Positions 1 to 64,000 of a DNA stretch of 64,000 nucleotides are shown here, piece by piece. Position 1 is the first letter of the stretch. Every line of letters begins with the position of its first letter. Source of the stretch: Phnomibacter ginsenosidimutans (lineage in GTDB: Bacteria > Bacteroidota > Bacteroidia > Chitinophagales > Chitinophagaceae); contig NZ_CP046566.1 of NCBI RefSeq assembly GCF_009740285.1, forward strand, positions 1,294,501-1,358,500, given 5' to 3'. The notes below the pieces were generated by a model. The model saw only the letters and a program-made list of their open reading frames with translations, ran no database searches and had not been told where the DNA came from. The translations under genes and the position numbers were made by a program.

Positions 1-960
1 AACCCACACCTGATGTTGCAAACCAGCCAGCGGGCCGAGTGCTTTGAAGTTGATTTTATTCCAGATGTACGGATTGAAAATGTACTTGGTGAAATACACT
101 GACACTGGAATATGGTAGAGATAAATACCATAGGAAATGCGGCCTAGGTACATCACCCAGCGCAGTTGTAAAAAGCGGTCGATGAATGTAAACTGAATGC
201 TTTGGTAGTAAATTTTTACCAACCAAAAAGTAGCGATGCAAGGTGCAATCACATACATCGACCGGTGCGGAATGGTCAGCGAAAGTATCAGCACCAAGAT
301 GCTAGCAGGCTCCAGCCATTTGATTTGCAACCAGCGATGCGGTACAGGATTTTTTTCGCAGAGCAAGGCTGCTAACCCGCCAAGTGCCAATGCATAGGCC
401 CTGGGAAACAAACCTAAATAGGTGTAGCCTTCACTCATGGGAAAAACCAGAAATACCATTTGCAACCAACCCAAGAAAATGATGCTTACTAATGCAGCGA
501 GTAACCATTTGAAACGATTGCGCAGCAGCAAAATGACAAAAGGCCAAATGATGTAAAACTGTTCTTCCACACACAACGACCATACATGTATGAAAGGAAT
601 GCCTTTGAGCCCGTGCTCCGCAATGGTATAGTTGAACGTATAGGTAGAGAGCGGTACAATGTATTTGTTGGCGGTGGGATCGCCGGTGAAATACAAGATG
701 CCAATCACCAAATAGTAAATCGGAAAAATACGCAGGGCCCTGCGGCCGATGAACTTTTTGTAAATGCTACCAATACTGCCACGGCTGTCGTAAATGATGC
801 GGGTGATGAGAAAGCCGCTTAACGCAAAAAACAATTCTACACCAAAGTAGCCCGCAGACATACGGTTGCCAATGGAGTAGGCAAAATGCTGCAGCAATAC
901 CAATGCAATGGCGATGAAACGAATACCGTCGAACTGTTTGATGTAGCGCATGCTGCTCAT
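1..960 (-). CDS. Acyltransferase 3 (OafA/YrhL-like) membrane protein, 3' end cut by window edge
   Basis: The frame is open from the ATG at 960 to base 1 with no stop, so the C-terminus lies outside the window; 320 codons are visible. The N-terminus reads MSSMRYIKQFDGIRFIAIAL followed by VLLQH, the usual first helix with the family histidine. A central HVWSLCVEEQFY segment matches the WSLxVEEQFY signature of acyltransferase 3 proteins. Several hydrophobic segments follow. The family transfers acyl groups, often O-acetyl, to surface sugars or lipids at the inner membrane; the acceptor here is unknown. The gene starts 43 bases after uvrA ends, so it may be read from the same transcript. A second family member lies at 47.0-48.1 kb. 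Confidence 0.9.
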   Translation of the reverse strand, partial: MSSMRYIKQFDGIRFIAIALVLLQHFAYSIGNRMSAGYFGVELFFALSGFLITRIIYDSRGSIGSIYKKFIGRRALRIFPIYYLVIGILYFTGDPTANKYIVPLSTYTFNYTIAEHGLKGIPFIHVWSLCVEEQFYIIWPFVILLLRNRFKWLLAALVSIIFLGWLQMVFLVFPMSEGYTYLGLFPRAYALALGGLAALLCEKNPVPHRWLQIKWLEPASILVLILSLTIPHRSMYVIAPCIATFWLVKIYYQSIQFTFIDRFLQLRWVMYLGRISYGIYLYHIPVSVYFTKYIFNPYIWNKINFKALGPLAGLQHQVWV

Positions 961-1003
961 AAATGGCGGCAAACTTACAGGAAATGCTTGTGCACCCTGT
1001 TGT

Positions 1004-3825
1004 TTACAAAAAACGACCCGTATGGCTATCCTTGCATTTCTTCAGGTCTTGCGGCAGGCCGGCAAATACCAAAGTACCACCGCCATCACCTGCTTCCGGG
1101 CCGAGGTCTATCACCCAATCAGCATGTTTGATGACATCGGTATTGTGTTCAATTACCAAAATGCTGTGGCCCTGTGCTATGAGTGCATGAAAAGAGTTGA
1201 GCAGTTTTTGAATGTCGTGAAAATGCAGGCCCGTAGTAGGTTCGTCAAAAATAAAGAGCACATGACCGGCGCTTTTTCCTTTGCCCAAAAAGCTGGCCAG
1301 TTTTACCCGCTGTGCTTCACCTCCACTCAGGGTGTCACTGCTTTGCCCAAGCTTTACATAGCCAAGGCCCACATCACTCAATGGTTGAATGGCAGCTAAG
1401 ATGGCTTTTTGATCGGCAAAAAAAGCAATGGCTTCATCCACACTCATTTCGAGTACATCGAAGATATTTTTTTCGAGATAGGTTACTTCCAGCACTTCGT
1501 CTTTAAAGCGTTGGCCTTTGCAGCTTTCGCATTGCAAATGCACATCGGCCAAAAACTGCATTTCTACAATTTGTTCGCCTTCGCCTTTGCAGGTATCGCA
1601 GCGGCCGCCATCTACGTTGAAGCTAAAGTGCTTGGGTTGAAAGCCGCGGATTTTACTGAGCGGTTGTGCGGCATACAAATCACGAATGGCATCCCATGCT
1701 TTTACATAAGTAACGGGGTTGCTGCGACTGCTTTTACCAATGGGGTTTTGATCCACCATTTCAATAGCGGTGATGCTATCGATATCGCCGCTAATTTTTT
1801 TATGTGCTCCTACTTTATCGCCGTATTCCCCTTTTATTTTTTGCAGGGCGGGATACAAAATTTGTTTGACCAATGTGGTTTTGCCACTGCCACTCACACC
1901 ACTCACCACTGTGAGTACACCCAGCGGAAAAGTCACGTCAATATTCTGCAGGTTGTTTTGCCGGGCACCTTCTACCGTAATGCTTTTCTTCCACTTGTGC
2001 AGCTTGGCCGGGCCGGTGATTTGCATAGCGCCATTCAGGTACTGGCCGGTCAGGCTTTTGGGGTTAGCTGTAAGTTCGGCATAGTTGCCGGCGGCTACCA
2101 CCTCGCCGCCCATGTGGCTGGCCAGTGGGCCCATGTCGATGATGTAATCGGCTTCCCGCATCATCATTTCATCGTGCTCTACCACCACCACCGTGTTGCC
2201 CAAGTCCCGCAGGTTTTTCAGCACCTGTATCAGGCGTTTGGTATCGCGGCTGTGCAGGCCAATGGAAGGTTCATCGAGTATGTACAACGAGTTGGTAAGG
2301 TTGCTGCCCAGCGAACGGGTAAGTTGTATGCGTTGGCTTTCACCACCGCTCAGCGTGTTAGCCAAGCGGTTGAGGGTAAGATACCCAAGACCTACATCCA
2401 TCATGGTTTGCAGGCGTACTTCCAGCTCCATCAGTAGGCGTTTGCCCACTTCAGCATCGTATTCACTCAGGCGGAGTTGTGCAAACCACTGCTGCAAATC
2501 ACGGATGGGCATTTCACAAAGTTCGCCAATGTGTTTGCCGCCAATTTTTACATACAAGGCTTCTTTGCGCAGCCGGTAGCCACCGCATTCGTGACATTGG
2601 GTGCGGCCACGGTAGCGGCTTAGCAGCACCCGGTATTGTACTTTGTAGAGGTTTTGTTCTACCTCTTTGAAAAAAGCATTGAGGCCATCAAAATAGGCGT
2701 TGCCCGTCCACAGCAGTTTGTATTCGGCAGGTGACAAATCATGCACCGGTTTGTGAATGGGAAAATTAGAAGACTTGGCCGCCCGTACGAGTGCCTTGTT
2801 CCATTCGCCCAGTTTTTCGCCACGCCAGGGGGCAATGGCACCCTCGTATACACTCAGGCGTTTGTCGGGTATCACCAGGTCGGGGTCAATGCCCAGCACT
2901 TGTCCAAAACCCTCGCAGGTAGGACAGGCACCAAAAGGATTGTTGAAAGAAAACAGGTTGGGTACGGGTTCTTCAAACTGCATGTCATCCAGCTCAAAAC
3001 GGTTGCTGAACGAGAGCATTTTGCTGCTGTTGATTTCCAGCTGGCAGCTGCCTTCGCCTTCGTAAAAAGCCGTATCCACCGAATCGGAAATGCGATGCAA
3101 ATCGTCTTCATCAAAATCCCGAATCACCAGCCGGTCCACCAACACATAGCCAGGCGTTTTGGCCGTCATCTTTTTATCAAAAGCGGCAATTTCAGTATCG
3201 TCTTCCAGCAGGTCTTCTATGCGTAGGGTTTCGCCTTTTACATATACCCGTGTAAAACCCTTTTGCAGTAAAATATTCAGTTCTTCCTTGGTGTTGCGGT
3301 TAGCATGTTTTTTAAACGCCACCAGCAGTAATACTTTATCGCCTTCGGGCAATGCTTTGATGCTGTTAATGACGTCGGTTACGTCGTCTTTTTCACCTCG
3401 CGGCCGCTTACTGGTGAAATGGTGTGGCCAATGCGGGCATACAACAGGCGGAGGTAATCGTACATTTCCGTCATGCTGCCCACGGTACTGCGGGGCGTAC
3501 GGGTGATGACTTTTTGCTCAATGGCAATGGCAGGGCAAAGGCCCTTGATGTAATCCACATCGGGCTTGTTCATCCGCTGCATAAACTGGCGGGCATAGGC
3601 ACTCAGGCTTTCGGCATAGCGGCGCTGGCCTTCGGCAAAAAGGGTGTCGATAGTAAGGGATGATTTGCCTGACCCGGAAACGCCGGTTACCACCACCAGT
3701 TTGTTGCGGGGGATGGCCACATCCACATTTTTCAGGTTGTGGGTACGGGCACCTTTTATGAAAATATGATCGGCAGGTTCGATGGCGGTTTCAGCGGGCT
3801 TTTTTCCCTTTTGTGACACTTTCAT
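1004..3825 (-). CDS. uvrA: Excinuclease ABC subunit A, with apparent one-base deletion
   Basis: UvrA is the damage-recognition ATPase of nucleotide excision repair. Both ABC modules are present: Walker [10 protein letters not shown] near the N-terminus, GVSGSGKTT in the second half, and two LSGGE signatures. The frame breaks at a T5 run on the plus strand (3389-3393). As written it reads GREVKKTT-stop; one more base gives [24 protein letters not shown] and joins the downstream frame. The repaired protein is 940 residues, a normal UvrA length. The first CxxC of zinc finger 1 is absent: the stretch before [16 protein letters not shown] has no cysteine, which I recall as common in Bacteroidota UvrA proteins. 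Start: ATG at 3825, [10 protein letters not shown]. Confidence 0.95.
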
Positions 3826-4069
3826 GCGGTATTTGCGTATAAATTCTTTAGCTTGCTCTCAAATCGGTGTCGAAACAATAACGCCCCGGCCGGTTAGCAA
3901 CTTCGAAGATAATTCTAACAGACGGGCTGTTTTTTTTGTTTTAGCATATTTTTTGCAGCACCAATAAAATACCTGGCTGGGTTACGCACTATTTTCATTC
4001 TTTACCAAAAAGCATTTGCCTATCGCAATCATTTCTACTCTACTTTCTATTCACCACTTAAAGGGAGAA

Positions 4070-4654
4070 ATGATGCTTTCTTACGCTAATCGTTCCGATT
4101 CGCAGCTGATACACGCCTATCACAATGGCGATGGTTTTGCCTTGGAAGAACTTGTCAGCCGGCACAAAGACAGGGTGTACACCTCTATTTTATTTCTGGT
4201 AAAAGACAAATACCTCGCCGAGGATTTGTTTCAGGATGTGTTCATCAAAATCATTGACACCATCCGGCAAAACCGATACAACGATGAAGGCAAATTCATT
4301 AGTTGGGCCATGCGCATTGCCCACAACTTGTGTGTCGATCATTTCCGCAGGGTAAAGCGTAGCCCCACAATGATTAATGGCGACGGTAAAGATGTGTTTG
4401 ACTGGCTGCATTTTTCAGATGAAACTGCTGAGAGTAACATGATGCGCCGCCAAAGTCACGACCGGGTGCAGCGGATGCTGGAGCAATTGCCTGAAGAACA
4501 AAAGGAAGTGATTGTATTGCGCCACTACGGCAACCTTAGTTTTAAGGAAATTGCAGAGATCACCAACTGCAGTATCAACACTGCTTTGGGCAGAATGCGT
4601 TATGGCCTCATCAACCTGCGCAAACTGATGACGGAGAAGCAAATTTCTTTATAA
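4070..4654 (+). CDS. RNA polymerase sigma factor, ECF (sigma-70 family) type
   Basis: A 194-residue protein from the ATG at 4070, preceded by an AGGGAGAA ribosome binding site; a second ATG follows at once. Region 2 is visible as LVSRHKDRVYTSILFLVKDK, then LFQDVFIKI, WAMRIAHNLCVDHFRR. Region 4 is visible as LPEEQKEVIVLRHYGNLSFK with the helix-turn-helix EIAEITNCSINTALGRMRYG. This two-region layout without region 1 or 3 is the ECF type. No anti-sigma gene adjoins: the next gene is convergent beyond a terminator. In Bacteroidota such solitary ECF factors are common; its regulon cannot be told from the window. The gene diverges from uvrA across about 240 bases. Confidence 0.9.
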   Translation: MMLSYANRSDSQLIHAYHNGDGFALEELVSRHKDRVYTSILFLVKDKYLAEDLFQDVFIKIIDTIRQNRYNDEGKFISWAMRIAHNLCVDHFRRVKRSPTMINGDGKDVFDWLHFSDETAESNMMRRQSHDRVQRMLEQLPEEQKEVIVLRHYGNLSFKEIAEITNCSINTALGRMRYGLINLRKLMTEKQISL

Positions 4655-4740
4655 ACATTGGTGATAAAATGTGCCCGATTTTGAGGTTTTGTAAACATCA
4701 TTTCGGTGTAACATTGCATTACAAAATTCGCAGTTAGTTA

Positions 4741-4838
4741 TTGACAGACATACTTGTCGCTCTGCAGTTCCAACTGCAGTATTTAGGCTTAACGATTCGC
4801 CTGTCATAGTAAAGCGGATGGCTATTGCAGAGTGACAA
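4741..4838. repeat. Interlocking inverted repeats downstream of the sigma factor gene
   Basis: Three inverted repeats overlap here. CTGCAGTT (4762-4769) and AACTGCAG (4772-4779) form a perfect 8-base stem with a two-base gap. TTGTCGCTCTGCAG (4754-4767) pairs with TTGCAGAGTGACAA (4825-4838) at 12 of 14 positions. TGACAG (4742-4747) pairs with CTGTCA (4801-4806). The arms are mutually exclusive in part, so alternative folds are possible. The stretch lies between the sigma factor stop and the shared terminator. It could be a 3' UTR structure, a small RNA or a protein-binding site; nothing decides between these. Confidence 0.4.
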
Positions 4839-4870
4839 CCAAATTGGCTTACAATTTTTGTATAGCACTA

Positions 4871-4895
4871 AAAACCCCGGAAAGTCCGGGGTTTT
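4871..4895. terminator. Bidirectional intrinsic terminator
   Basis: AAAACCCCGGA (4871-4881), loop AAG, TCCGGGGTTTT (4885-4895) is a perfect 11-base stem with A and T tracts on both sides. It sits between the convergent ends of the sigma factor gene and the dsbD-like gene and can serve both. Confidence 0.9.
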
Positions 4896-4904
4896 TCTTT
4901 GTTG

Positions 4905-6857
4905 TTATTTTTTGTCGGTGAAAAGTTTTTTCACTTTGTCCAGATGCGCCAAAAAGCCCGGTATACTTGGGTTGTAGCCATATCCTTCGGGAGTGAGTAG
5001 CTTACCTTCTGTATCAACAAACACATAGTAAGGCTGTGCATTATTGTTGGTGAGAGCAACTTCAAAGTCGAGGTTTTTTTCGCCCATGCGTTTCAATACT
5101 TTGCCATCCAGCTTGGAAGTGGTCCATTCATTTTCAGGCAATTGAAACTTGTCATCTACATACAAAGACACTACTACAAAATCATTTTGCAACCGTTGCA
5201 TTACTTCCGGATTGCTCAGCACTTCCCGTTCCATTTTGCGACAGTTGGCGCAGCTGTGTCCGGTGAAATCTATCATCAATGGTTTGTTGAGTGCTTTGGC
5301 TGCTGCCAGTGCTTCATCGTAATCAAAAAAGCTGTTGACGCCGGGTATCTCCGATTCGAGTAAGTCAGTATATTTTTTAGGCTGCGGACCAGTAGGTAAC
5401 GTAGCTGTATTGCTGCTGTTGACATTGCCGGCAGCCAGTTTAAAATCTTGTGTTTTCATTTCGGGCAGCCAGGCACTGATGCCATTGAGCGGCGCCCCCC
5501 ACAAACCCGGTATCATGTACACAGTAAACGATAGTGAAGCAATGGCAAAAAACAAACGGGTAACCGAGAGGTAAGGTTGACCGTAATCGTTTTTCGGCAG
5601 CTCATTATCGTGGTGAAACTTGAGTTTGCCTAACAGGTACAAACCGAGCAAACCAAAAATCACAATCCAGAGGCTGAGGTACACTTCGCGGTCGAGGATG
5701 CCCCAGTGATAAGCCAAATCGGCGCTGCTGAAAAACTTGAGGGCCAGTGCCAGTTCAATAAAACCCAATGATACTTTAATGGTATTGAGCCAGTCGCCGC
5801 TTTTTGCCATATTATTCAGCAGGCTGGGGAAGATGGTAAACACAGCAAACGGCAGCGACAATGCCAGCGAAAAGGCAAAGAAACCCACCAGTGGCGCCCA
5901 AAAACTGCCCTTGGCTATGAGCACCGTAAGGGCACCAATAAACGGCACCGTACAGCTAAACGACACTATCACCAACGTGAGGGCCAAAAAGAAAATACCG
6001 CTGTAACTGTTGAGTCCACTTTTGCTGTCGATTTTATTGCTCCAACTGGCGGGCAATGTTATTTCAAAAGCACCCAGGAAGGAGATACCGAATATCATGA
6101 AGAGCACAAACACACCCACGTTGAACCAGGCGGAGCTGGCCATTTCGTTGAGGGCGCCTTTGCCAAACACAACCGTAATCAGAAAACCGATGAGGGTAAA
6201 AATACCAATGATGGAGCCGGTGTACACAGCTGCATTTTTAATGCCTTGCTTGCGGGTTTTGCTCCGCTTGGTAAAGAAACTTACCGTTACTGGCACCATG
6301 GCGTAAATACAAGGCATGATGAAGGCACCCAAACCTGCCAGGAAGCCTTCGAGGAAAATTTGCCACATGGATTTTTCTTCTTCTGTGCCGGTGGCTGCAG
6401 CTGAAGCTGCATCGCTGCCGGCAGGAATACTAGCGGTAAAAGGGTATTCGCCATTTGGAAATTCATCGCCCTTTATGCCCAGCCACACCAGTTTGCCGGA
6501 TACAGATCCGGTTTCGGCATTTACCCGAAGGGGCAAGCGAAATTCCACAGAATCTTGGTACACACGGTAGCTGCCGCCACTGCCGTCGGGCAAGGTTTGC
6601 AGCTGTCCGTTTTCAGTGATGATAGCACCGGAAACCAGCAGGGTAGCACTGCTGCTATCGAGCACAATGCTGCTGATGAGCGGGTCGTCGGCCGAGGCGG
6701 CTTGGCTGGTAAACAGCGCCATCGAATCTTTCATCAATGCTTTGATGATGAGCACAGCGCTGGTATCGCTGGTGCGTTGTACGCTGCTGCTAAACTGCAC
6801 GGGTTCCTGCTGTGCCAGGGCAGGCAACACGGCCAGCCACAGCAGCAGGGCGAACAT
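4905..6857 (-). CDS. dsbD: Thiol:disulfide interchange protein, DsbD-like
   Basis: This 650-residue protein should carry electrons from cytoplasmic thioredoxin across the inner membrane to periplasmic thiols. A signal peptide ends near ALAQQEP. A beta-rich N-terminal domain of about 130 residues follows. Then come eight or so hydrophobic helices, with the redox cysteines of the membrane part visible in AFIMPCIYAMVP and VSFSCTVPFIGAL. The C-terminal thioredoxin domain has FTGHSCANCRKMEREV near residue 535 (active site CANC). The N-terminal domain contains no cysteine at all, unlike E. coli DsbD. The gene lies 33 bases after the small DsbD N-domain protein, which has the cysteine pair; the two are probably one operon and one relay. 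Confidence 0.93.
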   Translation of the reverse strand: MFALLLWLAVLPALAQQEPVQFSSSVQRTSDTSAVLIIKALMKDSMALFTSQAASADDPLISSIVLDSSSATLLVSGAIITENGQLQTLPDGSGGSYRVYQDSVEFRLPLRVNAETGSVSGKLVWLGIKGDEFPNGEYPFTASIPAGSDAASAAATGTEEEKSMWQIFLEGFLAGLGAFIMPCIYAMVPVTVSFFTKRSKTRKQGIKNAAVYTGSIIGIFTLIGFLITVVFGKGALNEMASSAWFNVGVFVLFMIFGISFLGAFEITLPASWSNKIDSKSGLNSYSGIFFLALTLVIVSFSCTVPFIGALTVLIAKGSFWAPLVGFFAFSLALSLPFAVFTIFPSLLNNMAKSGDWLNTIKVSLGFIELALALKFFSSADLAYHWGILDREVYLSLWIVIFGLLGLYLLGKLKFHHDNELPKNDYGQPYLSVTRLFFAIASLSFTVYMIPGLWGAPLNGISAWLPEMKTQDFKLAAGNVNSSNTATLPTGPQPKKYTDLLESEIPGVNSFFDYDEALAAAKALNKPLMIDFTGHSCANCRKMEREVLSNPEVMQRLQNDFVVVSLYVDDKFQLPENEWTTSKLDGKVLKRMGEKNLDFEVALTNNNAQPYYVFVDTEGKLLTPEGYGYNPSIPGFLAHLDKVKKLFTDKK

Positions 6858-6890
6858 AATTTTTTCATACTCAAGAGAGCTTACCGAAGA

Positions 6891-7352
6891 TTATTGCAAT
6901 GCAATGGTGAAAGGCTTTTCCGTAGGGGGCAGGCACTGCTTATCGTCGCAGGCCATGTATTCTACTGTGCCGGAAAACGATGTTTTCAGCGGCTTTTTGA
7001 GTTTTACTACCTGCACAAAGTCGACAGTTTTTTCATAAAACTTCACCATTTCAGCAGTACTGGGGTCGCGGAGCGTAACGGCTTTGCCCACCACTTTTAC
7101 CTTACCCTGCGGGGTGGCCAGCGGATTGCTTTTGAGCACAATACTGGTGGCTACGCCAATATCGGCGCTGTGGTCGATGGTATAAATATGCCATCCCGGC
7201 TCGATGCTGGCCGTAAGGTGCAGCTCGTAGGTAGTGGCATCAATTTTTTTGGCAGAAAAGGTCCACTTTACCGGATTTTTTACCTGGCTCATGGCCATGC
7301 TGCTCAGCAAAAGGGCTGTCAATAAAGAGAAGAATTGCTTCATGGTCTTCAA
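6891..7352 (-). CDS. Stand-alone DsbD alpha-domain-like protein
   Basis: A 153-residue secreted protein with a signal peptide (LLTALLLSSMAMSQ) and one domain like the N-terminal (alpha) domain of DsbD. The diagnostic motif is YMACDDKQCLPP near the C-terminus: the cysteine pair plus CLPP matches the catalytic motif of DsbD-alpha. The N-terminal half has the usual PGWHIYT segment. It is immediately upstream of the dsbD-like gene, whose own N-domain lacks cysteines. I infer that this protein takes electrons from the membrane partner and hands them to periplasmic clients. In databases the family appears as disulphide bond corrector DsbC_N. Start is ATG at 7352 (MKTMKQFF) or 7343. Confidence 0.85.
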   Translation of the reverse strand: MKTMKQFFSLLTALLLSSMAMSQVKNPVKWTFSAKKIDATTYELHLTASIEPGWHIYTIDHSADIGVATSIVLKSNPLATPQGKVKVVGKAVTLRDPSTAEMVKFYEKTVDFVQVVKLKKPLKTSFSGTVEYMACDDKQCLPPTEKPFTIALQ

Positions 7353-7496
7353 TTAAGTATAGGTATAGCAACAACGAATGGCGGTTGTGGTTGCAATGAT
7401 AACCAAACCCTTGCATGCACAAGGCGACTTAGGGCACAAGGGCCCGCCAATTAGCAAAATGTTTAGGCAAATCAGCCTCAGGCTGAGGGTAACGAT

Positions 7497-8159
7497 TTAA
7501 GAAACGAGGCCCAGCTCACGAAACACCTGAACGCCGTCGGTATTGCCAAGAGCATTGCTGCAGGCACGTTCTGGGTGAGGCATCATGCCAAATACATTGC
7601 GGCTGCTGTTGCAAATGCCGGCAATATTACGGGTGGCGCCATTGGGGTTGGCCTCGCCGTTTACTTCACCTTCGGGAGTGGCGTAGCGATAAATCACCTG
7701 TTGGTTGGCTTCGAGGCTATCTAATGTGGCGTCGTCAGCAAAATAGCGGCCCTCACCATGGGCAATTGGAATTTGCAGGCCCTTGGTATTGGCACCGTTG
7801 AGGTACACGTTTTTACAAATAAATTGTTGATTGGCATTGCGGAGCAATACGCCGGGCAGCAGGCCGGCTTCGCACAAAATCTGAAAGCCGTTGCACACAC
7901 CCAGCACTTTGCCGCCTTTGTTGGCAAACTCAATCACACTTTGCATCATGGGGCTAAAGCGGGCAATGGCACCACAGCGCAGGTAATCACCGTAGCTGAA
8001 ACCGCCGGGCAGTACAATGCAGTCGTCGGTGGTAAACATGCTCAGGTCTTTGTCTTTGTGCCACAGCATGATTACTTCCTGGCCCAAATCGTACGCCAGT
8101 GCATCGTGCATATCTCTGTCGCAATTAGAGCCGGGGAAAACAACTACACCAAATTTCAT
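7497..8159 (-). CDS. purQ: Phosphoribosylformylglycinamidine synthase subunit PurQ
   Basis: The glutaminase subunit of FGAM synthase, step four of purine biosynthesis; it releases ammonia from glutamine for PurL. The 220-residue protein has the class I glutamine amidotransferase elements: N-terminal [32 protein letters not shown], the nucleophile in [11 protein letters not shown], and the C-terminal HPE in MMPHPERA. Length and motifs are complete. This is the three-subunit form, so separate purL and purS genes are expected elsewhere. A TATCTTCG sequence on the minus strand just upstream of the ATG may be part of the promoter, but the -33 partner is not clear. Confidence 0.97.
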
Positions 8160-8292
8160 GGATTGTGATTTTGATTGAGGCCGCGAAGATAAAGGTTTGC
8201 TGGTTTAGGCAGGGTAAGTTCAACCGTTCAAGTGTACACAAGTTCGAAAGTTTGGAGACCATGTATGGCTGAAGAATCAGCAATCCCTTTCC

Positions 8293-9282
8293 TTACATCA
8301 CGCCGCTTTTCCAGCCCCAGCCTACTATGGCTACCACTATAATCAGCAGCCAGAAAAAGAGGAGCTGCCCGATTCCTTTGCCTTCGCTGGCAAATGAATT
8401 GGCCATAAGGCAGCCGGCAGGAAAAGCCAATAGTGCCAGCATACCTGCCATGTGCTGATGCGGAAAAAATAAGCCGGGCATAGCCAGCAAGCCCATCATG
8501 AGCAGGCTGTACCAGTTTTTGCGGCCCTGTATTACCATGCGGCGGGTTTGCTGTTGCCATGCGGCAAAGCTTACCAAAAACCAGAGCGTGGCCATTCCCA
8601 CAGCCAGCCACCAGTACCAGGAAATATTATTGGCCAATACCGCTTTTCCGATAGAAGGCAGGTGCTGTTGCGGGTGCCAGTTATCGGTCAGAAATTCGAT
8701 GGCCAGCACAAAGTAGGCCGGGGTGAGCATAGCCGCTAATAGCAGTACCCACTCTGCCAGCCGGAAAGGCCGCATAAATGCCAGCACGATAAAACAGCCG
8801 GGCAGCCACCACACAAATGGATGGTATAACAGGTATGCCATACCTGCCAGCAGGCCGGCATTCATGATATTGGTGCGTGGATGCTCTGACTGATACAAGC
8901 GGGTGAGGCTGGCAAAAACGCCAATGAGCATGGGCAAAACCAGCAACGCAGGGAGCGCCAGATTAGACACAGGAAATAGCGAGGAGAAAAGCAACATGGC
9001 AGTAGGTACCAGTACATGTCGCTGATTGAACATGCGGCGGTTGCCGGTTACAAACCCTGCATAAATGACCGAGGCCATGAGGGCGATGATGCCCACTACC
9101 CGTATGAATCCGTTGTTTAATGCAGCGCTATGTGCATTGAGCCATTGCGATAGCAAACCGCCATCCGCCACAAAGGCTGGTGTTTGTGCGGGTGCTGAAA
9201 AATAGCCCACTTTGAGCAGGATGGCCAGCAATAACAAGGCAGGAACCTGTAGCGAACTTCTTTCTTTGAAATACCCAATCAC
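8293..9282 (-). CDS. DUF6427-family integral membrane protein
   Basis: A 329-residue, highly hydrophobic protein with roughly nine or ten membrane segments and short loops. It begins MIGYFKERSSLQVPALLLLA. The gene order and the overall pattern (an N-terminal helix, YLLYHPFVWWLPGCFIVL in the middle, a C-terminal helix pair) resemble the Bacteroidota-restricted DUF6427 family. No catalytic motif can be seen and the function is unknown. It is read away from the unknown secreted protein gene at 9.4-10.9 kb and toward purQ. The family name rests on recognition of the pattern, not on a search. Confidence 0.75.
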   Translation of the reverse strand: MIGYFKERSSLQVPALLLLAILLKVGYFSAPAQTPAFVADGGLLSQWLNAHSAALNNGFIRVVGIIALMASVIYAGFVTGNRRMFNQRHVLVPTAMLLFSSLFPVSNLALPALLVLPMLIGVFASLTRLYQSEHPRTNIMNAGLLAGMAYLLYHPFVWWLPGCFIVLAFMRPFRLAEWVLLLAAMLTPAYFVLAIEFLTDNWHPQQHLPSIGKAVLANNISWYWWLAVGMATLWFLVSFAAWQQQTRRMVIQGRKNWYSLLMMGLLAMPGLFFPHQHMAGMLALLAFPAGCLMANSFASEGKGIGQLLFFWLLIIVVAIVGWGWKSGVM

Positions 9283-9371
9283 AAATGCAGCGGTTTTTTG
9301 AAGATGGCCACAAATGTAGGCATTGCGCTACAGGCGCCAACAGTCTTTTAGCTCAGGATAAATAGCGTTGC

Positions 9372-10924
9372 TTACTGGGCAAATTCAAGCCGGGCAAAGC
9401 ACAGCGAATTGCGGTACAGTGTTGGAATGATCACCCACTTTGCGGTCTACCTGTTTGGCATACTTGGGCATAAACTTGTAATCCCTTTCCTGACTTTTGA
9501 TGGTTGGGTTACGAATGACACGGCCTTCCGGTGTAAGGGTTTGATAAGCCAGTACGGTGTTGCGGGCTTCCTGATCGTTGTAGAGGTAGTGCAAACCGGC
9601 GCCGGTATTGATGGCTTGATAGCTAATCATGCTTGCTGCTGTTGTCGTCAAATTGTGATTTAATCACCTGGTTGGTGAGGAGCATTTTACCATTTTTATC
9701 AAAGGCCAAAATGATGATGTTTTCAGCATGATAGCGGGTAATATCATTGTTGCCATAACCCCAGGGGGAACCCCAGCCCCAAGGAGAGCCCCAGCCATAG
9801 CCACCCCAGCGGTAGTAGTCCATTGGCGACATCCACGGGTTCATCATACTCCAGCGGTTATAAGGATTGAAGTTGCCCCTGCTGGTGGTGTAGTTGCTTT
9901 CGGCATTCATCAGAAAAGCACCATCGCTGCGGATGGTAATGTCATGAATGTAAAAATCGTTGAAAGCGTTTTTGCTGCTGTTTTGTCCACGGTTGTCCTC
10001 CCGCATCTGATCGTCGAAAGGAACGGTATTTTGTACTACCCAGTTGTCTGCAGCTTTATCAAAAATAGCATTGGCCACGCCTTCAATGGTTGTTTTGCGA
10101 CCGGGGTAGTAAAAGCCTGTAAAAAGATAACGATTGTTGTGGTTATCTATTTTCAGTTTTACCTCATCCAAACTGTAGTTCTCTAATTTCAGTTCTCTTG
10201 TTTCGAATGCGTCTTTTTTAAGGGGCTTCAGCAGCAGAAAAAACTTGGTAATGTTGTCGTTGTTGCCCACCCGTACACCACGGCCAAAAATGAGGTTGCC
10301 ATGATTGTCGACATTAAAATCGGTGAGGAAATCATTGCGGTCGCCCATGTCTAAGCCCAACTGTTGGGTGCTGTGCAGCAAGCTGAGTTCCTTATCGTAC
10401 ACCAATGTTTTAAATTGAAAACGGCGTTCGTTTTTGGTATTGATGCGAAACACCATGATGTGGCTTTTGTCTTCGCTGGGTATAATGGAGTAAATTTTAT
10501 CGTCTGAGCTGTTGCCGGTAATGGTGGTATCGAGTGTAATGGGTTCAGTCAGGTTCTTGCCCTCGGCATCTAGCTTCACGGCCATTACAGAAATCACGCC
10601 TTTTTTCTGAAACTGATAAAACAAATAGGAGTGATTGGGATAGGCTACAAAAGTGGCTTCAATGGTTTTTTCGGGCATGTAAGGCATTTCAGTGTTTTTG
10701 ACCAGTTTCATTTGCTGATCGTACACCGATATGTAATTATTGGACCGATAGTTTTTAAACACCAGATAATTACTGCCATACTGACCAATGATTTCAAAGT
10801 TGATTTGTCTGGCTTCGTTGCGGTCTGGCTCACTGTACACCAGCTTTTGTGCCAGCACGGGGGTACTCAACAAAGCGAGGCAGCAAAGGGTCAATATTTG
10901 GCGTAAGTATTGCATAATCATCAA
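9372..10924 (-). CDS. Secreted protein of unknown function, two apparent one-base insertions
   Basis: A signal peptide (LCCLALLSTPVLAQ) starts a protein of about 516 residues after repair. Much of it looks like repeated beta strands (YDQQMKLVKNTEM, VYDKELSLLHST, FDKNGKMLLTNQ), as in beta-propeller-like proteins. Near residue 390 is a low-complexity Trp/Gly/Tyr/Pro segment (WGGYGWGSPWGWGSPWGYG). Two breaks are visible: an extra T at 9633-9634 (repair gives DDNSSSMISYQAI) and an extra T at 9439-9441 (repair gives DRKWVIIPTLYRNSLCFARL and a stop at 9372-9374). Without repair it would end in two unrelated tails. I do not recognise a named family; similar secreted proteins occur in Bacteroidota. 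Start is one of the ATGs near 10924 or 10915. Confidence 0.75.
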
Positions 10925-11012
10925 TTAATCGTTTTACGAAGCTGTTGGTTCTATAACAAATTTGAGCCCTGTTTGGTATCATGGGTTGTATGGCGGCAAA
11001 AAATTAACCTTC

Positions 11013-11933
11013 TTATCGCACAAACACGTCTTTTTTCAAGAAACCTGTTAAAGTAAACCATTGGGAATACATGGTGTACCGGCCTTTGATTTCTTGCCCT
11101 TTCAAAGCAAACAATAACCATATCAACAATGAAGCGCCCCATTTGATGAGATATTCCACCGCTTTTTTTGCCACAGCGGTTGTCCCATTTTCCATGGTCA
11201 CCCGTATGCGTTCTTCATTGCCTGTTTTCAAAAACAATTTTTTGAAATAATCGAACGTGAGGCGGTGGGCATCTATGTTGTGATATACCAATGCTTCGGG
11301 CAAAAAATACACGGCTTTGTTGAGCTGCGTAACTGCATGATAGATATGCTTGTCGTCGCCGCGGAAAGTCAACTGGTTGTTGAAGCCACCGGCCTGCAAC
11401 ATCAGCTCCTTACGGTAGGTCATGTTGCAACCAATGGGGTACTTCATGCGGCCTTCAAAAATGCGGATGGGTTCGCCATGATCTACACGGCCAATAAAAC
11501 CGTTGAGGTATTTGTTCATCCACGCTGGTTCGGGACTTTCCGAATATTTTGGGAGCACCCGGCCACCGGCACCGGCGGCTTCAGGATGGGCTTCCATGAA
11601 TGCGGCGATACTGGCTACAAAATGCGGCACGGCTTCGGCATCATCATCAATAAACGTAACGATACCGGAACGGGCTTCGGCAATGCTGCGGTTGCGGGCA
11701 AAGCTCAAGCCCTTTTGCGGCTCATGCACATACCGGAAAGGCAGCTGCGGATGCACTGCTATAAATGCTTGAACAATGGCAGCGGTTTCGTCGGTGCTGG
11801 CATTGTCTACTACTATCACTTCCCACTCATGGGCAGGCATGGTTTGCTCGGCCAAACAGGCCAAACAAGCACCAATAAATTTTTGCCGGTTGTACGTACA
11901 GATTGCTACAGAGATGCGGGGCGCCATTTGCAT
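11013..11933 (-). CDS. Family 2 glycosyltransferase
   Basis: A GT-A fold enzyme of about 306 residues that should move a sugar from a nucleotide sugar onto a growing glycan. It begins MQMAPRISVAICTYNRQKFI; the nucleotide-binding VIVVDNASTDETAAIV and the metal site TFIDDDAEAVPHFV (DDD) are clear. A later GGFNNQLTFRGDDKHIYHAV holds the acceptor/catalytic-base region. The C-terminal 70 residues include one hydrophobic stretch (SLLIWLLFAL), so it may sit at the membrane. The ATG at 11933 is preferred: the longer frame back to 11981 would run well into the flippase gene upstream. With this start there are 11 bases after the flippase stop, so the two are probably co-transcribed. Confidence 0.9.
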   Translation of the reverse strand: MQMAPRISVAICTYNRQKFIGACLACLAEQTMPAHEWEVIVVDNASTDETAAIVQAFIAVHPQLPFRYVHEPQKGLSFARNRSIAEARSGIVTFIDDDAEAVPHFVASIAAFMEAHPEAAGAGGRVLPKYSESPEPAWMNKYLNGFIGRVDHGEPIRIFEGRMKYPIGCNMTYRKELMLQAGGFNNQLTFRGDDKHIYHAVTQLNKAVYFLPEALVYHNIDAHRLTFDYFKKLFLKTGNEERIRVTMENGTTAVAKKAVEYLIKWGASLLIWLLFALKGQEIKGRYTMYSQWFTLTGFLKKDVFVR

Positions 11934-11944
11934 AGGCCTGCAAT

Positions 11945-13435
11945 TTACCGAGGCCACAGTTTTGTACGCCATTTTTCCCAAAGGGCTTGCAATTCTTCAC
12001 TCAGGTGAAACCGCAGCACCATGAACACGAAGAGGGCCCCAAACAGGAGGCTGCGCAAAATGCCGTCGATAAACAAATTGCTATGTGCCGGAATGATATA
12101 CACAGCTGCAATAAGAGCACTGCCACCCAGCAGTACGGCCGCATTGCGCCAGGTGAAGGGTTGCAGCCCGAATTTTTTCCAGAGAAAAACAAAACGGATG
12201 CCGTTGTAAATAGTCATGGCAATCACGTTGGCCAATGCAGCGCCCATCATGCCAAAATTGCGGATGAGCAGGTAGTTGAGCGGAATGCCAATAACTGAAT
12301 ACACCAATGTGCTGGCAAAATCGAAACGCCAAAAAGTAGACAGCTGAATGAGCATGGAGTTGAGACCCGTACCCAGGTTGATCCAGCGGCTTACAATGAG
12401 CACGGCCAGTGGCAACACCATGGCGGCGTAGGCACTGGGAAAATACCGTTCGATGTTGTGCAGGTTTACCAGAATAAGACCACCCAAGCCGATGCCTGCC
12501 ACCAGCAGGTTGATACAGCTTTTACGGTATACACTCAGCAGTCCGGTCATGTTTTTGGCCCGCCAATACTCACTGATGAGGGGCACACTGCTGGTTTGCA
12601 TGCTGCGCATGGGCACTTCCACTACCTGTCCAAAATACTGGGCCACGGCATACACACCCGCCTGGCTAAAATTGTACATGCTGGCCAAAAACAATGTGTC
12701 GCACACCACAAAGGCTATCTGGCTGATGGTGGTCATGAATACAAAACTGCCGAGGCTCAGCATTTTGTATTTGAGCCTGCGGGTAACCTTGCTGATGCGG
12801 AAGTGGAGGGGCAGCCCATGATGCTTCCGAATCATGTAAATGAGTATAGCTGTGGCCGGTAAATAAATGCAGGCGAAAAGTTGCATAAAGCCATCGAAGC
12901 TGACCAACTGCCAACCAAAAAGTAACAAGCATGCAGTGGTGAGCAACCGAAACACCAGTTCTTTCAACGTATTGGCCAAAATGGTTTTGCCGGCAAACCA
13001 TGCGTACAATTCCATGTATAGAAAGGTCCCCTGAAAAAGAATGAACAAACTCAATGTGAAATAGTAGGGCGAAAACAGCGGATTGTTTTTGCCAAAGATG
13101 AGTACGATTTGCGGTTTGAGTATTTGCAACATCAGCAATACCACAGCCATGCCAATGGCAAAAAAGCCCATGGTAATAGCGGGCAGGTCTATTTCGTTGG
13201 GCCGCAGGTGGCGTTTGTAAAAAGGAAAGAATTTGGCAATTACCGGAGTGGTGCCCAATGTAGCCACGTTGGCGAGTAAAACCGCAGCTTCGGTAATCAC
13301 CCTGGTAAGGCCCCACTGCTCTGTACTCAAAATTTTTGGCTGCAGCACAATGAGGTTGAGTGCACCCACGCCAAAGCCGGCAAAGATGACCAGCGTAGAC
13401 AGAATCGATTGGCGTTGAATGGTGGTTTGGCTCAT
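11945..13435 (-). CDS. Polysaccharide flippase, Wzx/MATE-like
   Basis: A 496-residue membrane protein with about twelve to fourteen hydrophobic segments, starting MSQTTIQRQSILSTLVIFAG at the ATG at 13435. An alternative start 33 bases upstream adds a non-hydrophobic leader and is less likely. The early GVGALNLIVLQPKILSTEQWGL matches the start of the polysaccharide-biosynthesis (PST/MATE superfamily) transporters, which flip lipid-linked sugar units across the inner membrane. It is followed by a GT2 gene and preceded by the T9SS type B protein, and it faces the glycosyltransferase arm at 17.5-22.5 kb, which supports a glycan-export role. No Wzy-like polymerase was recognised nearby. Confidence 0.9.
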   Translation of the reverse strand: MSQTTIQRQSILSTLVIFAGFGVGALNLIVLQPKILSTEQWGLTRVITEAAVLLANVATLGTTPVIAKFFPFYKRHLRPNEIDLPAITMGFFAIGMAVVLLMLQILKPQIVLIFGKNNPLFSPYYFTLSLFILFQGTFLYMELYAWFAGKTILANTLKELVFRLLTTACLLLFGWQLVSFDGFMQLFACIYLPATAILIYMIRKHHGLPLHFRISKVTRRLKYKMLSLGSFVFMTTISQIAFVVCDTLFLASMYNFSQAGVYAVAQYFGQVVEVPMRSMQTSSVPLISEYWRAKNMTGLLSVYRKSCINLLVAGIGLGGLILVNLHNIERYFPSAYAAMVLPLAVLIVSRWINLGTGLNSMLIQLSTFWRFDFASTLVYSVIGIPLNYLLIRNFGMMGAALANVIAMTIYNGIRFVFLWKKFGLQPFTWRNAAVLLGGSALIAAVYIIPAHSNLFIDGILRSLLFGALFVFMVLRFHLSEELQALWEKWRTKLWPR

Positions 13436-13484
13436 AGTGTTGCCTTGCAAAGAAATAGAAAGCAGCACATATGCCGAGAGAATG

Positions 13485-16298
13485 CTAGCGAATCAGGGAG
13501 AATAAACCTTTGTGCTCTACAATTCCACAGGCGGTTTCTGCAACTACAATGTAGGCATACTGACCGGAAGGCTGAGCAGTACCATTGCGTTTGCCATTCC
13601 AGCAGTCACTCGCTTTTGTGGTGGTAAAAATCAATTCTCCCCAACGGTTATAAATTTCAAACTTGTACACTTTTACATCGCCCCATTTACCTATACCAAA
13701 ACAATCGTTTAGCCCATCGTTGTTGGGAGTAAAAGCTGTTGGCATTTGAAATAAGCCCATATTCTGGCTCATTGAAATTTTTAAGTTTACGGTATCCGCC
13801 GCTACGCAGCCAACATCATTCACCACTTTTACCCAATAAGTACCAGATTGACTGATGTCAATTTTCTGTGTTGTACTACCAGTGCTCCACAAATAGCTGG
13901 CGCCATCGTTTCCGGCAGAAAGTGGAAAGGAATTTTTGATACACAGCACGGTATCATCACCGAGGAAAACGTTGGGCACCTGTAATCGACTATAGTTTAT
14001 ACTGTCTGCAAAACTGTTACCGCAGGCATCTGAAATGGTAAGCCAGTAGTCGCCTGGTGAAGTAATTCGGGTGCTGATGTTTTGCGAGTTGTTGCTCCAG
14101 ACATAAGTGGCGGCATTAGAGGGCCCCGTCAGTGTAAAACTGCTGTCACCGCAACTTCGGATATCATTGCCCAGTGAAAACGGACTGGCCTTGGGCATTT
14201 GCCGAATGGTAATACTGTCTCTGTAAGTATTGTTGCACAAATCCTTTACCTCTGCCCAATAAATACCCGGCTGTGTAATTGTAATGCTGGAGCTGTTTTC
14301 ATTGGTACTCCAAGTAAATGATGGCATTTGCATATTCGCATGGAGTGTCTGTGAAAAATTTCCACAATACAATGTATCGTTGCCCAGATTGGTGTAAGCA
14401 GGAGCGTGTTGTGTAATGTTAATCGTATCACTCATCGCTTGATCACATATATCCCAGGCAGTTAACCAATAGGTGCCGCTGGCTGTACTGCTGGTAAAGT
14501 TTGTCGTATCGCCATTGCTCCATAAATATCTTGCGTACTGATTGGGAACCGACATTGGCCATTTATTGACGCAAACGGTAGTGTCATTACCTAAAGAAAG
14601 AGGCGAGGTGTTTAGGGTTCTGTTGATGCGAATCGTATCAGAGTATTGCTTGCCGCAGCTATCTGTCACGGTTAAATAAAAAGTGCCTCCAATAGAAGTG
14701 TTGATAGATTGGGTAGTACTGCCATCATTCCATTCATAACGTAACATGCCTGGAGGGCCATCAAGAGTAAAAGGACCACTCTGGCAGATGTTTTTGTCGG
14801 GGCCAAAGTCGAAGGTTGCGCCTTGTGGTTGGCGTACAAATACGGAATCTCTGGTGTAGCAACCACTCCTGAATGTTACCTCTAACCAATACCAGCCTGG
14901 TTGCGAAGGTTGAATAAAAGCACTCGTTTCTCCGGTACTCCAACGGTAATGTGACGCATCAGTAAACTGCTTACCGATAGCCAGTGTTTCTCCCGAACAT
15001 TGATTAAGCGTATCTCCAAGATTAAGCAGCGGAGCTTCCATAACCACAATGGTTTTACAGAATACAGACTGACTGGCCTGCCCTTCATTCATGTGCAGAG
15101 TTATATTGTATTTTCCGGGTTGAGAATACGTATAAACAGGAGGGTTGAAGGCAGATGAAGACGGAATGTTTGTGCTGGAGCAGTTGGCAAAGGTGAAAAC
15201 TGTAAAGCTGTTATTCCGCACATTAGTCACAAAGAAATTGAGCTGATTGCCTGTTCTGAAAATGGTAGAAATACTATGTGGAAAGTTCATATTGCCGTTG
15301 TTGCCTAAATCTGTTGCAACTGGGGCGTCATTCAGCAGAGAGTTGCCAAAATCAAGTTTCATAAGTGAAGAGGAATTGGCATTCACCACAAAACCGAAGT
15401 TATTGCCACAATCTCGTATCAGTGTAATGTCTCTTGGTGCATTTAGTGTACCGTTTACTAAGGCAAGATCCTTGGCAGAAGGAACAGATGTGATATCGTT
15501 ACCAAAATTTAATCGGATAATTCGGTTGTCATCCTGACTCACAACATACAAATAGTAATCGCTGTTCTCTTCAATACCGAAAATTCCTGTGGGGTATCTA
15601 AGGTTACCTAAGTTACCAAAATTGATGCCTGTAGGCATATTATCTAAGTTATCTCCAAAGTCATAACGGGTCAGGGAGTTATTGTAAGCGCTTACAGTGA
15701 AAGCATACCACTTCCCATTTTTATTAAAAATAGAAATGTCTACAGGGAAATCGATGCCTCCAATCGCTCCATAGTTTACAGCAGTGGGGGTATTCAAGAG
15801 ACTATTGCCAAAATTAAGTTTAATCAACGCGGATTGTGATCGTTGTCCACCAACTACAAATGCAAACCACTGTTGACCATCATGCACAATTTGAATGCCT
15901 TCGAGATAAAGCGGCATAACCCCCAGACTGCCTAGGTTGGTGATGGAAGGATTGTTGTTGAGGCTGTTGCCATACCTTAGTCTGCTGATTGTTCCAGATA
16001 AATGATTCACGACTAATCCTATCCATTCGCCATTGTCATTAGCATAATCCATAAATACGGGCGTATTCGATTCAGGAGCAACTGAATAGTTCTGGGCGGT
16101 GGGTATTTGGTTAAGGTCGCCGGCACAAAAATTCCAGTAATAAGCTTGGCCTGCAGGGCTGCTATTCTGAATGTAAATTGGTGCATTCAAGCACACCGTG
16201 TCCGGGGCTACGAATTGGGCGCTTTGTCCTCTGGTTCGAGAAATTGACCAAAATAGCTGCAAAAAAATGAGAAGGACTATGAGTAAGTGCGACTTCAT
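13485..16298 (-). CDS. Large secreted modular protein with T9SS type B (gliding-type) C-terminal domain
   Basis: A 937-residue exported protein. After a signal peptide (LLIVLLIFLQLFWSISRTRG) there are about six repeats of roughly 60 residues with the core LxxLxFGNSLxNxPTAxNxG, likely blades of a beta-propeller. A PKD-like stretch follows (VYTYSQPGKYNITLHM). Then come six modules with the pattern LGxDxxxC...YxWSxGxxT...GxYWLxVxDxCG, each with two to four cysteines. The end reads PTAFTPNNDGLNDCFGI ... FEIYNRWGELIF ... SGQYAYIV, the gliding-motility-associated C-terminal sorting domain. It should be exported through the outer membrane by the type IX system and bound at the surface. It lies between flippase and methyltransferase genes of a glycan locus, so a role at the glycan-coated surface is inferred. 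Confidence 0.93.
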   Translation of the reverse strand: MKSHLLIVLLIFLQLFWSISRTRGQSAQFVAPDTVCLNAPIYIQNSSPAGQAYYWNFCAGDLNQIPTAQNYSVAPESNTPVFMDYANDNGEWIGLVVNHLSGTISRLRYGNSLNNNPSITNLGSLGVMPLYLEGIQIVHDGQQWFAFVVGGQRSQSALIKLNFGNSLLNTPTAVNYGAIGGIDFPVDISIFNKNGKWYAFTVSAYNNSLTRYDFGDNLDNMPTGINFGNLGNLRYPTGIFGIEENSDYYLYVVSQDDNRIIRLNFGNDITSVPSAKDLALVNGTLNAPRDITLIRDCGNNFGFVVNANSSSLMKLDFGNSLLNDAPVATDLGNNGNMNFPHSISTIFRTGNQLNFFVTNVRNNSFTVFTFANCSSTNIPSSSAFNPPVYTYSQPGKYNITLHMNEGQASQSVFCKTIVVMEAPLLNLGDTLNQCSGETLAIGKQFTDASHYRWSTGETSAFIQPSQPGWYWLEVTFRSGCYTRDSVFVRQPQGATFDFGPDKNICQSGPFTLDGPPGMLRYEWNDGSTTQSINTSIGGTFYLTVTDSCGKQYSDTIRINRTLNTSPLSLGNDTTVCVNKWPMSVPNQYARYLWSNGDTTNFTSSTASGTYWLTAWDICDQAMSDTINITQHAPAYTNLGNDTLYCGNFSQTLHANMQMPSFTWSTNENSSSITITQPGIYWAEVKDLCNNTYRDSITIRQMPKASPFSLGNDIRSCGDSSFTLTGPSNAATYVWSNNSQNISTRITSPGDYWLTISDACGNSFADSINYSRLQVPNVFLGDDTVLCIKNSFPLSAGNDGASYLWSTGSTTQKIDISQSGTYWVKVVNDVGCVAADTVNLKISMSQNMGLFQMPTAFTPNNDGLNDCFGIGKWGDVKVYKFEIYNRWGELIFTTTKASDCWNGKRNGTAQPSGQYAYIVVAETACGIVEHKGLFSLIR

Positions 16299-16755
16299 GA
16301 AGGTGTAATAACTGTGTGATTTTTTATAGTATTTGTGCGATATAATTGATATCTGTAAAATGATAAGGCTGCTTACTGCACAATGCCTTAATTTTTATGA
16401 TAGCAAGATAAGTTTCATTATTGATGATGCAGCGTTTTAATTGCACTCGCAGCTGTTTCTGAAGTGAAAAAATGCTACTGGCAGTAATTGGTTCGGGTGT
16501 TATTGCCTATCACCAGGCACAGTAATAGGTTGCGGCTATTAAAAAGGTGCTATAAGACTCTACGGAATACATATTGATGAAGAGGCACTTGCTTGCATAG
16601 CAAACACATTTTGTGCTCAAGCAAAAAGTACAAGTATAGAAGAAACAATTCCTAAGTGGAAAAAGAAATAGGAGGGAGATAATATAAAGGTGTATACATT
16701 AGGGAGACTGCAAATGTTACGCCTAAATTGGTAGTACCAGCGGCGCAACAGATGT
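16299..16755. other. Intergenic stretch between the type B protein and methyltransferase genes
   Basis: About 457 bases, AT-rich compared with its neighbours, without a convincing reading frame on either strand. Since both flanking genes are on the minus strand, it should hold the 3' end of the methyltransferase transcript and the promoter of the type B protein gene. I see no strong terminator hairpin and no exact TAnnTTTG box. Confidence 0.5.
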
Positions 16756-17505
16756 TTACAACTTAATTATAATTCTGCCGGTATAATCAATCCTGTTCAG
16801 CAGTACAGGCTGTTTGTCGAAATATTCCAGCACTGCTTTTTTAGCACCCTGCCAGTGACCGAAATCATCAATGATTAATGCACCATTGTTTGCCAGCAAA
16901 GGATACAAATGAATCAATTCATGTTTGGTGCTTTCATACCAATCGGTATCAAGGCGCAGTAGCGCAATGGCGGCTGGTATAGTTGCTGGAATGGTATCTT
17001 CTACCTTGCCTTGTACGTAATGAATATTTGCAGTAGGGTAGCCGGTGAGTTGCATGTTTTGCTGTACATCTTGTAAATCGGCAAAGGCCCAAATGCCAGC
17101 CGTTTTGTTGTGTGTGGCCAAGAGTTGCGCTGCATCGCTACCCGATATGTCTTTGTCGGCTTCGGTAGGTTCGCTCATGCCTTCAAAGGTGTCGTAGAGG
17201 TACAGGTGCCTGTTTTGAACACCCAGTTGTTTCAACGTAAGGGCAATCATCATACTGCTGCCGCCCCGCCACACACCACATTCCACAAAATCGCCGGGCA
17301 AGTTTTTTTCTATGGTATAGATTACTGCTTTGTGCAAGGCATACAGCCTTTCGGGGCTGGTCATGGTATAGGGTTTTACCTGTTGGTACAACTCCATAAA
17401 AGGTTCATCGCCCATCATATCGCCTGCTACTGGTTCTTCCATTTGCTTTTTGGTAATTACGTAGCCGAGTTGGCCCAACAACTTATTGGCGAGTTTGATA
17501 ACCAT
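16756..17505 (-). CDS. TylF/MycF-like sugar O-methyltransferase
   Basis: A 249-residue protein of the macrocin O-methyltransferase (TylF/MycF/NovP) family. The SAM-binding loop is seen in GDFVECGVWRGGSSMMIA, followed by LYLYDTFEGMSEP with the family aspartate, and by LLRLDTDWYESTKHEL and LIIDDFGHWQGAKKAV, the metal-binding aspartates typical of the family. These enzymes methylate hydroxyl groups on sugars using SAM and a divalent metal. It diverges from the plus-strand methyltransferase across fewer than 60 bases, so the two arms of the glycan locus probably share one regulatory region. Start: ATG at 17505. Confidence 0.9.
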   Translation of the reverse strand: MVIKLANKLLGQLGYVITKKQMEEPVAGDMMGDEPFMELYQQVKPYTMTSPERLYALHKAVIYTIEKNLPGDFVECGVWRGGSSMMIALTLKQLGVQNRHLYLYDTFEGMSEPTEADKDISGSDAAQLLATHNKTAGIWAFADLQDVQQNMQLTGYPTANIHYVQGKVEDTIPATIPAAIALLRLDTDWYESTKHELIHLYPLLANNGALIIDDFGHWQGAKKAVLEYFDKQPVLLNRIDYTGRIIIKL

Positions 17506-17532
17506 TGAATTGCCTGATTTTCGGGCAAATTA

Positions 17533-18276
17533 ATGGAATCGTTAGTTTTGGCCCTCATGAATTATCCCGCCGCCATATCATTGGTTCCAAAGGCTTTTAA
17601 TCCGGGCATCGCTTCCCCCACATGGATTACCAGAAAACTATTGCTACATGCCGTGCTGCAACATGCCCCTGCTTTGAAAGGCAAGCTGCTAGATTTTGGC
17701 TGCGGCGCCAAACCATACAAGTCTTTGTTTTCAGTAGATGAATACATCGGTGTCGACTTTCAGGGAGAAGGGCACGACCACAGCAATGAGCAAATTGATG
17801 TGTACTACGACGGCAAAACATTGCCATTCGAAAACGACAGTTTCGACAGCATTTTTTCAACGGAAGTGTTTGAGCATGTATTCAACCTGCCGGAGATGCT
17901 CGATGAATTGAACCGGGTACTGAAGCCTGGCGGGCAAATGCTCATCACCTGTCCGTTTGCTATTTGTGAGCATGAGCAACCCAACGATTTCGCCCGGTAT
18001 ACGTCTTTTGCCATCAGGCATTTGCTACAGCAGCATGGGTTTGAAGTAGTACAGCAAGAAAAACTGGGTACCTCTGTGCAAGCACTCTGGCAAATGCGCA
18101 TTACCTATTGGAACCTGCATGTGTTGTATAAACTACGCAATATTCCTGTGATAAGAAGTGGTGCAAGACTATTTTTCAATAGCATGATGAACGCAGCTGC
18201 ATGGTTATGTAATGCTATTCTTCCTTTCTCTAATGATTTATACCTGAACAACCTGGTGTTGGCCAGAAAAAAGTAA
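17533..18276 (+). CDS. Class I SAM-dependent methyltransferase
   Basis: A Methyltransf_11-type enzyme. Motif I is KLLDFGCGAKPYKSLF, the acidic second strand is YIGVDFQGEG, motif III appears as FDSIFSTEVFEHV and the following ELNRVLKPGGQMLITCPF is typical of the fold. The first 50 residues and the C-terminal 60 (with ARLFFNSMMNAAAWLCNAIL) are hydrophobic enough to touch the membrane. Start is uncertain: 17533 gives 247 residues, while the ATG at 17557 (MNYPAAISLVPKAF) gives 239 and leaves more room for the divergent promoters. It opens an apparent operon: the GT4 gene starts 10 bases after its stop. The substrate is unknown; a sugar or lipid-linked sugar is inferred from context. Confidence 0.88.
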   Translation: MESLVLALMNYPAAISLVPKAFNPGIASPTWITRKLLLHAVLQHAPALKGKLLDFGCGAKPYKSLFSVDEYIGVDFQGEGHDHSNEQIDVYYDGKTLPFENDSFDSIFSTEVFEHVFNLPEMLDELNRVLKPGGQMLITCPFAICEHEQPNDFARYTSFAIRHLLQQHGFEVVQQEKLGTSVQALWQMRITYWNLHVLYKLRNIPVIRSGARLFFNSMMNAAAWLCNAILPFSNDLYLNNLVLARKK

Positions 18277-18286
18277 AAAAACAGGT

Positions 18287-19453
18287 ATGAAAATCGGCAT
18301 CATTTCAGTCATACACGAACCTTGGGGCGGCAGCGAAGAGCTATGGGCCAGCATGGCAGAAATAGCTTTGCAACAAGGGCACGAAGTGTTGTACTGTACA
18401 TTGCGTTTTCCGCAGCAAGCCACCAAGGTAAAAGCCTTGCAGGCAAAGGGATTGAAGCTGGTATACAGAAAGGGATACGTGCCCAAACAAGAGGCTTCGT
18501 GGAAAAGGCAATTGAAAAAAGCAGGCTTGCTGTTGCAAAGCCAATGGCGCAATCCATTTCAGTCTTTGATGGATGCAAAGCCTGATCTTGTTATTTACAA
18601 TGGCACTACTTTTTCAGCCATTGAGCATCCGGAAATTTTTGATTGGTGGAAAACAACGACTGCCACAAAAATTATATTGTCTCATTTTTTGCCTGAGCAC
18701 AATGCCGTCTTGCATCCGCATAGGCGAAATCAGTTAGCTGATTTTTTTCAGCAAGCAGCGCATTGTTTTTTTGTAAGTGAACGCAGCAAACAAAATACGC
18801 AAAAGGCATTGGCGGTTTCGTTGCACAACAGCAGCATCATTCGCAATCCCGTGAATATGCCGGACATCTCAGCGTTGCCTTTTCCTCCTTTTCAAAAAGG
18901 CGTAGTGCAACTGGCCATGGTGGGCAACCTGCTGGTGATGCACAAAGGCCAGGATACGATGTTGCAAACGCTGGCACAACCAACCTGGAAACAATTGCCC
19001 TGGCACCTCAACGTGTATGGCCAGGGCATGGACCAACCTTATCTTGAGCAATTGGCTGCTATGTATGGCATTGCCGAAAAAATCAGTTTTCATGGCAGGG
19101 TGGCCGATATTCGGCAACTTTGGTCGCAGAACCATTTGCTGCTGATGCCATCCGTAATGGAAGGCATGCCACTGGCGGTGGTAGAAGCCATGCTTTGCGG
19201 CAGGCCGGTGCTGGCTACCGATGTAGGCGGACACACTGAATGGATCAATGATAATGTAGATGGTTTTATTGCTGCGGCACCTTCTGTTTATTGCCTGAGC
19301 GATGCCTTGCAAAGGGCGTGGCAACGACAACACGAATGGGCCCGCATCGGGCAAATGGCACACGAAAAAGCGACTCATTTGTATGACCCGCATCCGGGAC
19401 AAACACTACTCACACAATTAGAAAAAATAGTTGCTGCCCGGCAATCGAAGTAG
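18287..19453 (+). CDS. Family 4 glycosyltransferase
   Basis: A GT-B fold enzyme of 388 residues. The N-terminus MKIGIISVIHEPWGGSEELW has the Gly-Gly-Ser-Glu loop that often binds the acceptor in GT4. The C-terminal donor domain has LAMVGNLLVMHKGQD, ISFHGRVADI and the EX7E motif in SVMEGMPLAVVEAMLCG, followed by RPVLATDVGGHTEWI. The two glutamates position the nucleotide sugar. It is the second gene of the plus-strand arm, with wecB 20 bases downstream. The donor could be any nucleotide sugar; nothing in the sequence fixes it. Confidence 0.92.
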   Translation: MKIGIISVIHEPWGGSEELWASMAEIALQQGHEVLYCTLRFPQQATKVKALQAKGLKLVYRKGYVPKQEASWKRQLKKAGLLLQSQWRNPFQSLMDAKPDLVIYNGTTFSAIEHPEIFDWWKTTTATKIILSHFLPEHNAVLHPHRRNQLADFFQQAAHCFFVSERSKQNTQKALAVSLHNSSIIRNPVNMPDISALPFPPFQKGVVQLAMVGNLLVMHKGQDTMLQTLAQPTWKQLPWHLNVYGQGMDQPYLEQLAAMYGIAEKISFHGRVADIRQLWSQNHLLLMPSVMEGMPLAVVEAMLCGRPVLATDVGGHTEWINDNVDGFIAAAPSVYCLSDALQRAWQRQHEWARIGQMAHEKATHLYDPHPGQTLLTQLEKIVAARQSK

Positions 19454-19473
19454 CAAATAGATGAAGTAATAGC

Positions 19474-20592
19474 ATGAAGAAAAAAATCCTGTTCATATTC
19501 GGCACCCGGCCCGAAGCCATTAAAATGGCACCGCTGGTAAAAGCCTTTCAGCAAGAAAATGAATGGTGCGAACCCTTGGTGTGTTTGACAGCACAACACC
19601 GTCAGATGCTGGATCAGGTGATTGATTTTTTTGGCCTGCCTGTGCATGCCGACCTGAACATGATGAAGCCGAATCAAACACTGTTTCATATTACTGCCGA
19701 TGCATTGCTGGGCTTGGAAAAAGTGTTGGATGACATGCAGCCAGATTTGGTGATTGTACAGGGAGATACCACCACTGCCTTTACCGGGGCGCTGGCAGCT
19801 TTCTACAAAAAAATTCCGGTAGCACATCTGGAAGCTGGCTTGCGGAGCGGTAATCATTACTCGCCGTTTCCGGAAGAAATCAACAGAAAACTCATTGGAC
19901 AAATTGCAGATTGGCATTTTGCTCCCACGCCATTGGCGGTGGAAAATTTGCAACACAAGGATATTCACGGACAGGTATTGCTGACAGGCAACACCGTGAT
20001 TGATGCCTTGCTCATGGGATTGGATAAAGTGAAGGATGATAAGGAATTGGCAGCACGTTTTTCATTTATAGATGCCAGCAAAAAAATGATCTTGGTGACT
20101 GGTCACCGACGTGAAAGCTTTGGGCAGGCGTTTGAAGATATCTGTCGTTCATTGTTACAACTGGTAGAAGAAAATGAGGACGTGCAAATGGTATATCCTG
20201 TACATCTCAATCCCAATGTTCGGGAGCCGGTCTTTCGGTTGCTGGGCAACCATCCTCGCATTCACTTGATAGAACCGGTCGATTATCCTGCCATGATTTG
20301 GTTGATGCATGCCAGCTATTTGATATTAACGGACTCTGGAGGTGTGCAGGAAGAAGCCCCAACCTTAGGTAAACCTGTATTGGTAATGCGGGAAGTAACG
20401 GAACGTACTGAAGGCATTGCTGCCGGCACCGCAAAATTGGTAGGCACCAATCCGGATGTAATTTTAAGCGAAGCTAGAAAACTATTACATGACCATGAAG
20501 CTTACGCTGCGATGGCCAATGCTGTCAATCCTTATGGTGATGGCACTACTTCGCAAACCATTGTTCAGTTTGTAAAAGCCCAACTGGCATGA
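19474..20592 (+). CDS. wecB: UDP-N-acetylglucosamine 2-epimerase (non-hydrolysing)
   Basis: The 372-residue protein interconverts UDP-GlcNAc and UDP-ManNAc in the cytoplasm. Motifs seen are FGTRPEAIKMAPLVKAF at the N-terminus, VQGDTTTAF, HLEAGLRSGNHYSPFPEE, VTGHRRESFGQAF and ILTDSGGVQEEAPTLGKPVL. These match the non-hydrolysing epimerases, and the length is typical. The usual partner, UDP-ManNAc dehydrogenase (wecC), is not in this window, so either ManNAc itself is used by the neighbouring transferases or the dehydrogenase is elsewhere. The stop overlaps the start of the following GT2 gene (ATGA), which suggests translational coupling. Confidence 0.96.
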   Translation: MKKKILFIFGTRPEAIKMAPLVKAFQQENEWCEPLVCLTAQHRQMLDQVIDFFGLPVHADLNMMKPNQTLFHITADALLGLEKVLDDMQPDLVIVQGDTTTAFTGALAAFYKKIPVAHLEAGLRSGNHYSPFPEEINRKLIGQIADWHFAPTPLAVENLQHKDIHGQVLLTGNTVIDALLMGLDKVKDDKELAARFSFIDASKKMILVTGHRRESFGQAFEDICRSLLQLVEENEDVQMVYPVHLNPNVREPVFRLLGNHPRIHLIEPVDYPAMIWLMHASYLILTDSGGVQEEAPTLGKPVLVMREVTERTEGIAAGTAKLVGTNPDVILSEARKLLHDHEAYAAMANAVNPYGDGTTSQTIVQFVKAQLA

Positions 20593-21515
20593 GTAATCCG
20601 GCATTGATTTCCATAGTACTACCTACTTACAATGGGGCCAGGTATTTGGCTACTTCTATTGAGAGTTGCATAGAGCAAACCTATCCGCATTGGGAGCTCA
20701 TTGTCATCAACGATTGTTCTACAGACAATACATTAGAGATAGCCAATGCTTTTGCCGAAAAAGATCAGCGCATCAGGGTAGTGAGCAATGAGCAAAACCT
20801 GAAATTGCCCATGTCGCTGAACAAAGGATTTGGTTTGGCTAATGGCGAATATTTCACCTGGACATCTGATGATAATTATTACAGCAAAGATGCATTGGCA
20901 GTCATGCTGGAAGCATTGCAAAATCAGCCCAATGCTACGCTGGTATACGCCGACGAAACCTTGATAGATGATGATGGAAAAGTAACCGGCACGTGGTTAA
21001 TGGGCGATGTAAACCAACAGGTGGCCACATGGAAAGGATGCGGCGGTTGCTTCTTGTACAAACGCCACATGCAGCAAGCATTGAAGGGCTACGATCCCGC
21101 AATGTTCATGATTGAAGATTACGATTTCTTCCTGCGTGGATTTGTGCAGTTTCAATATTGCTATTTGCAGCGGGCCGATTTGTACTATTACCGGTTTCAC
21201 CCGGCCTCACTTACCGGGCGGTACATGCCGTACGTGGCCGTGTTGCAAAAGCTGGTGATAGAAAAACAACTGGATGCACTTTCGAAGAAAATACAGCCTA
21301 ATGATTTTGCTTTGTTGTTGCGCAAACTGAGTGTGCATTACATGGTCAACAAAGGCCATGCTGCGAAGTATGCGCATTACATGCAACTCTTGCGCAAGGT
21401 TTCATTTCGTCAATGGCTAATTACTTTATTGTATGTTCCGGTAAAAGGCTTCATGCGTTTTGCATTGCAGGCAGCGAAGTCTGTCCAGTTATTTTTTACT
21501 CAATTGTTCGGTTAA
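20589..21515 (+). CDS. Family 2 glycosyltransferase
   Basis: A 308-residue GT-A enzyme. The N-terminal ISIVLPTYNGARYLATSIES and ELIVINDCSTDNTLEIA are the nucleotide-binding part; YFTWTSDDNYY carries the DxD-like metal site (TSDD); the later MIEDYDFFLRGFVQF carries the ED catalytic-base region. The start overlaps wecB by four bases. The C-terminal 60 residues contain a hydrophobic helix (WLITLLYVPVKGF), as in many membrane-associated polysaccharide transferases. It is followed 10 bases later by a second, different GT2 gene. Confidence 0.92.
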   Translation: MSNPALISIVLPTYNGARYLATSIESCIEQTYPHWELIVINDCSTDNTLEIANAFAEKDQRIRVVSNEQNLKLPMSLNKGFGLANGEYFTWTSDDNYYSKDALAVMLEALQNQPNATLVYADETLIDDDGKVTGTWLMGDVNQQVATWKGCGGCFLYKRHMQQALKGYDPAMFMIEDYDFFLRGFVQFQYCYLQRADLYYYRFHPASLTGRYMPYVAVLQKLVIEKQLDALSKKIQPNDFALLLRKLSVHYMVNKGHAAKYAHYMQLLRKVSFRQWLITLLYVPVKGFMRFALQAAKSVQLFFTQLFG

Positions 21516-21525
21516 TCTTTACGAG

Positions 21526-22528
21526 TTGAAGCCCGCTTTATCCATCATATTAGTCAACTACCACTCTGGCACATTTATGTACAATTGTGTGCAAAGCATT
21601 GTACAGGAAACAGTAGGAGTGGAGTATGAACTCATACTAATCGATAATAGCCCGCAGGATGGAGCAGCTAAAGGATTGCTTCAATCATTTCCACAGATTA
21701 AATACCAGGCATTACCAGCCAACGAGGGATTTGCCAGAGCCAACAATGCAGGCATTGCTTTAGCCAAAGGTGAAGTGATATTACTGTTGAATACCGATAC
21801 GATTATTCGTCAAAATGCTATTGGTCATTGCTTCGAAAGATTACAACAAAACGAGGAACTGATTGCTGCTGGTGTGCAACTCGAATATGCAGATGGCAGT
21901 CCACAGGTAAGCGGCAGTTTTAACCTGACTGGAGGGCTTAATTTTTTAATGGTCATTCCTTATTTCGGCCGAATGCTGCGTTGGCTCTCCATGCAAATTG
22001 GTGTCAAGAAACCCAGCATAGCAGAAGCCGTTTCTGATACTGAAGTAGACTGGATTAGCGGCGCCTTTTTAATGGTAAAAAGGTCTGCTATTCGCCAGGC
22101 AGGACCACTGATCCAGACTTTTTTTGTACCATGAAGAAAGCGAGTGGTGTGGCCGATTGCAGCAGTACGGAAAGCTATGTTTGTATGGCGATTTGCGGGT
22201 GACACATTTGGAAGGTGCTTCTGCTAATACTGCTTTCCAGTCAAAGACAAATGCCTACAGCAACCTGTCTGATAAAAAGGGTTTTCAGCTACTGTTGTCT
22301 ATGATGGTGCGCATCAGAAAGCAGTTTGGGTTGCACTGGTTTCTATTGCATCTCAGCATTCATTTACTGGCAAGTATTATGGGGTTACCCATTGCTTTTT
22401 TACATTCTTTTTTGGGAGGATTTAATAAGCTCAAACAAACATGGGGCTACACAAAAAATGTATGGCGCTTGTTGCCTTTTGTGATAACCATCATTCAAAA
22501 GCAACCTTTCTTTTATAAAGTGTTGTAG
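21526..22528 (+). CDS. Family 2 glycosyltransferase, WbbL-like, with two apparent one-base deletions
   Basis: The start is best placed at TTG 21526 (LKPALSIILVNYHSGTFMYN), 10 bases after the upstream stop. Nucleotide-binding LILIDNSPQDGAAKG and metal-site LLLNTDTII are present. The frame breaks at 22110-22126. As written it ends AGPLIQTFFVP-stop, and a new frame reads LYHEESEWCGRL. The family sequence at this place is normally GxFDExFFLYxEExDLC, and adding a G after 22110 and one T to the T7 run (22119-22125) gives AGPLDPDFFLYHEESEWCGR. The repaired protein has about 334 residues. A hydrophobic C-terminal segment (LLHLSIHLLASIMGLPIAFL) suggests membrane attachment. It is the last gene of the plus-strand arm, with a terminator after it. 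Confidence 0.85.
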
Positions 22529-22543
22529 TCAATCAACAACATA

Positions 22544-22581
22544 AAAAAGGCTGGATGCTAATGGTAGCATCCAGCCTTTTT
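22544..22581. terminator. Bidirectional intrinsic terminator
   Basis: A 17-base perfect stem: AAAAAGGCTGGATGCTA (22544-22560), loop ATGG, TAGCATCCAGCCTTTTT (22565-22581). It ends both the glycosyltransferase operon and the convergent YfhO gene. Confidence 0.95.
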
Positions 22582-22596
22582 GTTGCGTTCATGTAT

Positions 22597-25107
22597 TTAT
22601 GATTCGCTTCTTTTTCTAAAATATTGCATGTACAAACCAAGCAACAGCAGCACCAACACAATCGCAGAAGTGATGGTAGTGGTGTTTGAGCCCATCTTAT
22701 AACTCTCCGGCTCAAACTTCAATTCCAGCTTTTGGGTACCGGCAGGCAGGGCTACACCGCGAAGCACATAATTGGTTTTGACAATGGGTACTGGCTTGCC
22801 ATCGGCATAGGCATTCCAGCCACGGCTGTAATAAATTTCGCTGAGTACGGCAAACTGTGGCTTGCCTGCAGTATTCACCGCATAGCTGATGTCGTTGTTG
22901 CGGTATTGCTGCAGCTTGATGCTGGCTGTACTATCCCATTGTGGCAATGCGGCAATTTGCGTTTTGAATGTGTCTTGCACGGCCACGCTGTCTTTCAGGT
23001 TGCTGCCTTTGAGGGCATTCATTTCTGCAGCCGCATCTTTTACAAAACCAATGTGTTTGGCCAACCAGGCAGCACCAAAAGCATACGGGTTTTGTTGTAC
23101 TTCGGGGCCTTGCTGGCCGGGTACAATAAAGTATTTTGTATCGAGCATGCTTAGTACCTGCATGTTGGGGCTGCCGCTGCTCAATTGGTATTCAATCAGG
23201 TCTTGGTAAATGCTCAGCTTGGCCGGATGATACCCACCAATAGAACGCACAAACGCTGAAGTCAATGCATCATTAAACACATCGCCGGTTACATTAAACA
23301 CCCGGAAATGCGGATCGGGATCTTGCTTGATTTGTGTGAGCACCTGATTGAGTGCCGGATTGCTGGATGCCACAAATTGCATGGCTTCTGTGTTGTCGGC
23401 TTCTTCAAAGTTGGCATCGTTTAAGTAACGGCGACCAATGGCCAGCAAATCAAAGGAACTCAACAAGAGTAATCCTGCCATAGCAATGCGCAGGTTGAGT
23501 TTGTTTTTTACAAAAGCAAACAACAACAGGAATCCGGCACCTGCAAAAGCGAGGCTGCGTAAGTAATCGTTCATGAAGAGTTCCTTGCGGTCTTCGCCGG
23601 CAGCATTGATGATGGCTTTGGCGGGTTCGGCAATTTGCGGAGCACTCTTGGTGATAGTCGACATCATTTCTTGCTCAGTGCCAGAGCGGAAGCTGGCCGT
23701 GAAATAGTAGAGCAACGCAACAACTAAAACACCACCGGTAAATATGCCAGCCATGCGTACGGTTTTCCATTTGGCAGCAGCGTCTTCAGTGCCAAACAAA
23801 ACGGATTGCAAACCAATCATGCCAATCATGGCAAACAACAATTGCGGTACTACCAATATCATGGCCGGTGCCCGAAACTTGTTGTACATGGGCAGGTAGT
23901 TGAACAGGAAAGTATTGAAGCCTTCGAAGTTGCTGCCCCATGCCATCAGTATAGAAAGTACCACAGCGGCCAGTGCCCACCAGCGGTGCTCGTTGCTTTT
24001 GATGAGCATGCCCAAGGCAAACAACAAACAAATAATGGCACCGAGATACACGGGGCCTGACGTAAATGGTCGATCACCCCAGTAAGCTGTACCAAAGCGG
24101 CTCAGTTGCTGTGCCGTTTGCTGGTCGAGCTGGCCCGACTGAAACGCACCCATCAAGGCTTCATAAAATTTAGAGTCTTCGCCTAGCGATTCGCTGGCAC
24201 CACCATTTACGTTGGGCACCAGCAGGCTCAGCGTTTCGGGCTTGCCATAGCTCCAGCGAAAAGCATACTCAGCATCGAGTCCAGAAGAAGCTGCTGCTTT
24301 TCCATCGGCCTTAGCTACGGGCAGTAGGTTAGCCTTACCACCACGCATACTTTCTTTGCTGTAATCGTAGGTGGTAAATAAGTTGACAGCGCTGGTGAGA
24401 GCACCAATACCTGCAGCTGCCAATGCAATGCTACCAGCAATAAACATGTGCTTGTATTCACCTGCTTTTATCCAACGAATGACATACGCAATGGTCATAA
24501 ACAACACCACAACCATCATGTAAAAAATGATTTGCAGGTGGTTGTTTACAATGAGTGCTGCGGTAAATGCTGCGGTAAGTGCACCGCCAGCCCAATACTT
24601 TTTATTGTATAGTAAAATGAGTGCTCCCAACAGCGCTGGCATCAGTGCCATGGTGATCATCTTGGTATGGTGACCAACCGCAATGATGATGGGATCGTAG
24701 CTGCAAAAAGCGAAGCCGATACTGCCGAGGATTCCAATCCATGGATTAATGCGCAATACCTGGCTCAGGAAGTAAAAACACACACAGGCCAAAAAGAAAT
24801 AACTGAATGGCTCTGGCAAATACAGCGACATGGCTTTGATGATGTGTGCCGGCACATATGCATTGCTGGGGAAAGCAATGTTGTAGGTGGGCATACCTCC
24901 AAACAGGCTATTGGTCCACAGTGGAAAAACGCCGTTTGCTTCTTTGTAATTAAAGGCATCCTGTGCCATGCCTTTCCACTGTGTAAGGTCGTGCTGTGCC
25001 ACGGCTTTGCCTTCGAGGGCTGGCTTGCAATACAGCAGGGTTACTACCAGAAAAATGCCAATTGCCAGCAAGTGTGGCAACCATTTTTTGAAATCAATCT
25101 TCGCCAT
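22597..25107 (-). CDS. YfhO-family large membrane protein
   Basis: An 836-residue protein with a short basic start (MAKIDFKKWLPHLLAIGIFL), about twelve hydrophobic helices in the first 570 residues, a soluble portion, and a last helix (TTTITSAIVLVLLLLGLYM) near the C-terminus. The early KPALEGKAVAQHDLTQWKGM and LFGGMPTYNI segments and the late YYSRGWNAYADGKPVPIVKTN region are typical of Bacteroidota YfhO proteins. B. subtilis YfhO is required for glycosylation of lipoteichoic acid. Here a role in moving or attaching sugars at the outer face of the inner membrane is a reasonable guess, supported by the neighbouring glycan locus. Length is normal for the family. Confidence 0.85.
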   Translation of the reverse strand: MAKIDFKKWLPHLLAIGIFLVVTLLYCKPALEGKAVAQHDLTQWKGMAQDAFNYKEANGVFPLWTNSLFGGMPTYNIAFPSNAYVPAHIIKAMSLYLPEPFSYFFLACVCFYFLSQVLRINPWIGILGSIGFAFCSYDPIIIAVGHHTKMITMALMPALLGALILLYNKKYWAGGALTAAFTAALIVNNHLQIIFYMMVVVLFMTIAYVIRWIKAGEYKHMFIAGSIALAAAGIGALTSAVNLFTTYDYSKESMRGGKANLLPVAKADGKAAASSGLDAEYAFRWSYGKPETLSLLVPNVNGGASESLGEDSKFYEALMGAFQSGQLDQQTAQQLSRFGTAYWGDRPFTSGPVYLGAIICLLFALGMLIKSNEHRWWALAAVVLSILMAWGSNFEGFNTFLFNYLPMYNKFRAPAMILVVPQLLFAMIGMIGLQSVLFGTEDAAAKWKTVRMAGIFTGGVLVVALLYYFTASFRSGTEQEMMSTITKSAPQIAEPAKAIINAAGEDRKELFMNDYLRSLAFAGAGFLLLFAFVKNKLNLRIAMAGLLLLSSFDLLAIGRRYLNDANFEEADNTEAMQFVASSNPALNQVLTQIKQDPDPHFRVFNVTGDVFNDALTSAFVRSIGGYHPAKLSIYQDLIEYQLSSGSPNMQVLSMLDTKYFIVPGQQGPEVQQNPYAFGAAWLAKHIGFVKDAAAEMNALKGSNLKDSVAVQDTFKTQIAALPQWDSTASIKLQQYRNNDISYAVNTAGKPQFAVLSEIYYSRGWNAYADGKPVPIVKTNYVLRGVALPAGTQKLELKFEPESYKMGSNTTTITSAIVLVLLLLGLYMQYFRKRSES

Positions 25108-25160
25108 TTGTTTGAGTATTTAGCACCCGCTGCAGCGGGGCGAGGCAAATTAATAGTATT

Positions 25161-25466
25161 TTGCCTGCTTTGGCTAATCCACTTTGCTATGAACGGGCAG
25201 CTGCAAAAGTACTTATCATCCTCAATACTTGCTTTTGGCTCACGGTGTCGTTTGCCCTGTGGCAGTATAGTGGCGACTTTCCGCAGCAGCTGGTGAGTAC
25301 GGTGATTGTGCTGGGTGTATTGTCGGTGTTGGCCAACGGTTATTTCTGGGCGCAGTTTTGGTGGAAAAGGAAAAGCCGCCGCACTCCGAACAATCCTTGG
25401 TTTTTGGCATTTATAGGGCTGTCTTCGTTGGCTCAATTGTACCTCCTCATTTTTACCCGCTCATGA
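25161..25466 (+). CDS. Small membrane protein, two or three helices, start uncertain
   Basis: The frame encodes VLIILNTCFWLTVSFALW, then VSTVIVLGVLSVLANGYFW, a basic loop (KRKSRRTPNN) and FLAFIGLSSLAQLYLLIF, so three hydrophobic helices. The only in-frame start candidate is TTG at 25161. An ATG at 25189 lies in another frame, and one base added near 25208 would give MNGQLQKVLIILNT, a more natural start with about 92 residues; this may be another sequencing indel. The stop overlaps the next gene (ATGA), which supports a real, co-translated gene. The function is unknown. Confidence 0.6.
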   Translation: MPALANPLCYERAAAKVLIILNTCFWLTVSFALWQYSGDFPQQLVSTVIVLGVLSVLANGYFWAQFWWKRKSRRTPNNPWFLAFIGLSSLAQLYLLIFTRS

Positions 25467-26257
25467 TACTAGACATTATTCGCAACAAAGCCACCCGGCT
25501 CTTCATTATTCTGGGCGGTTTCTTTATCGCCAATGCATTGATTGCAGAATTTATCGGCGTTAAAATCTTTTCGCTGGAAAGAACGTTGGGGATAGCACCC
25601 TTGAACCTGCACCTTTTTGGCGGCGATTTTTCATTCAACCTCACAGCGGGTGTGTTGCTTTGGCCGGTAGTGTTCATCATGACCGATATCATCAATGAAT
25701 ATTACGGGCAAAAAGGGGTGAAGTTTTTGAGTTACCTCACAGCAGGTTTGATTTCGTTTGCTTTTCTGTTGTTCTTTTTTGCCATCCGGCTTACGCCAGC
25801 AGATTGGTGGGTGGGCAGCAAAGCCAATGCCGGTGTAAATGATATGCAGGCAGCTTACGGTGCAGTATTCGGACAAGGTTTGTGGATCATCATTGGTTCA
25901 CTCACCGCCTTTTTGATTGGACAAATTTTGGATGTGCTGGTCTTTCACAAAATCAAAAGCATCACGGGTGAAAAAGCCATTTGGGCCAGGGCAACGGGCA
26001 GTACATTAGTGAGCCAACTCATTGATAGTTTTGTGGTGCTGGGCATTGCTTTTTATGTAGGCCCTACATTAGATCCATCCAACGGTACTCCGTGGACTTT
26101 GAGCATGTTACTCAGCATAGGCACGGGCAATTACATTTACAAATTTGTAGTAGCCATTGTCATGACGCCAATTATCTATGCCGTGCATGGGGTTATTGAA
26201 AAATACCTCGGTCACGATTTGGCAGCACAAATGAAACGAGCTGCTATGCAGCGGTAA
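25463..26257 (+). CDS. Queuosine precursor transporter, YhhQ-like (VUT family)
   Basis: A 264-residue membrane protein with about six or seven helices. The hallmark of the vitamin-uptake-like (VUT/DUF165) family is seen in FNLTAGVLLWPVVFIMTDIINEYYGQKGVK, that is the TDIxNExYG motif. The second half, FLIGQILDVLVFHKIK with ARATGSTLVSQLIDSFVVL, is also typical. E. coli YhhQ brings in the 7-deazaguanine precursors preQ0 and preQ1 used for queuosine in tRNA. ATG 25463 is chosen because it overlaps the previous stop; the open frame before it lacks the family sequence. No queuosine biosynthesis genes are nearby to confirm the substrate. Confidence 0.88.
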   Translation: MILDIIRNKATRLFIILGGFFIANALIAEFIGVKIFSLERTLGIAPLNLHLFGGDFSFNLTAGVLLWPVVFIMTDIINEYYGQKGVKFLSYLTAGLISFAFLLFFFAIRLTPADWWVGSKANAGVNDMQAAYGAVFGQGLWIIIGSLTAFLIGQILDVLVFHKIKSITGEKAIWARATGSTLVSQLIDSFVVLGIAFYVGPTLDPSNGTPWTLSMLLSIGTGNYIYKFVVAIVMTPIIYAVHGVIEKYLGHDLAAQMKRAAMQR

Positions 26258-26271
26258 AAGACAAGTTTACT

Positions 26272-26351
26272 AGTTTGAATGTTGACGAGTTCACAAGATG
26301 TGAAACATATGGAAGAACTCGTGAACTTGTAAACTCGTGAACCTTCAAACT
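26272..26351. repeat. Long imperfect inverted repeat between convergent genes
   Basis: Arms of 26 bases at 26272-26297 and 26326-26351 pair with three mismatches, with a 28-base loop. The arms are made of short words such as GACGAGTTCACAAG. The loop itself has a further copy, GAACTCGTGAAC. It sits 14 bases after the transporter stop and just before the cysM stop, so a terminator or 3' end stabiliser for both is likely. It lacks a clean T tract. Confidence 0.65.
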
Positions 26352-26355
26352 GTAT

Positions 26356-27228
26356 TTACCCAAATAAATCCGAACTCAGATAGCGGTCGCCGCGGTCGCA
26401 GGCAATGAATACGATGACGCCACTTTCCAGTTCGCTGGCCAATTGTAAGGCAGCAAATGCTGCACCGCCACTACTCATGCCCGAAAAGATGGCTTCTTCT
26501 TTGGCCAGTCTTCTCGCCATCAGTGTCGCATCTTGCTGGCTCACATCTATGATGCGGTCCACCCGTGCTGGATCATAAATTTTAGGCAGGTATTCCACAG
26601 GCCAGCGGCGTATGCCGGGTATCGAAGATTCTTCTGTGGGCTGGCATCCTACAATTTGTATCGCAGGGTTCATTTCTTTCAAAAACATAGACGTGCCCAT
26701 AATGGTACCCGTGGTACCCATGCTGCTAACAAAGTGTGTTACTGCGCCATCTGTATCTCTTACAATTTCAGGGCCGGTGGTTTTATAGTGGGCCAGATAA
26801 TTATCAGGGTTGGCAAACTGATTCAAAATAAAATGCGAACCACTCGCTGCTTTTGCTTCTGCATAGTCACGGCATTTTTCAATGCCTTCCAGCAAGGTTA
26901 CTTTGGCACCAAAAGCCTCCATGGTGAGTGTACGTTCCTTGGTACTGTTGCTCGGCATTACCAGTTCAATTTCCAAATTGTACAAGCGGGCAATCATCGC
27001 CAATGCAATGCCGGTGTTGCCGCTGGTGGCTTCAATCAAAGGCATGCCGGGTTTGATATCACCCCGCTCCACCGCACTGCGAATCATGTTGAGTGCCGGC
27101 CGGTCTTTTACACTGCCGCCAGGGTTATGGCCTTCCAGTTTTGCGTAAATGGTTACGTTCGGGTTGGGGTTGATGTGCTGTAATTGCACCAGCGGTGTAT
27201 TGCCTACCAAATCGAGAATGCTTGCCAT
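26356..27228 (-). CDS. cysM: Cysteine synthase B (O-acetylserine sulfhydrylase)
   Basis: A 290-residue PLP enzyme that makes cysteine from O-acetylserine and sulfide. The PLP lysine lies in GHNPGGSVKDRPALNMI; the substrate loop is EATSGNTGIALAMI; the phosphate-binding loop appears as SSMGTTGTIMG. The PGGSVKDR form and the short C-terminus favour CysM over CysK. It lies downstream of the serine O-acetyltransferase gene, separated by about 32 bases, so the two last steps of cysteine synthesis are encoded together. Start: ATG at 27228, MASILDLVGNTPLVQL. Confidence 0.95.
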   Translation of the reverse strand: MASILDLVGNTPLVQLQHINPNPNVTIYAKLEGHNPGGSVKDRPALNMIRSAVERGDIKPGMPLIEATSGNTGIALAMIARLYNLEIELVMPSNSTKERTLTMEAFGAKVTLLEGIEKCRDYAEAKAASGSHFILNQFANPDNYLAHYKTTGPEIVRDTDGAVTHFVSSMGTTGTIMGTSMFLKEMNPAIQIVGCQPTEESSIPGIRRWPVEYLPKIYDPARVDRIIDVSQQDATLMARRLAKEEAIFSGMSSGGAAFAALQLASELESGVIVFIACDRGDRYLSSDLFG

Positions 27229-27260
27229 GGTATAAGGTTATAAAAGCGTTGACGAAAATA

Positions 27261-28070
27261 TCAAGCTTGTATTTGTGTTTCTACTTTTATTTCAGGCCGG
27301 TGATACACGGTGCTGTAAGGGGCTACACTTTTGGTGAGCCACACGTTACCACCAATAATGCTATGGTGTCCTATTACGGTTTCGCCGCCCAGGATGGTGG
27401 CGCCGGAGTATATCACGGCATGGTCTTCCACCGTTGGGTGGCGTTTACTGTTGGCCATGCTTTTGGCTACGCTTAAAGCCCCGAGCGTTACACCTTGGTA
27501 CAGCTTTACATGATTGCCAATATGCGTAGTTTCACCAATGACTATACCGGTGCCGTGGTCTATAAAAAAATGATGGCCGATGGTAGCTCCGGGGTGAATG
27601 TCTATGCCCGTTTGTGCATGTGCCTGCTCGGTCAAAATGCGGGGAATGAGCGGCACATGTAGCGAGTATAAAGCATGCGCCAAACGATACAAACTGATGG
27701 CCTGAAAACCAGGATAGGCACGTACTACTTCAAAGCTGTTAGTGGCTGCAGGGTCGCCGGCTACAATGGCGTCAATGTCGGTATTGAGCAACGCATATAC
27801 TTCGGGGAGTTGTGCAAAAAAAGCTTCGGCAATTTCCTGATTGTTGCAGCTGTGGCAGGCTTTGGTAGCGTTCAGAATGCTCACCAATTCATCTTGCAAT
27901 GCAGCCAGCTGATGGTCGATCGCATCAGGCGTTTCGTAGCGGTACTCGGCTTTTTCCGGAAACAAAATACAGAGCAGCGACATGGCCCATTGGGCAATGC
28001 GATGATTGGACGGAACGGGCTCTACACCGGCCTGCTTTTGAAACAACTGCTGCGCAAATGAAGTAGACAT
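27261..28070 (-). CDS. cysE: Serine O-acetyltransferase
   Basis: A 269-residue protein starting MSTSFAQQLFQKQAGV at 28070; the longer frame to 28106 adds an unlikely leader. It acetylates serine with acetyl-CoA, the first step toward cysteine. The C-terminal half is a left-handed hexapeptide-repeat domain: IDIHPGATIGHHFFIDHGTG, VIGETTHIGNHVKLYQGVTL, then HPTVEDHAVIYSGATILGGE. The catalytic histidines of the HPGA and DHGTG segments are present. The helical N-terminal half is long, as in the EpsC-type enzymes of Bacteroidota. It precedes cysM on the same strand. Confidence 0.93.
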   Translation of the reverse strand: MSTSFAQQLFQKQAGVEPVPSNHRIAQWAMSLLCILFPEKAEYRYETPDAIDHQLAALQDELVSILNATKACHSCNNQEIAEAFFAQLPEVYALLNTDIDAIVAGDPAATNSFEVVRAYPGFQAISLYRLAHALYSLHVPLIPRILTEQAHAQTGIDIHPGATIGHHFFIDHGTGIVIGETTHIGNHVKLYQGVTLGALSVAKSMANSKRHPTVEDHAVIYSGATILGGETVIGHHSIIGGNVWLTKSVAPYSTVYHRPEIKVETQIQA

Positions 28071-28190
28071 GTTGGTAAATGTGCATGCAATTACATGCGG
28101 TAACAAAAGTAATGGCTACCCAATCAATGAAGATTGGGGCTTTGTTAAACCATCCAAAGCTGCAGGAGAATTACCTTTTTCGCAACCTGC

Positions 28191-28656
28191 TCAATACTGC
28201 TGCTTCACCATATCTGCCACAATCTTGTCGATGGGGAGGGTGAGTTGCTCGCTGCCGAATTCATGCCAGTGTACAAAGCGGGGCGTCTCAATTTCGCCGG
28301 TCTTTTGGTAAATGGCCATTTGCTGTTCGTCAAAATTAAACGGCTTTTCCCGCAGGGGAGCAGTAATGGGTTCTAGTGCAAATGCTTCGTAGTAAATACT
28401 GATGATTTGATACTTGTTGTTGAATGCACTCGATCTGAAAAAAATCGGTGGTGTAAATGTGTTTGCCCACTTCTACTTTCAGGTTCAGTTCTTCCATAAA
28501 CTCACGGGCCAGGCAGTCACGGGTGCCTTCTCCAAACTCTAACCCGCCACCGGGAAACTTGGTGATGAGCATGCCTCGGATGTATTCATCACTCACCAGT
28601 ACCCGTTTGTTGTCGTCCATCAAAATGCCATACACACGAATGCTGAAATCACTCAT
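28191..28656 (-). CDS. Nudix hydrolase with apparent one-base insertion
   Basis: The ATG at 28656 overlaps the corA stop (ATGA), giving MSDFSIRVYGILMDDNKRVL. The Nudix box is clear: GGGLEFGEGTRDCLAREFMEEL, close to GX5EX7REUXEE. The frame breaks at an A7 run on the plus strand (28438-28444). As written the protein ends in an unrelated tail. Removing one base gives TTDFFRSSAFNNKYQIISIYYEAFAL and an open frame to a stop at 28191-28193, about 154 residues, with the usual C-terminal strand and helix (FVHWHEF, LPIDKIVADM). Nudix enzymes hydrolyse nucleoside diphosphates linked to another group; the substrate is not predictable. Confidence 0.83.
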
Positions 28657-29603
28657 CGGGAAATTTTTTGGCGTACAAAATACCAGCCCAGCCATAAGCC
28701 AAGGCTAACGGATAAAAATACCGGGATGTAAAATGCATAATGCGATTCTTGCCCGGGCAGCGGCACATTCATGCCATAAATGCTGGCTACCAATACGGGT
28801 ATTTGCAGGGCAATGGTGACATAGGTCAGTCGCTTCAACACTACGTTTTGATTGTTGCTGATGATGCTGGCGAAAGCATCCAGCGTACTGCTCAAAATGT
28901 TGGTGTAAATATTGGCCATTTCAAGGGCCTGACTGTTATCAACAATCAAGTCGTTGAGGTAGTCTCTTTCTTCTTCATTTAACCCCAAAAAGTTGGTGCG
29001 TTCCAGCTTCATCATCAGCAGTTCGTTGCTGCGCAAAGCCGTCACGAAATACACCAGACTTTTTTGAATGCGTACCAGTTCCAACAGGTCATCGTTGCTG
29101 TTGCTGTCGTACAGTTTTTGCTCCAGCAGGTTGCGGCGATGGTTGATTTCTTTCAGGAAGTCCATGAAGTTTACCACCACTTTTTCAAATATTTTCAGCA
29201 CCATCAGCTTGCGGTTGTCGGGCTTGCGGTTTTGAAAACTGTTGAAGAATTTTTTGATAGCGCCGTTGTCAAAGCTGTTGACCGTTACAATTTGGTTGTG
29301 GGTAAGAATGATACAAATAGGAATGGTGATGTAAAACGCATCGCTGTCATTGAACGAGTTGTTTTCCGCAGGGGTTTTTATCACAATCAACCGCACATTA
29401 TCGTCTATTTCGTAGCGGCTTCTTTCGTCGATATCGAGGGAGTCACTCAAAAAATCGAGGGGTATTTCCAGGTTGTCAGACAACTGCTGAAATTCCTCCT
29501 GCTTGAGTGGCGGCAGCACATTTACCCATGCACCCGGCTCCGGGGCATGAATTTCTATGGTGCGTTGGTCCTGATTTTTGAAGTATTGTATCACGGGTGG
29601 CAA
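28653..29603 (-). CDS. corA: CorA-family magnesium/divalent-cation channel
   Basis: A 316-residue protein with the CorA plan: a large soluble N-terminal domain, a long helix (around SLVYFVTALRSNELLMMKLE), and two C-terminal membrane helices. The channel signature YGMN is seen in LVASIYGMNVPLPGQ between the two helices, followed by a second helix (YIPVFLSVSLGLWLGWYFV) and a basic tail. CorA forms pentamers that let magnesium, and in some members cobalt or zinc, into the cell. The Nudix gene starts inside its stop codon. Confidence 0.93.
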   Translation of the reverse strand: MPPVIQYFKNQDQRTIEIHAPEPGAWVNVLPPLKQEEFQQLSDNLEIPLDFLSDSLDIDERSRYEIDDNVRLIVIKTPAENNSFNDSDAFYITIPICIILTHNQIVTVNSFDNGAIKKFFNSFQNRKPDNRKLMVLKIFEKVVVNFMDFLKEINHRRNLLEQKLYDSNSNDDLLELVRIQKSLVYFVTALRSNELLMMKLERTNFLGLNEEERDYLNDLIVDNSQALEMANIYTNILSSTLDAFASIISNNQNVVLKRLTYVTIALQIPVLVASIYGMNVPLPGQESHYAFYIPVFLSVSLGLWLGWYFVRQKISR

Positions 29604-29652
29604 AGATGCGTCATTCTATCATTGGCATACATGAAGTTTCTGCGGTCATTTT

Positions 29653-31185
29653 TTGCCCGTCATGTCCGAACCATTAATGCCGCTCATTGTTGATGGCATC
29701 ATGCGACAGGCGGTGGTAGTAGTTTGGTTGAAAAGAGACTTGCGCTGGCAAGATCATGCGCCTTTGCAGATGGCTATTGATACAGGCTTGCCGGTGCTGC
29801 CGCTCTATGTATTTGAGCCTGCTTTGCTACAGGTGCCCGATAGTGATGTGCGGCATTGGTGGTTTGTTTGGCAATCGCTCCAAGCCATGCAGCAAGCACA
29901 ACCAGCTGTGCCCATCTTGAAGCTGCATGCGGCTGTGCCTGATGCCTTTCATTGGCTGCTGCAGCACTACGATATCAAAGGTTTGTACAGCCATCAGGAA
30001 ACGGGTAACGACCTTACATTTCAGCGGGATAAATGGGTGGCCAAATTTTGCCAGTCCAACAACATCCTTTGGCAGGAAACGGCTGACCGTGGTGTACAGC
30101 GGGGTTTGCGCCGCCGCCAGCAATGGAATCAGCAATGGATGGCGTACATGGAAGCACCTATTTGCCAGCCAGCATTCGACCGGGCGGTTTGGGCAAGCCT
30201 TCCCGCCAATGGTCCTTTCGTTCATTCGTTTGATGAATTGTTTCCTGCTTTCTCAAGTTTGCAAATGCAGCGGCAACCCGGTGGCTCGGCGGCAGGTTGG
30301 CTATACTTGAATGGCTTTTTAAAAGAAAGAGGGTTGTTGTATCAAAAGCATATTTCCAAGCCCTTGCTTTCCCGCACTTCTTGCAGTCGGTTGTCGCCGT
30401 ACCTGGCCTATGGCAATTTATCCATCCGTCAGGTATGGCAGGCCACGCAACAACGTATAGCCGAAGAGCCATCTATGAAAAGGCCGTTGCGTTTCTTCAG
30501 CCAGCGGTTGTTGTGGCACAGCCATTTTGTGCAAAAGTTGGAAACCCGCCCGGGACTGGAGTTTGCCAATACTAACGATGGGTTCAACGCCGTTCGGCAA
30601 ACAGTAAATGACGAATTTGTAGCCGCCTGGCAGCATGGGCAAACGGGTATACCCATGGTAGATGCCTGCATGCGTTGTGTGGTAGCCACGGGCTATCTCA
30701 ACTTCAGGATGCGGGCCATGCTGGTGAGCTTTTTTACCCACCACGGCTGGCAGCCCTGGCAGGCGGGTGTGCATTGGCTGGCCCGGCAGTTTTTGGATTA
30801 CGAACCGGGTATTCACTTCCCGCAGTTTCAGATGCAGGCGGGTGTAACCGGCATCAATACCATCCGCATTTACAACCCCATCAAGCAGGGCCTCGATCAT
30901 GATGCTGAAGGACAGTTCATCAGGCAATGGGTACCTGAGTTGGCCAAGGTGCCGTCCCCTTTCATTCATCAGCCTTGGATGCTGAATGTGTTTGAGCAAC
31001 GGGAATTTGGTGTGGCTTTGGGCAGTTCTTATCCGGCTCCCATTTTAGAGGTAGATATGGCTGCACGACATGCCCGGGAGCAATTGTGGCAATTGAAAAA
31101 ATCCAGCACAGTTCGGCAGGCCAATCAGAACATACTCGGTACGCTTACCAGCCGGCGTACCGAAGAAGACGCTATGGGGGCTTAA
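29653..31185 (+). CDS. Cryptochrome/deoxyribodipyrimidine photolyase family protein
   Basis: A flavoprotein of about 495-510 residues. The N-terminal Rossmann part starts [19 protein letters not shown], the usual photolyase opening. The FAD-binding half has [57 protein letters not shown] and [23 protein letters not shown]. The last part, [19 protein letters not shown], differs from the classical SGTDAxPYFRIFNP and marks a separate bacterial subgroup. Members repair UV dimers using blue light or act as light sensors; which applies here is not decidable. The start may be ATG 29653 or ATG 29701. The stop overlaps the convergent GNAT gene by four bases. Confidence 0.9.
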
Positions 31186-31715
31186 TGCTTCGGCATGGGC
31201 AAGCCCATCAGCCAGTCGAGTTGTGGATCTTTACCTAAAACAAACGTATCGGTGCCAATGATGGCAAAGCCCATTTTCTTGTAAAAGGCAATGGCCGCTT
31301 CGTTTTGCTGCCACACACCCAGCCACAGGTAGTCGTGGCCATGCTCGGCGGCATGTGCTTTGGCTGCCGCCATCAGTATGCGGCCAATGCCTTTGCCCTT
31401 GGCTTCGGGGTGTACGTAAATGCGGGAAATCTGCAGGGGATTGTCGAAAGGCATGGGCATGGGCGGCTGGCTCCATTGCAATTTCAGCAGGCCAACAATG
31501 TGGTCGTTTACCAGCGCCAGCAGGTACAGCACATCATCCTGATGTATTTCAGCTGCCAGCACTTCTGGAGCATAGGCCTGGCTGCAATACAGCTCCATGT
31601 CCTCAGCTGTATTGTGGGCCGCATAAGTATCTCTGAAAGTCATTTCGGCAAAGCCGGCCACAGCTGCAGCATCTGCAGCAGTGGCCGGTCGCATCCAGCA
31701 TTGGGTAACATCCAT
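31182..31715 (-). CDS. GNAT-family N-acetyltransferase
   Basis: A 177-residue acetyl-CoA-dependent transferase. The start [20 protein letters not shown] at 31715 is 8 bases after the rocD stop; the longer frame would overlap rocD. The acetyl-CoA loop is seen in [20 protein letters not shown] (R-x-x-G-x-G-type), and the C-terminal [21 protein letters not shown] is the conserved strand-helix. The acceptor is unknown. It is probably co-transcribed with ornithine aminotransferase, so an amine or amino-acid substrate is possible but unproven. Confidence 0.88.
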
Positions 31716-31723
31716 GAGTTGAA

Positions 31724-32968
31724 TTATTCTGCTAATGATGACAAAGACTGATGAATAATCTGCACACATTCCCTGATTTGCGCTTCGGTGATGCACAGGG
31801 GAGGAGCAAAGCGAATTTTGTCGCCGTGAGTAGGTTTAGCCAGTAATCCGTTGTCTTTCAGCGTCAGGCAAAAATCCCAGGCGGCTTCGGGGTTGCTGTG
31901 TTTGATGACGATGGCATTGAGCAAGCCCTTGCCCCGCACTTCGGCTATGTAGGGCGATTGCAAGGCTTCCAGTTCGCTGCGCAATAAAGCACCGAGGCGT
32001 TCAGCGTTGTCTGCCATTTGTTCATCTTTCAGTACCTGCAGTGCCTCCATGGCTACAGCACAGGCCAGCGGATTGCCGCCGTAGGTGCTGCCATGCTCAC
32101 CGGGTTGTATGTTCATCATGATGATGTCGTCGCAGAGTACGGCACTCACAGGCATGGTGCCGCCGCTGAGAGCTTTACCCAAAATGAGAATGTCGGGGCG
32201 AACGTCCTCATGGTCGCAGGCCAGCATTTTGCCGGTACGGCAAAGACCAGTTTGTATTTCATCGGCTATAAACAACACATTGCATTGGTCGCACAAAGCC
32301 CGAACGCCTTTCAGGTAGCCATCGTGTGGTACCACCACGCCAGCTTCTCCTTGTATGGGTTCTACCATAAAAGCCGCCACGTTGGGGTCTTGCAGGGCAC
32401 GTTCCAAATCGGAGAGGTCGTTGTAATGCACCAAATCAAACCCAGGCATAAACGGCCCGAAATTGTGGTAACTGCTGGGGTCGGTGCTGCTGCTGATGGC
32501 GGCCAGTGTTCGGCCCCAAAAGTTGCCCTTGGCAAAAACAATCTTTGCCTCGTTTTCAGGGATGCCTTTTTTTACATACCCCCAGCGGCGGGCCAGTTTA
32601 ATAGCGGTTTCGCCACCCTCTACGCCGGTGTTCATGGGCAATACCTTGTCGTATCCGAAATAAGCGGTGATGAATTTTTCATATTCACCCAACAGGTTGC
32701 TGTGAAAAGCCCGGCTGGTGAGGGTGAGCTGTTGGGCTTGCTCAGTAAGCCGCTGAATGATGCGGGGGTGACAATGGCCTTGGTTCACAGCCGAGTAGCC
32801 ACTTAAAAAATCGAAATAGCGTTTGCCGTCCACGTCCCACACAAATACGCCGCTGCCTTTTTCCAGTACCACCGGCAGGGGGTGATAGTTGTGAGCTCCG
32901 TGCTCCAGTTCCAAATCAATAAAATATGCCGACCGAGCCGAAACGGCAGCTGTTGAAGTATGTGCCAT
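31724..32968 (-). CDS. rocD: Ornithine--oxo-acid aminotransferase
   Basis: A 414-residue class III PLP aminotransferase that converts ornithine and 2-oxoglutarate to glutamate semialdehyde and glutamate. Visible features are [20 protein letters not shown] and [13 protein letters not shown] near the N-terminus, [36 protein letters not shown] before the cofactor lysine in [17 protein letters not shown], and [15 protein letters not shown]. This pattern is that of ornithine aminotransferase rather than acetylornithine or GABA enzymes. Start ATG at 32968, [21 protein letters not shown] gene follows 8 bases later. Confidence 0.95.
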
Positions 32969-33318
32969 AATAATAAATGAATAAAACAATGCTGCTACCG
33001 GTGAAGCCGATAACAGGGATGAACAAAAAGATGAATGCGGAAAAAATCAGGCCCGGGCCATGGGGTGGTCCAAAAAGTCGAGGTTGGTACCTAAAAATGA
33101 TATGTTGGGATGAATGGCCATTTGTAAAATCGATGGCAAGTAAAGGCTTTTTTTGGCAAATGCCTAAAATGGATCGAAAAGAGTTGGTAGTTGGCTAAGA
33201 AAAGAGTCTATTTGCCCTCCAATTAAAAAAATAAGCGAAAGAGGGCTGTAAATCTTCAAATTTCATTTTGTTGTTTGCTGTAGATGCTGCACCTTTGCCG
33301 TCCGAAAAAAACAAGATC
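32969..33318. other. Divergent intergenic region between rocD and rpmB
   Basis: About 350 bases holding the start region of rocD on one side and the rpmB promoter on the other. A 73-codon plus-strand frame at 32977-33198 has no recognisable features and I do not call it a gene. Confidence 0.5.
33267..33297 (+). promoter_or_regulatory. Bacteroidota-type promoter of the rpmB operon
   Basis: TTTG at 33267-33270, 19 bases, then CACCTTTG at 33290-33297, which matches TAnnTTTG except for the first base. The ATG of rpmB is 22 bases further on. Confidence 0.6.
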
Positions 33319-33555
33319 ATGGCAAGAGTATGTCAGGTAACAGGTAAAAAACCAATGACTGGTCATCATGTTAGTCACTCTAACATTAAGACCAAACGCA
33401 GATTCAATCCGAATTTGCAGACTAAGCGTTTCTTCCTGGCCGAAGAAGACAAATGGATTACCCTGAAGGTATCAGCTGATGCAATTCGTACCATCAATAA
33501 GAAAGGTCTTTTTGCAGTGGTAAAAGAGCTTCGTGAAAGTGGCGTAGCTATCTAA
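33319..33555 (+). CDS. rpmB: 50S ribosomal protein L28
   Basis: A 78-residue protein, [20 protein letters not shown], continuing with the L28 features [17 protein letters not shown] and a C-terminal [17 protein letters not shown]28 is part of the large ribosomal subunit. It opens a run of rpmB, rpmG, a DUF4295 gene and ftsY that is conserved in Bacteroidota. Start is the ATG at 33319; the longer open frame is not needed. L28 in some bacteria has a zinc CxxC pair; only one cysteine is present here. Confidence 0.97.
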
Positions 33556-33592
33556 TCTCAACCTTTTATAACACTCGAAATATCTATATATC

Positions 33593-33781
33593 ATGGCAAA
33601 GAAGAGCAAAGGCAACCGGGTACAGGTGATTCTGGAGTGCACTGAGCACAAGCACAGCGGTGTAGCCGGTACCAGCCGTTACATTTCTGTAAAGAACAAA
33701 AAGAATACTCCTGAGCGTTTGGAACTGAAGAAGTACAATCCCATTCTGAAGAAGGTGACTGTACACAAAGAAATCAAGTAA
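33593..33781 (+). CDS. rpmG: 50S ribosomal protein L33
   Basis: A 62-residue protein, [20 protein letters not shown], with the family ending [18 protein letters not shown]. It has one cysteine rather than the four of the zinc-binding paralogue, so it is the C-minus type that does not need zinc. It follows rpmB after 37 bases. Confidence 0.97.
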
Positions 33782-33834
33782 TCCATACCGTTACCTGTCG
33801 AACTGTCAACCGTTAACCTGTCAACTCATTTCAT

Positions 33835-34008
33835 ATGGCAAAAGTAGCTTCAAAAAACTCGAAAGTAAAAGATGCTAAGGCAGCAGCCGAAGCCAAAAAC
33901 TGGACCAAAGTAATTAAGGCTGTACGCAGCCCTAAGACTGGTGCCTATACTTTCAAAGAAGTGATCGTTCACAAAGACAAAGTGAAAGATTTCCTCGCTG
34001 AAAAGTAA
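33835..34008 (+). CDS. DUF4295 small basic protein
   Basis: A 57-residue protein: MAKVASKNSKVKDAKAAAEA, then KNWTKVIKAVRSPKTGAYTF and KEVIVHKDKVKDFLAEK. It is highly basic, with many lysines, as expected of a ribosome-associated protein. DUF4295 occurs in Bacteroidota between rpmG and ftsY, and the placement here is identical. A role on the ribosome is inferred from charge and neighbours; it is not established by the sequence. The tandem words before its start (CCGTTACCTGTCGAACTGTC, CCGTTAACCTGTCAAC) resemble repeat-like spacers seen elsewhere in the window. Confidence 0.93.
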   Translation: MAKVASKNSKVKDAKAAAEAKNWTKVIKAVRSPKTGAYTFKEVIVHKDKVKDFLAEK

Positions 34009-34139
34009 TTTTCGCAGGATGAAAATAACAGAGCTGTCATTCCGATTGGTTTGATGGCTTTTTTTATTTTCTACAACAGTGGCAACATTGCCCCGTTCTC
34101 CGGAACCTTCATTTTTCTACTTCAGGAATTCAATGCATT

Positions 34140-35099
34140 ATGGGCTTTTTCGATAAACTTTTTGGCAAAAAAGAAAAGCAAACCCTCGACCAGGGGTTGG
34201 AAAAAACCAAGGAAAGTTTCTTTTCAAAAATCACCAAGGCCGTAGCCGGTAAAAGCAGCATCGATGATGATGTGCTCGACAACCTGGAAGAAGCTCTTGT
34301 TGGTGCTGATGTTGGTATTGAAACCACAGTGGCCCTCATCGATCGCATTAGCGACCGGGTGAAAAAAGACAAATACCTCGGCACTGCCGATCTCAACCGC
34401 ATTATGCAGGAAGAGATGGCCGGCATTTTGGTGGATGCGCCGTCTTCGTTGGCTTCGGGCTTCGACCTGCAAGGCATGCCCAAGCCTTATGTAATGCTGG
34501 TGGTAGGTGTAAACGGCGTTGGTAAAACGACCACTATTGGCAAGCTGGCACATCAGTTTAAAGCTGCAGGCAAATCGGTTGTGCTGGGCGCCGCCGATAC
34601 ATTTAGAGCCGCGGCAGTAGGCCAGCTCACTATTTGGAGCGAAAGGGTAGGTGTACCTATTGTAAAGCAAGCGATGGGCAGCGATCCTGCTTCGGTGGCT
34701 TTTGATACCGTACAAAGCGGCATGGCCCGTGGTGCTGATGTTATTATCATCGACACAGCTGGCCGCCTGCACAACAAGTTGCACCTGATGGAAGAACTCA
34801 GTAAGATTCGTCGGGTAATTAAAAAGCAACTGCCCGAAGCACCACATGAAGTATTGTTGGTGCTCGATGGCAGTACCGGACAAAACGCATTGGAGCAGGC
34901 CAAACATTTTACCGCTGCCACAGAGGTTACCAGCATGGCTGTAACCAAGCTTGATGGAACGGCAAAAGGTGGCGTAGTCTTGGCCATCAGCCATCAAATG
35001 AATATCCCGGTTCGCTATATTGGCGTTGGCGAGAAAATTGAAGACCTGCTGGTGTTTGACAAAAAAGAATTTGTACATACCTTATTTTCAGTTCAATAA
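34140..35099 (+). CDS. ftsY: Signal recognition particle receptor FtsY
   Basis: A 319-residue SRP-type GTPase that docks the SRP-ribosome complex at the membrane. The N domain follows MGFFDKLFGKKEKQ. The G domain has VGVNGVGKTTTIGKLA (P loop), LGAADTFRAAAVGQL, IIDTAGRLHNKLHLMEEL and VTKLDGTAKGGVVL. The long acidic A domain of E. coli FtsY is missing, as usual in Bacteroidota. It closes the rpmB-rpmG-DUF4295 cluster and a strong terminator follows. Confidence 0.97.
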   Translation: MGFFDKLFGKKEKQTLDQGLEKTKESFFSKITKAVAGKSSIDDDVLDNLEEALVGADVGIETTVALIDRISDRVKKDKYLGTADLNRIMQEEMAGILVDAPSSLASGFDLQGMPKPYVMLVVGVNGVGKTTTIGKLAHQFKAAGKSVVLGAADTFRAAAVGQLTIWSERVGVPIVKQAMGSDPASVAFDTVQSGMARGADVIIIDTAGRLHNKLHLMEELSKIRRVIKKQLPEAPHEVLLVLDGSTGQNALEQAKHFTAATEVTSMAVTKLDGTAKGGVVLAISHQMNIPVRYIGVGEKIEDLLVFDKKEFVHTLFSVQ

Positions 35100-35128
35100 C
35101 GGCACAGAATTTTTAATGTGCCAACACC

Positions 35129-35168
35129 GTAGGGATGCCTAAATTGCAAAGGCATCCCTACTTTTTTT
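35129..35168 (+). terminator. Intrinsic terminator after ftsY
   Basis: GTAGGGATGCCT (35129-35140) and AGGCATCCCTAC (35150-35161) form a perfect 12-base stem followed by TTTTTTT. The next gene begins at once after it, so that gene needs its own promoter or read-through. Confidence 0.92.
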
Positions 35169-35169
35169 C

Positions 35170-36204
35170 ATGAAAAGAATTTTCCTTGGATTGGCAGCAT
35201 TGCTGGCACTGGCGGCAGCTTATTTTTTTATGCCTAGTATTTTGCCCGACGGGCAACAGGTTAAACCTGTTCAGTCACTGGAAGTTGATCCTGACGACCG
35301 GCCTCATGGAATGTTGTGGGTAGAAGGGGGCGCATTTAGCATGGGCAGCAACGATGATTTGGCCAATGCAGATGAACAACCGGCTCATTTGGTAAAAGTC
35401 GACGGCTATTGGATAGACGAGCATGAAGTAACCGTAGCGGCATTCGATAGCTTCGTTAGGGCTACCGGCTACAAAACCGAAGCTGAAATACCGCATAGTG
35501 CCGGCCAATGGCAGGCATGCTGGCCTGCTGCAACGCCATTTGATGCCAAAGCAGCCAATACCGCAGGCTCATTTATTGCCACTGCATCTGGCGATACAAA
35601 ACACTGGCAATGGACGCAAGGTGCATCGTGGCGCCACCCATTGGGGCCGGCATCTACTGCTCAGCCTACTCATCCGGTACAGCACATTAGCTGGAATGAT
35701 GCCATAGCCTACTGTGCCTGGCAAGGTAGCCGCCTTCCCTCCGAGGCAGAATGGGAATATGCTGCCATTGCGGGAAGAGATTCGATGCGATCGGCATGGG
35801 GAAAGAATACGCCCGAAAAGCCGGCGGCTGCGGTAGCATTATCAGCTGTGCAGCCTGTCAAATCTTTCGCTGCCAATCCCTGGCGGCTGTACGATTTGGA
35901 TGGAAATGTAGCCGAGTGGTGTGGCGATTGGTACGATGCCCGTTATTACAAAGGCATGGGCAATGCAGTGGCAGTACAAAATCCGTTGGGCCCTTCGGCT
36001 GATAGCAGCAAACAGCTGACTAAGAGAGTGCTGAAAGGGGGCGATTATTTGGCTGCAGGACCCGATTTCTCATCCTGCAGGCCTTCTGCCCGCAGAGCCA
36101 TGCATCCTTCTTTTTCGGGCAGTGCCACGGGTTTTCGCACAATCATGACTGCCCCAATGTGGGAGGCCAAAAAAGTGCTGAGCAAATTGAAAAAGCAGGA
36201 TTGA
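35170..36204 (+). CDS. SUMF1/formylglycine-generating-enzyme-fold protein, membrane-anchored
   Basis: A 344-residue protein with an N-terminal signal or anchor helix (FLGLAALLALAAAYFFM), then one FGE-sulfatase fold domain: MLWVEGGAFSMGSNDDLANA, HPVQHISWNDAIAYCAWQ, RLPSEAEWEYAAIAGR, LYDLDGNVAEWCGDWYD, and VLKGGDYLAAGPDFSSC leading to SATGFRTIM. In true FGE the GG-SxLCxxxYC segment holds two catalytic cysteines. Here neither aligned position is a cysteine; the only one is three residues past the second site. I therefore do not expect formylglycine activity; many Bacteroidota members have binding or structural roles. It differs from GldJ/GldK in lacking their lipobox. It follows the ftsY terminator. 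Confidence 0.88.
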   Translation: MKRIFLGLAALLALAAAYFFMPSILPDGQQVKPVQSLEVDPDDRPHGMLWVEGGAFSMGSNDDLANADEQPAHLVKVDGYWIDEHEVTVAAFDSFVRATGYKTEAEIPHSAGQWQACWPAATPFDAKAANTAGSFIATASGDTKHWQWTQGASWRHPLGPASTAQPTHPVQHISWNDAIAYCAWQGSRLPSEAEWEYAAIAGRDSMRSAWGKNTPEKPAAAVALSAVQPVKSFAANPWRLYDLDGNVAEWCGDWYDARYYKGMGNAVAVQNPLGPSADSSKQLTKRVLKGGDYLAAGPDFSSCRPSARRAMHPSFSGSATGFRTIMTAPMWEAKKVLSKLKKQD

Positions 36205-36205
36205 T

Positions 36206-37231
36206 TTAAGGCTTGTAAAAGGCTGATGTTTGGCGATGTTTCTTCACAAAGTGCTGCCATACAATACTGCCTCTGTAGCGGCCCGGTCCACGAAAAGATT
36301 GTCGGTGGCCAGGCCATTTTTGGCTGCCTGGCATTACGAGCCAACTTAAAAATGCGCCCCACGCTTTTATAACAGATAATGCATTGCTGCTATTGTTGCT
36401 AAGCAGCATTTGCAGCGCAGCTGCCATGTCTAAGCCAAGGCGTATGGGTAGTAGTAAAACCAACCAACTGATGGGCATATTTCTGGTAAGCATAATCAGA
36501 TTATTGCGAAAGTTGAACCAGGTTTTGCGAGGGCTTTCTTTGGCCAAACTACCGCCACCCAGGTGGTACACAACTGCATTTCCGTTATACCCAACTGTCC
36601 ATCCATTGTTGAGTGCTCTCCAGCACAAGTCTATCTCTTCATTGTGCATAAAAAAGAAAGGGTAGAAGCCGCCCAAACCATCAAACACTTTTTTACGTAC
36701 AAGCATTGCCGCACCCGATGCCCAAAACAACAATTGCTCATCGTTATATTGTCCATCATCTTTTTCAACAGACTCAAACAAACGACCGCGGCAAAAAGGA
36801 TAACCCAGCATATCCATTAACCCGCCACCGGCACCAGCGTATTCAAAATATTGTGGGTTTTTGTCTGCACAAATACGTGGTTGTATAAAAGCCATATCGG
36901 GTTGGCGTTCCATACTGTCTGTGAGGGGGTGCAAAAAGCCGGGTGTTACAGCCACATCTGTATTGAGCAGTAAAATATAGGGTGCATCAATGTGCTGTAA
37001 GCCCATGTTGTAGCCCTGTGCAAAGCCGCCATTCATTGGGTTTACAACCAATTTTACCTGTGGAAAATGCTGTTGCAAAAAGGCTACTGAGTCATCGGTA
37101 GAGGCATTGTCTATTACCCAAATGCTATGGTTGGGATAAGTAACGTTGAGTACACTTGGCAAGTAAGTTTCCAGATGCTTTCGCCCGTTGTAATTGAGCA
37201 GTGCAATGGCTACATGTGGATGGCTTTGCAT
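36206..37231 (-). CDS. Family 2 glycosyltransferase
   Basis: A 341-residue WbbL-like GT2. It has VAIALLNYNGRKHLETYLPS, the nucleotide part SIWVIDNASTDDSVAFLQQ, VVNPMNGGFAQGYNMGLQHI, the metal site YILLLNTDVAV, and the acceptor region GGFYPFFFMHNEEIDLCWRA. A membrane helix lies near the C-terminus (WLVLLLPIRLGLDMAAALQ). It is downstream of riboflavin synthase (18-base gap) but the link is probably only positional. The last bases abut the convergent SUMF1 gene. Confidence 0.92.
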   Translation of the reverse strand: MQSHPHVAIALLNYNGRKHLETYLPSVLNVTYPNHSIWVIDNASTDDSVAFLQQHFPQVKLVVNPMNGGFAQGYNMGLQHIDAPYILLLNTDVAVTPGFLHPLTDSMERQPDMAFIQPRICADKNPQYFEYAGAGGGLMDMLGYPFCRGRLFESVEKDDGQYNDEQLLFWASGAAMLVRKKVFDGLGGFYPFFFMHNEEIDLCWRALNNGWTVGYNGNAVVYHLGGGSLAKESPRKTWFNFRNNLIMLTRNMPISWLVLLLPIRLGLDMAAALQMLLSNNSSNALSVIKAWGAFLSWLVMPGSQKWPGHRQSFRGPGRYRGSIVWQHFVKKHRQTSAFYKP

Positions 37232-37249
37232 GAGTAACAGCTTCTTAGT

Positions 37250-37840
37250 TTATACGCCAAGTTCTTTCCAGCGGGCAAGATATTTTCCTACCATATCAAA
37301 TTCAATATTCACTGTGTGGCCAGCTTGCAGGTGCTGCATATTGGTATGCGCAAAAGTGTAGGGGATGATGGCTACAGAAAAAAGATTGTCGACCAAATTA
37401 AACACCGTAAGACTGATGCCATTCAGGCAAATACTTCCTTTTTCAATAATGAGGTGGGCAAATTGTTGAGGATAACTGAAGGTAAACAGCCAGCTGCCAT
37501 CCTGATTGCTTACTGATTCGCAGGTGGCAGTGGCATCCACATGGCCTTGCACCAAATGGCCATCGAGGCGGCCGTTCATTGGTACGCAGCGTTCGAGGTT
37601 GACCGTGGTGCCTGCCTGCCAATGACCAAGGTTTGTTTTGCTGAGGGTTTCTGCAATAGCGGTAACGGTATGGGTGCCATTGGCCACATTTTCAACTGTG
37701 AGACATACACCGTTGTGGCTCACACTTTGGTCGGTTTTGAGGGTATGGCTCAAAGAACTTTCGATGGTAAAAGTACTGTTGGTGCCCGTTTGGCTTACTG
37801 CCACAACGGTTCCGGTGGTTTCTACAATGCCTGTAAACAT
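37250..37840 (-). CDS. ribE: Riboflavin synthase, alpha chain
   Basis: A 196-residue enzyme that converts two 6,7-dimethyl-8-ribityllumazine molecules to riboflavin. It has the duplicated lumazine-binding architecture: MFTGIVETTGTVVAVSQTG opens the first barrel with SVSHNGVCLTVENV, and RLDGHLVQGHVDATATCESV opens the second with SICLNGISLTVFNL. The start MFTGIVE at 37840 is the canonical one. Nothing else of the pathway lies in the window. Confidence 0.96.
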   Translation of the reverse strand: MFTGIVETTGTVVAVSQTGTNSTFTIESSLSHTLKTDQSVSHNGVCLTVENVANGTHTVTAIAETLSKTNLGHWQAGTTVNLERCVPMNGRLDGHLVQGHVDATATCESVSNQDGSWLFTFSYPQQFAHLIIEKGSICLNGISLTVFNLVDNLFSVAIIPYTFAHTNMQHLQAGHTVNIEFDMVGKYLARWKELGV

Positions 37841-37879
37841 AGTTTCGTCAAACTGTTTCAACAAAATTGCAGGAAAAGG

Positions 37880-37909
37880 TTGGCTGGTAATGAAATAATC
37901 CTATTTTTG
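37880..37909 (+). promoter_or_regulatory. Bacteroidota-type promoter of rpsU
   Basis: TTGG at 37880-37883, 18 bases, then TATTTTTG at 37902-37909, an exact TAnnTTTG box. The rpsU start codon is 33 bases downstream. Confidence 0.6.
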
Positions 37910-37942
37910 CGCCCTTAAAATTACCAAAGGGGGTATCATTCC

Positions 37943-38140
37943 ATGTTAATCATTGATTCGAAAGACTGCGAAAACATCGACAAGGCACTCAAGAAGTATA
38001 AGAAGAAATTTGAACGTGCCAAAACGCTGACTCAATTGCGTGAACGTCAAAGCTTTACTAAGCCTTCTATTAAGCGTCGTGCTCAGGTACTGAAGGCAGT
38101 TTACAAGCAGCAGATTGCCAGCGGCAAAATCGAAGCATAA
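37943..38140 (+). CDS. rpsU: 30S ribosomal protein S21
   Basis: A 65-residue basic protein: MLIIDSKDCENIDKALKKYK, then KKFERAKTLTQLRERQSFTK and a basic tail. S21 joins the small subunit near the anti-Shine-Dalgarno end of 16S rRNA. It begins the conserved run rpsU - xer - hpf. A GGGGG tract before the ATG may act as the ribosome binding site. Confidence 0.97.
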   Translation: MLIIDSKDCENIDKALKKYKKKFERAKTLTQLRERQSFTKPSIKRRAQVLKAVYKQQIASGKIEA

Positions 38141-38207
38141 TTTACTCGGATAAACCGATTAATATTCTATAGCCATAAGGGGTATACCTTTATGGCTATT
38201 CTTGTGT

Positions 38208-39107
38208 ATGGATGTATCAACCGCGATAGCCCGTTTTCTTGATTATTTAAAATTCGAAAAGCGTTATTCAGCGCATTCCATTCAGGCATACCAGCATGAT
38301 TTAGCACAGTGCAGTTTTTTTCTGCAACAGCAGTTTGATGTAAGTACAGATGTGGCTGAAATCAGTACATCCATGATTCGCACCTGGCTGGCTCAGTTAA
38401 AAGACGATGGCATGGAGGCCCGTACCATCAACAGAAAGCTGAGTGCATTGAAATCCTGGTTCAGGTTTATGCGCCGCCAGCAATGGTTGAATACCAATCC
38501 ACTTGCCATTATCAACGGGCCGAAAGTGCCCCGCAAGCTGCCTTCATTTGCCAACGAAACGGAGATTGATAAACTCTGGAACAACATTGTGTATCCTGAT
38601 ACATGGCTGGGCTTTACGGAAAAAATGATACTGGAGTTGTTGTACCAGACCGGCATGCGTAGGGCAGAGCTGATCAACCTCAAAGAAAGTCAGGTAGACA
38701 GCGGGCAGCGGGTACTGCGTATTTTGGGCAAAGGCAATAAGGAAAGGCTGATTCCGGTAAGCCCTTTGTTGCTGGCGCATTTGGCGCAGTACATGGCCGA
38801 AAAAAGAAGACAACTGGAAACGCCGGACACAACTTATGTGCTGGTAAATGAAAAGGGCAAGAAGTTAACGCCACATATTGTGTACCGAACGGTGGTTAAG
38901 TATCTTGGAGAAGTGTCGTCATTGGCCAAAAGAAGTCCGCATGTGCTACGGCATAGTTTTGCAACACACCTGGCCAATGCCGGGGCTGATCTTAATGCCA
39001 TCAAAGAATTGCTTGGCCATAGTAGTTTGGCTGCCACGCAGATTTACACCCACAACAGCATCGAAAAACTGAAAGATGTACATCGTCAGGCGCATCCCAA
39101 GGCTTAA
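38208..39107 (+). CDS. xerC: Tyrosine recombinase, XerC/XerD type
   Basis: A 299-residue recombinase. The N-terminal core-binding domain begins MDVSTAIARFLDYLKFEKRY. The catalytic set is visible: Arg in LYQTGMRRAELINLKES, Lys in ILGKGNKERLIPVSP, HxxR in SPHVLRHSFATHLANAGAD, His in IKELLGHSSLAATQIYTH with the nucleophile tyrosine. This is the size of the Xer proteins that resolve chromosome dimers at dif. The neighbours, rpsU before and hpf after, are the usual ones for the chromosomal xer gene in Bacteroidota, which argues against a mobile integrase. Whether it is XerC or XerD cannot be settled here. Confidence 0.9.
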   Translation: MDVSTAIARFLDYLKFEKRYSAHSIQAYQHDLAQCSFFLQQQFDVSTDVAEISTSMIRTWLAQLKDDGMEARTINRKLSALKSWFRFMRRQQWLNTNPLAIINGPKVPRKLPSFANETEIDKLWNNIVYPDTWLGFTEKMILELLYQTGMRRAELINLKESQVDSGQRVLRILGKGNKERLIPVSPLLLAHLAQYMAEKRRQLETPDTTYVLVNEKGKKLTPHIVYRTVVKYLGEVSSLAKRSPHVLRHSFATHLANAGADLNAIKELLGHSSLAATQIYTHNSIEKLKDVHRQAHPKA

Positions 39108-39260
39108 AATATAGTGGGCTTAAAATTTCCTCAATTAGTAGATGGGGTTTCGTTTTTTACAATTGAAAAGTTGTAACTTCCAGTAAAATCAAAGCCTATG
39201 TAGTATCCAACGGATCGTCCTGATTAGTTCTTTATTTATTCACTTAAAATTGAGTTGTTT

Positions 39261-39557
39261 ATGACCTTGAACATCCAATCTGTGCGGTTTGATGCAGACG
39301 AAAAACTGATTGAACACGTGAACAAGAAAATCGCCAAACTGAGTACCTATCACGACCGCATTATTAAAGTAGATGTATTTCTTAAACTGGACAATGTAGT
39401 ACACACCATCAAAGACAAAGTAGCAGAAATCAAAGTCACCATTCCTAAAAACGAGGTATTTGTAAAATCCAGTAGTAAATCTTTTGAAGAGTCATTTGAC
39501 AACGCATTTGAAAGCGTTTGTACACAGATAAAACGAAAAAAAGAAAAACTTGCCTAA
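39261..39557 (+). CDS. hpf: Ribosome hibernation-promoting factor, short form
   Basis: A 98-residue protein, MTLNIQSVRFDADEKLIEHV, with VKSSSKSFEESFDNAFESVC and a basic end, matching HPF/RaiA. Short HPF helps dimerise and silence 70S ribosomes in slow growth. Start ATG 39261 is chosen; a TTG six bases upstream in frame is less likely. A terminator follows seven bases after the stop, and the archaemetzincin gene separates it from the tRNAs. Confidence 0.92.
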   Translation: MTLNIQSVRFDADEKLIEHVNKKIAKLSTYHDRIIKVDVFLKLDNVVHTIKDKVAEIKVTIPKNEVFVKSSSKSFEESFDNAFESVCTQIKRKKEKLA

Positions 39558-39563
39558 CATTTT

Positions 39564-39596
39564 ACAAAAGCCCCGCCTCCAAAGCGGGGCTTTTGT
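39564..39596. terminator. Intrinsic terminator after hpf
   Basis: ACAAAAGCCCCGC (39564-39576), a seven-base loop, GCGGGGCTTTTGT (39584-39596): a 13-base perfect stem with A and T ends on either side. Confidence 0.92.
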
Positions 39597-40250
39597 ATGA
39601 ATCATGAATACATGCCTTTCTACTTTACATCCCCATTCTTTTTCTTGATTATATGCTGCTGTTGTAGTTGGTCCTGCAAGCAGCCTTCGGCAGCGGAAAC
39701 CTTTTTGAAAGCTACAAGCAAACCTATCATCGCAGTGCAAATACTGCCGTTGGATGATGCGGATACAGCTGCCCTTCAATTTTTGAAAATGGCAATAGCA
39801 GACAGTTTAGATGTGCCTGTTGAAATTTTACCGGCGTCCACCATTCCAGCAAATGCATGGTATGCAGCCCGCAAACGCTACTGGGCAGATAGCATTTTGC
39901 ACTGGATGAAAAAAGATGCCCGCTTGCCGGGAGAAAAGCGGCTGGCAATAACCGGGAAAGACATTGCCGCTACAACCATCAAACAATACAATTGGGGAGT
40001 GATGGGGTTGGCACATCAGCCAGGAAGCGTTTGTGTAGTGTCTGATTACAGGTTGCATAGCGCTTCAACCACGGCAGAGCAGCGTAGGCACAAGCTCCTT
40101 AAAATAGCATTGCATGAACTGGCACATACCAGCGGATTGCCACATTGTAAGCAGCCCAATTGCCTGCTGGCAGATGCGGAAGGAAAGGACAAAACCAAAC
40201 AGCTGAGTGGCTTTTGCCATAGCTGTAGAAAGCACTTAATGGGGCAGTAA
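39597..40250 (+). CDS. Archaemetzincin-like zinc metalloprotease, putative lipoprotein
   Basis: A 217-residue protein, or 212 from the ATG at 39612. The N-terminus is hydrophobic and rich in cysteine (FFFLIICCCCSWSCKQ), so it is a likely lipoprotein. The metal motif near residue 173 is LHELAHTSGLPHCKQPNC, later followed by FCHSCRKHL. This matches HExxHxxGx3Cx4CxM...CxxC of archaemetzincins, with Leu in place of the Met and a slightly shorter gap before CxxC. The three histidines and the catalytic glutamate are intact, and four cysteines can bind a second zinc. Archaemetzincins are metallopeptidases of poorly known biology. The gene has its own start right after the hpf terminator and is inserted between hpf and the tRNAs. 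Confidence 0.87.
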   Translation: MNHEYMPFYFTSPFFFLIICCCCSWSCKQPSAAETFLKATSKPIIAVQILPLDDADTAALQFLKMAIADSLDVPVEILPASTIPANAWYAARKRYWADSILHWMKKDARLPGEKRLAITGKDIAATTIKQYNWGVMGLAHQPGSVCVVSDYRLHSASTTAEQRRHKLLKIALHELAHTSGLPHCKQPNCLLADAEGKDKTKQLSGFCHSCRKHLMGQ

Positions 40251-40270
40251 AAAAGTTTTTTCCATTTTTT

Positions 40271-40300
40271 TTTGACGTATACCTAATTCGCTTACTTTTG
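40271..40300 (+). promoter_or_regulatory. Promoter of the tRNA-tuf operon
   Basis: TTTG at 40271-40274, 18 bases, then TACTTTTG at 40293-40300, an exact TAnnTTTG box. The first tRNA begins 66 bases later. A small CCCG...CGGG hairpin lies in the leader. Confidence 0.75.
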
Positions 40301-40366
40301 CCATCCCGAAAAAACGGGGTAGTTCTTTGTTCTGAATTGCAGCATCGCTGGAAATTCAACAGAAAC

Positions 40367-40439
40367 GCCACTTTAGCTCAGCTGGTAGAGCAACTGATTT
40401 GTAATCAGTAGGTCGTTGGTTCGATTCCGACAAGTGGCT
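40367..40439 (+). tRNA. tRNA-Thr (anticodon TGT)
   Basis: Acceptor GCCACTT pairs with AAGTGGC, discriminator T. The anticodon stem ACTGA/TCAGT closes a loop with TGT. The T arm carries GGTTCGATTCC. The CCA end is not encoded. Confidence 0.95.
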
Positions 40440-40517
40440 CATTTGAAGTGTGGAAAACAGAGTTTGCAGTGTGGTTGAATACAACTTACTTCGCGGCTCG
40501 TTTATCTGGCTTTACAA

Positions 40518-40603
40518 GGGCAGTTTCCAGAGCGGCCAAATGGGGCGGACTGTAAATCCGCTGTCTTTCGACTTCGGAGGTTCGAATCCTCCACTGCCCA
40601 CCA
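40518..40603 (+). tRNA. tRNA-Tyr (anticodon GTA)
   Basis: Acceptor GGGCAGT pairs with ACTGCCC, discriminator A, and CCA is encoded (40601-40603). The anticodon loop CTGTAAA holds GTA. The long variable arm is as expected for tyrosine. Confidence 0.95.
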
Positions 40604-40709
40604 CTCAACAAGAGAATGTAACAATTGACTTCAGTCAATCTGTTGCATTTTTTGCTGAAAAAAGTTCTTTTGAGAGTTGAAGCACGAAAGTGTTTTTACT
40701 CAAGCTTCT

Positions 40710-40782
40710 GCGGGAGTAGCTCATTTGGTAGAGCGATAGCCTTCCAAGCTATAGGTGGCGAGTTCGAGCCTCGTCTCCCGCT
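40710..40782 (+). tRNA. tRNA-Gly (anticodon TCC)
   Basis: Acceptor GCGGGAG pairs with CTCCCGC, discriminator T. The anticodon loop CTTCCAA holds TCC, with stem ATAGC/GCTAT. CCA is not encoded. Confidence 0.95.
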
Positions 40783-40870
40783 CACCGAACAGTTGACAAC
40801 AGGCAATTGACAGGTTAGATGCAGTTTAGAAACTGTATAATGTCAGCAGTTCGTTGTCATCGGTTGAAAA

Positions 40871-40945
<75 letters not shown>

Positions 40946-41057
40946 CTACAATCCGGTTGAAAACACAGCATAGCTGTATGATTTTCCGGTTTCCAAGTTT
41001 TTAATTTCCGGTTCGCCGGCTGTTAGAATAAATAAACCACAACAAAAACAAATAAAA

Positions 41058-42246
41058 ATGGCAAAAGAGACCTTTAAGAGGGAAAAACCCCACGTTAACG
41101 TAGGTACTATCGGCCACGTTGACCACGGTAAAACCACCCTTACCGCTGCCATCACTAACATCCTTGCTAACAAGGGTTTGGCAGAAAAAAAGGGTTATGA
41201 TGAAATTGATGCTGCTCCCGAAGAAAAAGAGCGTGGTATCACCATCAACACCGCTCACGTAGAGTACCAAACAGCTAATCGTCACTATGCTCACGTTGAC
41301 TGCCCTGGTCACGCTGACTATGTGAAAAACATGATTACTGGTGCTGCACAAATGGACGGTGCAATCCTGGTTGTGGCTGCTACCGATGGTCCTATGCCTC
41401 AAACTAAAGAACACATCCTCTTGGCCCGCCAGGTAGGTGTTCCTAAGATCGTTGTGTTCATGAACAAAGTAGACCTGGTAGACGACCCTGAGTTGCTCGA
41501 ACTGGTTGAAATGGAAATTCGTGACCTCCTCAGCTCTTACGGTTTCGACGGTGACAACACTCCAATCATCAAGGGTTCTGCTACAGGCGCCCTGGCTGGT
41601 GAAGAAAAGTGGTTGGCTGCTATCGACGAACTGATGGAAGCTGTTGATACATACATTCCGCTGCCTCCCCGCCCGGTTGATCAGGGCTTTCCTGATGAGC
41701 GTGGAAGACGTATTCTCTATCACTGGTCGTGGTACAGTTGCTACCGGTCGTATCGAACGTGGCCGTATCAAAGTTGGTGAAGGTGTTGAAATCGTAGGTA
41801 TGATGCCTGAGAAACTCACCTCTACCGTTACTGGTGTAGAAATGTTCAAAAAACTCCTCGACGAAGGTGAAGCTGGTGACAATGCTGGTCTGCTCCTCCG
41901 CGGTATTGAAAAAACTCGGATCCGTCGTGGTATGGTAATCTGCAAACCAGGTTCTATTACTCCACACACTGAGTTCAAAGGTGAAGTTTACGTACTGAGC
42001 AAAGAAGAAGGTGGTCGTCATACTCCTTTCTTCAACAAATACCGTCCTCAGTTTTACTTCCGTACTACGGACGTAACTGGTGAGTGTGCTCTGCCTGCAG
42101 GCACTGAGATGGTAATGCCTGGTGACAACACTTCTCTGCACGTTACATTGATTCAGCCAATCGCTATGGAAAAAGGTCTGAAGTTCGCTATCCGCGAAGG
42201 TGGCCGTACCGTAGGCGCTGGTCAGGTAACTGAGATCATCAAGTAA
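41058..42246 (+). CDS. tuf: Elongation factor Tu, with apparent one-base insertion
   Basis: EF-Tu delivers aminoacyl-tRNA to the ribosome. The G domain is clear: [19 protein letters not shown], the switch region [32 protein letters not shown], and NKVDLVD. At 41684-41686 there are three Gs where two are expected. As written the frame runs to [14 protein letters not shown] and stops; dropping one G gives [21 protein letters not shown] and continues through [13 protein letters not shown] to the end. The repaired protein has 395 residues, the normal length. Because EF-Tu is essential and the rest is perfectly conserved, a sequencing error is far more likely than a true pseudogene. It sits among four upstream tRNAs and tRNA-Trp, secE and nusG. 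Confidence 0.97.
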
Positions 42247-42257
42247 TAATCAAGTAC

Positions 42258-42330
42258 GAAGTACGAGGTACGAAAGCAGAAGTTGTACAAAACTTCTACT
42301 TTCGTTCTTCAACCCTCGTACTTCTTTTTT
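42258..42330 (+). terminator. Branched stem-loop terminator between tuf and tRNA-Trp
   Basis: GAAGTACGAGG (42258-42268) pairs with CCTCGTACTTC (42314-42324), with inner pairing of AGAAGTT with AACTTCT and CGAAAG with CTTTCG; TTTTTT follows directly. The 5' side is built of near-repeats of AAGTACG. tRNA-Trp starts at the next base, so the terminator may be partial or tRNA-Trp may have its own promoter. Confidence 0.7.
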
Positions 42331-42401
42331 ACGGGCATAGTTCAATGGTAGAATAGCGGTCTCCAAAACCGTTGATACGGGTTCGAATCCTGTTGCCCGT
42401 G
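42331..42401 (+). tRNA. tRNA-Trp (anticodon CCA)
   Basis: Acceptor ACGGGCA pairs with TGCCCGT, discriminator G. The stem GCGGT/ACCGT closes the loop CTCCAAA with CCA. The 3' CCA is not encoded. Its place between tuf and secE is usual in Bacteroidota. Confidence 0.95.
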
Positions 42402-42429
42402 CTTCTTTTCGCGAAAAGCACTCTATTGT

Positions 42430-42624
42430 ATGAAAAAAATTGGCACCCATTTTCAGGAAAGTTACCACGAGCTGGTAGAAAAAGTCACCTGGCCAACGTG
42501 GAACCAGCTGCAGCAATCAACTGTAATTGTACTCGTTGCTACATTGCTGATTACCGCTATGGTATGGGTAATGGATATCGCCTCTGAAAATCTTCTCAAA
42601 CTCGTTTACTCATTCTTTAAGTAA
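42430..42624 (+). CDS. secE: Preprotein translocase subunit SecE
   Basis: A 64-residue protein with one membrane helix, part of the SecYEG channel. MKKIGTHFQESYHELVEKVT is followed by WPTWNQLQQSTVIVLVATLL, the amphipathic helix and W-P-T/S hinge typical of SecE, and a C-terminal helix. Its stop overlaps the nusG start (TAATG). Confidence 0.95.
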   Translation: MKKIGTHFQESYHELVEKVTWPTWNQLQQSTVIVLVATLLITAMVWVMDIASENLLKLVYSFFK

Positions 42625-43207
42625 TGGATACACCAACTACACCTCAGGTAGACACGAAGTGGTATATGTGCTGCGTGTGGTAAGTGGCAAGGAACGTTCT
42701 GTAAAAGAATACCTTGACAAAGACGTGGTACGCCAAGGCTGGGCCGACCGTATTGTACAGGTTTTTCTGCCCATGGATAAGGTGTATAAAGTGCAGAATG
42801 GTAAAAAGGTAATGCGGGAAAAGAACTTCTATCCTGGTTACGTTTTTATGGAAGTGGTTGATGGTAAGCTGAACGAAGACATGATTCAGCATATCAGCAA
42901 TATTTCCAACATCATGCACTTCCTTACAGATGGAAAAGGTTCGAAAGGAAAAATCATTTGCCTCCGCAAAGCCGAAGTAAACAAAATGCTCGGCAAAATG
43001 GATGAAATGAGTGAGCAGGGCATCACCATGAGTGAACCATTTATTGTAGGCGAAACCATCAAAATCATCGACGGTGCTTTCAACGACTTTAATGGTGTAA
43101 TTGAAGAAGTAAACGATGAAAAGAAAAAGCTGAAGGTGATTGTAAAAATCTTTGGCCGCTCTACTCCAGTAGAACTCAACTACATGCAGGTAGAAAAACT
43201 TAGCTAA
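42624..43207 (+). CDS. nusG: Transcription termination/antitermination factor NusG, apparent N-terminal indel
   Basis: NusG binds RNA polymerase and links it to Rho or the ribosome. The start ATG overlaps the secE stop (MDTPTTPQVDTKWY), but the frame then breaks near 42660-42670; the rest reads VLRVVSGKERSVKEYLDKDV in another frame. One added base gives KWYMVLRVVSGKE; removing two gives KWYVLRVVSGKE, which matches relatives better but needs two changes. The NGN domain continues with FYPGYVFMEVVDG, and the KOW motif is seen in GETIKIIDGAFNDFNGVIEE. The repaired protein has about 193-194 residues. In most Bacteroidota rplK, rplA, rplJ and rplL follow; here they do not. Confidence 0.95.
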
Positions 43208-43229
43208 GACTCTTTTGTCCAACTATATA

Positions 43230-43260
43230 AAGCCGGAGCTCATGCTTCGGCTTTTTTTAT
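43230..43260 (+). terminator. Intrinsic terminator after nusG
   Basis: AAGCCGGAGC (43230-43239), loop TCAT, GCTTCGGCTT (43244-43253), one G-U pair, followed by TTTTT. It ends the tRNA-tuf-secE-nusG transcript. Confidence 0.9.
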
Positions 43261-43291
43261 TGTATAAGTTTTAAAGTGACCAACAAAGAAC

Positions 43292-43317
43292 ACGGACTGT
43301 GTCAAAAAACAGTCCGT
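43292..43317 (-). terminator. Stem-loop downstream of the DUF2911 gene
   Basis: ACGGACTGT (43292-43300) and ACAGTCCGT (43309-43317) form a perfect 9-base stem with a loop rich in A on the plus strand. It lies 26 bases past the stop of the minus-strand DUF2911 gene and may end that transcript, though it has no strong T tract on that strand. Confidence 0.6.
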
Positions 43318-43342
43318 ATTCTTTACTATCTACTAAAACTAC

Positions 43343-43840
43343 TTAAAACTGCAGTTGCACTTCCACTTTTGTTTGGTCCCAGGCAATGGTCATGCTACTG
43401 CTGCTGAGGGTAATGGTGAGTTGCTCTGTTACATCAGTAGTTGTTTGAGCAGGCACTTTTACTTCCAGCACATTTTTGTCTTTAATCTTATCGTAGTTGT
43501 AAGCGCCCCACTGCTTCAGTTCGCTGTTGAGGATAACGGTCCATTCACCTTTTTCAGGAACAGTGAAGAGGGTATAAGTGCCGGCCTTCACGGCTTTGCC
43601 GCCAAACATGCCGTCTTTTTTGAAGGTAATTTCTGTGGCTTCATTGGCTCCTGTGCGCCATACTTTGCCAAATTTTTCCAACTCGCCAAAAATCACCCGG
43701 CCTTTTTTAGAAGGACGGCCGTATGATACGCTTACATCTGCACTACTCACGGTTTCACGAGGGCTGGCAGGTTTCTTTTCCTGTCCAAAACAACTGGTCA
43801 TAACTACGGCCAGGCTGGCAAACAATAAAAACTTCTTCAT
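43343..43840 (-). CDS. DUF2911 secreted protein
   Basis: A 165-residue protein with a signal peptide ending in a cysteine (LAVVMTSCFGQEKKP), so possibly a lipoprotein. The DUF2911 pattern is seen in VSYGRPSKKGRVIFGELEKF, VWRTGANEATEITFKKD, AGTYTLFTVPEKGEWTVILN and LTITLSSSSMTIAWDQTKVE. The family is common in Bacteroidota and has no assigned function. It faces nusG across two stem-loops. Confidence 0.9.
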   Translation of the reverse strand: MKKFLLFASLAVVMTSCFGQEKKPASPRETVSSADVSVSYGRPSKKGRVIFGELEKFGKVWRTGANEATEITFKKDGMFGGKAVKAGTYTLFTVPEKGEWTVILNSELKQWGAYNYDKIKDKNVLEVKVPAQTTTDVTEQLTITLSSSSMTIAWDQTKVEVQLQF

Positions 43841-43971
43841 GGGATTTTTCTTTTGATGAATGAGAGATGAAAACTAAAACCTTTCCTGCATTGCTGCACA
43901 TAAATAATGCCAAACAGGGCCGATTGGTTCATGAACGGAAAGCGTTGGGCCTACTTCTTTTGGCCAAAGCA

Positions 43972-44724
43972 TCAGCGCAGCACGGGTGCCATGGCATCGG
44001 CCAGTAGTGCCGCCCACTTGGCATATTCCTTACCACTGGGGTGCAGGCCGTCGCCGGCAATGAGGCTGGCATCTGTGCGGCCTTCGCGGCTACCCGGTGT
44101 AATGTCGATGTACACAATGCCTGCGGCCAGTGTAATTTCTTTGTTGATGCGGTTGAATTCATCAATCTCCCGGGCAATTTTGGCGGTATCGGCGTTGCGG
44201 GCAAATGGGGTAACACTATAGTCGGGAATGCTGAGTACAAACACCCTGTTTTTGCGGTTGCCGGCCAGCCGTATGGCCTGCTGCAGGCAGCTGCTAAACT
44301 GCTGCCGGTATTCCTCCTGACTGCGCTGCTGGTATTGGTTGTTGACGCCAATCAACAAACTTACCACATCGAAGTTGGCGGTTGGGTTTTGAGTTTGAAT
44401 GGCATTGAGCAAAGCACCGGTTGTCCAGCCGGTTTGAGCAATGTATTGTGGCTCATTCAGCCGGTAGCCACGGCTGTTGAGAATAGCCACCGCCTGATGA
44501 GGAAATCTGGAATCTACCGCCACACTTTGGCCAATGGTATAGCTATCGCCCAGTGCCAGGTAGTTGAGTTTGGCAAGGGTAGGCAGCGTGTCGGGAGGCG
44601 GCACTACCACATTGGGGCCAGTGCCGGCACTCCGCTTGGTGCAGCCCGCAAACGATGCCGCAATCAGCGTTGGAAACATGGCCAAAATGAATAGCCCAAA
44701 CAGGTATCTTTGTTGCCCTTTCAT
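43972..44724 (-). CDS. SGNH/GDSL hydrolase lipoprotein
   Basis: A 250-residue lipoprotein (lipobox AASFAGC) of the SGNH hydrolase superfamily. Block I is [16 protein letters not shown] with the nucleophile serine; the Gly block is [10 protein letters not shown]; block III is [10 protein letters not shown] (GxxN); block V is [14 protein letters not shown], with catalytic Asp and His. These enzymes cut esters of lipids or sugars; a surface de-acetylase or lipase role is possible but not shown. It diverges from icd across about 80 bases. Confidence 0.92.
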
Positions 44725-44803
44725 TGAAAAAATTCGTAATGCTGAAATAAGATATTCTAACAGCAGTAATTACGAGCAGAACCTACAAAAAGTTTATACA
44801 GCT

Positions 44804-46036
44804 ATGGCAGAAAAAATTAAAGTAGCCAATCCTGTGGTAGAACTCGATGGCGACGAAATGACACGCATTATCTGGAAGTTCATCAAAGACAAACTGATTC
44901 TTCCTTACCTCGACATCGACATTAAATACTATGACCTGGGCGTGGAGTACCGCGACCAAACCAACGATCAGGTAACAGTGGATGCCGCCAACGCCATCAA
45001 AGAATATGGTGTGGGTATTAAGTGTGCTACCATTACCCCCGATGAGGCCCGTGTGAAGGAGTTTAACCTGAAGCAAATGTGGAAGAGCCCCAATGGTACC
45101 ATCCGCAACATTCTGGACGGCACTGTATTTCGTGAGCCCATCGTAATCAACAACATTCCCCGCTTGGTAACAACCTGGGATGCTCCCATCATTGTTGGCC
45201 GTCATGCATTTGGCGACCAGTACCGTGCCACCGATTTTGTAGTGCCCGGCAAAGGCAAACTCACAGTGAAGTTTGAAGGTGAAGACGGCCAGGTAATTGA
45301 GCATGAAGTGTTCCAGTTTAAAGGCCCGGGCGTAGCCATGAGCATGTACAATGTGGATGAAAGCATTAAAGGCTTTGCCCGCAGTTGTATGAACATGAGC
45401 TTACAGAAAGGCTGGCCTTTGTACATGAGTACAAAAAACACCATCCTGAAAAAATATGATGGTCGATTCAAAGACATCTTCCAGGAGATTTACGACAACG
45501 AATTCAAAGCGCAGTTTGAAGCAGCGGGCATAACTTACGAGCACCGCCTCATTGATGACATGGTAGCCAGTGCCCTGAAGTGGAACGGCAACTTTGTATG
45601 GGCTTGTAAAAACTACGACGGCGACGTACAAAGCGATACCGTAGCACAAGGTTTCGGCTCACTCGGTCTCATGACTTCTGTATTGGTTACGCCTGATGGC
45701 AAAACCATGGAAGCAGAAGCTGCACACGGTACCGTAACCCGCCACTACCGCGAACACCAAAAAGGTAAGCCAACCAGCACCAACCCCATCGCCAGCATTT
45801 TTGCGTGGACACGTGGTTTGGCTTTCCGTGGTAAGCTCGATGGCAACGATGCCCTCATCAACTTTGCCAATGCACTCGAAGCGGTGTGTATTGAAACCGT
45901 TGAAAGCGGCAAAATGACCAAGGATCTTGCCGTATGTATTCATGGCAATAAGGTAAATCATGGCGAACACTATCTGTATACAGAAGAGTTCCTCGATGCC
46001 ATTGACAGCAACCTGCAAGCCAAACTGGGTGCTTAA
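44804..46036 (+). CDS. icd: Isocitrate dehydrogenase (NADP-dependent, eukaryotic-like type)
   Basis: A 410-residue enzyme that oxidises isocitrate to 2-oxoglutarate with NADP. The start [20 protein letters not shown] at 44804 is canonical; the longer open frame comes from the divergent upstream region. [40 protein letters not shown] and [20 protein letters not shown] are typical of the subfamily shared with mitochondrial and cytosolic eukaryotic enzymes rather than with E. coli Icd. The length agrees. Confidence 0.95.
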
Positions 46037-46132
46037 TTTATTGCAATAGTCATTATTTGTAAACGGTCTGTACCAAACGGTGCGGGCCGTTTCTTTTTTT
46101 GTACAGGTGGCCACTGGTTGTATTTTCAGTGC

Positions 46133-46936
46133 ATGAAAAATATTTGTTTCTGGTTGTTGTTGTGTTGCAGTTTTTCCGCCTTTGCACAATCCAATTATCA
46201 TACAGTAGCTAATCTGTCCTATTATCCAGAAGACACAAAGCAGGATGCTTACCAGGCATCGCAATGTGTACTTGATGTATATTATCCCGTGGGTAAAAAA
46301 GAGGTAGCTACCGTTGTGTGGTTTCATGGTGGTGGCATTACCGGCGGCAAAAAGGAATTGCCCAAAGCCTTGCAGGAAAAGGGTTACATAGTGGTAGGTG
46401 TTGGCTATCGATTATCGCCAAAGGTACAATCACCTGCATATATTGAAGATGCTGCTTGCTGCAGTAGCATGGGTGTATAAAAACATCAGTCGCTTTGGTG
46501 GCAGCTCAAAAAGATTGTAGTGAGTGGTCACTCGGCAGGAGGTTACTTGGGCATGATGATAACGCTGGATAAAAAGTATTTACAGGTGCATGACGTGGAT
46601 GCGGACAGCATTGCTGCGTTGGTGCCATTCAGCGGGCAGGCCATTACGCATTTTACCATTCGAAAAGAAAACGGCATTGCTGAAAAGCAACCCACAATCG
46701 ATTCCATGGCACCGTTGTATCATGTGCGGCCTAATTCACCACCCATTACCCTTATCACCGGCGACCGCAACAAAGAGCTATTGGGCCGCTACGAAGAAAA
46801 TGCGTACCTGTGGCGAATGTTGCAATTGGTAGGCCACAAGCAAGTGCAGCTGTTTGAGCTCGAAGGTTTCGACCACGGCACGATGGCAGAGCCTGCTTTT
46901 CCATTATTACTACAAGTGCTGAAATCCTTGCAATAA
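46133..46936 (+). CDS. Alpha/beta hydrolase, secreted, with two compensating apparent indels
   Basis: A signal peptide (FWLLLCCSFSAFAQ) begins a protein of about 267 residues after repair. The oxyanion-hole segment is VVWFHGGGITGGKKEL, and the nucleophile elbow VVSGHSAGGYLGMMI has GHSAG. The end has the expected Asp and His regions (PITLITGDRNKEL, LEGFDHGTMAEP). The frame breaks twice: an extra T at 46456-46457 and a missing A in the run 46508-46512. With both fixed the middle reads AYIEDAAAAVAWVYKNISRF and GGSSKKIVVSGHSAGG. It belongs to the esterase/lipase group with HGGG motif; the substrate is unknown. Confidence 0.85.
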
Positions 46937-47022
46937 GACGTCGTATTATTGAAGATTAAAATTCAGTACAATGTATTGTATTGGTATGGACTTTTTGTAT
47001 GCAGTATAATTGAGTAAGAAAG

Positions 47023-48111
47023 ATGAAACGACATTATCCTTGGTTAGATTTAGTAAGATTTATTGCCGCTTTTGCGGTAGTGGCAGCACATTACAGGGCC
47101 GATTTTTTTGTGGATTACAGCGAATTGCCAAAGCATCAGCAAAACATATTCACCACTGCATTTTATTTGGTTACCAGATTGGGAGATGAGTCTGTATTGA
47201 TTTTCTTCGTGTTGAGCGGGTACTTAGTTGGCGGCAGGTCGCTTGAAAAAATATTGAGCAATAAAGTGGATATTACAAGATATGCCATTGATAGAGTCGT
47301 CAGAATCATTACTCCTTTGTTAGCCTCTGTTTTATTAGTGGTGCTGATTGATTTGATAATTGGGAAACCGATTCCGTATATCGATTTATTAGGCAGTCTT
47401 TTTTCTGTACAGGGAATTTTTACTTCATTTCATTATAACTATCCGGTTTGGTCATTGGCATATGAAGTATGGTTTTATGTGTTTATGGGTGCAGTTATGG
47501 TCATTACCCGCGGAGTAAAACGCTGGAGTATATTATTCGCATTTGTATTACTGGCCATTATATTGCTAATATTTACGAAAGAGTTTGAAGCAAAGTATTT
47601 ATTTGTTTGGCTGATAGGCGCTTTCGCATACTTTATACCGGCATCTGCTAAGCCCTCAATCTTTAAAAATGTATTCTGGCTATTGATGTTAATGGCGGCT
47701 GTTGCACTGTCTCAGCTTACAGCCCCAACGAAAGCGGTAAGCCTTGGCATTTCATTTTTAAATGATAGTGTAACAACCATTTTACTTGCTGTTATTGCAT
47801 CTCTTTTTATTCGGCAACTTATTCAAAGTCAGCCAACGAATAAGCTGGCCATACAAATAGATAAAACCGGAAGCAAACTAGCAGATTTTTCCTACAGTTT
47901 GTACTTAACTCATGCTCCTGTCATATCACTGTTGTCGTACCTGGGTGTCACCAAAAGTGAGGCCATTAGTACTGGAAGCATGGGGGTATTCGCCTTCACT
48001 ATAGCCATTGCTTTACTAATAGCCTACCTGGTTTATCTTTCCTCAGAAAAGCACACGTCATTCATAAAAGGGAAAATCAGAAATTGGGTTTTGAAGGAAT
48101 CATTAAAGTAA
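47023..48111 (+). CDS. Acyltransferase 3 membrane protein
   Basis: A 362-residue membrane protein with about ten helices. The start MKRHYPWLDLVRFIAAFAVV and AAHYRADFF carry the R/H pair of acyltransferase 3 proteins, and VLIFFVLSGYLVGGRSLEK is the FVLSGYL motif. The central WSLAYEVWFYVFMGA matches the WSLxxEvxFY segment. DFSYSLYLTHAPVISLL near the end is the SYSLYLxH motif. It should acylate a sugar or lipid at the inner membrane. Codons and context differ from the partial family member at the left edge, and the gene stands alone here. Confidence 0.93.
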   Translation: MKRHYPWLDLVRFIAAFAVVAAHYRADFFVDYSELPKHQQNIFTTAFYLVTRLGDESVLIFFVLSGYLVGGRSLEKILSNKVDITRYAIDRVVRIITPLLASVLLVVLIDLIIGKPIPYIDLLGSLFSVQGIFTSFHYNYPVWSLAYEVWFYVFMGAVMVITRGVKRWSILFAFVLLAIILLIFTKEFEAKYLFVWLIGAFAYFIPASAKPSIFKNVFWLLMLMAAVALSQLTAPTKAVSLGISFLNDSVTTILLAVIASLFIRQLIQSQPTNKLAIQIDKTGSKLADFSYSLYLTHAPVISLLSYLGVTKSEAISTGSMGVFAFTIAIALLIAYLVYLSSEKHTSFIKGKIRNWVLKESLK

Positions 48112-48207
48112 ACTTTTGCAAAGCGAACCAAATTTTACAACGAACTCATTTTCGATCCTGATTTCTGATTTACAAGCATTTTCGATTTTTCATTTTTAAT
48201 AAAGCAC

Positions 48208-51200
48208 ATGAAAATCTTACTATTACTTGCTGCGTTGACTTTAAGTCAATACATGGCAATGGCTCAAAGGAAAAAGCCTGCCGTTGCAGTGCAACCAACT
48301 GAAAATGTTGCATTAAGCCAGTCAACGGCTGCTGAAGATTTGCGGTCTGTAAAGTTTCGCAGCATCGGGCCATTTCGTGGTGGCCGGTCTGTTACTGCCA
48401 CAGGCGTAAAAGGCAATCCACAGGTATACTATATGGGTACAACTGGTGGCGGTGTTTGGAAAACAGAAAATGCCGGGCAAACCTGGTTCAATATTTCTGA
48501 CGGCTATTTCAACACAGGATCTGTTGGTGCAGTAGCTGTAAGCGAAAGCGACATAAATGTAATATACGTGGGTATGGGAGAGCATGCACCCCGTGGTGTA
48601 ATGACCAGCTACGGTGATGGCGTGTACAAAAGCACTGATGCAGGCAAAACCTGGAAGCATGTGGGATTGAAAGCAACGGAGCAAATCAGCTGGATACGGA
48701 TTCACCCCACTAATCCTGATATTGTATACGTAGCAGCGCAGGGCAATTTGTATGGCCCCAACCCGGAGCGGGGCGTGTACAAATCTGTTGATGGCGGTGC
48801 TACATGGAAGCAAGTGTTGTTTGTTGACAATAGCACTGGCTGTGCCGATTTGGATATTGACGTCAGCAATCCAAGAGTGTTGTATGCCGCCATGTGGGAT
48901 CATCAGCGCTATCCTTGGGAAGTACGTAGCGGCGGTAAAGGAAGCGGTTTGTACAAGAGTGTAGATGGTGGTGACACCTGGGATAAAATTGAACAAGGCA
49001 TTCCTAAACAATTGGGTAAAATGAGTGTGAGCATTTCCAGAGCAAACCCCAATAAAGTGTATGCCCTGATTGAAAGCGACTGGGACAAAGAGCAAGGTGG
49101 CTTGTACATCAGCAACGATGCAGGTGCTTCCTTTTTTCAGGCCAGTAAAGATCACCGCCTTACACAACGGGCTTGGTACTATGTAGAAGTATTTGCGGAT
49201 CCGCAAGAAGAGAATACGGTGTATGTATTAAACTCACCGGGTTTAAAATCGGTGGATGCTGGTAAAACATGGACCAATATTCGCGGTACGCATGGCGATT
49301 ACCATCAGTTGTGGATTAACCCTGCTAACAACCAAAACCAAATTATCGCCAATGATGGTGGTGCAGCGGTCACCTTCAATGCTGGTGGCAACTGGAGTAC
49401 GCAAAACAATCAGCCTACTGCACAGTTTTATCGCATCAATGTAGACAATCAGTGGCCGTATCATATTTACGCTGGTCAGCAAGACAATACCAGTGTAAAA
49501 ATCATGAGCAATAACCCCGCCGGTTGGAGCATCGGTGAAAGAGAGTGGACTTACAGTGCTGGTGGTGAAAGTGCGTTTCTGGCTTTCGATCCCAACAACC
49601 CACGTTGGGTAATGGGTGGTAGTTATCAGGGCACTATCGAGCTGCTGGACACAGATGCCAAAGAAGGAAAAGGCGTGATGGTTGCACCAATCCAATATCA
49701 GGCACTCATGCCTAAAGACATGAAGTACCGTTTCAACTGGAATGCGCCGATCATTTACAGCATGCACGAAGCCAACACGTTTTATCATGCAGGCAATGTG
49801 TTGTTTAAAACCAGCGATGGCGGTAAAACATGGGCTGCTGTTTCACCAGATCTTACCCGCAACGATAAAAGCAAGCAGGGCATGAGTGGTACACCATTTA
49901 CCAACGAAGGTGCTGGTGGCGAAAACTATGGCACCATTGCTTATGTAACGGAATCAAAGCATGAAAAAGGCGTGATGTACACGGGTAGCGATGATGGTTT
50001 TGTACAGCTCACCAAAGATGGTGGCACAACCTGGAAGAACGTTACTCCTGCTAACCTGGAAGAGTGCCTCATCAATAGTATTGAAGTATCGCCACACGAT
50101 AAGGCGACTGTATACATTGCTGCTACTACCTTCAAGTTCAATAGTAAGCAGCCTATTTTGTACAAGTCGAATGATTATGGTACTACGTGGACAAAAATCG
50201 TAAGCGGCATTCCTGATGGAGCTTACACCAGAGTGATTCGGGAAGATGATACCCGCAAAGGCTTGTTGTTTGCCGGCACCGAAACAGGTTTGTATGTTTC
50301 ATGGAATGATGGTGCCAACTGGCAACAGCTGCAGTTCGGATTACCTGTTACGCCTGTAACAGATTTGCGGATTCATCATAACAATCTCATTGCTGCAACC
50401 ATGGGCCGTTCTTTCTGGGTGTTGGACGATTTACACATGTTGCGTCAATACAAAGGACGTGAATCTGCCAACAGTTTCGCTATTTACAAACCCAACGATG
50501 TAATACGCACCAGCTCGGGCAGCATGCTCGATGGCGAATACGATCCGGCAGCAAAGGAAATAGGTGCTGCTACACTTAGTGCTGGTGTAAATGCTGCGAG
50601 TGGTGTAGTCGTGTATTATCAGTTGCACGAAGATGTGGCAGATTCGGCCACCTTGTACCTCGACGTGATTGATGACATCGGTAAAGTAGTTCGGACTTAT
50701 TCTTCCAAAGCCGATCCGGAGTTTGTGTCATTCCCCGGCGGGCCCGATGCTGATCCCGTATTGCCTGCCAGCAAAGGTTTGCACCGCTTTGTGTGGGATT
50801 TGAGATACCCAACTTTAAAAGGTGTGCCAAGAGTATTTATTGAGGGCAGTTATCAGGGACGCAAAGTGGCGCCAGGTGCGTACTTGCTGCGGTTGCGTAT
50901 GGGTAGCAAAGAAGCAACGACCCAAGTACGTGTAATGCCTCATCCAAAAATTACAGCCACCAAAGCTGAGTATGCCGAGCAGCAACAATGGCAAAAGAAA
51001 GTGGAAGATGATATCAACGACATTCATCAGTCGGTGCTGAATATGCGGAAAGTGCGGCAGCAAGTAGCAGGCATCAACGAACGTCTGGCTAAAAATGCGG
51101 CGCAAAAAACCTTGTACGACCAAGGCCAGGCCATTGTGAAAAAACTGCAGCAGTGGGAAGATGAACTGGTACAAAACAAGGCTCAATCCAATGATGATAT

Positions 51201-51426
51201 CATCAATTTTGTAAACAAACTTTCTGCCGACTACATTTTCCTGCGTGGCGAAATGGACACCAATATTCCTTATGTAACCAAAGGACAAAAGGAGCAGTTT
51301 GATGCCATGCATGCCATTTGGGAAAAGCAAAAAGCAGCCATGCAGCAAATGCTGGCCAATGAAATATCAGCCTTCAATAAATTGTATCAACAGGCAGGGT
51401 TGCCGGCGGTCTTAATACCGAATTAG
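48208..51426 (+). CDS. Secreted BNR/sortilin-like repeat protein
   Basis: A 1072-residue exported protein with a signal peptide ([16 protein letters not shown]). It contains about nine Asp-box repeats of the type SxDxGx[64 protein letters not shown] and others. These form a two-part beta-propeller as in VPS10/sortilin and BNR glycosidase-like proteins. The C-terminal 280 residues include a beta domain ([25 protein letters not shown]) and a long helical part. No T9SS sorting domain is visible at the C-terminus. Similar proteins are abundant in Bacteroidota and are often near peptidases, but the activity is unknown. Confidence 0.9.
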
Positions 51427-51434
51427 TAAATTAT

Positions 51435-51465
51435 AGAAAGAGGAACACTTGTTGTTCCTCTTTCT
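51435..51465. terminator. Intrinsic terminator after the BNR protein gene
   Basis: AGAAAGAGGAACA (51435-51447), loop CTTGT, TGTTCCTCTTTCT (51453-51465): a perfect 13-base stem followed by TTT. Confidence 0.9.
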
Positions 51466-51643
51466 TTTGCCCCAATACCTGCAGGTGAAACCATGACATA
51501 CGTCAGGTTTTGCAACATTGATGAGCAGGAACTTTGTTATGGTTTTTGATTGTAAAGCTGTGTACGGGCCAACTACAAACATTGGCTAAAATTATTTTGG
51601 AAGGAAATGATAAAAGTTATTTTTTCGCACACTTTTTGCGTCA

Positions 51644-51703
51644 TGCAAAGATGATTTGCCCTTATTGTCCCCTCTGAAAGAAAGAAAATCCTAGAGGTAA
51701 ATC
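51644..51703 (+). promoter_or_regulatory. Structured leader element A upstream of a T9SS cargo gene
   Basis: TTTGC and GCAAA flank GTCAT just before GATTTGCC (51653-51660), which pairs with GGTAAATC (51696-51703). The loop contains CTGAAAGAAAG. The same order of elements occurs at 54752-54806, in front of the next cargo gene, and the distance to the start codon is nearly the same (183 and 191 bases). It may be part of a promoter or an RNA leader. The remaining sequence between 51466 and 51885 has no supported gene. Confidence 0.4.
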
Positions 51704-51885
51704 ATGTTGATATCATAGGTTTCTGTACGAATTATGATACCTGCTATGCTATTGATAAATAGGATAGTAAGGCTTGTTGTCTGCTTCATTGTAATGAGGT
51801 AGTTAACAGGGTTTGTATTTATGAAATTGCAAAAGAGTTGAGTATCAGAATGATTTTCCATCATCGGCAAACTCAACCTTTCAAT

Positions 51886-54475
51886 ATGAAAAAATCGCTA
51901 CTCAACCCTTTCTTTTTATGGCCTTTCGCCCTTGTGTTGTCTTCATTAATGCTGGTAGTTCCGGCTTATTCGCAACAGGTTTTTGATGCCAACTTTGCCA
52001 ATATTGATTTTTTGGCTGCTAATAAAGTGCACAAAGTTGGCACAAATGGCAGTGCCGCAGGAAATATAACGCTCTACACCAATGTGATTACTATTGGCAG
52101 TCAGCAAATCGATTGCATTGTAACTACAGTAAGTATATCTGGTGGCACATTCACATTGCCCGGCAGTGCTGCTGGCGGAACTATTCCATTTGATTATTCA
52201 TCATCAACCGGTACCGGCATGTCGGCAAACCTGGACCGATATTTTGCGCCTACTTTTAGTTGGGATGTTGCGGGAGGAAGTTGTAAGTTTCTTTTCCAGT
52301 TTATATTGGGTGGTAGTTACAACAACACTACCAATACGGGCACCAATGTCATCTTGCAAAATGTATATCTCAATACTTACGACATTGACGGAAATGGTGG
52401 TACCAATTCAAATCAGTACAATGATTTTGGTGAATTCAATTCGGCTCAATTATTAACTGGCACGGGCAGCAATATTATTGTTTCATACAGTGCAGCAACA
52501 GGCTTAACCAGATTTAGATCAAGTACAAATGCCAATACAACTGCTGTAACAGCCGATGCAAACCGAATCAGGATTATTTATACTACAGTCAGCCATTTTG
52601 AAATTGTAGTGGGGGGCGCCAATGGTGCAGCTTATTATTTCTTAGATATTGGCCAAGGGCCGGTATGGACAACAACGCCTACTACTTTATCGGTTCCGGT
52701 GCTCGATTTGAATACGGGCACTACAGGTATCGATAATACCGGTAGTTTTTGTAAAGATCCGGTTTCTATTACCGCAGGAGCAACAAATCTTACCGGCACC
52801 GTAGGCACCATCAGTGCCATCGACTTTGTGTTCGAAAGAGCTACCATTTTGAATGGTACTCAGGAGATGTTTATTCCGAACAGTCCTGCCAGCAGTACTG
52901 ATACTATTAAGTTAGGCTTTACTTCAAACAGTACTCAAAACTTTACATTAAGTAGTGTTACCTACAATGTGGCTAAAATTGCTGGTGGTACTGGTGTTGA
53001 TACAATTAGAATTACGCCAACTTCAGGCACATTTACCACCGCACAAGTAGAGGCGATGTTGGATGCGATGAAGTATTACAATGGCCGGGTGCCTGCATCG
53101 AGCGGTACCAGAAACTTTGAGATTACTGTATTGGAAGGAGCATATAAATCTGTTCCTGCAGTTTTTGCAGCATCATTTGGTTGTCCTCCATTAAACATCA
53201 GTGGTAATGTATACAATGATGCTGATGGCATGACAGACAATCAAATAGACGGAACAGGAAGTAACGGAGGTGGAACATATATCAATCTTGTATCAGCAGC
53301 CGGGTACGTACTGTCCAGCAAAGCTATTGCTGCAGATGGTACTTTTTAGTTTCGCTACTGCAGATGGTATTCAGCCATCGTCTTCTTATACCTTAATTCT
53401 GTCTTCATCTTCTCGGGCTTATGGAAGTAGCTTAAGTACATATAGCGCCATATCGGGTTGGGCAAGTGTTGGTGAAAAAAATGGAACAGGTACCGGCAAT
53501 GATGGAACGGTTGACGGTAAACTCAGTGTTTCCATTGTCAGCACTGATGTAAGCAATGCCATATTAGGAATGAACCAGTTGCCAATATCGGATAATAAAA
53601 CAGATAATGTCGGCATTCAGTTATCGCTTGGGCGTTTGTATGAGTTAGATAATTTTCCCTTGAGTGGGAGCGACCCCGAACTTAGCCCGACTGCTAATAG
53701 TGTAAGCACTGGCGCAACTTTTGTGATTAAAACAATACCTGCGCCAGCCGATGCTACATTGTTGTACAATGGAGTGCCTGTAACTGCCAATACAACGATT
53801 AGTAATTATGATCCATATTTATTGGCCATCCGTTTTAATGATATCAGCAAAACATCAACAAGTTTTACGTACGCATTGGTTGATGCAGCAGGGCAGGAAG
53901 ATGCGACACCCGCAACGTACAATATCAACCTGCTGTATACATTGCCGGTTACGGGTTTCACCTTAACAGGTCAGCTCGTCAATAATATCATTCAATTGAA
54001 ATGGGCTACTCAAACAGAAATCAACAGCAAAGCATTCATAGTAGAACAAAGTACGGACGCCATTCATTTTACAGCGGTGAGTAATGCTATAGCAGCAAGC
54101 GGAAATTCAACACAAATACAGCGTTATCATTGGAGTGGGTCTATAGCAGGTCAACCCTCAATCTTGTATTACCGGGTGAAGCAAATGGATGTAGATGGAA
54201 AAATGAGTTACAGCAATGTGTGGCAGTGGCGCAGTCAGCAACAACTGATTTCGCAACTCAATGTTCATCCTAATCCTGCACAACAAAAAGTGTATTTGCA
54301 AACGAATCTTTCAAAAGCACAATTGAAAATAATAGATGGACAGGGGAGGATTGTAATGCAACAGCCATGGGTGCAACCAGCTCCGTTGCAATTGAATACA
54401 TTGAAACCAGGTTATTATACAATTATACTTCAAGCTGAAGATGCCATACAAACAGCCAGGTTGATGAAGTTGTAG
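51886..54475 (+). CDS. Secreted T9SS type A cargo protein, with apparent one-base insertion
   Basis: The start MKKSLLNPFFLWPFALVLSS at 51886 gives a good signal peptide ending VPAYSQ. The N-terminal 350 residues are Thr/Gly/Ser-rich beta structure with PDZ-less cadherin-like segments (IRITPTSGTFTTAQVEAML). NISGNVYNDADGMTDNQIDG is an SdrB-like domain. The frame breaks at a T5 run (53343-53347): one T too many turns ADGTFSFATADG into a stop. The end has a WATQTEINSKAFIVEQSTDA linker domain and the T9SS type A sorting sequence LNVHPNPAQQKVYLQT ... LKPGYYTIILQ. The repaired length is about 862 residues. The type IX system should carry it through the outer membrane. Function unknown; an adhesin is likely. 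Confidence 0.87.
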
Positions 54476-54492
54476 CAGTATTGAAAGTGTAG

Positions 54493-54532
54493 ACCCGAGG
54501 TAAGATGCTAGCCAATGAATCTTGCCTCGGGT
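54493..54532 (+). terminator. Stem-loop after the cargo gene
   Basis: ACCCGAGGTAAGAT (54493-54506) pairs with ATCTTGCCTCGGGT (54519-54532) with one G-U pair, followed by TTT. A likely intrinsic terminator. Confidence 0.85.
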
Positions 54533-54751
54533 TTTAAAGACCTGTTTCGTTGAAAAGGATACTTTTATTTTGACAGTACAATGTTTTATGATTTCTGTCA
54601 TTAAGTCGTTCAATCACTCATTTTACATTTATGTAAATGATTTTGTAGTCTGAGATAGGCCATACATTATACTACAAGGACTGTCGTTGTTTGTACTATA
54701 GGTATTTTGTTGGTATTGAAAGTTGTGCTTTTTTTGCTAGTTGATTGTTCT

Positions 54752-54806
54752 TTTGTCAAAGAGATTTATCCTGTACCTGAGGAAAGAAAGTAAATGATAA
54801 ATCTCT
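54752..54806 (+). promoter_or_regulatory. Structured leader element B upstream of a T9SS cargo gene
   Basis: TTTG and CAAA flank a T, then AGAGATTTATC (54760-54770) pairs perfectly with GATAAATCTCT (54796-54806). The loop contains CTGAGGAAAGAAAG. It resembles element A at 51644-51703 in order, loop words and distance to the start codon. The rest of 54533-54996 has no supported gene. Confidence 0.45.
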
Positions 54807-54996
54807 CTTATGAATACTTTTTTACACGCTACAGTGTGCAAAGACTCTGATGCCGATGCCACTATTTTCGGTCGGCCTGGCGTCATTTTTATTCTATCAA
54901 GTGTGCAATGTTTTCAAGCTTATGGCTAAGGCCTCAGTCTGAATATTTGTCTATATCGTTTTCTTAGTTACCTCTCCCATACCTCAAATTCATTTT

Positions 54997-57900
54997 ATGA
55001 AACTCCAGAAAAAAATCAGCACGTTAGTGCTTTTGTTGCTGTGTACCTACACAGTTTTGGCACAAACGCCCGGCTTGATTTATAAGCCCGCTGGCAATGC
55101 CTTAGGTAAGTCAATACTCGATCCTAATGGTGATGGATTTACATCGTTGACAACTGCTGGTTTTTCCGGCACGGATTACGGAAGCAATAGCGAATTGCGC
55201 ATGATACCCTTGCCAGTGCTTGGCGGCGAACCTGTAGGTGATCTTACTTCCGGCGGTGCGGGTGGTTTTACAGATATCGCCAGTTTTGCGAGCAACCAGC
55301 AGTCTTGTTACATCCTCAAAAAAAATGTGGGGGGCACCGATTATTTAATCATTCGTTTCCGACAGGGTGGCAATGCTACTTCTTCCAAAGGATTTTCATT
55401 TTTGATGGACATCAACAATACATTTGGTACCTGGAGTGGCAACAATCCGGGGTTTGAGAGAGAAGTGGTGTTGCAGACAGGTAGTAATGGAATTGTAGCC
55501 GTGTATGAGCATACGCAATCCACTACTACGCTTACGCAATCTTTTCCTATTGATAATTATTGCCAACGTTCCATAGCGTTGAGTACGAACAACAGCGATA
55601 AAGATTATTTCCTCGATTTCTTCATTCCATTCAGTGCATTAAACGTAACGACAGAGCCTGTAAGGATTGCAGCTTGTTACATTGATAAGTGCCGGCAGTG
55701 GTATTACAGGTACGGTATCTGATTTTAATGGTGTGGATGACCGCTTGTATGGCAACGATAGAACCGCAATAGCAAAAGCATTGATTACGGCTTTTCCGGC
55801 AACACCGTTGTCTGATCTTACAGATGGATATACTTATCCTGCAGCTGTGAGTCAAACGCCGGTTGTAAATGCTGGCATTAATAGTGGTAGTACAAGTATT
55901 AGTGGTACCAGCAGCGAAGCAGACGGTACTACTATCAACGTTTACAAAAATGGTACGCTGATAGGTACCACTACCGTTAGTAGTAATACATGGACGTTAT
56001 CCGGTGTATCGGGTTTGGCAGCTGGTGATTTAATTACGGCTAAAGCTACTGCCAGTAGCAAAACTGAATCTGCTGCTTCAGATGCGGTTACGGTTACTGC
56101 TGCCCCCATTTGTTATACGGCAGTTCCTACAATTACTTCTGCCACTAATACAGGTGCTGCTTATCTCACCATCACCTGGAGCTGGCCTGCAGGTGTTACC
56201 CCTGTTGCAAATAGCGTACAAGTAATTGCATATAGCCTTACGGCAAATAATGGTACAACCTATACTGCAATTAATGCAACACCTGCGCAATACATGGGCG
56301 TAACGGGCACTATGCAATATTCGTTAGGTTCTTCGGGTGCTGTAAAAGGAGCATATGTAGCAAAAGTGATTTACAATGGATGTACTTCCGGATATTCATC
56401 CACTGCCATTTATGGAAATTCATCTGATGGTTTGCCTACAGTAGCCCCTTCTATAACTACTACGCCTGTATATGCCAATGTCGGTTCAACAAGTATCTCG
56501 GTAAAAAACAATGATGCCAGCACGGCTACTTTGTACATATATGTAAATGGTGTTTTGAAAGGAACTTCAGGTACTACTATTGCATCGGCTGCGTCTACTT
56601 CATTTTCTATCACCGGACTTATAGATGGTGATAGATTGGAGGCAAGGGCTTTAGGTACTACAACGAACCAAATGTTGTCGCCATTGTCAACTGCTGTTAT
56701 TGTGCAGGCATCGGCTGTTGCTACCACTGCACCAGTTATTACAGGTGCTTACATTGCTGGTAGCGGCAAAACAGTGACAGGTACCAGCACGGAAGCCGCA
56801 GGTACGGTTATTACATTATACGCAGGTACTACATTGTTGGGTACAACTACTGTAAATGCTTACGGCACATGGTCTGTGAGTAGCTTAACGCTTTCTTCTA
56901 CAGCACCAGCAAATGCGTTGACAGCCTATGCCAAAGCCACTGGTAAAACCCTGAGTGCTGTCAGCAATACAGTAACCGTTGCTGCATCACAACCTGCCGC
57001 CCCAAGCATTACAGGCAGCTATGTAGTAGGTGGTACCAGTGTATCGGGTACAGCACCCGTGAGTGGCACCATTACAGTGTATGTTGATGGCAGCCCTGTG
57101 GGTACTACAACCGGTACCAGCTGGTCACTTACAGGTCTTGCTGCGGGCCAATTGTATAAAGGCGCAGTCATTACTGCTACCAATACTGTTGGCGGAGTCA
57201 CCAGTCCATTGTCTGCTGCTGTAACAGTTACCGGTGTTACTAGTTTTTTAATTACCAATACGCTGGACGCCAGCATTGGTACACAGGTAGCAGGTGTGTC
57301 ATTTCCCATAAAGATTGTAGCGAAAGATGGTGCTGCTGGAGCAGGCAATACATTCACGTCATTTACTGGTAAAGTGGTACTCTCCAGTACTTCAACCATT
57401 ACAGCTGGTGCAGGAGAAACCATTGGCTTTACAGCTGGTGTGTTAACCCCACAAAACATGACGCTGACAACAGCTGGCATCAACAAAACCATTACTGCAG
57501 TGAGTGTTGATGATCCTACAGCAACGGGTGTTGCCACACTTGCTTTGATAGCGCCTAACGTGCAATATCATTTGGTATTGAATGCTCCTGCAGATATTGT
57601 AGCAGGTCAAAGAGCAGCGTATACCGTGTCACGTACAGATGCCTATGCAAATGCTGTTACCACAGGTGCATTGACTGTTTATCTTTCTGTAAATGGAACT
57701 ACCGGAACATTCTATGACGCAGCCGTTGCAGGCAACACTATTACCAGTGTGGTGATTCCAGATGGTCAGTCGAGTGCTTCATTTTGGTATACCGCTACTA
57801 AAGCAGATGGCTATTCAGTAACGGCATCAGATGCCTTGCTGCCAGATGGTGATGTGGGCTTACATGATGATACAGACGCTATTAATGTAACTGCGGGTGT

Positions 57901-59566
57901 TGCTAGTAAATACATGATTACTTTGTCAACTGCGGCAGTATTTAGTACTACCATTCCTGTAACAGCTCAGTTAGTTGATGAATATGATAATCCTGTATCA
58001 ACGGCAGGGCAAACGGTTACATGGAGTTCGACCAATGGTGGAAGTTTTTCAGCAGCTACCAGCGTCACAGATGCCAATGGATTGGCAACAATTGATTTGA
58101 CTGTTGCTTCACTCATTGGTACTACACATGCTGTAAGCGGTACCACCAGTTCCATTACGGGCACTGCTAATGTATTGGTGATTGCAGCAGCGGTAGCACC
58201 AACTGTAGTTACCAATGATGTGCGGAAGGTGCAATCTACCGCTGCAATTTTGGGTGGCAATATTACCGCTGATGGCGGGGCTGTTGCCACTGCTAAAGGC
58301 ATTGTTTACAGTACTTCTGATAATACACCGGTGCTGGGTGAACCGGGCGTTACAACAGTATCAATGGGAAGCGGTAATGCGGCTTTCCAGCAATCTGTAA
58401 CCGGGCTTACTTTGGGTCAACTTTATTATTACAGGGCTTATGCTACCAACATTGCAGGTACTGCTTACGGCGACGTAAAATCATTTTCAGCTGCTTGTAA
58501 CGGATCTGAAGAGGGGCAGTTGGCTATTCATGAAGATGAATCAACCATCACGGTTCAAATAGACAGTAACTATTTGGCTACAAGTGTCAATTGCCGCACT
58601 CTGGCATTGGTTCGTCCGAGTGGTGCACAACCTGTAAGTGGATTAATTGATGGCAAGGTTTGGGTAGGGAACACAGCAGGTAGTTATGGCGGAGTACCGT
58701 ATGCACCTCGTACCTATCAAATAACGCCGAGAAGCAATGCTGCAACAGCTACGGCTGTGGTAACCCTTTACTATACTCAGGATGATTTTGACAAATACAA
58801 TCTTACCTACAATGGCAGCGACTTGCCTTACAATGCAGCAGATGCAGAGGAGTTGAAAGATAATATTCGTATTTACAAATACAGTGGTACCAGCAGCGAT
58901 GGTAGCGGACATCCATCCACTTATTCGCAGCCGGGTATACAAATTACGCCAACCGCAGTTGTTTGGAACGCAACCATGAGTCGTTGGGAAGTAACTTTTA
59001 ATACCAGTGGTTTTAGTGGTTTCTTCCTGGGCAATGATCAGTTTTTGTTACTGCCTGTTACGCTGAGTCAGTTTACAGGCAAAGCAACGACATCAGGCAA
59101 TCAGCTTAGCTGGACAACCGGTGCAGAGGTAAATGCAAAAGAAATGCAACTGGAAAGAAGTGCAGATGGTGTAAGGTTTAGCAGCATTACAACTGTTGCT
59201 GCCAAAGGCGCAGCGGCTACGTACAACTATACCGATAGTAAAGTGTTGGGTGTACAATACTACCGTTTGAAGTTGATAGACAAAGACGGAAAATACAGCT
59301 ACAGTCAGGTGATAAAACTGCAATCAGTTGTAACGGCCGGATTCGTGTTGCAAGTATATCCAAACCCTGCCAGTCAATCTGTTCAGTTGAATACAACTTG
59401 GAATGCTGGTATTGTAAAAGTGTACAACATGCAAGGGAATGTGGTGCTGCAGCAAAATTGGAAACGAGGCGAATCAGTAAACATAGCCCGTTTGGCAGCA
59501 GGTACGTATGTGATAGAGCTTCAAAGCAATGAGGGAATAGCGAAGGAGAGAGTGGTAAAACAGTGA
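54997..59566 (+). CDS. Giant secreted multi-Ig-domain T9SS type A cargo protein, apparent one-base insertion
   Basis: The repaired protein has about 1522 residues. Signal peptide LVLLLLCTYTVLAQ. The first 250 residues include PNGDGFTSLT and a beta domain like those of large T9SS adhesins. The frame breaks at 55674-55675, where one T too many splits IAAVTLISAGSGITGTVSDF. Then come several Ig-like domains with a repeated TSISGTSSEADGTTINVYKN / TVTGTSTEAAGTVITLYAG pattern, two invasin-type (Big_1) domains, such as LVDEYDNPVSTAGQTVTWSS, and a fibronectin-like domain (KGIVYSTSDNTPVLGEPGVT, YYYRAYATNIAGTAYGDV). The C-terminus is LSQFTGKATTSGNQLSWTTG and the sorting domain LQVYPNPASQSVQL with LAAGTYVIEL. 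It is probably a surface adhesin. Confidence 0.88.
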
Positions 59567-59598
59567 TGATACACACTCACTCTGGTGATTGAGAAAGG

Positions 59599-59622
59599 CG
59601 GCAGTCCGGCAACGGGCTGCCG
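59599..59622 (+). terminator. Stem-loop after the giant cargo gene
   Basis: CGGCAGTCCG (59599-59608), loop GCAA, CGGGCTGCCG (59613-59622), one G-U pair, followed by TTTGTG. Moderately strong. Confidence 0.75.
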
Positions 59623-59763
59623 TTTGTGTATCCGCATTAACCTATGCAGATAATCTGACATATATCAGTTTTTTCTTGAAACAATAGACTCAATTTTATA
59701 GCAAGGACAGGCTAACGATGTGGACTTATTGAAATAATTACAGCCCTTAATCGTATCAGCTAC

Positions 59764-59836
59764 AACGGCTGCAGTAATGCAGCCGTTCTTTTTGCCCCTA
59801 TGCAAAACCACCTGACCATTTGCATAGTCAGGTGGT
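59764..59836. terminator. Two stem-loops before the histidine kinase 3' end
   Basis: AACGGCTGCA (59764-59773), GTAA, TGCAGCCGTT (59778-59787) followed by CTTTTT; then ACCACCTGAC (59807-59816) and GTCAGGTGGT (59827-59836). The first is oriented to end plus-strand transcripts; the second could end the minus-strand kinase transcript. The other bases of 59567-59870 hold nothing I can identify. Confidence 0.7.
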
Positions 59837-59870
59837 AAATTGTTGCGTTGTTGCGCCGTTTAATTGTCTT

Positions 59871-62800
59871 TTACTCGTATGGTACATCTACTATAATCGT
59901 AGTGCCTTTTCCCTTCGCTGTAGCCACATCAAAGTTGGCATTCATAGCTGCAGCTCTGCTGGCCATAATTTGCATGCCAATACCCTTATCAGGTGAATGT
60001 AGCAGGCTCTTTTCGAAACCAATGCCATTGTCGTGTATGGTTAAAATCAATCTGTTACCCGCTTCAGAAAGTTTAATATCGATTTTAGTGGCTTGTGCAT
60101 GTTTGATGATGTTGTTGACAGCTTCCTGTGTTATCCTGAACAGGTTGGTGCCAAACTTGCCATCGTTCAGCATCAGTCCCGGATGCTCGAAGTTGACTTC
60201 CACTTTTTTGTCGAGATTCACAATCAGGTGTTCAACGGCTACGGCAAAACCATAATCATTTACTTGCTTAGGCATCAATGCATGTGCAATACTTCTGGCC
60301 TCTTGTATACCCTGATCCAACAGCTGCAGGCCATTGGTAAACTTCTCAAGGGTGCGGCCACCAATCTGATCAATGTCTTTGCGCATGGATGCTATACTCA
60401 GCTTACTGGCCACCAGTGTTTGCTGTATGCCATCGTGTATTTCATGCGAAATACGGGTACGCTCAGCTTCTGCGGCATCGTATGCTGCATTAAGTTTTTG
60501 TTCTTCGCTGGTTATTTGGTTGGTGATGTCGAAAATGATTCCGTCAATTCGCTTGTTGAGCGACGCACCTTCGTAAGACTGGAACTCACCAATTTCGTAT
60601 ACCCATTTGTAGCTGCCGTCTTTACTCAGCAGTCGATAGCTGTAATTGTAGCGTTGCTTTTGTTGGTAGGCTGTTTCTACGGCGAAATCAAACTTCGGTA
60701 AGTCCTCTGGATGAATGAGTTTTCGGTAGTAGATGTTTTCTGTGCCATTAATTTCAGCAGCTCTATACCCGGTTATTTCTTTGATATAATCGTTGATGAA
60801 GTTCATGTGATTGTCATCATTGTTGATGCAATTGAACACAACACCGGGGATGTTTTGGATTAATAGATTGAGCTGCTTGTTTTTCTCAATCAAATCAGCC
60901 TCGGCTCGTTTTTTATCCGATATGTCGTGTATGATTTCATGAATGACCAAACGGTTTTCAATGTGGATGAGACTACTAAAGATTTCCATTTCGCAGAGTG
61001 TGCCGTTGCTCTTTTTGTGCACCATCTCATACCGTGCATTTTTCTCTGCAAGCGCAAGTTGCATTTTTTGTCTGGTGCTATCCGGGTGCAAACTCAGGTC
61101 TGTGAGTTTCATAGACTGAAACTTATCGGCAGACCAGCCATAGAATTTTTCTGCGGCAGCGTTAGAGTCTATTATCTGGCCATCTTCAGGATTGATAAGC
61201 AACATCACCGAAGTATTGTCTCTAAACATGGTTCTGAATCGCTGTTCACTTTCAGCCAATGCCAGTTCAGATACTTTTTGTTGGGTAATGTCTTTGCCAA
61301 AACAGGAAACGCCTGTAATGTCATCATTGGCCAAAATCGGGAACATGGCCACTTCTACCCACATACTGCCTTCAGCAAAATCGTACCGCTCCTCAAATGA
61401 TTTTCTGCGTTTGTTGTGCAATACAAAATCATAGTGCTCCTTCCACGAACTCTTGAATGGTTCTGGCAGTACCTGAAGAATATTGTCGCCTTTATTCAGC
61501 GCAAAACCAAAGCTTTGTTTGAAAGCTTCGCGGAACATACCGTTGATGTACAGTATTTCGTATTGATTGTTGATGGACCAAATATTATCCGAAGTAGTTT
61601 CGATAATTGCTTCCAGTCTCGATTCACTTTCTTTCAACGCTTCCTGAGCCAGCAGTTTTTCCTGCTCTACTTTTTTGCGTTCGGTAATGTTTCGGCTTAC
61701 ACCCAACACTTCCAGTTCACCATCCATATTCAACTGTAGCTTAGCTACTACTTCTACCCACACATGGCTGCCATCTTTGTGGTATTGCTCAATCTCCAAC
61801 ATTTCAGCAGGGGGTAATATGCCGGTTGCTTCATATGTTGCAAGTGTTTCCTGAATCTTGGCCGCAATTGCTTTGTAAGACTCGGGTGTCATGGATTCTT
61901 CCACAGGCTGCACCATTGATTCTGCAGCAGTATAACCACGCAACTCAATTGCACTCGGGCTTACAAAAGTTAGTGAGAGTGAGTTGATATCTAATATCCA
62001 GATGACATCGGTAGAGTTTTCGGCAAGCAAGCGGTAAATAGCTTCGCTCTTTACCAATGCAAGCTCCATGTTTTTTCTTCTGGTAATATCGGTGTCGCCA
62101 CCACGATAACCTTTGAGATTTCCATGTTCATCTACAATCGGCGTTCCGGTTGTAGCCAGCCATACTTCATGTCCATCTTTGTGTACAGCTGGGTTTTCTA
62201 AATCATTGAAGGTTTCTTTATTGCGAAATACATGCTGTGTAAGCGCAATGAAGGTGGAGCGGTTTTCTTCAGGATGCAAATCGTAATAATGCAATTTGCC
62301 CACCATTTCTTCCGGGGTGTATCCCAATACTTCTGTGACTACATCGCTTACATAAGTGAAAAGACCGTTTTGATCTACTTCCCAGGCAAAGGTGTGGGAA
62401 AGGGTAGTAAGCTGAACCAGTCGTTCTTCGTTTTCACGAAGTTGCATTTCAGCAATTTTACGTTCGGTTATTTCAGTGCTCATGCCACATACCCCTGTAA
62501 CTTTTCCTTCGTTGTCTTTCAGGGGAAATTTGATGCTGAGAAAATGATGGACAGCTTCGGCTGTTTCTACCAATTCTTCAACTTCTAGTATTTTGTCCGT
62601 TTGCATTACATAATTGTCGTGCTCCCGATATATTTTGGCTTGTGCTTCGCCAAATATTTCCACATCCGTTTTACCAATCACATCCTGACGGCTTTTGCCA
62701 ATCATTGCTTCAAATCTTTTATTGATGGTTCTGTAAGTGCCATCCAGATTTTTTACAAAAATGAGTGAGCCCGAGTTGTCGATAATGTTCTCGAGGAAGC

Positions 62801-64000
62801 GTTTGTTTTCTTCCAATGAATTTTCTGTTTGCAAACGTTTCTTTACGTTGAGCAATACCTGTGTGTACAGGTGAAGGAGTTGCTGTTCTTTTTCTGAATA
62901 GTAGTGCGGTTTTCTTACTGAATCAAAACCGATAAAGCCTAACAGCCGGTTGTTATCAATCAGCGGCAGCGTTATAAGGCTTTGAATGTGTTGAGCTGTC
63001 AATACTTCTTTCAACTCTTTTTGCGAATCATCTTTGAGCAGTTGCACATCAGCTATCACAAAGGGCAATCCCTGTTTGTGCTTGTCTAACCAATCGTGCA
63101 TGCCTTCTACTGAAATGTTTTGGAGATTCATTATTTCTGCACCTATGCCGTCTTCGCACCACTCGTAGGTGTTGGAGCAGGTAAGTGCATCCAAGTCATA
63201 GTCGAAAATGTATGCCCTGTCTGCCTGCACAAAACGGCCAATGGTACCCAGTGAATGATGGATGGATTGGTCGAGTTGATCCAGCGGAATATTGATGTAA
63301 GTAGTCGCAATCTCCATCAGCATTTGTTGCAATTCTGCCTGCGCTTTCAATTCTGCTTCTGCTGCTTTGAGGTCGCTGATATCGGTAAAGGTGGCAAACA
63401 CCCGATCGGGCGTGTCGTCGGGATGGATGAACTCGGGTTCAGAGTTAACAATAATCCACCTGTATTTTTCCAGTTCAGGATGGAATATGCCCATTACTTT
63501 ATTGTGCACGGGTTTGCCGGTCCGCAGGGTTTCCATAGCCGGATGCTCCTTGCCAGGGAAGATGGTACCATCTTCGTGAATAGAATGCCATCTGGAATCG
63601 GTAGATATTCTGCCCAGCATTTGGTCAAGGCTCAGGCCCAATATTTTTTCAGCTGCTTTATTGGCTTTAATGATATGCCCGGTTTTGTCCTGATACACTA
63701 CGCCTTGCGCCATTGTGTCAAACAAGCGGCGGTAATCATTTTCACTATCACGTATTTGTGTTTCAGATTTTCTGCGAACTATGGCGTTGGTTACAATTTC
63801 TGCCAGCACCTGCAGCAGTTGTATTTCGGATGGTTTGAAAGAACGGGGTTTGCGAACTGCATCAAAGCCAATGAATCCGATATTCTTCTGATGCACCATG
63901 AGTGGCAATACCACCAATGACTGAATGCCTTGTTCTGCGAAGTGTTGGTACAGTGCCGGTGTATCTCTCAGTGCCTCAATGTTGGGTACATGATACACTT
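59871..64000 (-). CDS. Multi-PAS/GAF sensor histidine kinase, 5' end cut by window edge
   Basis: At least 1375 residues are visible; the true start lies beyond base 64000. Reading from the visible N-terminus: a GAF fragment (LPLMVHQKNIGFIGFDAVRK), a PAS domain, a second GAF (LPLIDNNRLLGFIGFDSVRK), then six more PAS domains, each ending in a DITxxK-type sequence such as STEITERK, DTDITRRK, SRNITERK, GKDITQQK and HDISDKK. The kinase is of the HisKA_3 (NarL-like) class: AERTRISHEIHDGIQQTLVA carries the phospho-histidine, and the ATPase has ITQEAVNNIIKHAQATKIDI and IHDNGIGFEKSL. No membrane segment is seen in this part, so it is probably cytoplasmic or anchored at the unseen N-terminus. Signals are unknown; PAS domains often bind flavin, haem or small molecules. 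Confidence 0.92.
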   Translation of the reverse strand, partial: VYHVPNIEALRDTPALYQHFAEQGIQSLVVLPLMVHQKNIGFIGFDAVRKPRSFKPSEIQLLQVLAEIVTNAIVRRKSETQIRDSENDYRRLFDTMAQGVVYQDKTGHIIKANKAAEKILGLSLDQMLGRISTDSRWHSIHEDGTIFPGKEHPAMETLRTGKPVHNKVMGIFHPELEKYRWIIVNSEPEFIHPDDTPDRVFATFTDISDLKAAEAELKAQAELQQMLMEIATTYINIPLDQLDQSIHHSLGTIGRFVQADRAYIFDYDLDALTCSNTYEWCEDGIGAEIMNLQNISVEGMHDWLDKHKQGLPFVIADVQLLKDDSQKELKEVLTAQHIQSLITLPLIDNNRLLGFIGFDSVRKPHYYSEKEQQLLHLYTQVLLNVKKRLQTENSLEENKRFLENIIDNSGSLIFVKNLDGTYRTINKRFEAMIGKSRQDVIGKTDVEIFGEAQAKIYREHDNYVMQTDKILEVEELVETAEAVHHFLSIKFPLKDNEGKVTGVCGMSTEITERKIAEMQLRENEERLVQLTTLSHTFAWEVDQNGLFTYVSDVVTEVLGYTPEEMVGKLHYYDLHPEENRSTFIALTQHVFRNKETFNDLENPAVHKDGHEVWLATTGTPIVDEHGNLKGYRGGDTDITRRKNMELALVKSEAIYRLLAENSTDVIWILDINSLSLTFVSPSAIELRGYTAAESMVQPVEESMTPESYKAIAAKIQETLATYEATGILPPAEMLEIEQYHKDGSHVWVEVVAKLQLNMDGELEVLGVSRNITERKKVEQEKLLAQEALKESESRLEAIIETTSDNIWSINNQYEILYINGMFREAFKQSFGFALNKGDNILQVLPEPFKSSWKEHYDFVLHNKRRKSFEERYDFAEGSMWVEVAMFPILANDDITGVSCFGKDITQQKVSELALAESEQRFRTMFRDNTSVMLLINPEDGQIIDSNAAAEKFYGWSADKFQSMKLTDLSLHPDSTRQKMQLALAEKNARYEMVHKKSNGTLCEMEIFSSLIHIENRLVIHEIIHDISDKKRAEADLIEKNKQLNLLIQNIPGVVFNCINNDDNHMNFINDYIKEITGYRAAEINGTENIYYRKLIHPEDLPKFDFAVETAYQQKQRYNYSYRLLSKDGSYKWVYEIGEFQSYEGASLNKRIDGIIFDITNQITSEEQKLNAAYDAAEAERTRISHEIHDGIQQTLVASKLSIASMRKDIDQIGGRTLEKFTNGLQLLDQGIQEARSIAHALMPKQVNDYGFAVAVEHLIVNLDKKVEVNFEHPGLMLNDGKFGTNLFRITQEAVNNIIKHAQATKIDIKLSEAGNRLILTIHDNGIGFEKSLLHSPDKGIGMQIMASRAAAMNANFDVATAKGKGTTIIVDVPYE

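Follow-up and report, generated by a model that had tools for sequence, protein, structure and literature searches.

We found that an open reading frame (ORF) in a 64,000-nucleotide stretch of Phnomibacter ginsenosidimutans DNA (assembly GCF_009740285.1, contig NZ_CP046566.1; hereafter the window) encodes a member of the archaemetzincin family (M54) with an intact zinc motif and a leucine in place of the Met-turn methionine. The gene lies in a conserved locus with the order xerC-hpf-amz-tRNA(Thr,Tyr,Gly,Thr)-tuf, and its intact counterparts beside hpf in other genomes fall with it into a single clade. On balance we think it probable that the product is a zinc metallopeptidase that is exported by the Sec pathway and acts in the cell envelope, and that its gene entered this site once, in an ancestor within the family. 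For the most part the gene is ordinary: it has long occupied its site and belongs to a widespread class of exported archaemetzincins, within which it is a Met-turn variant. The features discussed below are collected in Table 1.

Table 1. Coordinates within the window of the archaemetzincin gene, its sequence elements and its neighbours
Feature	Position	Strand	Basis
Archaemetzincin-family (M54) ORF, 217 aa	39597..40250	+	ATG start, TAA stop; profiles, PDB matches, AlphaFold model
Candidate export signal, hydrophobic and Cys-rich; candidate lipid-anchor Cys27 in an atypical lipobox, CSWS-C	39597..39677, codons 1-27	+	Sequence, rule-based scans, relatives
Zinc site HELAHTSGLPHC and four-Cys set (C184, C189, C207, C210)	40113..40226, codons 173-210	+	Sequence, alignment
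Leu codon CTG replacing the Met-turn methionine	40167..40169, codon 191	+	Sequence, alignment
Tyrosine recombinase gene (xerC by reading), part of the conserved neighbourhood	38202..39107	+	Pfam PF00589, PF02899
hpf, ribosome hibernation factor, upstream neighbour	39261..39557	+	Profile matches
Terminator-like hairpin and T run that follow hpf and immediately precede the ORF	39570..39595	+	By eye
Promoter-like site TTTG-N18-TAnnTTTG of the tRNA operon	40271..40300	+	Consensus match
tRNA-Thr, tRNA-Tyr, tRNA-Gly and tRNA-Thr ahead of tuf (41058 on)	40367..40945	+	

The ORF is a real gene, with a second possible ATG at 39612. Across the six frames of the window, HExxHxxGxxHCx4C was found a single time, and it was absent from all of 100 mononucleotide shuffles; pN (0.321) is lower than pS (0.746) between the gene and its relative L002, a pair for which dS is saturated; the close pair L002/L031 gave a dN of 0.008 versus a dS of 0.05. 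The protein matched Pfam PF07998 with 33.7 bits, above the curated cut-off of 24.4. Its match to the subfamily model NF033823 (E 2.1e-30) scored 105.9 bits, below the curated cut-off of 145, a value that only one class genome reached (247 were searched; 41 gave a match, and 40 of these stayed below it). The top PDB sequence matches were 4axq/3zvs (E about 1e-12). Modelling with AlphaFold from an alignment of 23 rows gave a mean pLDDT of 88.5, and a Foldseek comparison of this model with the PDB returned five matches at E <= 0.001, all of them archaemetzincins (3zvs A and B, 4axq, 2x7m and 3lmc), with 3zvs as the best (E 7.5e-15, TM 0.90 on the target) and TM values up to 0.91 among the five. 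The protein is thus predicted to adopt the archaemetzincin fold. The family had first been proposed from the letters of the sequence by a model that ran no database searches (the sequence-only reading), and Pfam, the PDB matches and the predicted fold agree with that identity, the NF033823 score below its cut-off being a point against.

Further examination of the motif region, HELAHTSGLPHC-KQPN-C-LL-...-CHSC, showed that HExxHxxGxxHC, Cx4C and CxxC are all intact: the zinc motif HELAHTSGLPH with its catalytic Glu spans residues 173-183, and C184, C189, C207 and C210 supply the four conserved cysteines (C-x4-C ... C-x2-C). None of the zinc ligands, nor the catalytic Glu, nor any of the four Cys varies among 23 aligned sequences, that of the window protein included. 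The sequence-only reading had described a complete zinc motif, a further Cys set and a Met-to-Leu change after the second Cys, and all three stand, the last as Leu191 where relatives have Met. The archaemetzincin fingerprint published in PMC3427221 calls for CxM and for 17 residues from this Met to CxxC. The window protein has Leu191 at the Met-turn and was therefore filed as an M54 variant with no literal fingerprint match; it also has 15 residues, not 17, between the Met-turn position and CxxC, a spacing common to L002 and other family relatives.

The replacement is rare. The Met-turn methionine is missing in only one of 62 archaemetzincin ORFs from the family, genus and class (that of the window alone) and in one of 80 loci from named records (Met in 79, Leu in the deltaproteobacterial record L158, among the matches listed); the two sets overlap in part. 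Such rarity would fit a proteolytically dead family member, with a zinc site weakened by Leu191 and a binding or structural role like that of CarG, an inactive bacterial homologue according to PMC3427221. We consider this unlikely, although it is the alternative to which we give most weight. The zinc ligands and the catalytic Glu of the window protein are intact, whereas CarG, according to the same paper, is without the catalytic Glu. Accounts of the change in other metzincins (PMC1266349) point both ways: the Met-to-Leu form of MMP-2 tolerates it well, with activity nearly unaffected, but the M226L form of protease C is compromised. Leu is thus nearly neutral in one enzyme and harmful in another, and Leu191 is therefore compatible with an active enzyme as well as with an inactive one.

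To look for export signals, we required a start codon and, at most 30 residues on, a hydrophobic stretch containing no charged residue; a strict lipobox pattern was scored as well, and all these rules and cut-offs were ad hoc. A hydrophobic N-terminal stretch was found in 56 of the 62 archaemetzincin ORFs (family, genus and class) and a strict lipobox in 35, the window protein being among the lipobox misses. For comparison, long ORFs of other genes in the window had a hydrophobic start in 13 of 33 cases and a strict lipobox in none (0/33), and the corresponding control counts at the named loci were 77/223 and 20/223. Among the matches listed, 78 ORFs of the named loci were divided into 44 with a lipobox, 21 that were hydrophobic only and 13 with neither; the other two of the 80 loci gave no ORF under the export rule. 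A looser scan of stop-to-stop frames, run with no control, gave 60/62 hydrophobic starts and 36 lipoboxes, and in a few of its rows (L018 for one) the peak may fall upstream of the real start. Among control ORFs, a hydrophobic start by itself is frequent and a lipobox is not. It follows that lipoprotein-like exported archaemetzincins are common in Bacteroidota relatives, contrary to the suggestion of the sequence-only reading that an exported, membrane-bound form is less usual.

The signal of the window protein itself is atypical. Its N-terminus is Cys-rich and hydrophobic, as that reading had noted, but the lipoprotein-like character ascribed to it holds only in part: the hydrophobic stretch is not preceded by any K/R, and Cys27 fails the strict lipobox pattern. 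The protein thus belongs to the hydrophobic-only class, which was also reached by 13/33 controls, and the case for its export is therefore drawn mainly from the relatives. These features leave some room for a protein that stays soluble in the cytoplasm because its hydrophobic start does not work as a signal, and one class member (L066) is indeed a short ORF without an N-terminal extension. We nevertheless think such a form rather improbable for the window protein, whose strong hydrophobic peak of 2.76 sits at the very place where signals, mostly with a lipobox, are found in its relatives. It seems that the window protein is probably sent out of the cytoplasm, in keeping with the export suggested by the sequence-only reading and supported here by the rule-based signal scan, mainly via the signals of relatives. 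In the archaemetzincin literature, as represented by titles and the opening parts of abstracts, no treatment of exported bacterial forms was found.

The gene is placed between the end of hpf and the tRNA operon, as the sequence-only reading had it. The hairpin behind hpf, identified by eye, has a 7-pair stem (39570-39590) followed by a T run, and a similar hairpin-like stretch was seen by eye in the linked loci of relatives. A terminator scan of the region reported 4 sites, those at the hpf hairpin included, which is no excess over shuffles (mean 2.0, sd 1.7). On the other side, the site TTTG-N18-TAnnTTTG, the Bacteroidota-type promoter consensus, precedes the tRNA genes; it is complete in 10 of the 12 loci that carry the gene beside hpf (L019 has the -7 part only, and L032, from G195, ends with its contig before the tRNAs) and likewise complete in 12 of 18 hpf-tRNA intervals without an archaemetzincin gene. 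Upstream of the archaemetzincin ORF, no promoter belonging to this gene itself was recognised, and near the archaemetzincins of the window clade no partner gene was seen beyond the xerC-hpf-tRNA-tuf set.

Downstream, the tuf frame (41058-42246) is broken by a frameshift near 41690, which may be an assembly error; it is the best GTP_EFTU match in the genome, and the other strong GTP_EFTU matches are in longer frames. Since the best EF-Tu match of this one-contig genome is frameshifted, errors may therefore exist in the sequence, and the Leu codon could in principle be one of sequencing or assembly. We hold this to be quite unlikely, because the EF-Tu case is an indel and not a substitution, and because Leu at the Met-turn also occurs in the unrelated record L158.

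We also surveyed the distribution of the gene. An archaemetzincin match was present in 43 of 195 family genomes sampled and adjoined hpf in nine of these 43, the window's included (eight intact copies and a broken one in G173); adjacency was judged by comparing loci and coordinates by eye, with four genomes whose hpf place was unlisted checked separately. At the genus level, seven of 10 genomes had a match, and among the eight with an hpf match the gene stood beside hpf in five (G000, G080, G195, G196 and G200), the hpf site was empty in two (G197 and G199), and G157 had hpf without xerC or tuf in the stretch examined. Overall, 12 genomes of six genus codes (g1, g20, g26, g52, g91 and g100) carry the gene at the hpf site, namely that of the window and 11 others, with one copy broken. 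Named genomes scanned with the window protein alone gave no match; rescanning them with alignment A1 led to the 80 loci mentioned above, kept from at least 296 relatives with some other phyla included, and one of these records (L126, among the matches listed) shows the order xerC-hpf-amz. Two genus genomes (L034 and L035) also have a second, different archaemetzincin type, HETGHMLGLAHC, in longer frames.

In the opposite direction, 30 hpf loci were chosen by hpf similarity; the gene was present in six of them, the window's included, and absent from the stretch examined in 24. tRNA genes were seen behind the interval in 18 of these 24 loci, while the other six had none in the stretch examined, and no remnants of the gene were detected in the hpf-tRNA intervals of the 24 (stretches of up to 1.5 kb on each side). 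The statement of the sequence-only reading that relatives normally have no gene there is thus right in that the site is often empty. In G173 (L096, about 1798-2133), the archaemetzincin at the hpf site is broken, with five stops in the match, while that of its near relative L003 is intact. Given this broken copy and the relatives without the gene, the archaemetzincin gene is therefore dispensable.

When 62 proteins were placed in a tree, all 11 intact hpf-linked copies fell on one side of a branch with a support of 96/86, which was recovered in 98% of 200 bootstrap trees (L093 is absent from this tree and from the motif counts, and L079 and L080 are duplicates). The tree built from the neighbours xerC, hpf and tuf (34 rows, some with long branches) requires six changes to account for the presence of the gene, and holding the 12 carriers together on it was rejected (p-AU 4.6e-11); this tree skipped L038 and L042, in which xerC or tuf hits are missing, and left out six hpf loci that repeat archaemetzincin loci. 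The linked copies form one clade and the carriers do not, and the gene therefore appears, on these trees, to have come to the hpf site once, long ago, and later to have been lost repeatedly or moved with the segment. Either repeated loss, of which G173 shows an intermediate stage, or transfer of the segment as a whole would explain the patchy presence of the gene, as sampled with gene-free loci chosen by hpf similarity. The sequence-only reading had taken the gene for a local insertion and had named a phylogeny with soluble Bacteroidota forms at the same locus as the result that would speak against it. Such a phylogeny with forms at the same locus was obtained, except that these forms are exported and not soluble, and the 11 other genomes of six genera with the gene beside hpf contradict the insertion. 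A recent insertion confined to this one genome or species, which the 24 gene-free hpf loci and the two genus members with an empty site might suggest, is rejected as highly improbable, because the same gene occupies the same site in other genera as a single clade and its G+C content (0.47) resembles that of the window (0.46).

Other archaemetzincin genes were observed in different contexts. Among the matches listed, all 20 loci of Chryseobacterium, Cloacibacterium and Halpernia (L102-L141) have the order barnase-like RNase, archaemetzincin, barstar (for example L102:2028-3920), with the archaemetzincin and barstar frames overlapping in 19 of the 20; the exception is L130 (Cloacibacterium rupense, about 2812-3411), where no single open frame covers the archaemetzincin. 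Pfam confirmed the barnase-like and barstar families on one representative, L102. G222 also has barnase-like and barstar genes with a broken archaemetzincin between them, and, this genome apart, the pair was seen in no archaemetzincin locus compared outside the Chryseobacterium group (among the matches listed). A search of the window genome for barstar gave no match at E <= 0.001. In addition, 11 loci from diverse phyla (L066, L137, L147, L162 and others, among the matches listed) have the archaemetzincin close to a response regulator that contains a sigma-54 interaction domain, for which Pfam was run on L066 only.

Combining these observations, we propose that the window archaemetzincin is exported by the Sec pathway, most likely works in the cell envelope and is probably tethered there by a lipid at Cys27. 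In its active site, the catalytic zinc would be bound by His173, His177 and His183 and Glu174 would act as the base, and the four cysteines would stabilise the C-terminal part of the protein. Leu191 would stand in for the Met-turn methionine, with activity lowered but not abolished. The gene would have entered the hpf-tRNA interval once in an ancestor within the family and since then have been inherited, lost or moved with the segment. The envelope metallopeptidase is possibly latent. The crystallised archaeal AmzA proteins reportedly showed no activity in standard assays (PMC3427221), and AMZ-tk is reported to have degraded casein with zinc (PMC4681839). Graef and colleagues noted disulphides in several other metzincins where archaemetzincins hold Cys4 zinc (PMC3427221). 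A more far-reaching and speculative picture, which we regard as doubtful, is that exported archaemetzincins are a large envelope protease class of Bacteroidota whose four cysteines may form disulphides in an oxidising compartment instead of a zinc knot, that the Leu form of the window still works, and that the Chryseobacterium-group member between the barnase-like and barstar genes may serve to process the RNase or set it free. In the archaemetzincin papers searched, we saw no bacterial family member with an intact active site to which a function had been assigned. The common lipoprotein-like exported archaemetzincins of Bacteroidota, some at stable sites, are a convenient panel for assays, and with the naturally occurring Leu form one could test whether the enzyme needs the Met-turn methionine, and to what extent.

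Compared with AfAmzA of Archaeoglobus fulgidus (3zvs, 4axq) and MkAmzA of Methanopyrus kandleri (2x7m), to which it is 24-28% identical, the window protein has the same predicted fold, HExxHxxGxxH motif and cysteine order; it differs in its added N-terminal hydrophobic signal, in Leu for Met and in having 15 residues before CxxC, versus the 17 reported for the archaeal proteins. The archaemetzincins of named Bacteroidota records (Chryseobacterium, Flavobacterium, Pinibacter and others, among the matches listed) share the domain of the window protein, with a hydrophobic start in 65 and a lipobox in 44 of the 78 ORFs from named loci, some of them of other phyla; they lie at other loci, except for L101 and L126, and 79/80 retain the Met-turn Met. 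CarG of Myxococcus xanthus is inferred to belong to the non-proteolytic, archaemetzincin-like model NF033824; the window protein matches this model distantly (37.3 bits, cut-off 250), and the catalytic Glu, which is Gln in CarG according to PMC3427221, is kept in the window protein.
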